Assembly (NCBI GenBank): GCA_964035545.1
Contig: OZ037765.1
Coordinates: forward strand, 35,415,504 to 35,479,503
Source: Bugula neritina
Lineage: Eukaryota > Bryozoa > Gymnolaemata > Cheilostomatida > Bugulidae
Reading direction: 5' to 3'
Length of the DNA: 64,000 nucleotides
Shown: positions 1 through 64,000 of the stretch, piece by piece
Layout: the number at the start of each line of letters is the position of its first letter
How positions within the stretch are numbered: position 1 is the stretch's first letter
Notes under the pieces: model-generated
What the model saw: only the letters and a program-made list of their open reading frames with translations
The model's database searches: none
What the model was told of the DNA's origin: nothing
Program-made: the position numbers and the translations under genes

Positions 1-82
1 TCTCCCTTATCTTATCTCCTCTCCACCCTCCTCTAGCTAATTATTCTCTGCAAGTCACTTCAGTGTGTAGCCTAACGTGTCT

Positions 83-362
83 ACACGTAATATATTCTAC
101 ACGTAATATATTCTACATGTCATATATTCTACACGTAAATATATTCTACATGTCATATATTCTACACGTGATATATTCTACACGTAATATATTCTACACG
201 TGATATATTCTACACGTAATATATTCTACATGTCATATATTCTACACGTAATATATTCTACATGTCATATATTCTACACGTGATATATTCTACACGTGAT
301 ATATTCTACACGTGATATATTCTACACGTAATATATTCTACATGTAACATATTCTACATTTG
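83..362. repeat. Minisatellite, 16-bp unit
   Basis: Degenerate tandem copies of a 16-bp unit, ctacacgtaatatatt, with variants carrying acgtga or atgtca. About 17 copies. No coding potential. Confidence 0.85.
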
Positions 363-477
363 ATATAGTCCTGCTAAATGTGTCACTTTTCTAGTCTGTT
401 TATTGACTTTAGAATAACATGCCCTGGCCCTCATATGAAGGGCTATAAAATACTACTAAATGTTTCATAGTTTATGT

Positions 478-1170
478 GTACAGTATAACTACAGTGTATA
501 CAGTATAACTACAGTGTATATACAGTATAACTACAGTATATACAGTATAACTACAGTATATACAGTATAACTACAGCGTATACAGTATAACTACAGTGTA
601 TACAGTATAACTACAGTGTATACAGTATAACTACAGAGTATACAGTATAATTACAGTGTATATACAGTATAACTACAGTGTATACAGTATAACTACAGTG
701 TATACAGTATAACTACAGTGTGTACAGTATAACTACAGTGTATACAGTATAACTACAGTGTATACAGTATAACTACAGTGTATACAGTATAACTACAGTG
801 TATACAGTATAACTACGGTGTATACAGTATAACTACAGTGTATACAGTATAACTACAGTGTATACAGTATAACTACAGTGTATACAGTATAACTACGGTG
901 TATACAGTATAACTACGGTGTATACAGTATAACTACAGAGTATACAGTATAACTACAGTGTGTACAGTATAACTACAGTGTATACAGTATAACTACAGTG
1001 TGTACAGTATAACTACAGTATATACAGTATAACTACAGTGTATACAGTATAACTACAGTGTGTACAGTATAACTACAGAGTATACGGTATAACTACAGTG
1101 TGTACAGTATAACTACAGTGTGTACAGTATAACTACAGAGTATACGGTATAACTACAGTGTGTACAGTAT
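478..1170. repeat. Minisatellite, 20-bp unit
   Basis: About 34 copies of acagtataactacagtgtat, with a few point variants (agtgtg, agagta, acggtg). Non-coding. Confidence 0.9.
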
Positions 1171-1364
1171 ATTAGATGATGGAATTGCTTGCACTCAGTT
1201 ATTCACTCCCCAAACTGCAGTGTTGAAAATCTCCCTCCATTGTTTAGGTGAGACAGTCTGTTACATTCTCTGGAATATTTCATGATTGATGGAAGTATAA
1301 TGCAAATATAATCACTACAATATAGGCTACACTACATACATTGTGTGTATAGTATACTATACTA

Positions 1365-2035
1365 TGTATACTCTACTCTGTATACTATACTCTGTATACT
1401 CTGTATACTCTGTACACTCTGTACACTCTGTACACTCTGTACACTCTGTACACTCTGTACACTCTGTACACTCTGTACACTCTGTACACTCTGTACACTC
1501 TGTACACTCTGTACACTCTGTACACTCTGTACACTCTGTACACTCTGTACACTCTGTACACTCTGTACACTCTGTACACTCTGTATACTCTATACTATAC
1601 TCTGTATACTCTGTATACTCTGTATACTCTGTATAATATACTCTGTATACTCTGTATACTCTGTATACTCTGTACACTCTGTACACTGAGTATACTCTGT
1701 ATACTCTGTATACTCTGTACACTCTGTATACTATGTATACTCTGTATACTCTGTATACTCTGTATACTCTACTCTGTACACTCTGTATACTCTGTATACT
1801 CTATACTATACTCTGTATACTCTGTATACTCTGTATACTCTGTATACTCTGTATACTATACTCTGTATACTCTGTATACTCTGTGTACTCTGTATACTCT
1901 GTATACTCTGTATAATATGCTATACTCTGTATACTCTGTATACTCTGTATACTCTGTGTACTCTGTATACTATACTCTGTATAATATGCTATACTCTGTA
2001 TACTATACATAGCATAGCATATCATACTATACTGT
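1365..2035. repeat. 9-bp tandem array (tactctgta type)
   Basis: Long array of the 9-bp unit actctgtac or actctgtat. Because the period is three codons, every frame stays open on both strands and yields artefactual low-complexity peptides. The same unit recurs at 39470-40335. Confidence 0.9.
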
Positions 2036-4809
2036 ACAGTGTACACTATACCCTACAGAGCAAAAGCCTCTATATCTGGGGGAGGGGGGTGTGTAGAGCT
2101 AAGCACACAAACTTAGTTACCATTGTGTACAATCACTGTGTACAATGTACATATACCTAGGCGCAGGTAAACCCTTATCTCTCAGCTCACCTCTGATCAC
2201 TGATAGTGCTGGAAAATAAATAGGCAAATGCTGTAGTCACTTGTTTCATTTGTGGCCACAGCGCTGGCCCTAGCTACAAGTGACTACAGCGGGACTATCA
2301 GCTGCTCAGTGTCTGCCACTCAGGTATTTGCGCTGATTCTATCAAAAGCCATGTTCAGTTGGAAGGTTGACTCTGTCAGTGAAGTCTACTTGTCAGATCT
2401 AACTCTTCCAGCTTACCGCGGCTTCAATACTGACTTCTCTACTACCACTACCAGCTAGTTACACAACATGGTTATCCTTAGCATTCAGTGAACCAGTGTA
2501 ATGGTTGCCATGTTTTGCCAGTTACCTCCCTGTTACTAAGGGATATTTGATAACATCTGTGATTGTGTTTAAACACTGCTTGATTTAAAATGTGTGTCAT
2601 CATCGTATGTTCAGCGTCTCCAGTGACTTAGAAGGCTAATTTAGAGCCACAAAACTTGAATAGGTCAGTATGAATGCGCATCTTTTTAATGGAGATTAGC
2701 TTCGCTTTAATTGGACGACAGTTTCATTTGAAGGTCAAAGTTGATGGAGCAGTAATAGCGAGCAGAAGGTGTCCTGTGTTAGATTCACTTCTTTAGTTCT
2801 TGTCACTTGCAGTCACTCTGCTTGTACGTGAGCAATTTCAACGGCAGTGCTCTAGTTTGATGTAGAACCGTGTCGATATCTTTTCAATTTATTATAGCAA
2901 AAACATTGTTAACTATTATATCTTGTTTGCAAGCTACAGGTAACCTAAATATTATGTTTTTAATAGAAGTAGAATTTTCACCAATTCAGTTTTCTGATTT
3001 TATTGATAATAAATAATTAATATTGTAATTATATTATTTGTGTTAGCCTCGCTGTACTCTTTTGAAATTGTGAATGTATTTCCAATTCAACTTTTGTTTG
3101 TAAATTGATGAATAATTGAGTTGACTTTCATCATGTTTATTTTTGTGGAGAGCTTTTTAAAAAAAGGTTTGTTTATAGTTTATCAATTCTTAGTAACTGT
3201 ACGGTTTCAGTTTGCTGGCATTTCTACTTGTACCAGTAGTTGTTGTACTAGATCTAGTAGTTGTACGGTCACTATGAGAAATTAGCGTCCTCGTTCACAT
3301 TGGATCTTTAAAACTAGTATTTCTACTAGTAGTAGTACTAGATTGAACTTCTGCGCTCTTCTCTCTTAAGACTAAGTTTGTATTGCTCAGTTATAAAGGT
3401 TCGGGTTCATCATGATCATAAAATAAGATTGAAATTAATTTAAAACGTATGGCATAGCCTTAGGTAATATTTGAAACTAATGCTTAAAGTAATACTAATA
3501 ATAAATCTATTATAATTTGTATAAATTAAATTTAATGTTACATTTGCATTCCACTAGAATATGGTACTAATTTTGTAGCATAGTGAATATGTAGCTGTAT
3601 TTTTTATAGATTCTATAGCACTAACTCCGTAGTCACTCATTTAATCTAGCTAGACTGGGGAAGGGGTGTTTATTTCAACACTTTAGTAGTTTACTATACA
3701 TTTAGGTAAAGGGCTGGCAGCTGGGACTAGGTTAGTTGACACAAACCACAGTTGAAGTAAGACTGGCTAGCAGTTTGTTATCTTAGGTAGGGTGTTTACA
3801 AGCCTTCCTCTTATCACTATTCAAACTAAGTAACCTAGTCGACTCACTATACCAACTCACTTATCGCCTCTCCTCTCTATAAAGTGGTTTTCTGTTGGAC
3901 GAAGCTGGCAAACATTTTCTCATATTCCTCCCGCCATGTGCCACATCATGGCGTGTGAACTAGCCCAGAGGGTGTGTACACAAGCACGATCACTGCTAGT
4001 AGATTGTGTCATTCTGCTTCGGAGCTAGGGAAGGTGCAGACGTTACTGCGTGCAGCAGACGACACTAGCAGACGCAACGTCACGGCGGGCAGTAGACTGT
4101 AGGGCAGTGGAGACGTTGGAACTCCTCATTGTACAAATAGATGAGATTCAACTCCTCCAACTGCTGTACGTCTGCATAATAGCCTGCAATCTCAACACTG
4201 GGCAGCTAAGGGTGGCTGACTAGAGCCCCAGTTCTCACGTGAGTATTAGTTGCTGCAGAAGATCATGAGAGATGCAGAAAGTGGGTCACAATTTATGAAT
4301 AGTGAAAGCAGTGATGGGCTTTAATGTGCATTGACTGTGAGTGAAGGACATTTGATTTTGATGGATCTGTATTTTATAGGCTATTGACTGCAATTAGCAT
4401 ACTATGTGTATCAACTTATTGTGTTATAGTGGTTAGTAGACACAACTGTTGTATTTTTGTATCTATTTAGACCAGAATAAAACTTATTTATTTTAAATAT
4501 TGCATTTGTTGTTATTTGGAGGTAACATTAAAACCCTAAAGCTAATGTTAAGAGTTAGTGAGAGGCTATTGTTCTCTGAAATAGTCTACTTACTGGCTAC
4601 GTGAAGCACACCAGACCAGCTACACACTGCCAGACCAGCTACACGCTGCTAGCTTACTTGTAAACATAGTTTCAATGACATATAAACATTGAAGAACAAG
4701 TTCTAACAGATTGTGTTACCAAAGGTCACTTTGTGCTGCCATACAAAGTCTAATAGTGTCACTGTCTTGGAGCACTTCCAGCTTTACTCTGAGAATAAAC
4801 ATGTCATAT
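2036..4809. other. Unique non-coding stretch
   Basis: No supportable gene. Mostly AT-rich unique sequence with a more GC-rich patch around 3930-4260. On the minus strand, 4092-4207 can be read as 38 codons of ordinary-looking protein ending in TGA, too short to assign. This region lies either in a long SZT2 intron or upstream of a separate locus. Confidence 0.5.
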
Positions 4810-4825
4810 CTACAGGCCATGCATT

Positions 4826-5585
4826 GTGTGTGTGTGTGTGTGTCAGCAATCCCTCGTGTGACGAGTATGATGTCTGCTTGCAAGCTTTAGTCTGTGCCGT
4901 GATCCGTAATCCGTTCCAGTTCGAAAATCCGTAAAATCCTACTAGAGGTTGTGAGTTCTGAGGTGACTCACAAGCCCAATTCGAGATCGGCATAATTTGC
5001 CACAGTGAGGACAAATGTTACTAGAGTCAGTCACTGGTGGGTGTGTAACAGAGCATAACTCCCTGCTTTTCCTTAACAACCGTTTGTGCTCTCGTTTTTG
5101 GCGTTGTTGTTGTTCAAAAATCGCTGTCCCTTGATGCACAACAGTTCTCCAATTTTTTCTGTCCAAGGCCTGAACTTCCCAGGTCTGTGGTCGAATGAAA
5201 CACTGCTTAAGGCTTTCGTGTAAAGTGTCTTTATACCTTTTCCTCTGACCACCCTGTGAGCGATTTCCAGTGTTCAGCTCAGAGTACATGATCTTTTTTG
5301 GTAGCCGGTTATCATCCATTCTTACCACATGGCCAGACCACTTCAGTTGTCTCTTCACAATCATGGTAGTAATACTTGTAGTTTGAGCTTTATCCAGGAC
5401 ACTGTTAGTAGTCTGCCTGTCTTGCCATTTGACTCCGAGGATTCGCCTGAGACTGCGGTTGTGAAATTTCTCGAGGGACAGCAGGTTGTGGCTGTAGGTT
5501 ACCCAAGTTTCAGAGGCATAAAGTAGTGTCGGGAGAACAATGGCTTTGTATACTTTTAGTTTGGTCTGTCTGTCTGTCTGTCTCT
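4826..5585 (-). mobile_element. 5'-truncated non-LTR retrotransposon (LINE) copy
   Basis: The copy is on the minus strand. Its 3' end carries a (CA)n tail, seen as (tg)n at 4826-4845 on the plus strand. The flanking 16-mer ctacaggccatgcatt at 4810-4825 is found again beside the truncated 5' end, where it starts the array at 5586. This is most simply a target-site duplication. Only the end of the reverse-transcriptase ORF is present. Confidence 0.75.
4942..5565 (-). pseudogene. LINE ORF2 C-terminal fragment
   Basis: An open minus-strand stretch of about 208 codons without frameshift, ending at a TAG at 4942. It shows the hallmarks of the C-terminal end of animal LINE ORF2 proteins: an ALPTLLYASETW-like segment (here IVLPTLLYASETW), then LKWSGHVVRMDD, then GGQRKRYKDTL, and a terminal C2H2-like finger (CPHCGKLC then H-x3-H near RTH). 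The catalytic reverse-transcriptase core and the endonuclease are missing, so the copy is dead. The clade is not assigned. Confidence 0.8.
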
Positions 5586-6084
5586 CTACTCTCTACAGGC
5601 CATGCATTACTCTCTACAGGCCATGCATTACTCTACTCTCTACAGGCCATGCATTACTCTACTCTGTACAGGCCATGCATTACTCTACTCTCTACAGGCC
5701 ATGCATTACTCTACTCTGTACAGGCCATGCATTACTCTCTACAGGCCATGTATTACTCTCTACAGGCCATGCATTACTCTACTCTCTACAGGCCATGCAT
5801 TACTCTCTACTCTCTACAGGCCATGCATTACTCTCTACAGGCCATGCATTACTCTACTCTCTACAGGCCATGCATTACTCTACTCTGTACAGGCCATGCA
5901 TTACTCTACTCTGTACAGGCCATGCATTACTCTCTACAGGCCATGTATTACTCTACTCTATACAGGCCATGCATTACTCTACTCTCTACAGGCCATGCAT
6001 TACTCTCTACAGGCCATGCATTACTCTACTCTATACAGGCCATGCATTACTCTCTACAGGCCATGCATTACTCTCTACAGGCTG
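5586..6084. repeat. Minisatellite seeded by a LINE flank
   Basis: About 22 copies of ctctacaggccatgcatta, some with an extra ctcta or ctgta spacer (18-24 bp). Its core matches the 16-mer flanking the other end of the LINE at 4810-4825. The open frames through it are repeat artefacts. Confidence 0.85.
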
Positions 6085-7840
6085 GGTACAATGTTACAAT
6101 AGCACTCTGTGTTTATAATGCTGCTTATCTTTCTACACTGCTTATAGAAAACTTCCATAAATTAACTTCATGCAAACATAAGAAGAGATAAAAGGCCATG
6201 ACAAACGGGCCCATTGAGTTTAGAGTGGTTGTTGAAATGATAAGGCAGGTTAGATTGCTACACACAGTGACATGGGATATATACATTGTTGGGAGTTGAA
6301 GCTATCGTGTTACAGTATTGTAGAGCTGCTAGTAGTACACTGTATCTATCCTACTGGATGTACAGGGCTGCGTGGCATCTGTTTAGTGTCATAGGGGTAC
6401 CCTCATTCATACACAACTATAGCTTGTTCCACTGCTACATTGCCATGCAGTTCTACAGCTACGAGTACCAGTTGTGCTGTCCAGTCACTTTCAGTGTATC
6501 TTTTTCATATTGACTGGTGACGTCACGGCTTAGGTTGAAAGAGCACAAGTGTGCCCTATACCCCTCTCTGTCTGTGTGTAACTCCCACTGCTCCTCTTTC
6601 CAGACCTTCCTGCACAACTGCAGTGTGTGGTTTAGCTGGAGTGTATTTATCTCGCTGTGTTAGTAGTAATCATAAGGACTCCAGCTTGCTATTGTCACAT
6701 GCAGCTAAGCAACTCAGTGATACTACTTCTATAACTATAATTACTGCATCTAATAATGAAGGCTTGCATTATATTCAAGCAACTTTAATGCTAATATAAA
6801 TGTAATATCAAGCCAAGATAATGGCTGTTTTTAAGTTATTCAACACTGGAGCTGGTAAACAAGTAACCCTAGTCTGGTAAAAGAATGTATTACAAGCTTG
6901 ACAATGAATGCTTGAGTATTTAAACTGTTTGTACACAAGTTATTTCAATTATATAGTGGCAGCATGGGGCTTTGCCTCTGAGTGGGTGGAGAAATGAAGG
7001 AAATGGGAAAGATATCTACCATGTCATTAGAATCTGTAGAATAGATAATGGAGACATCACCACCCTGTGTTACATTCTGAAGTGACTTTTGCATATTTAT
7101 TGGCAAACTCTTTGTTGACCTAATTTATGGATTGTTGTGTAATATTCCAATGTGGGGATAACTCTTGTGACAGTAGCTGGCATGTAGTCTGGGGTCCACT
7201 ATTCATTCTGCTTGTGTGGGGGAGATATGTTAGCCTTGAGGTGTTGGCCTTTCTTTGAGTTTGGGGCAGAGGCCATTTGCATCCCCCAAATACACATGTG
7301 TGTGATATCTGGATAGACTCTGTGAGGATTTAAGGCTATAAGTACCCCCCTCACCATGGGATATAAGGGGTGTACCCCTCTCACCATGTAATATAGGGGG
7401 TGTACCCCCTTCACCATGGGATAGAGAGTAACTAGATGCGAGTATATATGACTATATATTCACAGCACCGTATTTATAGCTCTTTATTACATGATATAGT
7501 TTATCCTCAAAGCATTCACTTCTTTTATCACCCATATAAGTATTTCACTGTTACACAAACTCACTCCACTGCCTTTAATCTGCCCCACTCTGTGACAGTA
7601 TCTCGTGACACTCAAGGGAGATAATCCACTGGCACTCAGTATTATTCTACAACCAGCTCATCTGTACACTCAGTATATCAACAATCCTTTATCTAAATGA
7701 TTATCACATAACCACCCATTGTATATTGTCACTCTGTGTTGCTAGTCTTGCAGCTGCTGTATAATATTACTGTATTATATTACATATTATATGTTATATT
7801 AATATATGATTTATATTATATGTTATATTATATTACACAG
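6085..7840. other. Non-coding stretch before the first recognised SZT2 exon
   Basis: I see no gene. A short 35-bp-type tandem (caccatgggatata and variants) lies at about 7335-7425. Several short open frames have no recognisable similarity and no splice-phase support. Confidence 0.5.
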
Positions 7841-10800
7841 CTGTTTCCCATGGACAAGAGATGTGTGACTGTACTAGTAACTCTAGACCATCTCCTCAAG
7901 TTCTGTACTCCAGTTAACCGAACCTCAATGTCAAGGTCAGTTGTCCCCCTCTCCACCACTGTGCACTCCCTCCCCCTCTCCACCACTGTGCACTCCCTCC
8001 ACCTCTCCACCACTGTGCACTCCCTCCACCTCTCTACTCTACCTCTAAGTGTGCTATATACTATACAGAGTACACTATATATTATATTAGTATATATTAT
8101 ATTAGTATATATTATATTAGTATATATTATATTAGTATATATTATATTAGTATATATTATATTAGTATATATTATATTAGTATATATTATATTAGTATAT
8201 ATCACACTCTGTAGCTCTCTGGTATCCGGGAGATTAGACAGACAGTCAGTGAGTGATGAGGGAGACGTCCCTCATGATGTCACCAGAGTGGAGGAGATCC
8301 CCTTCGTCTTCTCCATCATGGAGCTGCTGCCTGTGTGTCAGCAGACGGAGATTATCCTCCCCACCTACCACGTCTCTAGGGGTAAGTATCCTCCCCACCT
8401 ACCACGTGTCTAGAGGTAAGTCTCTGTATCTTCCCCACCTACCACGTGTCTAGGGGTAAGTATATGAATACATTTAGTAGTTATAAAATACACATTAGTT
8501 TAAATGTTACTCTGATGTTGATGGTAGATGTTGATAAACCAGTACATATATTAGGAGATAAGTTTATATAATCTAGTAATTTCTCATCATTGTATCAAGT
8601 GTTTAGTGTATTGTGTACTACTAGTAGCTTATACCCCCCTCTCTATGCTCTAATATTCACTACACCCCCTCTCTGCTGTAATATTCACTACACCCCCCTC
8701 TCTGCTGTATATTCACTACACCCCCCTCTCTATGCTGTAATATTCACTACACCCCCTCTCTCTATTGCAGACCTCAGCAGTTCTGTGAAGACCCCCCGCA
8801 GCACATCCACCACTTCCACAAGTGCGGGGGAGATAACTAACAACATCCTGTTCAAGCACCTCCTCTACGAGTTGGAGAAACACCCCGGAGCTCATGAGAT
8901 GGAACTCACTCCAGACGAGTACGAGAAGTTCATGAAGCAGGTGGTAATATACGTACTCTACTGGTAATATACGTACTCTCTACTGGTAATATACGTACTC
9001 TCTACTAGTAATATACGTACTCTCTACTAGTAATATACGTACTCTCTACTAGTAATATACGTACTCTCTACTAGTAATATACGTACTCTCTACTGGTAAT
9101 ATACGTACTCTACTAGTAATATACGTACTCTCTACTAGTAATATACGTACTCTCTACTAGTAATATACGTACTCTACTAGTAATATACGTACTCTACTGG
9201 TAATATACGTACTCTCTACTAGTAATATACGTACTCTCTACTAGTAATATACGTACTCTCTACTAGTAATATATGTACTCTCTACTGGTAATATACGTAC
9301 TCTCTACTAGTAATATACGTACTCTCTACTAGTAATATACGTACTCTCTACTGGTAATATACGTACTCTCTACTGGTAATATACGTACTCTCTACTAGTA
9401 ATATACGTACTCTCTACTGGTAATATACGTACTCTCTACTGGTAATATACGTACTCTCTACTAGTAATATACGTACTCTCTACTAGTAATATACGTACTC
9501 TCTACTGGTAATATACGTACTCTCTACTAGTAATATACGTACTCTACTAGTAATATACGTACTCTCTACTGGTAATATACGTACTCTCTACTAGTAATAT
9601 ACGTACTCTCTACTAGTAATATACGTACTCTCTACTGGTAATATACGTACTCTCTACTAGTAATATACGTACTCTCTACTAGTAATATACGTACTCTCTA
9701 CTAGTAATATACGTACTCTCTACTAGTAATATACGTACTCTCTACTAGTAATATACGTACTCTACTAGTAATATACGTACTCTCTACTAGTAATATACGT
9801 ACTCTACTAGTAATATACGTACTCTCTACTAGTAATATACGTACTCTCTACTGGTAATATACGTACTCTCTACTGGTAATATATGTACTCTCTACTAGTA
9901 ATATACGTACTCTCTACTAGTAATATACGTACTCTCTACTGGTAATATACGTACTCTACTAGTAATATACGTACTCTCTACTAGTAATATACGTACTCTA
10001 CTAGTAATATACGTACTCTCTACTAGTAATATACGTACTCTCTACTGGTAATATACGTACTCTCTACTGGTAATATATGTACTCTCTACTAGTAATATAC
10101 GTACTCTACTGGTAATATACGTACTCTACTAGTAATATACGTACTCTCTACTAGTAATATACGTACTCTCTACTAGTAATATACGTACTCTACTGGTAAT
10201 ATACGTACTCTCTACTAGTAATATACGTACTCTCTACTAGTAATATACGTACTCTCTACTAGTAATATACGTACTCTCTACTAGTAATATACGTACTCTA
10301 CTAGTAATATACGTACTCTCTACTAGTAATATACGTACTCTCTACTAGTAATATACGTACTCTACTGGTAATATACGTACTCTCTACTAGTAATATACGT
10401 ACTCTACTAGTAATATAGCCTCTGCTCTGTGCAGGTTGAACACCGTCCGAGAGACGAGTCTCCCTCTGTCCCTCCCGTACCATTCGAGTGGAATAGTGCT
10501 GAGAATAGCCCTAGTTCTACTGCCCAGCAGGCCGGCACTCCTCTGTCGGCTCCCAACACAGCTCGCAGGTACAGAGTATTACATTACTTACACTTTCCAC
10601 TCTACTCTATACTCTACTCTATACTCTACTCTATACTCTACTCTATAATCTACTCTATACTCTACTCTATACTCTACTTTATACTCTATACTCTACTTTA
10701 TACTCTATACTCTACTCTACTCTACTCTACTCTACTCTACTCTACTCTACTCTACTCTACTCTACTCTACTCTACTCTACTCTACTCTACTCTACTCCAC

Positions 10801-13800
10801 TCCACTCCACTCCACTCCACTCCACTCCACTCCACTCCACTCCACTCCACTCCACTCCACTCCACTCCACTCCACTCCACTCCACTCCACTCCACTCCAC
10901 TCCACGCCACTCCACGCCACACGCCACTCCACGCCACACGCCACACGCCACTCCACGCCACACGCCACTCCACGCCACACTCCACACTCCACACTCCACT
11001 CCACGCCACACTCCACACTCCACACTCCACTCCACGCCACACTCCACACTCCACTCCACGCCACACTCCACACTCCACACTCCACTCCACGCCACACTCC
11101 ACACTCCACACTCCACTCCACGCCACACTCCACACTCCACACTCCACTCTACGCCACACTCCACACTCCACACTCCACTCTACGCCACACTCCACACTCC
11201 ACACTCCACTCTACGCCACACTCCACACTCCACACTCCACACTACGCCACACTCCACACTCCACACTCCACACTACGCCACACTCCACACTCCACACTCC
11301 ACACTCCACACTCCACACTCCACACTCCACACTCCACACTCCACACTCCACACTCCACACTCCACACTCCACACTCCACACTCCACACTCCACACTCCAC
11401 ACTCCACACTCCATACTCTACTCAGTAGTAAATATTATTTGTGGTCTTTTGAAGCACATAATGGGAGTTATCATCTCATCCCCCTGTATCGTGTGAGATA
11501 TGAATGAAAATCAAAGTTAGAAGTTGTGTTCTCATATGGACCTTTCTCTCTCTGTAGCAGCAGCGAACCTAGAGGTGCTGCCTCAGCCTGGCATGGCCAC
11601 ACCCCCACTGGACGTAGCCACACCCCCACTGGACGTAGCGACACGCCCACTGGCCAGAGCCACACCCCCACTGGACGTAGCCACACCCCCACTGGACGTA
11701 GTGTCACGACCTCTACAGCAGAAGAGGAGAGTGTAGAGATACCGGAGTGGAAGTGTTACTGTTTCCCTGATCTGAGTTCCACAGACAAGAGCGGGGCTCC
11801 CAACACTGTGACGATACTTTTCCTCCCCGCCTCCTACCAGAGTCTGTCTATGATCTCACGCTACCCTGAGACACACAGGGGTGAGCGGATAACTTCTTCT
11901 ACACCTGCCACTCTACAGTATAGTTAGTTATCCAATGAAATGTCTCGTTAATCGTGTGTTGTTCAATGAAATGCAGTATTACAAGGTCACATGACATTAT
12001 TCTGTTTCACAGCTGCAGACTGTAGCAACGTTGAATCGGCCAATGAGGTGCCTCCTCTCAATTTAAATGGATATGCCGGGAACACACCCACAGACTCCGC
12101 CCACAGTTACCTCCCCCTCCCGATATACCTGTACCACTGCGCCAGGTCTCAGGTGGTCAAGAGATTGGTGAGCTACAGCACCTACCAGCCAGCACCTGAC
12201 GAGTACATAGTAAGTGTAACTTACCTGACTAGTACATAGTAAGTGTAACTTACCTCACTAGTATATAGTAAGTGTAACTTACCTCACTAGTATATAGTAA
12301 GTATAACTTACCTCACTAGTATATGGTAAGTATAACCTACCTCACTAGTATATAGTAAGTATAACTTACCTCACTAGTATATAGTAAGTATAACTTACCT
12401 CACGAGTACATAGTAAGTGTAACTTACCTCACTAGTATATAGTAAGTGTAACTTACACCTGACGAGTACAATATTGTCTTGTAGGACATGAATCCCCCGA
12501 CCATCCAGGAAAGTGATGCTCAGAAAGAGGCTGCATCCTCTCAGCGCTCCCAGAAGGCCGAGCAGGCAGACGACGTCCTTCACTCTCCAACCTACAGACG
12601 GAGACGGCGGAACGAGTCGAGTGGCTCTCGGTATTCGTTCAGCAGAGCTCAGTCTATGGAGTTCTCCAACACTCAGCTAATTGACTACTGCGGCGAGATA
12701 TTCTACAAGAGCTTCGTTCACGGTACTCTCTCCACTACTCTGTGTGTTTATCTGTGTCATTCTCTTCATTCTTCTGTGTGTTTATCTGTGTCACTCTCTC
12801 CACTCTTCTGTGTGTTTATCTGTGTCACTCTCTCCACTCTTCTGTGTGTTTATCTGTGTCACTCTCTCCACTCTTCTGTGTGTTTATCTGTGTCACTCTC
12901 TCCACTCTTCTGTGTGTTTATCTGTGTCACTCTCTCCACTCTTCTGTGTGTTTATCTGCGTCACTCTCTTCATTCTTCTGTGTGTTTATCTGTGTCACTC
13001 TCTCCACTCTTCTGTGTGTTTATCTGTGTCACTCTCTCCACTCTTCTGTGTGTTTATCTGTGTCACTCTCTCCACTCTTCTGTGTGTTTATCTGTGTCAC
13101 TCTCTCCACTCTTCTGTGTGTTTATCTGTGTCACTCTCTTCATTACTCTGTGTGTTTATCTGCGTCACTCTCTTCATTACTCTGTGTGTTTATCTGTGTC
13201 ACTCTCTCCACTCTTCTGTGTGTTTATCTGTGTCACTCTCTCCACTCTTCTGTGTGTTTATCTGTGTCACTCTCTCCACTCTTCTGTGTGTTTATCTGTG
13301 TCACTCTCTTCATTCTTCTGTGTGTTTATCTGTGTCACTCTCTCCACTCTTCTGTGTGTTTATCTGTGTCACTCTCTCCACTCTTCTGTGTGTTTATCTG
13401 TGTCACTCTCTTCATTCTTCTATGTGTTTATCTGTGTCACTCTCTCCACTCTTCTGTGTGTTTCTCTGTGTCACTCTCTTCACTCTTCTGTGTGTTTATC
13501 TGTGTCACTCTCTTCACTCTTCTGAGTGTTTATCTGTGTCACTCTCTTCACTCTTCTGTGTGTTTATCTGTGTCACTCTCTCCACTCTTCTGTGTGTTTA
13601 TCTGTGTCACTCTCTTCATTCTTCTGTGTGTTTATCTGTGTCACTCTCTTCATTCTTCTGTGTGTTACTTTGTGTGACTATACTTTGTATTACTCTATAT
13701 TATATATACTTTATAAGGAGTTATTCCCCCTCCCTTTCCTCTAGGAGTATTCCACAGTCTCCAGACCGGTCACCACGTCTGTAACGAAGACATCGAGCTG

Positions 13801-14093
13801 GCCCTGAGTAAGTGCGTACAGAACCACATCTGCGAGGTGGACATCACGGACTTCTTGCAACACGTCTGCTCTCACCTCAAGGTCGTACTGGACCGCTCTC
13901 CCTCCTCACACCGACTCTCACTGGACAGCTCGGCCAACGACCAGGTCTTCCTGCAACCACCTGCCACCGTGACTACCCCTGGCTCTGCTACTAAATGCGT
14001 CAAGTTTGATACGAACACGCCTCTCTCCTCCGCCAATTCCTCTCCGGAGTATCCTAAGAAGCAGAATCGTACCAGGTGCGTCATATAGCACTG

Positions 14094-14140
<47 letters not shown>

Positions 14141-14439
14141 ACCAAGTGCCTTATATAACACTGTGTCTGTCTGTTTATATACTCTACTCTACATATACTA
14201 AGTCTTTCCTACTCGTCTGCAGTGGCTCCTCCGATTGCCGGGCCTCCAGTCTCCGGTCCTCCTGGCCCACCAGACTCCCGTGTCACATCCTCTCCGACAG
14301 GAAGTGTGCCTCTCAGAAGTCGGCTCAAAGGGTCAAGGAGAAGTTTGCGGATGTGCTGGACAAGTGGTTCAAGCCCATCGCTACGTGCAAAGATGTGTTT
14401 TACTACAGCCCGCCCTACTCCACCTCGTCTTCTCCACAG
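7841..14439 (+). CDS. SZT2: SZT2 exons 1-9 of the window
   Basis: Exons: 7841-7935, 8215-8381, 8771-8940, 10435-10568, 11558-11880, 12013-12209, 12485-12722, 13745-14075, 14223-14439. Exon 2 carries EEIPFVFSIMELLPVCQQ, matching the conserved EIPFPF...LLPQCQQ block of vertebrate SZT2. Exons 7 to 8 join as FVHGVFHSLQ and continue into CEVDITDFL, collinear with the vertebrate protein. Exon 5 contains an in-frame 21-bp repeat (HTPTGRS). Alternative acceptors three or six bases away (11561, 11564; 12019) keep the frame and cannot be excluded. The donor of exon 3 could also be at 8943. Confidence 0.88.
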
Positions 14440-17400
14440 GTTGGTTCTCAGTCTTTGTTCCCTAAAGTGTAATCTGCAGTCTGTATTCCTTAAAGTGTAA
14501 TCTACAGTCTCCATTCCCTAAAGTGTAATCTGCAGTCTGTATTCCCTAAAGTGTAATCTACAGTCAGTATCCCTAAAGTGTAATCTACAGTCTGTATTCC
14601 TTAAAGTGTAATCTACAGTCTCCATTCCCTAAAGTGTAATCTGCAGTCTGTATTCCCTAAAGTGTAATCTACAGTCAGTATCCCTAAAGTGTAATCTACA
14701 GTCTGTATTTCCTAAAGTGTAATCTACAGTCTGTATTTCCTAAAGTGTAATCTACAGTCTGTATTCCCTAAAGTGTAATCTACAGTCTGTATTCCCTAAA
14801 GTATAATCTGCAGTCAGTATTCCCTAAAGTATAATCTACAGTCAGTATCCCTAAAGTATAATCTACAGTCAGTATTCCCTAAAGTATAAGCTACAGTCAG
14901 TATCCCTAAAGTATAATCTACAGCTCGTTCCCATATTAGATTAGAGTATGTGTATTGTGACTCCATAAGTATGCGTGACGTTATCTACTCTGACTTAGTT
15001 GTGGCATATCACTGACCTCGTAAGTATGCTGTGTGAGCTTAATGTCACATGCGCCAGTGTTCACTTTACAGCCACCGTTGTGTTCACTTTACTCACCCAA
15101 TTTCACTTGCACTGTAACATCTGCATGCAGTTGATCTGAAATTTTATGTTCACACCTGTGCTTTATTTTCTTTGAGGAGTTGTCATTCCATAGAGTTTTC
15201 CATTCATTCTATGAGTGTATTGTAACTTGTTAATCAGTTGACTAGAAGTGGTATTCAATCAGATAAAGTGTGGACAAGTGAATAGGAAGTTTCTACACTC
15301 TCTGTTACTGGGTCATTTCACTTAGTTTAGTACACACGATTAACCTCTAATTTTCAGCTATTTTTTACAATTTAGCTGCTAATGAACAAGGGTTTTTGCC
15401 CATAACTAGTAAAGTATGATTGAATACAATTGACTAATCAGGGTTCTTCTTAATTTTGCTTGATTTCCCTTTTTTTCCTAATTATTCAGCTACTGTTGAT
15501 TTCGCAGAGTTATGGTTTTTTATAACACTTTGCAATCAAAGGTTACTGAATATTTAGAAAAAACATGGGAAACCAAGCAAAATTAAGAAGAATCTTGGTT
15601 ATTTAGGTGTATTCAATCATATTTTACTAGTTATGGGCAAAAACCCTTGTTCATTAGCAGCTAAATTGTAAAAGATAGCTGAAAACTGAAGATTTCCAGT
15701 GTGCACTAAATTAGGTAAAATGACCCTAGTACTACTAAGTACAAGGTATGCCACTAGTGACCTTTGACCTCTGTGTGACCTCTGTATGACCTCTATAGCT
15801 CTGCGTTGTCTCCTACAGACAGACGATCAGAAGACCAGCGCCTTCGAATCAGACGAGATGTTTGAAGACGAGGTCTCAGCTGGTCACATGACCAATGGAG
15901 AAAGTCACATGACTGACGGAGGGGGTCACCTGATGCACTCGATGTCGGTAGAGTCAAGGGCTACGACTATAGACGATTCTATGCCCCTGTTTGTCTACCT
16001 CACAGCTAGCATACACAATGAGAGGGTGGACCAGCCCGTCTCCACTATTCCAGTGTGTCTGTGTGAGTCTCTCAGTCTAAGACCAGACTTGCTGTCCCAT
16101 AAAATGTGGCAGCATTCTGAAGTGCGGTATTGTATAGTCACGAGACATGTATACAATTAGCTGCGTATCACTATAGTATTAATATTTGTGTAATATACAG
16201 TGTGTTGTACGACCAGGTGAGCTAGAAGAGGCCCTGGAAGGGAAGGAGAGCATAGATGTGACCCCTGGCACTGCCAAGGTCACTCTAGACATTATCTGCC
16301 TCACTCTGCCCAATGAGCTGAGCGACGTAGACGATACAGACGAACAGTACAGTGACAGGAGCAGACGTCAGACGAGATTCAGTACCGGCTCTGTGGACGA
16401 GAGAGTGTGTGAACTGGAGAGAGGTATACTATATGATACAGTACTAGTTGTGTAGTGTGTGTACTAGAGAGAGATATACTATATGATACAGTACTAGTTG
16501 TGTAGTGTGTGTACTAGAGAGATATATACTATATGATACAGTACTAGTTGTGTAGTGTGTGTACTAGAGAGAGATATACTATATGATACAGTACTAGTTG
16601 TGTAGTGTGTGTACTAGAGAGAGATATACTATATGATACACTACTAGTTGTGTAGTGTGTACTAGAGAGATATATACTATATGATACACTACTAGTTGTG
16701 TAGTGTGTGTACTAGAGAGAGGTATACTATATGATACAGTACTAGTTGTGTAGTGTGTGTACTAGAGAGAGATATACTATATGATACAGTACTAGTTGTG
16801 TAGTGTGTGTACTAGAGATATACTATATGATACAGTACTAGTTGTGTAGTGTGTACTAGAGAGATATACTATATGATACAGTACTAGTTGTGTAGTGTGT
16901 GTACTAGAGAGAGGTATACTATATGATACAGTACTAGTTGTGTAGTGTGTACTAGAGAGATATACTATATGATACAGTACTAGTTGTGTAGTGTGTACTA
17001 GAGAGAGATATACTATATGATACAGTACTAGTTGTGTAGTGTGTGTACTAGAGAGAGATATACTATATGATACAGTACTAGTTGTGTAGTGTGTGTACTA
17101 GAGAGAGATATACTATATGATACAGTACTAGTTGTATAGTGTGTGTACTAGAGAGATATACTATATGATACAGTACTAGTTGTGTAGTGTGTGTACTAGA
17201 GAGAGGTATACTATATGATACAGTACTAGTTGTGTAGTGTGTGTACTAGAGAGAGATATACTATATGATACAGTACTAGTTGTGTAGTGTGTACTAGAGA
17301 GATATACTATATGATACAGTACTAGTTGTGTAGTGTGTACTAGAGAGGTATACTATATGATACAGTACTAGTTGTGTAGTGTGTACTAGAGAGAGGTATA

Positions 17401-20400
17401 CTATATGATACAGTACTAGTTGTGTAGTGTGTGTACTAGAGAGAGATATACTATATGATACAGTACTAGTTGTGTAGTATGTGACCTGGAGAGATATACT
17501 ATATGATACAGTACTAGTTGTGTAGTGTGTGTACTAGAGAGATTTACTATATGATACAGTACTAGTTGTGTAGTGTGTACTAGAGAGATATACTATATGA
17601 TACAGTACTAGTTGTGTAGTGTGTGTACTAGAGAGATATACTATATGATACAGTACTAGTTGTGTAGTGTGTGTACTAGAGAGATATACTATATGATACA
17701 GTACTAGTTGTGTAGTGTGTGTACTAGAGAGAGGTATACTATATGATACAGTACTAGTTGTGTAGTGTGTGTACTAGAGAGAGATATACTATATGATACA
17801 GTACTAGTTGTGTAGTGTGTGTACTAGAGATATACTATATGATACAGTACTAGTTGTGTAGTGTGTGTACTAGAGATATATACTATATGATACAGTACTA
17901 GTTGTGTAGTGTGTGTACTAGAGAGATATACTATATGATACAGTACTAGTTGTGTAGTGTGTACTAGAGAGAGGTATACTATGTTGTGTACCATATTCAG
18001 ATTTCGGGGAGGCGTTGGCGCAGTGCCAGCAAGGAATAGAGTGGCTGGTGAGGGATGAGATTGCAGCTGCAATGAGGTCTTCAGGCTCTATTACTGCCGA
18101 TACACTGAAAATGGTAACGGATCATGTGAAAAGTAGCACGAGCGAAAAGTCTTGTAAATACGCCAAAGAGAGGCTGAGATATGTGTTTGGAGCCGAGGAC
18201 AGCCATGCCATGTTCCTCCAGGTAATGATGTGGCAACAGCTCATTGGCTCTTCATTCAGACATTAGCCAATCAGCTCTTATAGTTGTTAGGCATGATATT
18301 CTACCATCTATTGGTGGAAGGAAAGAGGGTTGAGCTGTAGAGTGTAGAGAGAGATGTTGGGAATATCGTACATAGTACATAGCTAGATATAGTATATAGC
18401 TAGATATAGTATAGTACATAGCTAGATATAGTACATAGCTAGATATAGTACATAGCTAGATATAGTACATAGCTAGATATAGTACATAGCTAGATATAGT
18501 ACATAGCTAGATATAGTACATAGCTAGATATAGTACATAGCTAGATATAGTACATAGCTAGATATAGTACGTAGCTAGATATAGTACATAGCTAGATATA
18601 GTATAGTACATAGCTAGATATAGTACATAGCTAGATATAGTACATAGCTAGATATAGTACATAGCTAGATATAGTACATAGCTAGATATAGTATATAGCT
18701 AGATATAGTATAGTACATAGCTAGATATAGTACATAGCTAGATATAGTACATAGCTAGATATAGTACATAGCTAGATATAGTACATAGCTAGATATAGTA
18801 CATAGCTAGATATAGTACATAGCTAGATATAGTACATAGCTAGATATAGTACATAGCTAGATATAGTACGTAGCTAGATATAGTACATAGCTAGATATAG
18901 TATAGTACATAGCTAGATATAGTACATAGCTAGATATAGTACATAGCTAGATATAGTACATAGCTAGATATAGTACATAGCTAGATATAGTACATAGCTA
19001 GATATAGTACATAGCTAGATATAGTACAATGTGGTGGTCCAATGCAGGAGTTCGTACGGATGAATGTGACAGGCTACCAGCTGGTGCCGTGCTCAGACTA
19101 CTACTACCTCAGCGTAGACCGAGCGCGTCTCAAGTCTTCTCACCCCAGGGACCTGCACAGTTTCCAGAGTCTGCAGGACCTGGAGTGTGTCGTGGGACTG
19201 CTCAGTGACATGAACCAACAGGGTGCTGAGCTAGACTCACAAGGTTAGTGTGGTCTCCTATCCCCTCCCTACTTCAGAGTGTTCTCCACATGGCACTGAG
19301 GCTATACATTCTCCCCTTATCTTTCTGTCTGTTCATGTCTTTAGCGAGTTTAAAGTTTACTTCCTTAGATCTTGTGCTGAAACTATTCTGTCTTCTCGTA
19401 CCAAAGAGTTCATTCTACTAGTTATTTATTAATCAATGTGAATTCTGTGAGTGTCAAGTATTATGGCGGTGTGAGTAAGAGATGACCTTTAACCTTTATG
19501 TTGTGATATACAGTTTATTTCTGAAGCAGGTACCAGCTAATTTGTGTTCTGGTTTAGAGTTACCAAGGTCACCATAAGGTCACCTCAGTATGCATGACTC
19601 AGTCAGTCTTTCCATGTAGTGGCAGAGACCGGGCCAGACGTCACGCCCTCCTCAAAGATGCCCCTAGCCAGGGTATCCTCCCTACCTGAACCCACCCCCG
19701 TCCCCAGCTGGTCTCTCGACTTCAGTACTTCTGCTGTGGAGGATAACAGGAAGTCCGCCGAGTTTGAGGAGGAGTTCAGCAGCGGCAGCGAAGAGGTGGG
19801 CTGGCTTACCGTAGTGTATAGTAGTATCTAGTGTATATATATACTGTGTCACGTGATAGAGTATACAGTGTACACTATACTAGCTAATAGTATCTAGTAT
19901 ATATATATACTGTGTCACGTGATAGAGTATACAGTGTACACTATACTAGCTAATAGTATCTAGTATATATATATACTGTGTCACGTGATAGAGTATACAG
20001 TGTACACTATACTAGCTAATAGTATCTAGTGTATATACTGTGTCACGTGATAGAGTATACAGTGTACACTATACTAGCTAATAGTATCTAGTATATATAT
20101 ACTGTGTCACGTGATAGAGTATACAGTGTACACTATACTAGCTAATAGTATCTAGTATATATATACTGTGTCACGTGATAGAGTATACAGTGTACACTAT
20201 ACTAGCTAATAGTAGTATCTAGTATATATATATACTCTGTCACGTGATAGAGTATACAGTGTACACTATACTAGCTAATAGTATCTAGTATATATATACT
20301 GTGTCACGTGATAGAGTATACAGTGTACACTATACTAGCTAATAGTAGTATCTAGTATATATATACTGTGTCACGTGATGGAGTATACAGTGTACACTAT

Positions 20401-23400
20401 ACTAGCTAATAGTATCTAGTATATATACTGTGTCACGTGATAGAGTATACAGTGTACACTATACTAGCTAATAGTAGTATCTAGTATATATATACTCTGT
20501 CACGTGATAGAGTATACAGTGTACACTATACTAGCAAATAGTATCTAGTATATATACTGTGTCACGTGATAGAGTATACAGTGTACACTATACTAGCTAA
20601 TAGTATGTAGTATATATATACTGTGTCTCGTGATAGAGTATACAGTGTACACTATACTAGCTAGTAGTATCTAGTATATATATATACTCTGTCACGTGAT
20701 AGAGTATACAGTGTACACTATACTAGCTAGTAGTATCTAGTATATATATATACTGTGTCACGTGATAGAGTATACAGTGTACACTATACTAGCTAATAGT
20801 AGTATCTAGTATATATATATATACTGTGTCACGTGATAGAGTATACAGTGTACACTATACTAGCTAATAGTATCTAGTATATATATATACTGTGTCACGT
20901 GATAGAGTATACAGTGTACACTATACTAGCTAATAGTAGTATCTAGTATATATATACTGTGTCACGTGATGGAGTATACAGTGTACACTATACTAGCAAA
21001 TAGTATCTAGTATATATATACTGTGTCACGTGATAGAGTATACAGTGTACACTATACTAGCTAATAGTATCTAGTATATATATACTGTGTCACGTGATAG
21101 AGTATACAGTGTACACTATACTAGCTAATAATAGTATATATATATATACTGTGTCACGTGATAGAGTATACAGTGTACACTATACTAGCTAATAGTATGT
21201 AGTATATATATACTGTGTCTCGTGATAGAGTATACAGTGTACACTATACTAGCTAGTAGTATCTAGTATATATATATACTCTGTCACGTGATAGAGTATA
21301 CAGTGTACACTATACTAGCTAGTAGTATCTAGTATATATATATACTCTGTCACGTGATAGAGTATACAGTGTACACTATACTAGCTAATAGTAGTATCTA
21401 GTATATATATATATACTGTGTCACGTGATAGAGTATACAGTGTACACTATACTAGCTAATAGTATCTAGTATATATATATACTGTGTCACGTGATAGAGT
21501 ATACAGTGTACACTATACTAGCTAATAATAGTATATATATATACTGTGTCACGTGATAGAGTATACAGTGTACACTATACTAGCTAATAGTATCTAGTAT
21601 ATATATATATACTGTGTCACGTGATAGAGTATACAGTGTACACTATACTAGCTAATAATAGTATATATATATACTGTGTCACGTGATAGAGTATACAGTG
21701 TACACTATACTAGCTAATAGTATCTAGTATATATATATACTGTGTCACGTGATAGAGTATACAGTGTACACTATACTAGCTAATAGTATCTAGTATATAT
21801 ATACTGTGTCACGTGATAGAGTATACAGTGTACACTATACTAGCTAATAGTATCTAGTATATATATACTGTGTCACGTGATAGAGTATACAGTGTACACT
21901 ATACTAGCTAATAGTAGTATCTAGTATATATATATACTCTGTCACGTGATAGAGTATACAGTGTACACTATACTAGCTAATAGTATCTAGTATATATATA
22001 CTGTGTCACGTGATGGAGTATACAGTGTACACTATACTAGCAAATAGTATCTAGTATATATACTGTGTCACGTGATAGAGTATACAGTGTACACTATACT
22101 AGCAAATAGTATGTAGTATATATATACTGTGTCTCGTGATAGAGTATACAGTGTACACTATACTAGCTAGTAGTATCTAGTATATATATATATACTCTGT
22201 CACGTGATAGAGTATACAGTGTACACTATACTAGCTAGTAGTATCTAGTATATATATATACTCTGTCACGTGATAGAGTATACAGTGTACACTATACTAG
22301 CTAATAGTAGTATCTAGTATATATATATATATACTGTGTCACGTGATAGAGTATACAGTGTACACTATACTAGCTAATAGTATCTAGTATATATATATAC
22401 TGTGTCACGTGATAGAGTATACAGTGTACACTATACTAGCTAATAATAGTATATATATATACTGTGTCACGTGATAGAGTATACAGTGTACACTATACTA
22501 GCTAATAGTATCTAGTATATATATATACTGTGTCACGTGATAGAGTATACAGTGTACACTATACTAGCTAATAGTATCTAGTATATATATATACTGTGTC
22601 ACGTGATAGAGTATACAGTGTACACTATACTAGCTAATAATAGTATATATATATACTGTGTCACGTGATAGAGTATACAGTGTACACTATACTAGCTAAT
22701 AGTATCTAGTATATATATATACTGTGTCACGTGATAGAGTATACAGTTTGTTTGTTTGTTTGTTTGTTTGGTTTATTTCATCAAAGGTATTTAATAACAC
22801 AAGGACATTAGAAAATGCCAAGGAGGCGATGATGAGGCCCATTGCGCTATAGCCTAGCTAGTCATGCGCGGGCCAACACGAGCTGACAGCGACTCTATCC
22901 AGAAAAATACAAAAAAAATACAACTATTCTAACAGATAAAGCCTCAACTTCCTCCCAAATTCATTAGGGTTGCTAATTGACCGTAAAGGGATTGGCAGTT
23001 CATTCCATAGTGCCACCTCCTGATAACAGTTTCTTCTGTGACCTGCTGCTGTTTGAGAGTGAGGAAGGGGGAGATTTATGAATGATTGACGTGTATTGAT
23101 AGAGTGAGTGGGAAAAAAATTGTCAGAGTAGAAAAAAGAATGAGCTTTCTTTAACACTTTAAAACGGTAAATCTGGTATATTGAGAGAACTTTATGCTTA
23201 GTAAATAGAGGCGCTGATGGATGGTCAAACGGTTTTTTGTTCATGATACGCATTACCTTTTTTTGAAAAATAAAAATCTTGTTTAGATGGGTATTAGCTG
23301 CATTTCCCCAGGCCTCTGCACAATAATTTAACTTGGAATTGATGAAAGAATTATATATCAAAAGTAAAATTTTTTGAGGGAGATATTCAGAACATCGGTA

Positions 23401-26400
23401 TATTAATCCACTAAGTGGTCGTAATTTTGTAAGTAGGTTTGAGATGTGCAAGCTCCAATTTAAATTTTTATCTATTTGTACACCTAGAAAAGTTATGCTG
23501 TTAGAGTAATTTATAGGTCTTTTATTTAATAATATACAGTTTTCTAGAATTTGAAAAGGATTTTGGTAGTTTTTTAAAACAATATAGTTGCATTTTTCAT
23601 AGTTTATAGTGAGTTTGTTTTTATTGCACCAAATTGACAGAGAGTTTAGATCTTGATTTATAGCTTCCAAATGGGAGTTCAAATCTTTTGATTCAAAAAA
23701 TAAATTAGTGTCGTCGGCATAGAAAATGGGATTAAAAAGTTTAAATTGTTGAGCAAGATCGTTTATATATATCAAAAATAAGGTAGGGCCCAAGACAGAT
23801 CCCTGGGGAACCCCACAGGTCACTGATCGTGAACTTGATAAGGTTGCATTTACTAGTGTGGAATGACTTCGGTTTGATAGGTAGTTAGCAACCCATGACA
23901 CTGTGGATTCACTAAAACCAAGTTTTCTCATTTTTGCAAGTAAAATATTGTGATTTATAGTGTCAAAAGCCTTACTAAAATCTATAAAAATTCCGAGAAC
24001 GCAATTTCCATTGTTAAAAGCTTCGAGCGTATTATTTTTAAATTTAACAACAGCATCTGCAGTACTTAAATTTTTTCGAAAGCCATATTGATTCTTAGAA
24101 ATCAAATTTTTAGATTCTAAAAAGTTTAAAATTTGATTGTTAACAATTTTTTCAAGTATTTTACTAAAAATGGGGAGGATTGAAATAGGGCGGTAGTTTT
24201 CACATCTGTCATGAGAACCTTTTTTGTAGAATGGTAATATTTTAGCAGTTTTAATTTGCGCTGGAACAATTTTTTCTTCTATGCTTTTGTTAAATAAATA
24301 GGCAAGTGGTGTAGATAGTGAAATTTTGCAAAATTTGATAAGTTTAGTCGGGATATTGTCTAAACCTATAGCTTTCTTGGAATCTAGTTTTTCAATGATC
24401 TCAATTATTTGAGATTCATCAGTTTTTTTTAAATGAAATTCTTCTTTAGTAATATTTGTCAGCATTGAGTAGGTATCGGAGTTCGAATTTGTAAAATTTG
24501 AAGCTAGTTTTTGGGCTATTGTTGAAAAATACAGATTGAAATTGTTAGCTATATCCATATTGCTATCTAGCATGGTTTCAGAGTCCTCAACCGAATACAG
24601 TTTTGATGAAAAGCATCTTTTGTTTAGTTTGGCTTTCCCTGTTTGTTCATTTATAAGTACCCAAAGCTGCGAACTGTTACAATTGCTAATAAAAGCTTTA
24701 AAATAATCATATTTAGCGGTTCTCAGATCAGCATTCAAATTATTTCTAAAAGCATTATATCTTTTTAAAATCTTTTTATTCAGGGGTGCTTTTTTCACTC
24801 GTTTGTGAAGTGCATATTTCTTTTTGATTTGAGTTAAAAGATGTTCAGTAATCCATGGTTTTTGTGCAAACTTTTTAGAAGGCCTATTGTTTTCAATAGT
24901 CTGTGAACAACTTTCAATGAGAAATTTTAGTCTAGTAATAAATATATCATAGTTTACTTCACAATTTTGTGAGTCATCAAAGAGCTTCAACCAGCAAAAT
25001 GAGTTTATCTTGGAAACTAGTTTGGAATAATTAATAGTTCTATACATATCATCTGAGACAATATTAGTTCTATTTGAACAATTCAGTTGAAACGTCACAA
25101 AAGTGGGTAGGTGGTCACTCAAATCTGACTCAATGGTTCCAGATTTACCGTTTATGCAAGAGAAGTTTAGAAGGATATGATCTAAACAGCTAGCTCGTGA
25201 CGATGAGATTCTAGTTGGGAGAGTGATAGCATTGTAAAAGGCATAGGTAGAAATAGTGGTGGAATAAGTGTCACTTACATTCATGTCAAGGGTATCTATA
25301 TTGATGTCACCTACTACAATATGGGGAGAAGAATCATGGGAAATATAAGCCTCCAGGTCACTAAGAAACGCATCAGTGGAGGAAGCACCGGGCTGCCTGT
25401 ATATAATTGTGAGTCTGAAATGGGAAGACTTTGAGGCCTGACTGTGTAGAACAAGTGAGAGGACGTCTGCTCCAGACAGCGAAACAGCCTTCGTGTCGGC
25501 CCCCAGGCCACACCGCACATAGGCCCCAACACCACCTCCTCTACCCAGTCTCTGACTACCTACAAAATCATAACCTTCAAGTTTAAAAAATTGAATTTCA
25601 TCATCATTTAGCCAAGTTTCAGTTAAACAAATTACATCAAAGGGGTTAGAAAAAGTGTTCAAAAAATATTCAAAATGTGAAAATTTATTTCTAATGCTTT
25701 GAATATTAAAGTTAAGAAGAGAGAAAGTTGAATTATTTACTTCTAGTTTGTTAAAAGAAAAGATGTCGTATGCTGTGCAGTTAATTTCATGCATTTTGCA
25801 AAAGATAACTTAGCAGTTTAAGTTAAATACAAAAGTGAGGTACACTAAACACATTTCAGGTTCTCGAGATCATTTACATCATTTATTTGGATAGCCTCCG
25901 AGTCAGGTGTTCTGCGCAAGTAAATTCGTTGGGCAAATGTCCAAACATACTTATAGTTGTTTGATTTTTTGAAGTTTAGTATAGCTAATAGTATATAGTA
26001 TATATATATACTGTGTCACGTGATAGAGTATACAGTGTACACTATACTAGCTAATAGTATCTAGTATATATATACTGTGTCACGTGATAGAGTATACAGT
26101 GTACACTATACTAGCTAATAGTATCTAGTGTATATATACTGTGTCACGTGATAGAGTATACAGTGTACACTCTACTAGCTAATAGTAGTATCTAGTATAT
26201 ATATATACTCTGTCACGTGATAGAGTATACAGTGTACACTATACTAGCTAATAGTATCTAGTATATATATATACTGTGTCACGTGATAGAGTATACAGTG
26301 TACACTATACTAGCTAATAGTATCTAGTATATATATATACTGTGTCACGTGATAGAGTATACAGTGTACACTATACTAGCTAATAATAGTATATATATAT

Positions 26401-29400
26401 ACTGTGTCACGTGATAGAGTATACAGTGTACACTATACTAGCTAATAGTATCTAGTATATATATATACTGTGTCACGTGATAGAGTATACAGTGTACACT
26501 ATACTAGCTAATAATAGTATATATATATACTGTGTCACGTGATAGAGTATACAGTGTACACTATACTAGCTAATAGTATCTAGTATATATATATACTGTG
26601 TCACGTGATAGAGTATACAGTGTACACTATACTAGCTAATAATAGTATATATATATACTGTGTCACGTGATAGAGTATACAGTGTACACTATACTAGCTA
26701 ATAGTATATAGTATATATATATACTGTGTCACGTGATAGAGTATACAGTGTACACTATACTAGCTAATAGTATCTAGTATATATATACTGTGTCACGTGA
26801 TAGAGTATACAGTGTACACTATACTAGCTAATAGTATCTAGTGTATATATACTGTGTCACGTGATAGAGTATACAGTGTACACTATACTAGCTAATAGTA
26901 TCTAGTATATATATATACTGTGTCACGTGATAGAGTATACAGTGTACACTCTACTAGCTAATAGTAGTATCTAGTATATATATATACTCTGTCACGTGAT
27001 AGAGTATACAGTGTACACTATACTAGCTAATAGTATCTAGTATATATATATACTGTGTCACGTGATAGAGTATACAGTGTACACTATACTAGCTAATAGT
27101 ATCTAGTGTATATATATACTGTGTCACGTGATAGAGTATACAGTGTACACTCTACTAGCTAATAGTAGTATCTAGTATATATATATATACTCTGTCACGT
27201 GATAGAGTATACAGTGTACACTATACTAGCTAATAGTATCTAGTATATATATATACTGTGTCACGTGATAGAGTATACAGTGTACACTATACTAGCTAAT
27301 AGACTAATAGATGTCTGGGTGCTGTTTAATGCCTTCATGGTATTATTCAATGTATTGGTGCTGCAGGGACTGGAAAACAGAGTGGACACAGAACTGACCA
27401 GTCCTATACCCATATCTGGCCGTAGTGCAGACGACCACCAGTATGGAGACCAGCAGTATGGAGATGAGACTTCAGCTAGCAGAGAGACCATTCTCAACAG
27501 TCTGCCTCGCGCCAACCCTATAGAGCACTGGAACAGGTGAGTTATAGTAGAACAGGTGAGGTACAGTAAAACAGGTGAGATACAGGTGAGATGCAGTAGA
27601 ACAGGTGAGATACAGTAAAACAGGTGAGATACAGGTGAGATACAGTAGAACAGGTGAGATACAGGTGAGATACAGGTGAGATACAGGTGAGATATAGGTG
27701 AGATACAGTAGAACAGGTGAGATACAGGTGAGATACAGGTGAGATACAGGTGAGATACAGGTGAGATACAGTAGAACAGGTGAGATACAGGTGATATACA
27801 GGTGAGATACAGTAGAACGGGTGAGGAACAGGTGAGATACAGGTGAGATACAGGTGAGATACAGTAGAACACTACCTCCACTGTTCCCACATCTAACTCG
27901 TAACTGGATGTTGTGTAGAGATGAAGACGAGTTTTCCAGCAAGTGCGGTTCCCTTCCCAAAGCCTTCAGTTCCTCCAATGTCAACATCGACTGCTCGACT
28001 GGCCGCAAGATACTGAAGCGTGTGTCTAGCGGCCCACAGGACCTGCGCTCTGCTGCTCATTTGGCTAAGGCTAAGATCAGGTGGGTCAGAGTTTACGTCT
28101 GCTTCTCGTCAGAGAACGTCTGCCTGATTATTACATCCTGTCTACTTGTTGATATAGCTCTGTGTACTGAGATACTGTCTACTTGTTGATATAGCCCAGT
28201 GTACTGAGATACTGTCTACTTGTTAATATAACTCAGTATACTGTCTACTTGTTGATATAACTCAGTATACTGTCTACTTGTTGATATAACTCAGTATACT
28301 GTCTACTTGTTGATATAACTCAGTATACTGTCTACTTGTTGATATAACTCAGTATACTCTGCACACAGACACGTAAGTGAAGACACTGGGCGGAGTAAGA
28401 GAGCCACATTTGCTGCCGGTGTACGATCTCCTCCGTCAGCATCTCACACTCTCATGTCGTGCATGAAGGAGTCTAGCGATGCCGGATCTAGCAGCCGGTC
28501 TCGTAATCCGTCTGGACCCCTCACTCCTGTCAGCATGAGGAACAACGGCTCCATGGGCAGCGGTGAGCTCTTTGTCCTCTGTGTAGTAGTCGTCAGGTCT
28601 AGTCATACAGGGTGTGCATATCTTAGAGTAACTTTATAGTTATTAGATTCTGTTGACTCACTTTTCTATCTGATGATTAATAAAGTTGTACTCTGACTCT
28701 TGATGACAATTGTATATTCATAATGACTCAGTCGCTGAGACTCAGACATAGTGGCTAAGTCACAGCGCCATCACTGAGACTCAGTCTGAATTACTCAGTC
28801 TCACCTACCATTATTGAGACTCTCTTGTTAGCTGACAGCATATCAAACTACTCATAGTTTCCATAGAAACTGTACTCACTGCTCTGCATCACAGTGATCC
28901 ACCCTCCAGACTGTGTGATGGCTGTTAAACAGTTTGGGGTTATTGTTTCAATTTTTCTCTCCTGTCTATGAAACTGGTAAATATAACTTTTGAGCATTAG
29001 TTATATAATAGTAGAAAGTAAATCAACTTGTATTTTGTGTTGCATTGTATTCCGCAGCCCTCCGGCCATCGTCAGCGGACAGCGATCAAGGTAAACCGAT
29101 CACCTGTGCTGCCTCATTGCACCTCACACAGCACAACCTCAGTCTGGTGTACTTCTCATTTCTCATGTTATTCTCTTCAACTTTGAAATCTAGTTTAAAA
29201 CTTACAAAGTAACACACTTAGGTTGTTGTGCTCTATTGTTATATTTCCCTGTTGAGTTATTATTGTGTTGGTGTTTCATAACATGGAATAGTATTAGAAC
29301 TAGACGGTGTTGTGTTTTCATGAGTTTCATTTATTGCGTTGATTTTGTCACACTAGATGTTTGAATAAGTTACTAAACTACTAGACACTCTAGCTGTTAA

Positions 29401-31146
29401 CCAAACCCAACCATTGGTGAGGAATTTATAGTTAGGAAACTGCATGACTCATTGACTATTTCACTCTGCATTGTGGGACTTGAAGGTTTCTGTACATTGC
29501 ATGAGTCATGCTGGGGATAAATAACACCAACACGTGTCACTTCCTGTCAAGGGAGAAGTGTTTATTCAGTTAGCTCAGTCCAATTAACAGAATGGTCATT
29601 CACGGGCTTTCCATGTACCGATCTCAGCTGAGATCGATCGTTTTTCCATGAGGGTACAGATCGATCTCGCAAAGTTGCCTCCTCTTAAGTGAAAGATACT
29701 TTAAAAGTAGAATTTGTTCACCTATTTGAGTGATTAAAGCTACTACTGTTGAAAACAAGATAGTAGTAGTCTAAAATTTAATCCCAGCTATAAATTTACG
29801 CAGCATAGCTTTCAGTGTATGGTAATTTGGCCAATTTAAAATAATCAATTTTAATTTTTTAGCTTGACAGCTTATATAAAATTAATGGCTGTCTTCTAGA
29901 TTATTAATAAAGTTACAGGACTGTTAGGCTTAAAATTACAAAGAAAATAGCTAATGAAACTAAGTTTTGATAGTCATTTAAATTCAATTTAAATTTTCCC
30001 ATTTTTTTACCTTCTACTGCATATAATTGAGTTTTCCTAAACATTGTACTGAAAGTCAAAGTTTTGGCATCTGAAAAGGTGGCTATCATGATTATTTAAT
30101 ACTTTGCTTAGTAATTATCAATAAGTTATCATTTTTATTAGCAGACAACATTGTAGCACGCAGTCTTTTTCCACTTCTCAGATTGATCTGGCGTCTTTCC
30201 ATGGTCTTATTGACATGAGATCGATCTGAGTTCGAGCTCCACAGACCGACCAGCTCAAATCGACAGAGATCGATCTTTGGCATCTTTCCATGGATCGATC
30301 TCGCTGAGATCGATCTGAGATCGGTCCATGGAAAGCCGGTGATAGCTTTTTCTGTCCCTGGGTCTTCCTTTTCACTGTATGAACTCTTGACCTCTCTATT
30401 CCTTTTCACTGTATGAACTCTTGACCTCTCTATTCCTTTTCACTGTATGAACTCTTGACCTCTCTATTCCAGTATGTCACATGACTACTCTACATCTCCC
30501 AGTATGTCACATGACTACTTCACATCTCTCAGTATGTCACATGACTACTCTATATCTCTCCGTATGTCACATGACTACTCCACATCTCTCAGTATGTCAC
30601 ATGACTACATCTCTCAGTATGTCACATGACTACTCTACATCTCTCAGTATGTCACATGACTACATCTCTCAATATGTCACATGACTACTCCACGTCCCTC
30701 AGTATGTCACATGACTACTCTACATCTCTCAGTATGTCACATGACTACTCCACATCTCTCAGTATGTCACATGACTACTCCACTTCTCTCAATATGTCAC
30801 ATGACTACTCTACATCTCTCAATATGTCACATGACTACTCTACATCTCTCAGTATGTCACATGACTACTTCACGTCTCTCAATATGTCACATGACTACTT
30901 CACGTCTGCAGGTTACGAAGCAGACTTCAGTGACGAGGAAGGCACGGCTGATGGACTCTCTCTCCTAGAGTTGGGAGCCAGAAACCACCAGATGCCCGAC
31001 TTCTGGCTCATCATGAAAATAGTGTCCAATGGCTCCGATGATGGCGACAGGGCAGCCAATCACAGACTGGCACAGGCTGACTGGAATCATGGCTACCGAG
31101 TCGACGTCTTCTTCCACACCAGGTTCTTCCTTTTCTCTCTCTCTCC

Positions 31147-31239
<93 letters not shown>

Positions 31240-34200
31240 GGTTTATAGACTGGTAGTGTAGACTGTATTACTATCCCTTCTCTCTCTGTGTAGGTTTATA
31301 GACTGGTAGTGTAGACTGTATTACTATCCCTTCTCTCTCTCTCTGTAGGTTTATAGACTGGTAGTGTAGACTGTATTACTATCCCTTCTCTCTCTGTGTA
31401 GGTTTATAGACTGGTAGTGTAGACTGTATTACTATCCCTTCTCTCCCTGTGTAGGTTTATAGACTGGTAGTGTAGACTGTATTACTATCCCTTCTCTCTG
31501 TGTAGGTTTATAGACTGGTAGTGTAGACTGTATTACTATCCCTTCTAGTGGCAGCGAGACAGCACCCTCTGGGAGACATTTCTCGGACAGTCTGGAAGGG
31601 AACATACCGAAGGCGCAGGTCTACTCCCAGATGCTGTCGGAGATTCGCAGGACGTGTAAACTGGTGAACCAACGTCTGCTACTCAGAGATCTCTACAACA
31701 AACGCAGGTCGGTGGCCTGTAGACATCATTGTATATTATATCATACAGTATATCATATCATACTGTTTATATACCTCACAGGATATGACATCACACTGTA
31801 TATTACATCTCCCAGGATATGACATCACACTGTATATTATATCTCACAGGATATGACATCATACTGTATATTACATCTCACAGGATATGACATCACACTG
31901 TATATTATATCTCACAGGATATGACATCACACTGTATATTATATCTCACAGGATATGACATCATACTGTATATTACATCTCACAAGATATGACATCACAC
32001 TGTATATTATATCTCACAGGATATGACATCATACTGTATATTATATCTCACAGGATATGACATCACACTGTATATTATATCTCACAGGATATGACATCAC
32101 ACTGTATATTATATCTCACAGGATATGACATCATACTGTATATTACATCTCACAAGATATGACATCACACTGTATATTATATCTCACAGGATATGACATC
32201 ATACTGTATATTATATCTCACAGGATATGACATCATACTGTATATTACATCTCACAAGATATGACATCACACTGTATATTATATCTCACAGGATATGACA
32301 TCATACTGTATATTATATCTCACAGGATATGACATCACACTGTATATTATATCTCACAGGATATGACATCACACTGTATATTATATCTCACAGGATATGA
32401 CATCATACTGTATATTACATCTCACAAGATATGACATCACACTGTATATTATATCTCACAGGATATGACATCATACTGTATATTATATCTCACAGGATAT
32501 GACATCATACTGTATTTTGAAGGTGTGACGTACTGCTAGAGGAAGATTGGGATGATGAACTGAATTCAAGTGGGAGCACTCGGGGAAGGGGACTCGTGGA
32601 TGGTGTGTCTTCTATTATTAGATTATGTAGTCTAATATTAGATAGTCTAGTAGTCTATTATTAGATAGTCTAGTAGTATATTATTAGATAGTCTAGTAGT
32701 ATATTATTAGATAGTCTAGTAGTATATTATTAGATAGTCTAGTAGTATATTATTAGATAGTCTAGTAGTCTATTATTAGATAGTCTAGTAGTCTATTATT
32801 AGATAGTCTAGTAGTCTATTATTAGATAGTCTAGTAGTCTATTATTAGATAGTCTAGTAGTCTATTATTAGATAGTCTAGTAGTCTATTATTAGATAGTC
32901 TAGTAGTATATTATTAGATAGTCTAGTAGTCTATTATTAGATAGTCTAGTAGTCTATTATTAGATTTAGTCTGTTGCATACTGCAGACATGGACGCAGAT
33001 GGCGCTGCAGAAGACACCTACCTGTTTGCCAGGACAGAGTTTGAACACGGACACTTCAAGTGTAACGTTCAGTGGGAGAAAGTCTTCACTCTTCACCCTA
33101 GACTGAGGAGCAGCAAGAACAAGCTGAGTTCCAACAGAGGTGAGGGGCGCGTAGTACACCCCCTTCCCAGTGCAGTCTACTGACTACACAATACTGAGTA
33201 CTTCATAATACTGAGTACTTCATAGTACTCAGTATTACATAGTACTGAGTACTGTGTAGTACTGAGTACTATGTAGTACTGAGTACTACATAGTAATGTG
33301 TACTGAGTACTACTGTGTACTGAGTACTACTGTGTATACTGCAGGGTTCCTGGGTCTGAAGGCAGTACTGAGTAACCTCGCCATCACCAACCGGAGTAAC
33401 ATGTTTGTCCACAAGGAGAATCAGACTGAGAACATCTTCTACCTCAGGTGAGGTGTTGTCAGCTTTTACAGGTCACCTTCTACAGGTCACCTCAGGTGAC
33501 CTTCTACAGGTCACCTCAGGTTGGCAGTATATTAACAGGGCTGTGTATTGTCTATATGCAGACTATCAGAGTGCGGAGACACTACCTCCAGGATGGACTC
33601 AGCAGACGACACCAGAAGTGTTGCTGGGGAGACGGCAGCGCCCTCTATGCTGTCGAGGAGCTCTTCTGTCAGGTCTATGCCCAGATTCAGAGAAGACAGC
33701 GACGTGAGTTGTGTTAGAGTACGAATACCTGTCAGCCATGATGTCTCCGTGATGAGGTCTGTTTACTAGTCGGGTCAGCTGGATTTCTGTTGTAGAGCTC
33801 AAGGAGACAGTCTGTAGATGAAAGTGACGAGATGCAGTTTCTCTCTCTCAGTAAAGCATCGATGGCGAAGCGCCACCCGTCTTGTGATGATGGAGTGAAG
33901 CTCTCGGTCTATGGCATTGACCCCGTCGGTATGTTCTCTCTGAATCATATGTCTGTTGGTCTGTTAGATACGTCTGCTAGATACGTCTGCTAGATACGTC
34001 TGCTAGATACGTCTGCTAGATACGTCTGTGCAATACGTCTGCTAGATACGTCTGCTAGATACGTCTGCTAGATACGTCTGCTAGATACGTCTGTTAGATA
34101 CGTCTGCTAGATACGCCTGCTAGATACGTCTGCTAGATATATCTGTTAGATACGTCTGCTAGATACGTCTGCTAGATACGTCTGTTAGATATATCTGTGG

Positions 34201-37200
34201 AGTACGTCTGCAGTGTAGAGTTGTCTCCTCGCAGGTTCTGACATCAAGGTGGAGTTGGTGAAGATGCTGGAGGCCCGACTAGACACGACTATTCTGGGAG
34301 AGATTGAGATGCTGCTGGCTAGGAACCCAAACTGTATGCTCACTCCACAGGATGTGCAGGTATTCCCTTGTATATCTACTGTGTGCTCACTCCACAGGAT
34401 GTGCAGGTATTTCCTTGTATATCTACTGTATGCTCACTCCACAGGATGTGCAGGTATTCCCTTGTATATCAACTGTGTGCTCACTCCACAGGATGTGCAG
34501 GTATTCCCTTGTATCTCAACTGTGTCTCCTTTTATCTGTTCCACTAGTTTATAGTTTCTGCAGAATGCATCTGTTATGTTGCCAATTTGTAGTTTCTGCA
34601 GAAGAAAGAGCCACCATCTGTCTCACTGAAGCTGAGTCTACCAGACGAGGTGCTGCACCACCAGATGGCGGTACTCAGTTATCTCCGTCAGAACCTCCTC
34701 ATCCCGGACTTCCTGTTCCACCCGAAGTACCAGGACTCTGAGCACCGGTTCATGGACTACACGGAGTCAGTTCTGGGAGCCAGTCCTATGGCTGAGTCCA
34801 ACACTTTCCTTTTCAACAAGTCTCCGTCCTATCAGAACGCAGGGAAGGGGGCCGGTCAGTCTATTACCATGTCTATTACCATGTCTACTCTATATCTACT
34901 GTATATCTACTGTATATCTACTCTGTATCTACTCTGTATCTACTCTGTATCTACTGTATATCTACTGTATATCTACTCTGTATATCTACTGTATATCTAC
35001 TGTATATCTACTGTATATCTACTCTGTATACCTACTCTGTATATCTACTGTATGTCTACTGTATATCTACTCTGTATATCTACTGTATATCTACTCTGTA
35101 CACCTACTGTATATCTACTACATATATACTGTATATCTACTCTATATCTACTCTATATCTACTCTGTACATCTACTGTATATCTACTCTGTATATCTACT
35201 CTGTATATCTACTCTGTATCTACTGTATATCTACTACATATATACTGTATATCTACTGTATATCTACTGTACACCTACTGTATATCTATTGTATGTCTAC
35301 TGTATGTTACCATATATCTACTGTATATTACCCTCAGGACTGGCTGTGATATACCTCCAGCTGGTAGACAGTATGAATCATCCTAAGAACATTCTAGACT
35401 GTCCGAAGGCTGATATGGACGGCTGGAAGAAGCTGAATGTTTCCTCGTTCACCAGGTGATGTGTCCGTGCGTCTTATGACATATCTGCTGTAGAATACAC
35501 TCTGATATGTACTGTAGAATACACTCTGATATGTACTGTAGAATACACTCTGATATATGCTGTAGAATACACTCTGATATGTGCTGTAGAATACACTCTG
35601 ATATATGCTGTAGAATACACTCTGATATGTACTGTAGAATACACTCTGATATGTGCTGTAGAATACACTCTGATATGTGCTGTAGAATACACTCTGATAT
35701 GTACTGTAGAATACACTCTGATATATGCTGTAGAATACACTCTGATATGTGCTGTAGAATACACTCTGATATATACTGTAGAATACACTCTGATATATAC
35801 TGTAGAATACACTCTGATATATACTGTAGAATACACTCTGACGTCTGCTGCACAGTATACAGAGTGTAATGTATATTATTATATAGCTCTATGATTGATA
35901 AACTGCTGCCTCTTGTAGACTGACTCGAGTCACCAAAGTGTCCCCTGATGACTCATCCACCTGTATGAGTACGGCAGCGTTCATCAGGTTCAGGTAGATC
36001 AGCTGATACAGCTGCGTTATTTTATAAGCAACAACACGCGTTATTGTTTTTATTTTTACTTTCAATGTTAATTATTTTCATTAATATAACATGTTACATA
36101 ATTCTCTCTGAATAGAGTCTATACTTCGTACTATTAAAACTGTGTTTAGCTTGTCTTCCCAATTCCTTAGCATTTGGTTGAGGGGTGACATAGACGTCCC
36201 CTCACTGGAGAGTAAACTGAGCAGGTGCGTGCAGCACTCCCTCTCTGACTTTGTCTGTGAGTTCTACGCCCTTACGGCTCCTCTCTGCGCCGTCCCTCCT
36301 GAACTCCTCTGTGATGCTCAGACCACAGGCCAGATTTTCTCACTTCCTGCCAAAGGTTTGTGTCACCAGAGGGCGTTGCTATGACTACTTAGCCAACCTG
36401 AACAGCCCCGAATGTCTTGCTCTATTGTCACTGTTGTTTATCTGAAGGCAATCTGACTCCGAAGAACGCGGGCAGCAAACACCCTCCTCTCACAAAAGCC
36501 AAGTCCACCACTGGCAGCGCCTTCTCCTTCAGTTCAGATCACGTCAGCATGAGAGAACAACTCTCCTCGCCAACTCTCTCGGTATGTCTGTCTGTGTGTC
36601 TCTTGGTATGTCTGTCTGTCCGCTCTCGGTATATCTGTCTGTGTGTCTCTCGGTATGTCTGTCTGTCTGTCTGTCTCTCGGTATGTCCGTCTGTCTGTCT
36701 GTGTGTCTCTCGGTATGTCTGTCTGTCTGTCTCTTGGTATATCTGTCCGTCTGTGTGTCTGTCTCTCGGTATATCTGTCTGTCTGTCTCTCGGTATGTCT
36801 GTCTGTGTGTCTCTCGGTATGTCTGTCTGTCTGTCGGTATGTTTACTGTATTGTACCCTGTACTCTGCGTTTACTCAACAGATTGCAGAGAGTTTAGGGG
36901 ACGGCACCAGAACCCCCCTGCAGGTGGATGTAGAGAAATACCTGTTTGGGGAGAAAGGTCACTTGTTACCTTTTTATACAGAGACGCTGATAGCCTGGTT
37001 TGAGTTCTGTACTCAGTTAGGTTAGTATATACAGTATTCTGATAGTATTATAGACTGGTTTGAGTTCTGTACTCAGTTAGGTTAGTATATACAGTATTCT
37101 GATAGTATTATAGACTGGTTTGAGTTCTGTACTCAGTTAGGTTAGTATATACAGTATTCTGATAGTATTATAGACTGGTTTGAGTTCTGTACTCAGTTAG

Positions 37201-40200
37201 GTTAGTATATACAGTATTCTGATAGTATTATAGACTGGTTTGAGTTCTGTACTCAGTTAGGTTAGTATATACAGTATTCTGATAGTATTATAGACTGGTT
37301 TGAGTTCTGTACTCAGTTAGGTTAGTATATACAGTATTCTGATAGTATTATAGACTGGTTTGAGTTCTGTACTCAGTTAGGTTAGTATATACAGTATTCT
37401 GATAGTATTATAGACTGGTTTGAGTTCTGTACTCAGTTAGGTTAGTATATACAGTATTCTGATAGTATTATAGACTGGTTTGAGTTCTGTACTCAGTTAG
37501 GTTAGTATATACAGTATTCTGATAGTATTATAGACTGGTTTGAGTTCTGTACTCAGTTAGGTTAGTATATACAGTATTCTGATAGTATTATAGACTGGTT
37601 TGAGTTCTGTACTCAGTTAGGTTAGTATATACAGTATTCTGATAGTATTATAGACTGGTTTGAGTTCTGTACTCAGTTAGGTTAGTATATACAGTATTCT
37701 GATAGTATTATAGACTGGTTTGAGTTCTGTACTCAGTTAGGTTAGTATATACATTATTCTGATAGTATTATAGACTGGTTTGAGTTCTGTACTCAGTTAG
37801 GTTAGTATATACAGTATTCTGATAGTATTATAGACTGGTTTGAGTTCTGTACTCAGTTAGGTTAGTATATACAGTATTCTGATAGTATTATAGACTGGTT
37901 TGAGTTCTGTACTCAGTTAGGTTAGTATATACAGTATTCTGATAGTATTATAGACTGGTTTGAGTTCTGTACTCAGTTAGGTTAGTATATACAGTATTCT
38001 GATAGTATTATAGACTGGTTTGAGTTCTGTACTCAGTTAGGTTAGTATATACAGTATTCTGATAGTATTATAGACTGGTCGTACTAACAGGTGTACCTGC
38101 TGTAACCAAGTCGCCGTGTGGTCTCCTCAATGGATGTGTGGTGGAGTCCATCATGAAGGAAATTGAATCTGTAGTCAGCGAACTGCCTGGCGTCAGCGTT
38201 CAGCCATTCAAACTAACTCACGGCCAGTATCTGCCCTACAGCACGTCGAGAAATGCTGAAACTGTATGTATTCTATAGTATATTATATAATATATTACAC
38301 ACTATAGTATATTATATAATATATTACACACTATAGTATATTATATAATATATTACACACTATAGTATACTATATAATATACTACACACTATAGTGTAAT
38401 ATATAACATCTGTTGATAGGAACCAGGCGAACCAGAAGAGCCGACACATCTGGACACTCCCTTCTCCCAACTCTCAGCTGGTCACATAATGACGGTGAGA
38501 AACAGGCAGCTCTGGATAGACAGTGTCATGGGGAAACAGGACGATGATGGGGGGCCTATGCTCACCCCCCAACCCAACTCTCTGCCCAGAGGTAGGTCTG
38601 CCTTAGCTCGTGTTGATAGTCGTTAGCATGGAAACATAATATCATGTCGATATTAGTTGATAGGAAGAGAGAGCAACCTATAGTATCATTCTATTACATC
38701 TGTATACAGTGTATCTACCTTGCTGTCACCTACACTATGTACATCTATATACAGTGTATCTACCTTGCTGTCACCTACACTATGTACATCTATATACAGT
38801 GTATCTACCTTGCTGTCACCTACACTGTGTACATCTATATACAGTGTATCTACCTTGCTGTCACCTACACTGTGTACGTACATGTACATCTATATGCAAT
38901 GTATCTACCTTGCTGTCACCTACACTATGTACATCTGTATACAGTGTATCTACCTTGCTGTCACCTACACTATGTACATCTATATACAGTGTATCTACCT
39001 TGCTGTCACCTACACTATGTACATCTATATACAGTGTATCTACCTTGCTGTCACCTACACTGTGTACGTACATGTACATCTATATGCAATGTATCTACCT
39101 TGCTGTCACCTACACTATGTACATCTGTATACAATGTATCTACCTTGCTGTCACCTACACTATGTACATCTATATACAGTGTATCTACCTTGCTGTCACC
39201 TACACTATGTACATCTATATACAGTGTATCTACCTTGCTGTCACCTACACTGTGTACGTACATGTACATCTCCTATTCTAATACTTCAGTCTCTAAGAAT
39301 AACCAGAAGTTCCCACCTGTCTACGTCGGAGTGGAAACATCCCCCAGCCTTACCAGCTCTCTCCCTCACTTCTCACTGGACAGGCAGCTTCTACCTCGGC
39401 AGCAGTTCCTTCTCCTTGTCATCAGGGTGAGACTGGCAGCTTCTTGTAGCTGTACTTTAGTTATACTATTCACTCTGTATACTCCGTATACTCTGTATAC
39501 TCTGTATACTCTGTATACTCTGTATACTCTGTATACTCTGTATACTCTGTATACTCTGTACACTCTGTACACTCTGTATACTCTGTATACTCTGTACACT
39601 CTGTATACTCTACTCTACTCTGTATACTCTGTACACTCTGTATACTCTGTATACTCTGTATACTCTGTATACTCTGTATACTCTGTATACTCTGTCTACT
39701 CTGTATACTCTGTATACTCTGTCTACTCTGTCTACTCTGTATACTCTGTCTACTCTGTCTACTCTGTATACTCTGTATACTCTGTATACTCTGTATACTC
39801 TGTATACTCTGTATACTCTGTACTCTGTATACTCTGTATACTCTGTATACTCTGTATACTCTACTCTGTATACTCTGTATACTCTGTATACTCTGTATAC
39901 TCTGTATACTCTGTATACTCTGTATACTCTGTATACTCTGTATACTCTGTATACTCTGTGTACTCTGTACACTCTGTGTACTCTGTGTACTCTGTATACT
40001 CTGTATACTCTGTATACTCTGTATACTCTGTATACTCTGTATACTCTGTATACTCTGTATACTCTGTATACTCTACTCTGTATACTCTGTATACTCTGTA
40101 TACTCTGTATACTCTGTATACTCTGTATACTCTGTATACTCTGTATACTCTGTATACTCTGTATACTCTCTGTATACTCTGTATACTCTGTATACTCTGT

Positions 40201-43200
40201 ATACTCTGTATACTCTGTATACTCTGTATACTCTGTATACTCTGTATACTCTGTATACTCTGTATACTCTGTATACTCTGTATACTCGGTATACTCTGTG
40301 TACTCTGCGTACTCTGCGTACTCTGCATACTCTCTCTTTCTCTCTCTAACAGAATGCTGAGCTCACCCTCTACTCCTACAACTTAGCAGACGGCAAGGAC
40401 ATGTCCTTCCAGGAGCACATAACTCAGAGTGTGAAGAAGGTTACTCGCTGGAACAACGCCAGATTCCATCTGCTCAACTCGGTGGCCCACCAGAAGATGG
40501 GGCTTTTCCAACACGCCAGTATACAGGATGTGCCCAGAGAGAGGCACTGCACGGTAAGTTACCAGTTCTCAGTGGAGTAAGTATATAGTACGTAGAGTAA
40601 GTATACTGTACGTAGAGTAAGTATACTGTACCTATAGAGTAAGTATGCTGTAAGTATAGTATACTTACTCTACGTACAGTATACTGTACATGTATGTAGT
40701 AAGTATACTGTACATATAGCAAGTGTACTGTACATATAGAGTAAGTATACTGTACATATAGTAAGTATACTGTACCTATAGAGTAAGTATACTGTACATA
40801 TAGTAAGTATACTGTACGTATAGTATGTATGCTTACTCTCCTAAGAACTGTTAACTTACGTTGACAGGACAAGAACCTCTCCACCTCCACCTGTGAAGAT
40901 ACTTGTCTACTTGTCAAGTCGTCTCGCCCGGCACAGGAAAAGCCGAGACACAAGTCCGCAGTCACTGCAGCTAGCAGTCGATTTAGACAGACCACGCCCA
41001 CCCCAGGGCCAATCAGTGGCCTGGACAAGGTGTTCAGAGGGCTGAAGCCCACTCGGCCCATGCACCTCAGTAAGACTGGGAAGGAGAGAGACCCCATCAT
41101 ACGGCATGGCAGTCAGTTACTGGAAACTCACAAGAATGAGATGAGAGGTGAGTCATACTATTGAGAGGTGAGTCATATTGTTGAGAGGTGAGTCATATTG
41201 TTGAGAGGTGAGTTATATTATTGAGAGGTGAGTCATATTATTGAGAGGTGAGTCATACTATTGAGAGGTGAGTCATACTATTGAGAGGTGAGTCATATTG
41301 TTGAGAGGTGAGTCATACTATTGAGAGGTGAGTTATATTATTGAGAGGTGAGTCATATTATTGAGAGGTGAGTCATATTATTGAGAGGTGAGTCATATTA
41401 TTGAAAGGTGAGTCATACTATTGAGAGGTGAGTCATACTATATTGCTGGTTCATTCAGATGAGGAGAGGAGAAACACCCTGGACAGTCTCTACACCAACT
41501 GGCTGGACAGACCCTCCACTGAGATCACCGAGGACCAGCTCAACGTCCTCAAACAGTCTTCTAGACTGGTGCATCATGTGGTCACCCCACTTCTGTTCAG
41601 TCCCACGTGGAGGAACAAGGCTATCAATCTGCCTAAAACTGTGGAAGAACTTCGCAGGATAGAAGAGAGCAAGTTGGCAGTCATCGTGAGTGGATAGAAC
41701 AGTTTACTCTGCTGGGGGCTCTCAGTGCCGTAATGTATGAACCCCTGTAACTACTGGTGTACACCACTGTTTATTTTTTTCTCTTTGAATTCCTCTTGTA
41801 GAAGCAGAGATCGAGGAACAACTCGGGCACAAGTGTGCGCAGTGCCAAAGGAGGTGAAGGTCGCTCAGGGGCCCGTGACTCCCCGACTAGTGCTGTGATA
41901 AAAGGCTACGAGGAGGAGACGTGGCATGAGGAGATGAGGAACGCCTTCGTCAGCAGTTACATCGACTACCTGAGGCAGACTCAGCAGCCTGAGCAAGCTG
42001 ACAGATCTGAGCTGACGTCTCTTGATGAGCTGAGATTCAGCACCATCAAACTTCTCAGCAGACGACCCAACAAGACGTACGTAACTACACTATATGCTAT
42101 ACACTATATGCTATACACTATATGCTATACACTATATGCTACACAGTAACTACACTATACAGTAACTATACTATACAGTAACTATACTATACAGTAACTA
42201 TACTATACAGTAACTATACTATACAGTAACTATACTATACAGTAACTATACTATACAGTAACTAAACTATACAGTAACTATACTATACAGTAACTATACT
42301 ATACAGTAACTATACTATACAGTAACTATACTATACAGTAACTACACTATACAGTAACTACACTATACAGTAACTAGACTATACAGTAACTACACTATAC
42401 AGTAACTACACTATCCAGTAACTACACTATACAGTAACTACACTATACAGTAACTACACTATACAGTAACTATACTATACAGTAACTATACTATACAGTA
42501 ACTATACTATACAGTAACTATACTATACAGTAACTATACTATACAGTAACTATACTATACAGTAACTATACTATACAGTAACTATACTATACAGTAACTA
42601 GACTATACAGTAACTAAACTATACAGTAACTAAACTATACAGTAATTACACTATACAGTAACTATACTATACAGTAACTATACTATACAGTAACTTGGTA
42701 ATACTGGTTCCTCTCCAGAGTTCCAGAGTTTCACCGCAAACACTCCTCAGGAGGTTCCGGCACCGAGCAGCTGGTCAGACGTCGCGCCACCGAGAGTCTG
42801 CAGATGAGCATGCCCGGTGGCATCTTCCTCATAGAGCTCTCCTTCCAGGAAGTCTATTTTGTTGTCAAACTGTACGTCTTCAGCTCTCCACTACTCTCTA
42901 TTTATACACAGACCTACCACTCTCTGCACAAGGTAAGTGCATATCTCATACACGTCATGTGACACACACCTGTCATGTGACGCGCACACACCTGTCATGT
43001 GACACACACCTGTCGTGTGACGCACACTTGTCATGTGACACACACACTTGTCATGTGACGCACACCTGTCTTGTGACACACACTTGTCATGTGACGCACA
43101 CTTGTCATGTGACACTCTCACCTGTCATGTGACGCACACTTGTCATGTGACGCACCCACTTGTCATCACTGAACCTGTATCTTACAGAAAACCTACATGT

Positions 43201-46200
43201 CAAACCTGGTGGACATGTGTGACAGACTGAAGGACAACACCCACTGTCACTCCTTCTCCTACGACTTCCACCTCAGAGCTGCACACAAGTACATCAAGAG
43301 TAGCAAAGTGTTCCACGACAGTTACCACTTGGTCAACATGCTTCACGACTTCACGCTATACTACTCCGACTCTCCCAGGTTTTCTCGCAACGCCATAGCT
43401 AAGGGTGAGTATTTCATAGTCAGTAGTGAGTATTTCATAGTTAGTAGTGAGTATTTCATAGTCAGTAGTGAGTATTTCATAGCTAGTAGTGAGTATTTCA
43501 TAGCTAGTAGTGAGTATTTCATAGCTAGTAGTGAGTATTTCATAGTCAGTAGTGAGTATTTCATAGCTAGTAGTGAGTATTTCATAGCTAGTAGTGAGTA
43601 TTTCATAGCTAGTAGTGAGTATTTCATAGTCAGTAGTGAGTATTTCATAGTTAGTAGTGAGTATTTCATAGTCAGTACTGAGTATTTCATAGCTAGTAGT
43701 GAGTATTTCATAGCTAGTAGTGAGTATTTCATAGCTAGTAGTGAGTATTTCATAGTCAGTAGTGAGTATTTCATAGCTAGTAGTGAGTATTTCATAGCTA
43801 GTAGTGAGTATTTCATAGCTAGTAGTGAGTATTTCATAGTCAGTAGTGAGTATTTCATAGCTAGTAGTGAGTATTTCATAGTCAGTAGTGAGTATTTCAT
43901 AGCTAGTAGTGAGTATTTCATAGCTAGTAGTGAGTATTTCATAGCTAGTAGTGAGTATTTCATAGTCAGTAGTGAGTATTTCATAGCTAGTAGTGAGTAT
44001 TTCATAGCTAGTAGTGAGTATTTCATAGCTAGTAGTGAGTATTTCATATCTAGTAGTGAGTATTTCATAGCTAGTAGTGAATATTTCATAGTCAGTAGTG
44101 AGTATTTCATAGCTAGTAGTGAGTATTTCATAGCTAGTAGTGAGTATTTCATAGCTAGTAGTGAGTATTTCATAGCTAGTAGTAAGTGTTTCATAGCTAG
44201 TAGTGAGTATTTCATAGCTAGTAGTGAGTATTTCATAGCTAGTAGTGAATATTTCATAGTCAGTAGTGAGTATTTCATAGCTAGTAGTGAGTATTTCATA
44301 GCTAGTAATGAGTATTTCATAGCTAGTAGTGAGTATTTCATAGCTAGTAGTGAGTATTTCATATCTAGTAGTGAGTATTTCATATCTAGTAGTGAGTATT
44401 TCATGGCTAGTAGTGAGTATTTCATAGCTAGTAGTGAGTATTTCATAGCTAGTAGTGAGTATTTCATATCTAGTAGTGAGTATTTCATAGATAGTAGTGA
44501 GTATTTCATAGCTAGTAGTGAGTATTTCATAGCTAGTAGTTAGTATTTCATAGCTAGTAGTGAGTATTTCATAATCAGTAGTGAGTATTTCATAGCTAGT
44601 AGTGAGTATTTCATAGCCAGTAGTGAGTATTTCACAGCTAGTAGTAACTAAACTGTGTGCTGCAGACGTACTGATGCTCGAGTCAACCAACAACCCATGT
44701 AAGAGACTCTACGATCACATTCTGAAACACGAGAACACAGTTCTGCTTATGATGAAGAAAATAGCGATGAAGGATGAGGATGACCTTGAAAATCAGGTGT
44801 GACCTTCACCCTTCCTCCCCCAGTTGCTCTGTTCATGCGGTGTTAGGATTTCTTGTCATTGGTCATTAAGATCCGGCTCCTTTAGTTGACCCGGTCTAAG
44901 TTTTGTTGATTTGGTTGGTGTTGTGGTCTTTAGTGCACCTTTAATGAATAGATCTCTATACATTGTTATGTGTTCATTGGCTGGCGTATGAATCCCTTAT
45001 GATAATGACTCATTATACAGGAAGACTCGTGTGAGTACGCTCTTGTCTATCACAAACACATACAGAACCATCCAGTGTCCGGCAAGAAGCTACCAGAGTA
45101 TGAAGCTAGTATTATTATAGCTCACAATCACTATCCAGGTGAGTGTATCTACTTCCCTGTGAGTGTATCTACCTCCCTGTGAGTGTATCTACCTCCCTGT
45201 GAGTATATCTACCTCCCTGTGAGCGTATCTACCTCCCTGTGAGTATATCTACCTCCCTGTGAGTATATCTACCTCCCTGTGAGTGAGTATATCTACCTCC
45301 CTGTGAGTATATCTACCTCCCTGTGGTGTATTGTTGCAGCTCAGAGACACCATGCTGTCAAAGGCAGCCTCCACCTTGCCTACTTTGTAATACTAGTCAA
45401 CAAGGAGCAGCTGTTTCCTATAAAGATGACACCTCTGGTGTCAGACAGTCAGCATGTTATGGAGATATCTGCTGATAAACTTTCTGCAGATTCTTCAGTC
45501 TCAGTCAGTGAGTATCACTCTGTACTCTCAGTCAGTGAGTATCACTCTGTACTCTCAGTCAGTGAGTATCACTCTGTACTCTCAGTCAGTGAGTATCACT
45601 CTGTACTCTCAGTCAGTGAGTATCACTCTGTACTCTCAGTCAGTGAGTATCACTCTGTACTCTCAGTCAGTGAGTATCACTCTGTACTCTCAGTCAGTGA
45701 ATATCACTCTGCACTCTCAGTCAGTGAGTATCACTCTCTACTCTCAGTCAGTGAGTATCACTCTCTACTCTCATTCAGTGAGTATCACTCTGTACTCTCA
45801 GTCAGTGAGTATCACTCTACTCTCAGTCAGTGAGTATCACTCTCTACTCTCAGTCAGTGAGTATCACTCTCTACTCTCAGTCAGTGAGTATCACTCTCTA
45901 CTCTCAGTCAGTGAGTATCACTCTGTACTCTCAGTCAGTGAGTATCACTCTCTACTCTCAGTCAGTGAGTATCACTCAAATGTACTTTCAGCCGTATACT
46001 CTTTCTGTTTAGGTCCCATCAGTCCATCTCCTATCCAAGAGAGGAAAATTTCTCAGCAATCACCAGACACGCCCTTCTCCCCGCCCACCTCACTCTCTGT
46101 CCACCAGATTTTAGCCAATCAGTGCAGTGACGTCAAGTGAGTTGCCCTACATCTGTATGTTATATCACAGTCATAGCTCAGGGAATACAGCATTTGGTAT

Positions 46201-47690
46201 AAGTTTGTTAGAGATCATTGGGACAAGAACATCTGACATTGAACAGCCAATCAGCTCTGATTATTAACCTTTAGTTACAGCAGCAGACGGCTGAGAGACA
46301 AGTAGTTGATCTCATTTGGTTATCAACCTGTGTGACATTTTTTCTGATCCTTAGCATCTTACTCTCTCACTGTGACTACCATGTCATTCTCTCACTGTGA
46401 CTACTATGTCACTCTCTCACTGTGACTACCATGTCACTCTCTCACTGTGACCACTATGTCACTCTATCACTGTGACTACCATCTCACTCAGTCAATTGAC
46501 CAGTACGATGTGTTTCATGGTTCGAGAATTGTCCACCCTACACTTCACTATACTGTCTGTTATTTAAAGAAAGACGCTGACGAATCTGGTAGAGACAGCC
46601 AGTCTGCAGTGTAGAAAGAACACTCTCTGGACTCAGATGGTTCAAATTCTCAAAGAATCCGACAGGAGGAGTGTGTCTGACCCTTCTAAGTCTAGAACTA
46701 ATGTGAGTATACTTTGTACTATTCTATATCTATATCTAGTGTGAGTATACTTCATACTATTCTATATCTATATCTATTGTGAGTATACTTTATACTATTC
46801 TATATCTATATCTAGTGTGAGTATACTTTATACTATTCTATATCTATATCTAGTGTGAGTATATTCTTTACTATTCTATATCTAGTGTGAGTATACTTTA
46901 TACTATTATATATCTATATCTAATGTGAGTATACTTTATACTATTCTATATCTACATATAGTGTGAGTATATTCTTTACTATTCTATATCTATGTCTAAT
47001 GTGGATATAGTTTACACTTCTGTTCTAGACTGAGCTCTCTTCATTTGATGAGTTTGAGGAGCTACTGAAAAACGCTGTAAATGAGGAGATACAGCTGAGT
47101 GAAAGCATACTCAGTGTGATATACAGTCAGAGTAACATCTGGTTCACCAACTTAACTAAAGTCCTGCATGCCAAGTACGGCTCTCAGTACAGGGAGTACG
47201 TCCGCTCAGATAAACAGCTCACTTACGCCGTTAGTATTCTCTAGTTCTAGTATCTGTGGGTCTCATTGATGTCTTCATTGTGTTGTAGTTGTTATATAGT
47301 TATAGATATTGAAGAGTAGCAGTGGCATTCAGTTAGAGATCTTTGTATTCTTGTTTCCAGGTGGTGCTGGTAGCCGGGGTGGAAGGAGCGGCCATATTGT
47401 TGAGGGTAGACAGCCAGCGTAGAGGAGCTGTAAGTATTAGTCCCGTCTCCAGTACACAGAACTTGGTCTAATGTTGAGATAGCCTGAGTTCTAATCAAAT
47501 GTTTCTTTAAACAAGCTAGATGTACTAAATATTTGGGTTTACGTATGTGAGAATTGTCTTTTAGAAACTGACTTTGATGCTACAAGACGGAAAGGCCGAC
47601 CACGTGTTGGATGACAAAGTGTTCAACATGGCGCTCTCTGACTACGTCAATACTCTACTCTTCCACATGTGGGCTCAGATGGCCGTCTGA
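7841..47690 (+). CDS. SZT2: SZT2, KICSTOR complex scaffold subunit (5' part outside window)
   Basis: SZT2 is the giant subunit of KICSTOR (with KPTN, ITFG2 and KICS2). In animals it holds the GATOR1 RagA/B-GAP at lysosomes and so restrains mTORC1 when amino acids or glucose are low. Forty-nine exons were placed by hand. Every intron is GT-AG, every splice phase matches, and the joined length is 8451 nt: 2816 codons then TGA at 47688-47690. Identification rests on collinear matches to vertebrate SZT2, strongest at the C-terminus (HSFSYDFHLR in exon 41, CRKNTLWTQM in exon 46), at SYLRQNLL in exon 27 and at NAELTLYSYN in exon 36. Vertebrate SZT2 is about 3400 aa; the first exon here aligns near residue 950, so about 900 N-terminal residues are missing from the window. 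No catalytic motif is expected. Exons are richer in G+C than the introns, most of which hold tandem arrays. Confidence 0.93.
8076..8201. repeat. 15-bp AT-rich array in SZT2 intron 1
   Basis: About nine copies of attatattagtatat directly upstream of the exon 2 acceptor. Confidence 0.85.
8382..8458 (+). repeat. Duplicated exon 2 end and donor
   Basis: The exon 2 end plus donor (ccacctaccacgtctctaggg then gtaagt) is followed by two more copies, each keeping a gtaagt donor core (8416-8421 and 8456-8461). Confidence 0.8.
8620..8770. repeat. 31-bp tandem at the exon 3 acceptor
   Basis: Four to five copies of a unit containing ctctctgctgtaatattcac and cacccc. The pyrimidine-rich copies run into the acceptor of exon 3. 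Confidence 0.75.
8941..10417 (+). repeat. Donor-derived minisatellite, 20-22 bp, intron 3
   Basis: About 68 copies of ctggtaatatacgtactcta or its ctag variant begin at the donor of exon 3 (AAGCAG then gtggtaatatac). They fill nearly all of the 1494-bp intron. Each copy retains a gtaata donor-like core. Confidence 0.9.
10585..11420. repeat. actct / actcc array, intron 4
   Basis: A graded array runs from actctat and actct pentamers, through actcc pentamers, to cacactcc and cacgcc mixtures. It shows stepwise mutation of a pentamer. All frames on both strands are open by composition only. Confidence 0.9.
11595..11704 (+). repeat. Coding minisatellite in SZT2 exon 5
   Basis: Five imperfect copies of a 21-bp unit encode HTPTGRS repeats in the SZT2 frame. 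The array lies in a low-conservation, probably disordered segment. A period divisible by three would let copy number vary without breaking the frame. Confidence 0.85.
12210..12470 (+). repeat. Donor-derived minisatellite, 29 bp, intron 6
   Basis: About nine copies of a unit copying the exon 6 end and donor (GAGTACATA then gtaagtg). Each copy has tagtaagt followed by its near inverse acttacct, giving each unit hairpin potential. Confidence 0.88.
12723..13670. repeat. 34-bp minisatellite, intron 7
   Basis: About 28 copies of a pyrimidine-rich 34-bp unit containing tctgtgtgtttatctgtgtc. The period is not a multiple of three, so frames rotate. It ends close to the exon 8 acceptor. Confidence 0.9.
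14076..14185 (+). repeat. Duplicated donor region with (tctg)n, intron 8
   Basis: The donor region of exon 8 (accag then gtgcgtcatatagcactg) is copied once as accaagtgccttatataaca, separated by a tctg microsatellite. The second donor has diverged. Confidence 0.7.
14445..14925. repeat. 28-bp minisatellite, intron 9
   Basis: About 17 copies of cagtctgtattccctaaagt plus gtaatcta, drifting to gtataatcta toward the 3' side. Confidence 0.85.
15310..15726. mobile_element. MITE-like long inverted-repeat element in intron 9
   Basis: About 160-bp arms starting GGGTCATTT and ending AAATGACCC pair across a short centre. Arm segments such as gcccataactagtaaa and its complement are almost identical. No coding capacity. 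The flanking duplication is not clear, so the superfamily is unassigned. Confidence 0.75.
15819..19795 (+). CDS. SZT2: SZT2 exons 10-14 of the window
   Basis: Exons: 15819-16062, 16217-16423, 18001-18221, 19048-19243, 19620-19795. Exon 12 carries IEWLVRDEIAAAMR, matching the vertebrate block IRWLLEDEMVGALR, and ends near the YVFGAEDS segment (vertebrate FVFGPERS). At exon 11 the acceptor at 16217 is chosen because the upstream ag at 16199-16200 would bring in an immediate stop. Exon 14 encodes a serine- and acid-rich segment. Confidence 0.88.
16424..17985 (+). repeat. Donor-derived minisatellite, about 50 bp, intron 11
   Basis: About 31 copies. The unit starts as a copy of the exon 11 end plus donor (ctggagagag then gtatactatatg). 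Several copies keep gagaggtatac; most have drifted to gagagatatac, which destroys the GT. Confidence 0.9.
18365..19027. repeat. 17-bp minisatellite, intron 12
   Basis: About 38 copies of ctagatatagtacatag with occasional tata insertions. Confidence 0.9.
19826..22746. repeat. 66-bp satellite, left block, intron 14
   Basis: About 43 copies of a 62-72-bp unit. Each holds an AT run, a CACGTG hexamer (gtcacgtgat), a near-palindrome around agtgtacact, and ctagctaata. Length variation is mostly in the (ta)n part. The block is cut off by the LINE at 22747. Confidence 0.92.
22924..25794 (-). CDS. LINE ORF2: endonuclease and reverse transcriptase, intact
   Basis: A 956-residue open frame. The N-terminal APE-type endonuclease shows N30 in LLNFNIQS, E59 in LTETWL, GDIN near residue 161 and SDH at about 226. 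The reverse transcriptase follows, with RPISILPIFSKILEK, FIDFSKAFDTINH, VPQGSVLGPTLFLIYINDL and the catalytic YADD at about 692-695, then a C-terminal thumb/tail. It is AT-rich, unlike SZT2 exons. The protein would nick DNA and copy its RNA at the cut (target-primed reverse transcription). No stop or frameshift is visible, so the insertion looks young. Confidence 0.93.
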   Translation of the reverse strand: MHEINCTAYDIFSFNKLEVNNSTFSLLNFNIQSIRNKFSHFEYFLNTFSNPFDVICLTETWLNDDEIQFFKLEGYDFVGSQRLGRGGGVGAYVRCGLGADTKAVSLSGADVLSLVLHSQASKSSHFRLTIIYRQPGASSTDAFLSDLEAYISHDSSPHIVVGDINIDTLDMNVSDTYSTTISTYAFYNAITLPTRISSSRASCLDHILLNFSCINGKSGTIESDLSDHLPTFVTFQLNCSNRTNIVSDDMYRTINYSKLVSKINSFCWLKLFDDSQNCEVNYDIFITRLKFLIESCSQTIENNRPSKKFAQKPWITEHLLTQIKKKYALHKRVKKAPLNKKILKRYNAFRNNLNADLRTAKYDYFKAFISNCNSSQLWVLINEQTGKAKLNKRCFSSKLYSVEDSETMLDSNMDIANNFNLYFSTIAQKLASNFTNSNSDTYSMLTNITKEEFHLKKTDESQIIEIIEKLDSKKAIGLDNIPTKLIKFCKISLSTPLAYLFNKSIEEKIVPAQIKTAKILPFYKKGSHDRCENYRPISILPIFSKILEKIVNNQILNFLESKNLISKNQYGFRKNLSTADAVVKFKNNTLEAFNNGNCVLGIFIDFSKAFDTINHNILLAKMRKLGFSESTVSWVANYLSNRSHSTLVNATLSSSRSVTCGVPQGSVLGPTLFLIYINDLAQQFKLFNPIFYADDTNLFFESKDLNSHLEAINQDLNSLSIWCNKNKLTINYEKCNYIVLKNYQNPFQILENCILLNKRPINYSNSITFLGVQIDKNLNWSLHISNLLTKLRPLSGLIYRCSEYLPQKILLLIYNSFINSKLNYCAEAWGNAANTHLNKIFIFQKKVMRIMNKKPFDHPSAPLFTKHKVLSIYQIYRFKVLKKAHSFFYSDNFFPTHSINTRQSFINLPLPHSQTAAGHRRNCYQEVALWNELPIPLRSISNPNEFGRKLRLYLLE
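25845..25979 (-). pseudogene. LINE ORF1 C-terminal remnant
   Basis: Upstream of ORF2 and in the same orientation, 44 codons end in TAG at 25845 and include YKYVWTFAQRIYLRR then IQINDVNDLENL. This pattern (VW...G/Q-KI-x-R, then I-x-I-x-x-x-x-DL) resembles the C-terminal baculovirus FP-like domain common in ORF1 proteins of animal LINEs. Only the end survives, cut by the 5' truncation. Confidence 0.7.
25985..27303. repeat. 66-bp satellite, right block, intron 14
   Basis: About 20 further copies of the satellite interrupted at 22747, with the same CACGTG and agtgtacact cores. The two blocks together form one array of more than 60 units. Confidence 0.92.
27367..31707 (+). CDS. SZT2: SZT2 exons 15-20 of the window, including a 33-nt microexon
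   Basis: Exons: 27367-27536, 27919-28080, 28369-28562, 29058-29090, 30912-31122, 31549-31707. The 33-nt exon (10 full codons plus split ones, reading ALRPSSADSDQG) is needed for nothing more than phase 1 continuity, since it joins phase 1 to phase 1. It could therefore be skipped without a frameshift. Exon 19 carries MPDFWLIMKIV and YRVDVFFHTR, aligning with the vertebrate region ending in VRVYFHHRE. Exon 20 encodes VNQRLLLRDLYN (vertebrate VNRRLLLQDLHD). Confidence 0.87.
27537..27868 (+). repeat. Donor-derived array, 11 bp and multiples, intron 15
   Basis: Begins at the exon 15 donor (GGAACAG then gtgag) and consists of acaggtgagat units, some with a tagta spacer. More than 25 copies keep CAG/GTGAG, a near-consensus donor. 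Confidence 0.9.
28135..28350. repeat. 29-bp minisatellite, intron 16
   Basis: About seven copies of a unit containing ctgtctacttgttgatataa. Confidence 0.85.
29601..30341. mobile_element. MITE-like element with GATC-rich inverted ends, intron 18
   Basis: Left end starts CACGGGCTTTCCATGTACC and the right end reads, on the other strand, CACCGGCTTTCCATGGACC; 27 terminal bases agree with two mismatches. Sub-terminal gagatcgatc motifs recur many times. No coding capacity. No clear target duplication, so the superfamily is open. Confidence 0.7.
30368..30470. repeat. 34-bp tandem, three copies
   Basis: Three near-identical copies of a unit containing ccttttcactgtatgaactc. Confidence 0.8.
30474..30905. 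repeat. 30-bp minisatellite at the exon 19 acceptor
   Basis: About 15 copies containing tatgtcacatgactac and ctctcag. Each copy offers a pyrimidine-AG acceptor-like site. The array runs up to the real acceptor (cgtctgcag) of exon 19. Confidence 0.85.
31138..31548 (+). repeat. (CT)n tract and acceptor-type 53-bp array, intron 19
   Basis: A C run and about 90 bp of (CT)n are followed by six copies of a unit holding ttctctctctgtgtag and tagactggtagtgtagactg. Each copy has a polypyrimidine tract and a tag acceptor-like end. The last copy supplies the true acceptor, cccttctag, of exon 20. Confidence 0.85.
31720..32515. repeat. 34-bp minisatellite, intron 20
   Basis: About 23 copies containing aggatatgacatcacactgt, in two interleaved variants (cacact and catact), suggesting multi-unit duplications. 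Confidence 0.88.
32523..37020 (+). CDS. SZT2: SZT2 exons 21-32 of the window
   Basis: Exons: 32523-32602, 32987-33139, 33345-33447, 33562-33703, 33796-33928, 34235-34359, 34602-34854, 35338-35455, 35919-35993, 36171-36355, 36448-36581, 36882-37020. Conserved landmarks are LLEEDWDDEL (exon 21), FKCNVQWEKVFTLHPRL (exon 22), NRSNMFVHKEN (exon 23), SVYGIDPVG with ELVKMLEARLD (exons 25-26) and YLRQNLLIPDF (exon 27). Exon 26 ends in LTPQDVQ at the donor. The acceptor of exon 27 is preceded by a near copy of itself at 34551-34567. Confidence 0.9.
32618..32970. repeat. 23-bp minisatellite, intron 21
   Basis: About 15 copies of tctattattagatagtctag plus tag, with a tata variant. Confidence 0.88.
33185..33335. 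repeat. gtactgagtac palindromic cluster, intron 22
   Basis: Irregular copies of gagtact and agtactc in both orientations, giving local hairpin potential. Confidence 0.7.
33960..34200. repeat. 13-bp array, intron 25
   Basis: About 18 copies of tagatacgtctgc with a few variants. Confidence 0.88.
34328..34530 (+). repeat. Exon end plus donor duplicated four times, intron 26
   Basis: The unit of about 48 bp contains ctcactccacaggatgtgcag, the last 21 coding bases of exon 26, followed by its donor gtattcccttg. The first copy is the real exon end (donor at 34360). Three more follow. Confidence 0.92.
34860..35330. repeat. tatctactgta array, intron 27
   Basis: 11-12-bp units of tatctactctgtatctactg type, ending near the exon 28 acceptor. 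Confidence 0.85.
35480..35850. repeat. 24-bp minisatellite, intron 28
   Basis: About 16 copies of tgctgtagaatacactctga plus tatg. The period keeps frames open, which explains the long artefactual frames here. Confidence 0.9.
36582..36845 (+). repeat. Donor-derived tctg-rich array, intron 31
   Basis: The exon 31 end and donor (CTCTCTCG then gtatgtctgtctg) recur about ten times as ctctcggtatgtctg or ctcggtatatctg, with variable tctg runs between. Confidence 0.85.
37021..38080 (+). repeat. Near-identical 60-bp array copying the end of exon 32
   Basis: About 17.7 copies with period exactly 60. Each unit repeats the last 27 coding bases of exon 32 (ggtttgagttctgtactcag is in all) plus the donor gttagtatatac. 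I see only one substitution (acattattct near 37752). Such uniformity indicates recent expansion or strong homogenisation. Confidence 0.95.
38091..42932 (+). CDS. SZT2: SZT2 exons 33-40 of the window
   Basis: Exons: 38091-38263, 38420-38591, 39290-39426, 40353-40553, 40868-41147, 41459-41685, 41802-42076, 42719-42932. Exon 36 encodes NAELTLYSYN and HQKMGLFQH, matching vertebrate NAQLTLYTYN and SQKLGLFHH. For exon 39 the donor at 42077 (gtacgt) is preferred over 42081 because only phase 2 restores the frame in exon 40. Exon 40 encodes a conserved hydrophobic block, GGIFLIELSFQEVYFVVKLY. Confidence 0.9.
38270..38400. repeat. AT-rich tandem, intron 33
   Basis: About four copies of a unit containing tatagtatattatataata and ttacacac. 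Confidence 0.8.
38700..39262. repeat. 45-bp minisatellite with 190-bp higher-order repeat, intron 34
   Basis: Units containing gtatctaccttgctgtcacc. Groups of four end with tgtgtacgtacatgtacatc, giving a second period of 190 bp (near 38880, 39070, 39260). Confidence 0.88.
39470..40335. repeat. 9-bp tandem array (tactctgta), intron 35
   Basis: About 95 copies of the same 9-bp unit as at 1365-2035, with tactctgtc and tactctgcg variants, ending near the exon 36 acceptor. Confidence 0.9.
40554..40840 (+). repeat. Donor-like array, intron 36
   Basis: Follows the exon 36 donor (ACG then gtaagt). Repeats of gagtaagtatactgtacata carry many gtaagt cores. An inverted copy at about 40658-40680 makes a hairpin. 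Confidence 0.8.
41148..41445 (+). repeat. Donor-derived minisatellite, 20 bp, intron 37
   Basis: About 15 copies of gaggtgagtcatactattga. The first is the true exon 37 donor (ATGAGAG then gtgagt). Every copy keeps GAG/GTGAG, a near-perfect consensus donor. Confidence 0.93.
42085..42700. repeat. 16-bp array, intron 39
   Basis: About 37 copies of taactatactatacag with a minority of taactacac variants. It starts just after the donor. Confidence 0.9.
42955..43165. repeat. tgtcatgtgacgcaca array, intron 40
   Basis: About twelve copies of a 14-21-bp unit with tgtcatgtgac cores. Confidence 0.85.
43188..47690 (+). CDS. SZT2: SZT2 exons 41-49 and stop
   Basis: Exons: 43188-43404, 44666-44796, 45021-45138, 45340-45507, 46013-46136, 46570-46702, 47029-47229, 47361-47429, 47565-47690. 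This is the best-conserved part: HSFSYDFHLR with a following SYHLVNMLHDF (exon 41), CEYALVYHKH (exon 43), YFVILVNKEQLFP (exon 44, vertebrate FFVVLTSQRELFP) and a final LNTLLFHMW-type helix before TGA (here VNTLLFHMWAQMAV). Confidence 0.93.
43405..44645 (+). repeat. Donor-derived minisatellite, 21 bp, open in the SZT2 frame, intron 41
   Basis: About 59 copies of gtgagtatttcatagctagt plus a, beginning at the true donor of exon 41 (AAGG then gtgagt). Each copy carries GTGAGT. The 21-bp period keeps the exon's own reading frame open to about 44543; an unspliced transcript would encode EYFIASS heptads. Confidence 0.93.
45139..45325 (+). repeat. Donor-derived array, 20 bp, intron 43
   Basis: About nine copies of cctgtgagtgtatctacctc starting at the exon 43 donor (CCAG then gtgagtgtatctac). 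Confidence 0.9.
45508..45980 (+). repeat. Donor-derived minisatellite, 27 bp, open in frame, intron 44
   Basis: About 18 copies of a unit holding tcagtcagtgagtatcactc. The first is the exon 44 end and donor (CTCAGTCA then gtgagt). The 27-bp period keeps the SZT2 frame open to 45833 as SVSEYHSVL repeats. Confidence 0.92.
46345..46495. repeat. ctctcactgtgactaccatg tandem, intron 45
   Basis: About five copies of a 26-bp unit with tgtcact cores. Confidence 0.75.
46703..47010 (+). repeat. Donor-derived array, about 44 bp, intron 46
   Basis: The exon 46 end plus donor (aat then gtgagtatacttt) is repeated about seven times as tagtgtgagtatacttta with tatatctatatc spacers. Confidence 0.88.
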
Positions 47691-48224
47691 TGCACACTGC
47701 TAACTCCTCCATCCTTCAGGAAGATATGCCTGTCCAGTATTTTCAGTTTCAGCCTCAGGAATTTATCACTTGACTTTACTGTGTTTTCCCTCCCACCTGC
47801 GGAATGCATGCTTTTCATTGTAATAGAATATCTTTGTACTACATGTATGGTATTACGCCGTATATTTCTCACATTATACTACACGTATTATATTACGCCG
47901 TATATTTCTCACATTATACTACACGTATTATATTACGCCGTATATTTTTCACAATGTACTACACGTACTACGGGCTATAAATTATTTTCTTTCTGCTCAG
48001 CCTGGCGCCAAAAATATGCAACAGTGAAATTTTGTGCAATTTTTTATTATGATGTAAAGTGAAAGGTTATGTAGCATTATAGCTTATCATTATTCTATCT
48101 GCTGTTCGTAGAGTAGAACATGATGCAGTTTACTCACTAATATAAACTTATTTTCTATTCAACAGTGGCATGATGTACATTTTTACATTTTTTACACGAA
48201 TAATACACGTTATACAGATATAGA
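47691..48224. other. Convergent 3' region of SZT2 and ISY1
   Basis: The two stop codons face each other 534 bp apart, so their 3' UTRs must be short or overlap. Three 43-bp copies containing attatattacgccgtatatt lie at about 47840-47965. Confidence 0.75.
48043..48048 (-). promoter_or_regulatory. Candidate ISY1 poly(A) signal
   Basis: AATAAA on the minus strand about 180 bases after the ISY1 stop. The motif is short and the call rests on position only. Confidence 0.4.
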
Positions 48225-50994
48225 CTAAATTCCTAACAATGCCTTTGCTTCCGCAGCCTCGGCGCGTAACGTGTCACTGGCATACTTTTGTAGCAATTCC
48301 ATTTTCTTGCGTCTAACAATGGCCTCCTCTATGTCCTGTTGGGAGGGTACGGGCACGTGCGAGATGAACTGTTTGGGGCCGTCTGCTGTCTCCAGGACTT
48401 TGTTAGTTTCACCGTCTGAGTCATCTGACAGTCTGCTGCCATTAGCCTCAGTTCCATAGATATCCTCTTCCCCGTCATCTGCAGTCTCTCCGCCTCCTCT
48501 ACTTCTTCCCTTTCTCCACTCCTCAATCATTCTCTGCTGCACCTGAGAAATGTTAGCAGATGACTGACCAAGCACAGGTGTAACTGAACTATTGCTGCCT
48601 TAAGGTGTGACATAACAAACCACCCACCTCCTTCTCCACCTCCCTCTCCAGGGGAACCAAGATGCCGTCGTCTTCATCTCGGTAGCCGTAGTAGTCAGCA
48701 TCTATGTCCTTCATCAGCTCTGCTCTTGTCTTACGAGGTGCTGCCGCTGGCTCCTGTACCACATATGAGTCAATCTCAGACAACCATTCATGATACACCA
48801 TGATACACTTACCATTATACCAGATATACTTACTACTATACCAGATACACTTACTACTGTACCAGATACACTTACTACTATACCAGATACACTTACTACT
48901 ATACCAGATATACTTACTACTATACCAGATATACTTACTACTATACCAGATACACTTACTACTATACCAGATATACTTACTACTATACCAGATATACTTA
49001 CTACTATACCAGATACACTTACTACTATACCACTTACTACTATACCAGATATACTTACTACTATACCAGATATACTTACTACTATACCAGATATACTTAC
49101 TACTATACCATATATACTTACTACTATACCAGATATACTTACTACCGTACCAGATAGACTTAGTACTATACCAGATAACAACAACCTATCACTTACCAAC
49201 TCAAACAGCTCCTTCACTCCAGGCAGGTCCTTGGCAGCTCCGAAATACTTGTATCCTCTGTTTCCTGGAACCTCCTTCCCTTCGTGGTCCAACATCTTTG
49301 GGCCTATCTTTCTGTAGTCTGGACCTCCCAGCTCTTTTATCTGCCAACAAAGGTAAATACATGTGTGCCACAGCATGCTGGAGAGAGAGATCAGTGCCTG
49401 CAGACAACTTATCTCACTGACTAATATACACAACTCACCCGGTCTTCCCAATGCCCCTTCTCCCGAAGAAGCTTGTTAATTTCATCGTTGAGATCACGCA
49501 ATTTGAACTCGCCCAGTCCGGCATTCTGAATTTGAGAAACCTTTTTTGAAACTTCTCCTAGAATTTGGCGCCTCCATTTCTCAGCTTTTCTCAGATCATC
49601 ACACTCTGTGGCCAAGTATGGGCGACGCTCTTTATCTTCTGAAATCAGCCAATCATATATCATAACACAATCAGCCAATCATATATCATAACACAATCAG
49701 CCAATCAAATATCATAACACGGTCAGCCATCATAACGATGTCAGCCATCAAAACTATTGCCAAAACTTGTGAGAAGCTCTTCTTACAAGAGAGAGGGCAT
49801 GAGTCCTACCTGTTTGTTACTGAATGGCTCAAAGTAGCACATGCCACCCATTTATTTTACTCGGACACTAAAATTAACCTAATTTCAAACAATGAGTTTT
49901 TGTTTGAGTGACAAGTTTCATATTTTGCTGGCTGGGTTAAATGTCATGTGTATGGTTTGAAACAAAGATACTTATAAAAAGAAATAACTAATCACAAATC
50001 ACAAAATGCTAACTGCCATCGATATTTGTTTTTCAACCAAAAATTATACCTATTAGCAAATAATAAATCGGGAAATTGTGAATTTCTTGCAAACTTGTAA
50101 ATTTATTTTTTCAAATCAGTCAAGCAGTCATTCCAAAAATAGCTGTAAACAACTGTAGCCTATTGTGATAAAACCAATTTTGCAAACTGTTTTAATGCAA
50201 CTCAACCATCTATCATGACAATATTATCCAAATCTGAAAACAATTTAAGTTCATATATCCATTATGAAATAAATTTCAATGATTACAAAGACAGTCGGTT
50301 TCTTAGTACAATTGTTGAACACTCGTATTCAAAAACTTTTAGAATATAGGTATAGATACAGGTCTACACACTTTTATATCATATCTAACTCTTTTTGTAA
50401 GCATGCATAAACTTTACAACAGAAACTACACATAGGATACCATAAAAATACTCCACTCGAACTTCACTACTAAGCATTGCACTTCACAGTCAGATTTGGT
50501 ATTACATTATACAACTATAATAATTGCCTTGAAAATAAAAAATATTGTTTAAAGTTCGCCAATATTAATTATCATAAAGATTATACTAATCCATCAAACG
50601 TAATAAAACAATTTAAGACCATATCAATCAATATGAATACGAATTCCCCTTATTATATATTTATATTGAACAGTAATTAATAGTAACTCACAACGTCAAC
50701 TGACACTGTGAGTAAGTAACACGGATGGTTACTGATCACCGTCAAGTGTAAACATTTCATAAATATAATACTTATAGTTACATTTCCTATTGTTCGCAGC
50801 TACACTTGCAGTTATTGCAACATCCTACAGGGCTAAAACAGACTCAGTTTTACTTTTAGTTTTAGTTTAATTTATATTTAATTTCATTTTATAAGACTAA
50901 ATACTTCTCTAGTAACTACCGTACCTCCTTTTTCTTCGAATGCTGCTCTCCAACGTGCAAGTGCCGTCATAGCTTTTTCTGTATTTCTTGCCAT
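48225..50994 (-). CDS. ISY1: ISY1 pre-mRNA splicing factor, complete
   Basis: ISY1 is a spliceosome component of the NTC-associated group that acts in the catalytic stage of nuclear splicing. Five exons: 50994-50925 (ATG), 49638-49439, 49340-49197, 48753-48628, 48542-48225. Phases match and the product is 285 aa, the same length as human ISY1. It starts MARNTEKAMTALARW. Family blocks follow: KAEKWRRQILGEVSKKV, IQNAGLGEF with LRDLNDEINKLLREKGHW, KELGGPDY, GNRGYKYFGAAKDLPGV, PRKTRAELM with ADYYGYRDEDDG, then an acidic variable stretch and VPVPSQQDIEEAIVRRKKM near the C-terminus. Intron 3 holds a donor-derived array. The first intron (49639-50924) is AT-rich and contains no array. Confidence 0.97.
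48800..49196 (-). repeat. Donor-derived minisatellite, 21 bp, ISY1 intron 3
   Basis: Read on the ISY1 strand, the exon donor TTG/gtaagtgat is followed by about 17 copies of tagtagtaagtatatctggt. Each keeps a gtaagt core. Confidence 0.88.
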
Positions 50995-53833
50995 TTTTAA
51001 TTAGTGTATTTAAAATTAAATTGCTTGCATTTACCATGAAATTAATACTAAAAAATAATGTAACGTGAAAAGGAAACTCAAACTAATACTGATCGGAAAC
51101 CAAACTAAAGAATAAAATTCTGACTCGCTGACGAAGTATAGTTGGTTTTCTCACAGCATTGCCATGGTTTTGTCTTCAAGAGAACCACTTTAAAGTTAAA
51201 AAATATTGCCTAAACTTTAGTAAATAATAAATAAAAAATAATGTTGATGTTTTCTATTTGTCTGTAAAGTTACAACAAGCCTAGCTAAAGGGTTAAAGTT
51301 CAATAAAGCAAATAGTTTCTTCTTTTTGAGACAACTCCAATATTGCAACGTTGCTTTTATGTGGCCTTGACTGTAGTTGAAAACACGATTTTGCGTACAA
51401 AGAGAGTGAAACGTACCACCGTACGATATTTTTCTTTCGATTATTGAAATAAGGCCATTTTATGATACAATTTTCATACATTTACTATTACTATTAATTA
51501 GTATTAGTATTGGTAAATTACTATTGGTATTAGTATTACTATTACTATTAGTATTAATATTTACTTCTAGTTCTAGCCATAACAATTACAGTAAGTCAAT
51601 AGCTATAATAAGCGATACTAAATTGAAATAATCATTATGGGAACATTGATAATATTAATAATAATAAATTTATATTTATAATCATAATGATAATGATAAT
51701 CATAATGATACTATAAAGTATAATCATAATGGTAATTGATTATGATAATACTAATAGTACTAATACTAATAGTAAAAGCAATACTAATACTTATACTAAT
51801 AGTAATGCTAATTACTAATACTAATGTCTAATAGTAATACTAATACTAATAGTAATAGTGTTCAATTAGGGAATTTTCCCGATAATAAATTATTATCATT
51901 ATCATTAGGATAATTTTACCAACATTTTAATTTCATTTTATTTTATATATAATATTAATAATGATAATCATAATAATCATTATATTATTTTATTATATAA
52001 TAATCACTTACCACTTTGACTTTCACTATCAGCCATCGTCATCAGGATAGATACTCATAGTCATAGTCATACTGATACTGATACTAATTCACTAATACTA
52101 ATAGTAATAACTAATAAGTAATATTTTTTATTAATTGTAAAACCTAAAATCATTATTATAATCTATGGGCATGGGTATGGATAAGTATATGAAATCGGTC
52201 ATCATCATCATGATTATCGTTGCCATTATGATAGAGTGATAATGATTATGATTATTCAGATAGTGATTTACATTATCATTATCATAATTATAATTCTAAA
52301 TTAATAATTATAAATTGCCTCAGTTAAAGTAGGACTTACGCAGCAACTAGAATGTCTACAGGGAAGCCTCTAGCTACAATTTATATTACACCAGGCCAGG
52401 GTTAGCACTTGTTACAGCATTTGCTGTAATTTATGATAACTAATAGTAATAATGATACTAATACTTAAAGTTTTTTCTCATAGTTACCTTGTTTTTCGTT
52501 CTAAATTTCTAGTTATGCTGTTATTGTGATTATCCGTATAGCTATGATAAATATTCTCTTCTTTATTTTTCTAGCAATTTATGTATCTTCCTCTACATTT
52601 CATTTGCAATTCTGGTAAGTTATAATATGGCAGAAGTCCGTATTATTATCCCTGGAACTTAACTTAGTTACAATCTATGGGAAATCACTATTATAATCAA
52701 CATTCACTTAAAGTAATTAAAGGTTTGTTTTAGCACTCATTGACCTTCTATGATTTCTATGGTGCCCTAGTGTCTAGGTGCCATCAGATTGTTACTGTTC
52801 AATTATTTCTCAATCTTTTCATAACTTCAATGTTTTTGTTGAAATTCAATGGGAAACTTATCTAAACTTGTTTGTATTGCTGTTGAGGATTGGTTGACTA
52901 GGATCAACATTTGCTGTCCTACTGCAATACCAATTGTATGATTAGTCAGTATAAGTGTTGCTAACCAAACAGCTCATCATGATGGTCGCTGTATCTCAAG
53001 TCCTATCAACATTACAACTTTAACCCAACATGTAGTATATTTTCTTGGCTTGTCTGTAAACAGCTAGCGGTAGTGCCTTAGTATATTCATGCTGATGTTG
53101 CAATATAAATAGTTTATTGCTGTCATTAGATGTGGTGGAAATTTCTAAACATTTTACAAGATAATTTGCGATAATGTTGCCTTTATATCGGAACATATTT
53201 ATGTCTTCAACTACTTTGGTATAGATGAAATGTTATTCTATGCAGCAGTGTATCATGTCACATGTGGCTGCTGTATTTTGTTTTACTAAAAAGGCTGTTG
53301 AGAAGATCACAAAAGTTTAGACTAGATTATGCAGGGCAGTCTCAGTATTTTCCCATTCTATTTAAACATCTAAACATATGCAGTTTGATGCATGCTTGTA
53401 GAAAAAAAAAATTTATGTTTCTTTTCTTATTCATTAAAAATAAATTATGACATGCAAGGAAAGAATTGACACCCAACATTACATATTACAATATTAATAT
53501 ATTCTCAAAAGACTCATACTAATGGCATTATTCGCTTTACCAATGTGACTATCATATAGGTGAATATATAGCATGAAGATCTTCTGATATTGCTTAATGG
53601 TAGTATTACTATTAGTAGAGTAGAGTTTCTCTCTGTGTTGAGTAACACCAAGTCTGGTCAGTGCTGAATGTTTTGTCCTAATGAAGGTTACATGACTATC
53701 CTGATATGATGACATGCCAACAGGAAGTAATGTACATTACTCTCAGCTGTTCATGTCTATGTTGCAGATATACCTCTAAGCATGTAATCTACACACCATA
53801 TTCTGCTGAGGTAGTAGACATGGAAATACTAAA
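50995..53833. other. Divergent intergenic region between ISY1 and B4GALT7
   Basis: ISY1 (-) and the galactosyltransferase (+) start codons face away across 2.8 kb. The region is AT-rich, with low-complexity att/act and aat/gat triplet runs at about 51480-52320. No gene or clear promoter motif is visible. Confidence 0.6.
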
Positions 53834-54954
53834 ATGCCTCGAATACAATGGAAAAGAAACCGGATCGTGCTGATATGCGTCAGCGTTGCTTGTTTTCTTT
53901 TACTCAGTTTGAAATTGCTAGGTTATTCCCTCCTCCATCAGAGAGTTTCTGAAGATAGACTTAGGACTAGTAAAGTATCTTTTACGATCCCGCCCCTTCC
54001 TACTCAGCATAAACTGGCCGTAATAGTTCCGTTTAGAGACAGGTTTGAGGAACTGTTAGAGTTTGTTCCCCATATGCACAGCTTCTTGAAGAATGCCTCC
54101 ATAGCGCATAAGATATACGTAATCAACCAGGTGGACACTCACAGGTTCAACAGAGCCTCCCTAATCAATGTGGGGTATAAGCTGAGTGTACTAGAGTGCG
54201 ATTACCTGGCCATGCATGATGTAGACTTGTTACCTCTCAACCCTCTCCTAGACTACGGCTTCCCTGCAGACCACGTGTTCCACGTCGCCTCTCCCTACCT
54301 CCACCCTATTTATCACTACAAGAAGTTTGTTGGAGGGATTTTACTGCTAACTCACGCTCACTTTCAGCGACTTAATGGATTGTCTAATAGGTACGTGTGC
54401 ATTACTCTGTGTACATTACTATGTGTACATTACTCTGTGTGTACATTACTCTCTGTACATTACTATATATATACATTACTCTCTGTACATTACTCTGTAT
54501 ACATTACTCTGTGTACATTACTCTCTGTACATTACTCTGTATACATTACTCTGTATACATTACTCTCTGTACATTACTCTCTGTACATTACTCTCTGTAC
54601 ATTACTCTGTCTTCATTCAGGTACTGGGGATGGGGTAGAGAAGATGACGAGTTCTATGTACGTATGAAGGAAGCAGACCTGACTATTCTCCGCCCAGACC
54701 TTGAGAAGGTCACCACTGGCTATAAAACATTTCGCCACATTCACGACCGGAAACGTCGCCCCAGGGACAACAAACGTTACGGCAATCAGGGACCCTCCGG
54801 GTCCCACAGGGACAGAAAAACTGGATTAGCTGATGTAGATTTTGATTTAATAAGCAAACACAGGATTGTTATTGAGAATTCGCCAGCAACTATATACAAT
54901 GTTGAGTTACAATGTGATGTTACAGATACCCCTTGGTGTGATGCTCCTACCTAG
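53834..54954 (+). CDS. B4GALT7: Xylosylprotein beta-1,4-galactosyltransferase (B4GALT7 type)
   Basis: Predicted Golgi type II enzyme that adds the first galactose to xylose in the glycosaminoglycan-protein linker, using UDP-galactose and Mn2+. Two exons, 53834-54390 and 54621-54954, with matching phase, give 296 aa (human B4GALT7 is 327). A short basic tail is followed by a hydrophobic anchor (about residues 10-28, IVLICVSVACFLLLSLKLLG). Family motifs: VIVPFRDRFEELLEF, NQVDTHRFNRASLINVGY, the metal-binding DVD in MHDVDLLPLN, KKFVGGILLLTHAHF, and across the splice site YWGWGREDDEFYVRM. These are the B4GALT signatures, and the HDVDLLPLN form fits B4GALT7 rather than B4GALT1-6. The upstream ATG at 53820 is in another frame. 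Confidence 0.93.
54391..54615 (+). repeat. 14-bp array in the B4GALT7 intron
   Basis: About 15 copies of tgtacattactctg beginning within 10 bases of the donor (AATAG then gtacgtgtgcattactctg). The first unit overlaps the donor, so this may be a weak donor-derived case. Confidence 0.85.
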
Positions 54955-57303
54955 CTGTTCTACTACCTTTATACTCTCTCATTATATACTATCTGTAAGG
55001 TGCTCTGTCTATTATTTAGTCATCTATTTGTAAAGGAAATTCACATCCTGATTTCAGTACGAGTCTTTTAGAATTGTTTACAACGACCAACTATTTTATA
55101 TGATCCCTATTGGTAGTGTTCACACAGGAGTCTAATTTACACATTTCCTGTGCAGGGTGTTGGGGTGTAGTTCTCTCATCTTTATTCTAATAACTTATTC
55201 TGTTAGAAACACTACACTAGTATTTCATATGCTGACAATCAAAGTAAACTTAACAGTGACTTAACTTTTGTAACCAACATGTTTGTACAACTCATTCTAA
55301 TAAACGTGTAACATTCCCTGCTTCTGTTTCCATGTGAATAGAAACAGCTGTTTGACTGTTTGACCTGGATATGATATGCCAGTAACACTCACTGTTCTAC
55401 ATGGTGATGTATTTACTTACCAACTTGCAAACATGACTGAGTACTTGATGGTAGTTTGCTCAGAGTCTAGACCAGCTCACATCCAGTTGAATTACTTGTT
55501 AGTGTCAGTACTTGAACTTTGAATCCTCCTGCTGCAATTACTTGCATGATTTGACTTGACCTTTTCAACTATATAATAGACTTGAATGGAGTTACATAAG
55601 AATTTAACTGGTTGGATTTACTGAGTATAATGATATATTGCAGCAAGAGAGCGTGTTCTGTTAGGACTCCGAGTTTACTGGTTAGCAATGCCTATGACTC
55701 ACTCTCAGCTATATAACTACAGTCATTGTTTATGTTATGCACACCTAGATAACCTGCTGACCTAACCCTTGCAGCTGACACTTATTTGTTGATGTAATAA
55801 GAGCGTAAATGACTCATCTTTTGTTATGCTGACTTAGATTATACCTTCAAAGTCTGCTGGCAAAAGGTTGGGATTTATTGTGATGGCTCTAATAAAAACA
55901 TATGTTGTCTGAAAACACGGAGATCAGAATTCAAGATGAAATGTTTTGTAGTAAAATATTATAATATTTTATATGCTGTGTGGTTTATAGGAAACACATA
56001 TAAACAAAACCTCCAGTTTTTAACTTGATATACATTGTTTAGATACTTCCTCTACATTGTTCATGAATCGTGTGGAACTGACACTATTCATATAGTACAA
56101 TAAACCATGAATAAATATGTAAACAAATATCACGCAATAACATATTACTCTACAAGCCATATTAATAAGTAATAAAACTGCAGGCAAATACCAAAATAAT
56201 ATAATATATACAATAATTGTAACTAATTCCTTTGTGCTGTAGATATTTCAGAATACTATATTTGTTATCGTTTTTCTATACTGGCATATAGGTATCCTGG
56301 TTGTATATGTTATACATTATTTTTAGTGTGGTTGTATTTTTTATACAGTATGTTTATAGTGAGAATGTATATGTTACACATTATATACATTAAATCCTGG
56401 TATATATATAACAGCACCTTCAGTTTACCTTGCAGTTGGTGTATATAATGAACCATTTGAAATCTTCTCATCTATTCCAGGCTATGATTTATTTTGTACA
56501 ATTATATTATTACCATCATTCTGGTGTTATTCTTTTATTAAAGTGTAACCTAATGCGAACTCTCCTTTCTTTAGCTAGAGGAGGCTAGGAAACCTACAAA
56601 GGGGTACTCTGATGATAAATATTAACTAAAACTAGGTAAATTCTTTAGCAAAGGTATAATAGACACACAATTAACATATATGGTAATTAGTGTGTATTAT
56701 AGAATCTTTTTATATCCTAAATATTTCCATGACTATACTCAGTTGGGTTGTCTCACCTTGTGTATTTTCATAGTGCTGAAACAATGGTATGTATAAGTAT
56801 CAAAATCTTATATCTGGTACTTATGACCTTTCAGAATAGCTAGCATTATTTTACTTGATGACACTTGAATTTTAGCACTTTTATAAATACTGGTTAAAAA
56901 TGTATAACATGTTTTACCAAAATCAACGTTTTAATTAGAGAACTAGAAAATTGAAATGTGTAGCCTAGTGTTTAAAGGAGAAAAAAGCAAAATGCAAAAT
57001 ATTATGAATATTATTATAAGATAATAAAACAGAAGATGTAACGACATAATTCCATAGGATGTAAAAATAAAGTTTAAATTTAAAAACACTCTGTAGAATA
57101 TAAATGTTTATATGAAGACTCGTTAAAGTTAAAAGAGAAATGATGCAATATGAATGTATCTTTTTGTTGGTTGGTAGAATAAATGTTATTCAAACTCAAA
57201 GTCCAAAGTTGCAGGCGTCATTTTGTTGGTATTAGGAGCAACATACTTCATATTGGATGAAGTTTTCTAATTTCCAATCTGAAACTCAGAGTCAGACATA
57301 CTG
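54955..57303. other. Convergent intergenic region with B4GALT7 3' UTR
   Basis: Unique AT-rich sequence between the ends of B4GALT7 (+) and the Roc-caspase gene (-). I see no gene in it. Confidence 0.6.
55299..55304 (+). promoter_or_regulatory. Candidate B4GALT7 poly(A) signal
   Basis: AATAAA about 345 bases after the stop, followed by a tgt-rich stretch (acgtgtaac, gcttctgtttcc). Confidence 0.5.
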
Positions 57304-60300
57304 TTATATTATAGAACATGAGTTCCATATTCTATATAACATGGTAGAGCCAACGGACTCTGGTTCTTTCTCTCCTTCTATCTGAGTAGCTCCTTGATGG
57401 ATATCTGTACCAGAAACTCCGTTGTATCCAGGAAACAGGTAGAGTTTCCTTTCATGAGAGAGAGTGTCACTAGCATCTACCAGCTGTCCAGTTAGAATGT
57501 TCTTCGTTCTCTTACAATATTTGCTGATTCTGTGTTGAACCTGTAATAATATTTTCTAACAGTATCTAGTATATAGAATATGTAACATGTTTTAACAATA
57601 TTATATAATATATAGAATATGTAACATAATCTAACAGTATCTAGTATATAGAATATGTAACATACTCTAACAGTATCTAGTATATAGAATATGTAACATA
57701 TTCTAACAGCATCTAGTATATAGAATATGTAACATGTTTTAACAATATTATATAATATATAGAATATGTAACATAATCTAACAGCATCTAGTATATAGAA
57801 TATGTAACATGTTTTAACAATATTATATAATATATAGAATATGTAACATAATCTAACAGCATCTAGTATATAGAATATGTAACATACTCTAACAGTATCT
57901 AGTATATAGAATATGTAACATAATCTAACAGTATATAGTATATAGAATATGTAACATAATCTAACAGTATATAGTATATAGAATATGTAACATAATCTAA
58001 CAGTATATAGTATATATAATATGTAACATACTCTAACAGTATCTAGTATATAGAATATGTAACATACTCTAACAGTATCTAGTATATAGAATATGTAACA
58101 TAATCTAACAGTATCTAGTATATAGAATATGTAACATAATCTAACAGTATCTAGTATATAGAATATGTAACATACTCTAACAGCATCTAATATATAGAAT
58201 ATGTAACATAATCTAACAGTATATAGTATATAGAATATGTAACATAATCTAACAGCATCTAGTATATAGAATATGTAACATAATCTAACAGTATATAGTA
58301 TATAGAATATGTAACATAATCTAACAGCATCTAGTATATAGAATATGTAACATGTTCTAACAATAGCTTCACAATATCCCCAGCCTGTAAACTTTCATGC
58401 AGTTATAGCTTAGCCGATTAAAATTTCAATCATATACATGCTATTGGTTCACAGGAATATCAGTAACAAATACCAAAATGACTAACAACTGAAATATTAA
58501 AAACTAAAACTTAATCTCATATAATATTTCTTAAGCTTTTAGCTTTCAATTATTTTCCAAGTATCTGTTATGTTTTGATGAAACTTTTTGTATCATGTAA
58601 CACATTTACCGCTTTGTAGATCTCATGCATATCACGATGACAGGCATGTCTGTAGAGAGTTCTGACCAGACATCTGACTAGTAGAGAACCGTACACAGGA
58701 TGTCTTATAGACACATAGGCTATAACAAAGTGAAAACTCTAATATACTATATATGGTACATCATCAGTACTCTCAGATATGTACATATGTTCTTATGCTT
58801 TACCACCTAATTTATACAACTGATAGTATGCTATAGGCATATATATGAACCCACTGTAAATATTGCAACAACAAAAAATACTACTGAGGTAGTCACAAAG
58901 TGAATAGCTTGATCGATTTTTTTTACAAATTTACACTGTGTCACAAAACTCTATAGTTCCAAGGTAAACCAACATTAAAATCACATACAAAAGACTACTT
59001 TTGAAGAACAGTTAAGATACTCACAATCAAAGCTGGCTTTTATAACAAACAGGTTTTCACAGTGAAGTGTCTCAATTCCATCTCCTTTATAATATCCACC
59101 AGAGAAGTACTTTGGAGGAGTGAATACTTCTGGTTGAGTCACACTCTCATCTTCATCACCAAATTCATTGTCTCCTCCTGTCTCTACATCCTTGTGTCCT
59201 TTCTTACCCAAATCTTTTCTACCTGTTTACCATGGAATATTGAAGCAGTTATTGTTAAGCAGCAGTTGAATAGTACCAGTAAAAGTGCACTGTCTGTGAC
59301 TGTATTTCAAATAAATACAACATATCAACTCAATAGAAACTCACCACCACTACAAGCTTGGATAACAACCAGTTTAGGTTTATCAGCAACCACTGGGTTC
59401 TGAGGAACAGATAGTACGTCATACAGGTCTGTCAGTTTCACCAACTTTCCATCTGAACCATAGACATGACCCTCAACTCCATGAGATCCAATAAACAGGA
59501 AGAACATCCCATAGTCTGCATTCTTCACATCATTCACTTCTTGCTTTACTGTTTCCCACATCTCCTGTGGTTACATTCAGTATAATGTGAAAACTTTGTC
59601 AGCAGCCAAGTGAAGAAAATAAATATCATTTAATGAATCATTCTGTTTGTTGCAAATTAGTCTGCATATTAAGAGAATTGAGTTTTTCATAATATTTAGG
59701 ACTTTTCTGATTTGAAGTATCCCTCATCAAATTCTTTCTTTTCCAGTAATTTGTTGTGAAATAACCACTGTATGCGTAAAATCTAAAGATGAGATTTTGC
59801 TAATTGAAGTTCATTTTGCATGTTTCCTACCAAGATATCATGATTGAGAAGGTTCAAATGAGACATTTTAATGTAACCATGGTATGTGTAAAATAACAAA
59901 GTATACTATAATAAATATTTAGCTATCGTTTTTTTCATTTATAAAACACAATGTGTCAAAACCTGAGCAGAGAGGTCCTTTTTGGTTACAACATCAAACT
60001 GAAAGGAGTTCAACAAATGTTCTAAATTTTTAACATCTACATCAGAGCCCTGTCTATAATAATCTGGATGAGCTTTCACTTCTTTGTTGTTGATTAAAAC
60101 AGCTCTGCCTCTTCTCCTAGTCATAGGAAACACCTGGATGTTGTAGATATAAGTAAATTAAAACTCAATACACAAAATCGCAAAGCTGACAAAACGTATG
60201 CAGACGGTTGATTCAAAATACTATTCCTTGTAGTCTTTTCAAAATTTTGCTCACTTTATCAGAGTTCAAGAACAAGTCTGTAGTTTTCTGTTTAGATGTA

Positions 60301-60442
60301 GGAACAGGTGTCTGGTGAAGAAAAAGTTTCTTTCTGTCAGCATCAGCTTTGGGCACCAGATAGTCATCATCATCAGACAAATCACTTTCTTCATGTTCCT
60401 CACTGGGCTGACTTGATGTAGTCGGTGTAGTTGTAAATAGCC
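57304..60442 (-). CDS. Caspase part of the fusion gene
   Basis: Linker exon 60442-60255 holds an acidic DLSDDDDYLVPKAD stretch. The p20 core starts at MTRRRGRAVLINN (RG as in the caspase S1 arginine position), then the QGSDVDVKNLEHLL block, catalytic His in FIGSHG (about residue 821) and catalytic Cys in QACSGG (about 864). The inter-subunit linker (exon 59222-59025) is unusually rich in Asp/Glu (GDEDESV), giving possible processing sites. The p10 has SYVSIRHPVYGSLLV, with the substrate-binding S-x-R, and ends with YLFPGYN plus an extra 40 residues. All residues needed for activity appear present. Confidence 0.88.
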
Positions 60443-60518
60443 CTAAAATAACTAATGACTCTACTACATGTATCTAATAACTGTTGTGTTTACATCGAGG
60501 TTATATTATAATTTAGAG

Positions 60519-60604
<86 letters not shown>

Positions 60605-63088
60605 TCCGGGCATGCGTGGTGTTACGCTAGTTGGTTAAACTCGTGCTTGAGAATTTTAGTTCGATTTAAATAAATTATATATTTGATTTGATTGCAAATT
60701 ATATTTGATTGCTCATTCAAATCTTACAATATAACAATAACTAATTTGTTTTTATATTTTAAATAGCAAATAATTTGGTGATACAAGTTTTTGCAGTTTG
60801 AAAAGTTGAGTAAATACCTGATTTATTTTCACCTCTCTTTATAGCATTGTTTTCTTCTTTCAATTTGGTAACATTTGCTTTCAATTCCTTTATTTCAGAC
60901 TCCTTCAAATGAACACCTGAATTCAATCAAAACAATTATACAATAAAGTGTATATTTGAAACATGCTGGAGCAAAAATTTGTGATAAGCTCAAAAATTTG
61001 ATAGTCTTTAATAATTGCTTAGCTAAATATTTAAGAAATTGAAGCATTTAAAAGACCTAATAAACCGGTAAAAACAACTCTATTTGCAGCAATCTGACTT
61101 TGATCTCAATTTCATATTATTCTGATAACCAAATTTTGCTATTAAACTATTCCAACACTAACTTACATGGGTGAACAAAAAGACTCCGAATCTTATCTCC
61201 CCCACAGCGAACTGTCACCATCTTCCTCTGGAACGCCTGATATGGTTTCTCAGTTTGAAAGTCATGACACCATTTGGGAGTTACCTGAACTTTAGGATTA
61301 GATTCACCTTTCAATATGCAGTGTGTACAACTAGACTTGTGAACCATTCTGCTGGCAGGCCAGGAACTTCGAATCTCCTTGGAGATTTTCCTGGTTATAC
61401 TGACCATGTGCTCCCAGCAATCTGTGATTTTCTCTACTGCTCCGGACACTGTAACATCTGCCTTCCTTGAGAGGCCATCATGGACAAGGCGCACCGAGAT
61501 ATCATCAGGAGATATTTTTACACCGTTTTTTCTAACAGTTAAAGAACTTGTTTCATCTGGGAACATATTTAGCACAACAACACTCATCTGTTGGTAGACA
61601 TATTGTGGAATTGAGAGACCTTTGAACATGATCTCAGCATGGAGAATGATGTCTTGATCAGTGGTAAAAGTGTTCTCTATGTAATCAGGGGAGTGGAAGG
61701 GTACAATAAAACAGCTCTTTGATTCCAGATCAACTGGTCCGTAAAGAATGCTGAATTTCTGCAGCAAAGTGACAGCAAGTTGATATGCATCTTCATCAAT
61801 GAATGCTGTCTCAGCTTTGATTAAATATTCAAGAAGTTGGTTCCCCATGATTCCTGCCGACAAGAAAAATTCCATGAAATTATCAAACTGTTCTTTCTCA
61901 AGAAAAGCTCCGTTAGTCAGTAAAAGTGGTTCAAAATTTGCTTGCCGAGTCTGCCAGACTTTTTCATCGTGATTAAACAAGACTGTGAGTAGTTTAGTAA
62001 CTTCCTCAATCTTGTGAAAAATAATCTGGTTCAACTCTTCAATCTCCTTGTACCACAAGACTTTACCACAATCATGCATGTAGGTGAGGATTGTGGTGAG
62101 CTGATCAGGTGTGATACTTCCATCTACTTGCTGCACTGTGCGAAGTATCTCATCAAATGTACTGAATGCTGTTTGTAATCCTAAGACTTTCTCATTCACA
62201 TCTTCCCACAGCTTTGGCAGCACTTTCACAAAATTTTGAGCTGAATTAAAAATGGCAGTTTTCATGACTTCGTATGTTTGATAATTATCTTCTTTTCCAA
62301 CTGAGTAGATATCTTCTTGCAAGAACAGCTCTCTGTGTTGATAGAAGTGCTCTATCTTTGCTATGCTTTGGTCAAGTTGTTTCTCTTCTCTCATGATTTC
62401 ATCTTTCAGTAGATCAGCTGTGCTGGTGAAAGCAGTAGTCAGCTTTGTGAAATTCTCCTCATCAAACTTGTCTTTGTGAGTAAACACAAGTTTTGGTGGT
62501 CCAATGCCAGGGTTTGCCACGTATAAATGAGCCAGCCAATCAAAAGCCAGTCTTCTCACAGCCTCTCTGTCTCCCTTTTCTCGCGCCAGCTGATCATACT
62601 GCTCCATGTTCACCACTACTATCTGGATGCAGTTCTGTTTAAGTGTTAACTGGTAAGTCATGTGGTACACTGGTTGTCCTCCCATGTCAATTAGTCTCAG
62701 AACCGTTTTATTTACTTTCAACTCTTCAACTTTAAAGACTTTAGTTGTTTCATCAACAACAGCCTCAGGTTCACGATTTGTCAGCACTCTCTTTCTCTCT
62801 TCACTCTGCAATGTTCTGATGAGACTTGTCTTCCCTGCCATTGTGTTACCAATCACTGCAATGGTGACTAGTGGAAGACTTTTACCTTCACCTTTAGCAA
62901 GATCTCTGTAGTACTGTCTGATTGCTGGCAATCCTCTGGTGCAGACTTCATAAGGGGGAGTGGTTAGAAACGTGCATCCATCAGCCTTTATCGTTTGCAA
63001 CTCCTTCAAGTTGCAGACTGCCTCGGAAATTGAAGCTAACTTGTTTTTCTGAATATCCAAAGACTGCAGATTTTCTAAGTGTTTCAAA
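57304..63088 (-). CDS. LRR-Roc-COR-caspase fusion protein (5' part outside window)
   Basis: Eight exons with consistent GT-AG sites and phases: 63088-61167, 60916-60818, 60442-60255, 60133-59963, 59564-59345, 59222-59025, 58719-58610, 57540-57304. They give 1047 codons then TAA. Visible order: end of a leucine-rich repeat, Roc GTPase, COR region (to about residue 560), cysteine-rich stretch, coiled coil, acidic linker, caspase p20 and p10. There is no methionine between the COR part and the caspase core where a separate caspase could sensibly begin. Roco proteins are GTP-dependent dimeric switches; caspases cut after Asp in cell death and inflammation. Inference: a sensor-protease in which the Roc-COR dimer brings caspase domains together. 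No transcript evidence is available, so read-through of two genes cannot be ruled out. Confidence 0.82.
57550..58365. repeat. 36-bp minisatellite in the last intron of the fusion gene
   Basis: About 22 copies of a unit containing aacagtatctagtatataga and atatgtaacat. It starts just beyond the acceptor of the final exon. It does not copy a splice site. Confidence 0.88.
60522..60601. repeat. (TA)n microsatellite
   Basis: About 40 uninterrupted TA units in the intron between the coiled-coil and linker exons. Confidence 0.95.
60818..60916 (-). CDS. Coiled-coil exon of the fusion gene
   Basis: A 99-nt exon encoding KESEIKELKANVTKLKEEN, with leucine/isoleucine spacing of a short coiled coil. Both borders are phase 1, joining the COR exon to the caspase linker. 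It may assist dimer formation. Confidence 0.8.
61167..63088 (-). CDS. Roc-COR exon of the fusion gene
   Basis: One large exon. Numbering from its first full codon: LRR remnant LENLQSLDIQKNKLASI (4-20); Roc P-loop GNTMAGKTS (80-88); switch II DMGGQ (134-138), the DxGGQ form typical of Roc; G4 motif THKD (203-206). COR-like helical and winged segments run to about residue 560, with DCGKVLWYKEIEEL near residue 345 matching the COR pattern of an early 'G-x-x-x-W/Y' block. The exon then has a C/H-rich stretch (SSCTHCILKG). The donor is CCAT/gtaagt. The first T completes a codon of an upstream exon, so more LRR sequence is expected beyond 63088. Confidence 0.88.
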
Positions 63089-63504
63089 CTGCAAGTTGGA
63101 TAAAAAAAAGCACATAAATAGAATTAGATTCTTCCAACTGCAGCAGTTTCTAACAAATTAATCTGATCTCTATTCCTGATTAAATCTGCTGTTTTGTTGC
63201 AGATATTTTGGCCCTTCTAATATATTCTCACTTGAAGTAAGTTTACATATTAGTGCTTTGTTTAATTTTGTTCTTTCTAATAAACACTATTTTATAATAC
63301 ATTTCATTTATTTTTCAGCCGTGAAACAGGTGAAAACAGTATTTCGGTTTGCCAATGATTTTAACTGCATTTTTATAAGTCACCATAAAGTTTAAATATT
63401 AACATACAATCATAAATATTGAGAGCCTACAAATGCATATTGGATTTGATGGATGTCAAAGCTGATATGGGAAATATTTGTTTATTGCGCAATTGATGGG
63501 CTTA

Positions 63505-63853
63505 GCCTAGGGCCACACGGTGCGTATTTCCGCATGCAAAAACTGAAATCACAAGTAGCAAAGGTGCATGTCCACCGTAGCGTCAGTGATGCGTGATAAA
63601 TAAAGCTTCTATTTTTAAATCGCACTCGCTTTCAATAAAACGAAATTTACTGCAATGTAGCACTAAAATAAAGAAATTGGGCTCTCTGAATAACTAGCAG
63701 CCAATTAGGTGACGACGACAGAGACGATTCGCACTTGTCGCTCAGCATTCTGAACAACAAGTGCGAATGTTTTCTCAACGCGCACAGTGGACACCTTTGC
63801 TACTTGTGATTTCAATTTTCGCATGCGAAAATACGCACAGTGTGGCCCTAGGC
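63505..63853. mobile_element. MITE with TTA target-site duplication
   Basis: A 349-bp element with inverted ends of about 70 bp starting GCCTAGGGCCACAC. TTA lies directly outside each end (63502-63504 and 63854-63856). A three-base TTA/TWA duplication and no coding capacity fit a PIF/Harbinger-type non-autonomous element; the superfamily is inferred from the duplication only. It contains a stretch matched as tcacaagtagcaaaggtg in both arms. Confidence 0.8.
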
Positions 63854-64000
63854 TTATTCTAAGTTGTATATTATTCTTTAATGTAGCAATTAGTGCAGGT
63901 AACAGCATAATGACAATGAGTTTGCCTCTAGAGAAGAATGCAGATGCTACAACTATAACTGCTTCTGCACCAAGAATGACTAGTCCCAATGAAAAGAACC

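Follow-up and report, generated by a model that had tools for sequence, protein, structure and literature searches.

Predicted LRR-Roc-COR-caspase proteins in the cheilostome bryozoan Bugula neritina

The window analyzed here, a stretch of 64,000 nucleotides of the Bugula neritina genome, contains at 57304-63088 on the minus strand part of a gene for what is probably a one-piece intracellular receptor-protease, in which leucine-rich repeats (LRRs) would sense and a Roc-COR unit would pair caspase domains. A probability of roughly 0.6 is assigned to this reading, of which the architecture is predicted from sequence and the mechanism is proposed. At the level of genomic sequence the fusion genuinely exists, has expanded into a family and is conserved: its exon order recurs genome-wide and one predicted protein of Watersipora subatra can be aligned over the full length of the window protein (1077 columns, 30% identity), which places the fusion beyond chance.

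Eight predicted exons join in frame to give 1042 amino acids plus a stop, in line with the original prediction, with AG acceptors and GT donors at the borders, compatible phases, and the stop closing the last exon. In the predicted product an LRR end is followed by Roc and COR, and a linker with helical and acidic parts leads to a complete caspase (p20 and p10). Exon A (61167..63088, 640 codons, acceptor TCCAACTTGCAG, donor GTAAGT) encodes the LRR end followed by the Roc GTPase and COR. Exon B (60833..60916) encodes a short helical linker, coiled-coil-like in agreement with the original prediction, and exon C (60255..60442) an acidic linker with ESDLSDDDDY at 60389-60360. The caspase is distributed over exon D (59963..60133, first part of p20, with RQGSD at the S1-pocket Arg position), exon E (59345..59564, second part of p20, with the catalytic His in SHG at 59486-59478 and the catalytic Cys in QACSG at 59360-59346), exon F (59025..59222, inter-subunit linker and start of p10), exon G (58610..58719, p10 including YVSIR at 58717-58703) and exon H (57304..57540, end of p10 with LYLFPG, and the stop), the last being 88% identical in the paralogue L044. 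Position 63088 is not the start of the gene, which extends upstream past the window edge, where at least six cassette exons of two LRRs each and a likely N-terminal exon were found. A first model of 1053 amino acids, with exon C ending at 60222, was dropped because paralogue and Watersipora alignments place a GTGAGC donor after 60255, the end implied by the original prediction. The first model was the query for the Pfam scan, the caspase PDB matches and the Watersipora alignment, and its 11 differing residues all lie in the linker; the selection figures for the linker may contain a few intron codons, since the exon C probe ended at 60222.

The P-loop, DMGGQ, THKD, SHG, QACSG and S-x-R motifs named beforehand were all located in the joined translation. 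In an alignment of 27 rows, A84, K86, T87 and S88 of the P-loop GNTMAGKTS (G1, 62824..62850, minus strand) are invariant, and G80 and G85 nearly so; D134, G136, G137 and Q138 of the switch II motif DMGGQ (G3, 62674..62688, minus strand) and T203, H204 and D206 of the guanine-binding motif THKD (G4, 62470..62481, minus strand) are likewise invariant. Pfam Roc is matched by the window protein above threshold (4.6e-7, 30.5 bits, cut-off 27) and by 27/27 family members of the alignment at E <= 0.01. COR-A scores 21.3 bits in the window copy, under the Pfam cut-off of 35.3; at E <= 0.01 COR-A is found in 21/27 family members and COR-B in 2/27, and some paralogues exceed the Pfam cut-off for COR. 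The COR-like region of the original prediction is retained as COR because the family members, a PDB profile search and the fold agree on it: the predicted structure of the Roc-COR exon, of middling confidence (pLDDT 74.8, pTM 0.66), matches LRRK1/2 and the C. tepidum Roco across Roc and COR. LRR_8 (17.7 bits in the window copy) is also under its Pfam cut-off of 27, and LRRs are assigned because the upstream cassette exons carry them. With a Roc domain containing P-loop, G3 and G4, and COR directly after it, the predicted protein belongs to the Roco-type GTPases; nucleotide-dependent dimerization is putative. The Pfam scan of the window-encoded part detected no protein kinase domain of the kind found in LRRK and DAPK kinases, the caspase following COR instead, and no NACHT or NB-ARC domain as in NLR receptors, the NTPase being Roc.

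The caspase part gives a Pfam Peptidase_C14 match of 4.4e-33, and its best PDB matches are animal caspases; VSIRHP of exon G aligns with VSWRHP of caspase-1. S1 roles are assigned in caspases to Arg, Gln and SxR residues. These residues, the p20 and p10 subunits and the His/Cys dyad are all present, as in Caspases (C14A), and the window copy is thus a predicted caspase with intact catalytic and S1 residues, for which cleavage after Asp is putative. No CARD or DED prodomain of the initiator caspase type was detected in the Pfam scan of the window-encoded part. Most copies examined keep the catalytic residues. The catalytic Cys is retained in 16/16 and the His in 25/26 Bugula copies, L046 having lost the latter, and in Watersipora His, Cys and S1 Arg are invariant in 11/11 proteins aligned. 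The Gln two positions before the Cys is replaced in 11/16 Bugula copies (Glu in seven, His in one, Val or Leu in three), which may not cut after Asp. These replacements and the His loss would fit a family in which many members have lost Asp-specific protease activity and use the caspase fold for binding, for inhibition or as a decoy, in the manner of cFLIP. Such a loss is considered unlikely in view of the retained dyad, the purifying selection on the caspase exons in the pairs tested, and the SHG, QACSG and SxR motifs of the window copy.

At least 97 Roc-COR exon loci, spread over eight chromosomes, were found in the Bugula neritina genome, and 96/97 are each followed, in the same orientation, by a caspase exon of their own. 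Random placement yields at most 4/69 such pairs, a control that ignores gene clustering; a better one is provided by strand and side, for which the first 69 loci gave no caspase exon on the opposite strand and one upstream. An in-frame stop interrupts at least 5/97 Roc-COR exons. In the pairs tested, purifying selection acts on both halves, and the family shows module exchange. An assembly join or chance join at this point was ruled out by the recurrence in 96/97 loci and by the second species. A separate Roco gene and an adjacent caspase gene, misjoined by the reading of the exons, could account for the stop met within 20 bases when exon A is read through into intron 1, and for metagenome gene calls such as P0001, which continue past the donor to a stop; the Watersipora proteins are also predictions, and 6/17 are without caspase. 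The chance of such a misjoining is close to negligible, given the same-strand pairing in 96/97 loci with none on the opposite strand among the first 69, the GT donor after Roc-COR at the same codon in 32/32 distinct genes read, and an exon B-like stretch, recognized by eye, after the same Pro-Cys in Watersipora proteins. The single gene of the original prediction, LRR-Roc-COR-linker-caspase, is thus supported by recurrence, donor position and the predicted proteins of a second species.

Of 17 matches in Watersipora subatra, 11 are predicted proteins that contain a caspase domain, and Roc is matched in 10 of these; two of the 11, P0026 and P0035, stop before most of p10. In Watersipora other residues often take the place of the G3 Gln, and the GTPase cycle may therefore differ there. 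The model of one Roc-COR-caspase protein from this species (P0024) is poor (pLDDT 54.5, pTM 0.43) and silent on domain placement. A caspase domain occurred in 0/20 matching proteins of the metagenome gene calls, 17 of which look like single-exon readings. The SD core of the acidic linker is also present in Watersipora linkers. Residues following a cleaved Asp are usually small; those in the acidic linker differ, and its use as a cleavage site was kept as an idea only.

In the proposed mechanism the chain would consist of an N-terminal domain, an LRR array, the Roc GTPase, the COR dimerization domain, the helical and acidic linker and the C-terminal caspase. The LRRs would detect a ligand or damage, sensing would alter the nucleotide state of Roc, and COR-driven pairing would join two caspase domains. 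Caspases activate through pairing or proximity, and the paired domains could then process their own linkers and cut substrates, leading to cell death or inflammation. Receptor, platform and initiator caspase would be united in one protein, belonging to a repertoire for innate immunity or self-recognition. GTP-gated COR pairing as the caspase trigger, as suggested in the original prediction, would be consistent with the account of Roco dimerization in the cited part of PMC6337361, which favors a monomer when GTP is bound and a dimer that carries GDP or no nucleotide, so that the switch could run in either direction. A single protein whose caspase is not switched by Roc-COR has a minor but appreciable likelihood. 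The caspase might act as a self-processing or signaling unit, for example by releasing an MFHAS1-like Roc-COR scaffold, or have a developmental role (polypide regression) instead of one in defense: NCBI names several Watersipora proteins as MFHAS1 homologues, the acidic linker and its SD core are conserved and offer a possible cleavage or phosphorylation site, and family expansion alone is no proof of immunity. The LRR cassette exons, the at least 97 copies and the module exchange fit a recognition repertoire better than housekeeping. A wider form of the receptor-protease reading is tentative, and somewhat less probable than its opposite: that in cheilostome bryozoans a Roco-caspase repertoire replaces the NLR/inflammasome layer, with at least 97 Bugula loci, LRR cassette recognition, protease tails swapped among paralogues, diverged specificities (QACSG versus EVCSG and HACSG) and NACHT receptors nearly absent, each receptor being its own GTP-gated 'inflammasome'.

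Bugula hosts bacterial symbionts, and the fusion might have been acquired whole from bacteria or be located on symbiont DNA. The original prediction knew of no described LRR-Roc-COR-caspase protein; this does not hold for bacteria, where the cited part of PMC8195603 reports LRR-AP-GTPase(Roc)-COR proteins whose C-terminal effectors include a caspase. According to the same part, they combine all four domains on one protein and have several paralogues per genome, but are prokaryotic and have at least 24 domain types in the C-terminal place; the Bugula proteins have an animal-type caspase, introns and at least 97 loci. A bacterial origin is very improbable in view of the introns, the copies on eight chromosomes and the best PDB matches, which are animal caspases. 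A loose caspase motif was found in 0/82 bacterial Roco ORFs with a D-x-G/A-G-Q/H motif at 80 loci, a count that is no argument against the published bacterial fusions, because these loci, the best 80 of 544 confirmed ones, were picked by likeness to one caspase-free Roco and are its kin.

The animal version, with its animal-type caspase, seems undescribed, and here the original prediction appears to stand; no animal Roco-caspase is named in the titles or abstract openings among the matches listed from open-licence PMC papers. The legend of a sponge NLR figure (PMC12909245) names both CASc (caspase) and COR as domains, which may or may not lie on one protein, and could weaken this claim. A single animal chain in which a sensor, a GTP-driven switch and a death protease are joined would make the debated Roco monomer-dimer cycle readable as caspase activity, provide an animal counterpart to the bacterial LRR-Roc-COR-caspase proteins, and extend animal innate immunity by a class of receptors from a phylum whose immune system is little known.

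Initiator caspases, which are expected to need pairing, share with the Bugula protein the p20/p10 subunits, catalytic dyad and S1 residues; they act with an apoptosome or inflammasome, whereas here LRR-Roc-COR replaces the CARD or DED prodomain and receptor and protease form one chain. The animal, kinase-free MFHAS1/MASL1 has the same LRR-Roc-COR order, and several Watersipora relatives are named after it at NCBI; in the cited part of PMC6337361 it has only LRR and RocCOR, without a caspase. Amphioxus LRR-caspase hybrids (PMC2575513) likewise combine LRRs and a caspase in one animal protein, but Roc and COR have 0 occurrences each in the main text of that paper. The sea anemone NG1, LRR-Ras/Roc-COR-TIR in the cited part of PMC5094078, is also an animal protein with a Roc-like GTPase and a COR of low score; its C-terminal immune domain is TIR where Bugula has the caspase. 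Among the brown algal ROCO candidate immune receptors of PMC11378527, as far as the cited part extends, most are without a C-terminal effector, and a peptidase domain (IPR009003) that is not called a caspase occurs in three members; these LRR-ROC-COR families also have phase-2 LRR cassette exons, with one LRR per exon versus two in Bugula.

The minus-strand gene at 57304-63088 had been predicted to encode, in eight exons joined in phase, the fusion of a Roc-COR GTPase with a complete caspase. The sequence bears this out, with AG acceptors and GT donors and a product of 1042 codons plus a stop. From N to C terminus the protein consists of the end of an LRR region, Roc with GNTMAGKTS, DMGGQ and THKD, then COR, a short helical segment encoded by its own exon, an acidic linker, p20 with RQGSD, SHG and QACSG, the stretch between the subunits, and p10 with YVSIR and LYLFPG. 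The acidic linker exon ends at 60255, as originally predicted and in agreement with alignments to paralogues and to Watersipora; an end at 60222 was given up on the basis of these alignments. Inspection by eye found a tandem array of short units in the last intron (about 57541-58350), a long AT dinucleotide run in intron 2 (about 60516-60600) and, on the plus strand at 53810-54954, a galactosyltransferase-like gene whose open frame enters a short tandem repeat.

The gene extends beyond the window: upstream, past position 64000, six further exons of 141-144 bases were located with a narrow pattern. They encode two LRRs apiece and have phase 2 at both ends, which is compatible with the phase-2 start of the Roc-COR exon (63088-61167). 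Five lie in the upstream stretch L009 (2606-2746, 3325-3465, 5075-5215, 8324-8464 and 9113-9253) and one in the upstream stretch L010 (4402-4545). Farther upstream than the LRR exons, L010:9343-9582 encodes an N-terminal-like piece (VWFRHSGEDPP...), which in single comparisons matched the N-termini of two Roco-caspases of Watersipora: P0032 (32% over 74, E 7e-8) and P0030 (34%, E 2e-5). With these exons and this piece counted, the predicted gene span is about 25 kb. Retroelement-like open frames (zinc-knuckle and protease-like, by eye) occur on the minus strand at L010:2875-4182, amid the LRR exons and apparently within an intron of the gene.

The size of the family in Bugula neritina is striking. 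The genome (215.85 Mb, 295 contigs) was searched with the window Roc-COR exon, which yielded 69 exons with 46-100% identity (69 of 146 candidates scored), and with a more distant member, which yielded 72 (of 131 candidates scored), 24 of them new. Four further exons were picked from long-frame Pfam matches, and the distinct Roc-COR exons number at least 97. For 96 of the 97, a caspase p20 exon follows on the same strand no more than 15 kb downstream. The pairing is one to one, with a median distance of 1695 bp and no Roc-COR exon in between; the 97th is followed by a caspase exon that belongs to no pair and lies 15.4 kb away, past the 15-kb limit. Random placement, a control that ignores clustering, gave such a downstream caspase exon for a mean of 0.8 and a maximum of 4 of 69. 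Opposite-strand caspase exons were absent for all of the first 69 Roc-COR exons, and an upstream one occurred once. Caspase exons without a Roc-COR exon upstream amounted to 37 of 133. The GT donor after Roc-COR is found at the identical codon in all 32 distinct genes compared by eye (36 loci, four being repeats), and at least 5 of the 97 Roc-COR exons contain an in-frame stop. The Roc-COR frame of one locus, L023 (G000:C1:33884605-33886431, minus strand), is listed at 2363 codons versus about 630-750 in the rest of the list.

Active sites were counted with loci of one gene merged and caspases lacking Roc-COR (L001, L002, L006) excluded. Of 26 genes, 25 retain the catalytic His; the catalytic Cys is retained in all 16 in which it is visible. 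The Gln two residues before the Cys, which helps P1 Asp binding, is kept in 5 of 16 and replaced by Glu (7), His (1), and Val or Leu (3). The corresponding motifs are EVCSG (L004, L018, L021, L028, L040, L041), EACSG together with TLG, the His being lost (L046), HACSG (L007), and VAC or LAC (L003, L005, L008). The window copy has a canonical active site. Absence of the Gln in many Roco-linked caspases, or of the His in one, possibly reflects a shift in cleavage specificity or a loss of activity.

Omega was 0.18-0.37 for Roc-COR (11 paralogue pairs) and 0.16-0.57 for the available caspase exons (11 pairs, compared over 52-307 codons, with dS < 0.07 for the two highest values), so that both halves are under purifying selection in the pairs compared; linker values ranged from 0.12 to 1.93 (9 pairs where computable). 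Judged by sequence comparison, the histories of the two halves are not always shared. The window gene and its paralogue L042 are 90% identical in DNA across the Roc-COR exon and only 60% across the p20 exons, and a clade of the two is rejected by the p20 data (AU p 3e-5). Paralogue L014 groups with L043 and L016 in the Roc-COR tree (96/93); the p20 tree, for which it fills only 42% of columns, joins it to L042 (99/98). A clade of the window gene and L044 was not rejected by the Roc-COR data (p 0.079). These conflicts suggest that modules have likely been exchanged, or gene conversion has occurred, between family members.

In a search for long proteins with the caspase part, two of 1563 candidates reached E <= 1e-3, both from a second bryozoan, Watersipora subatra. 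The alignment of the predicted protein P0021 to the window protein extends from the LRR through p10 (30% over 1077 columns). With P0021 as query, and scoring confined to the 7995 candidates sharing most words, 17 proteins including P0021 were recovered, 16 of them labelled Watersipora; Peptidase_C14 is present in 11 and absent in six. Several of the Watersipora relatives are MFHAS1 homologues by NCBI naming. At E <= 0.01 the 11 predicted Watersipora caspase proteins show Peptidase_C14 (11), Roc (10) and LRR_4 (9), with COR-A and COR-B in only two each. The catalytic His, Cys and S1 Arg are invariant across the 11, and an SD core is kept in the linker of all (eight by scripted motif, three by eye); P0026 and P0035 stop short of most of p10. 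A search with the whole window protein returned 20 proteins, none with a caspase, of which 17 look like single-exon Roc-COR readings, mostly metagenomic.

The original prediction knew of no described LRR-Roc-COR-caspase protein. In bacteria, however, LRR-AP-GTPase-COR proteins with C-terminal effectors including caspase are on record (PMC8195603); for animals, no Roco-caspase was found in the open-licence literature searched. The fusion is therefore novel for animals within the reach of these searches. Related architectures are LRR-caspase hybrids in amphioxus (PMC2575513), LRR-Ras/Roc-COR-TIR in sea anemones (PMC5094078) and brown algal ROCO families, candidate immune receptors whose LRR cassette exons are in phase 2 (PMC11378527); sponge NLR work names CASc and COR, which may or may not share a protein, within one legend (PMC12909245).

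We infer a sequence in which a ligand would bind the LRR, the Roc nucleotide would then change, COR would mediate pairing and the caspase would be activated; either nucleotide state could be the active one, and processing within the acidic linker or inter-subunit stretch is a possible next step. Initiator caspases are activated by pairing. According to PMC6337361, Roco proteins dimerise via COR and Roc in a nucleotide-dependent monomer-dimer cycle, and MFHAS1 is LRR-RocCOR alone. The structure predicted for a Roc-COR-caspase protein was of too low quality to inform the mechanism.

A similar genome-wide search gave only one NACHT match, versus at least 97 Roc-COR exons, together with four CARD and three gasdermin matches, the latter all on contig C2; intron-split domains would be undercounted, so the NACHT, CARD and gasdermin counts are only suggestive. 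On small contigs (e.g. C58, C90, C99, C210, C144, C36, C186, C282 and C80) the best Rab-like matches cross several TAA/TAG codons and no TGA, as a ciliate-type code would allow; these contigs possibly come from a ciliate that lived on the sampled colony and was retained in the assembly, with introns as an alternative.
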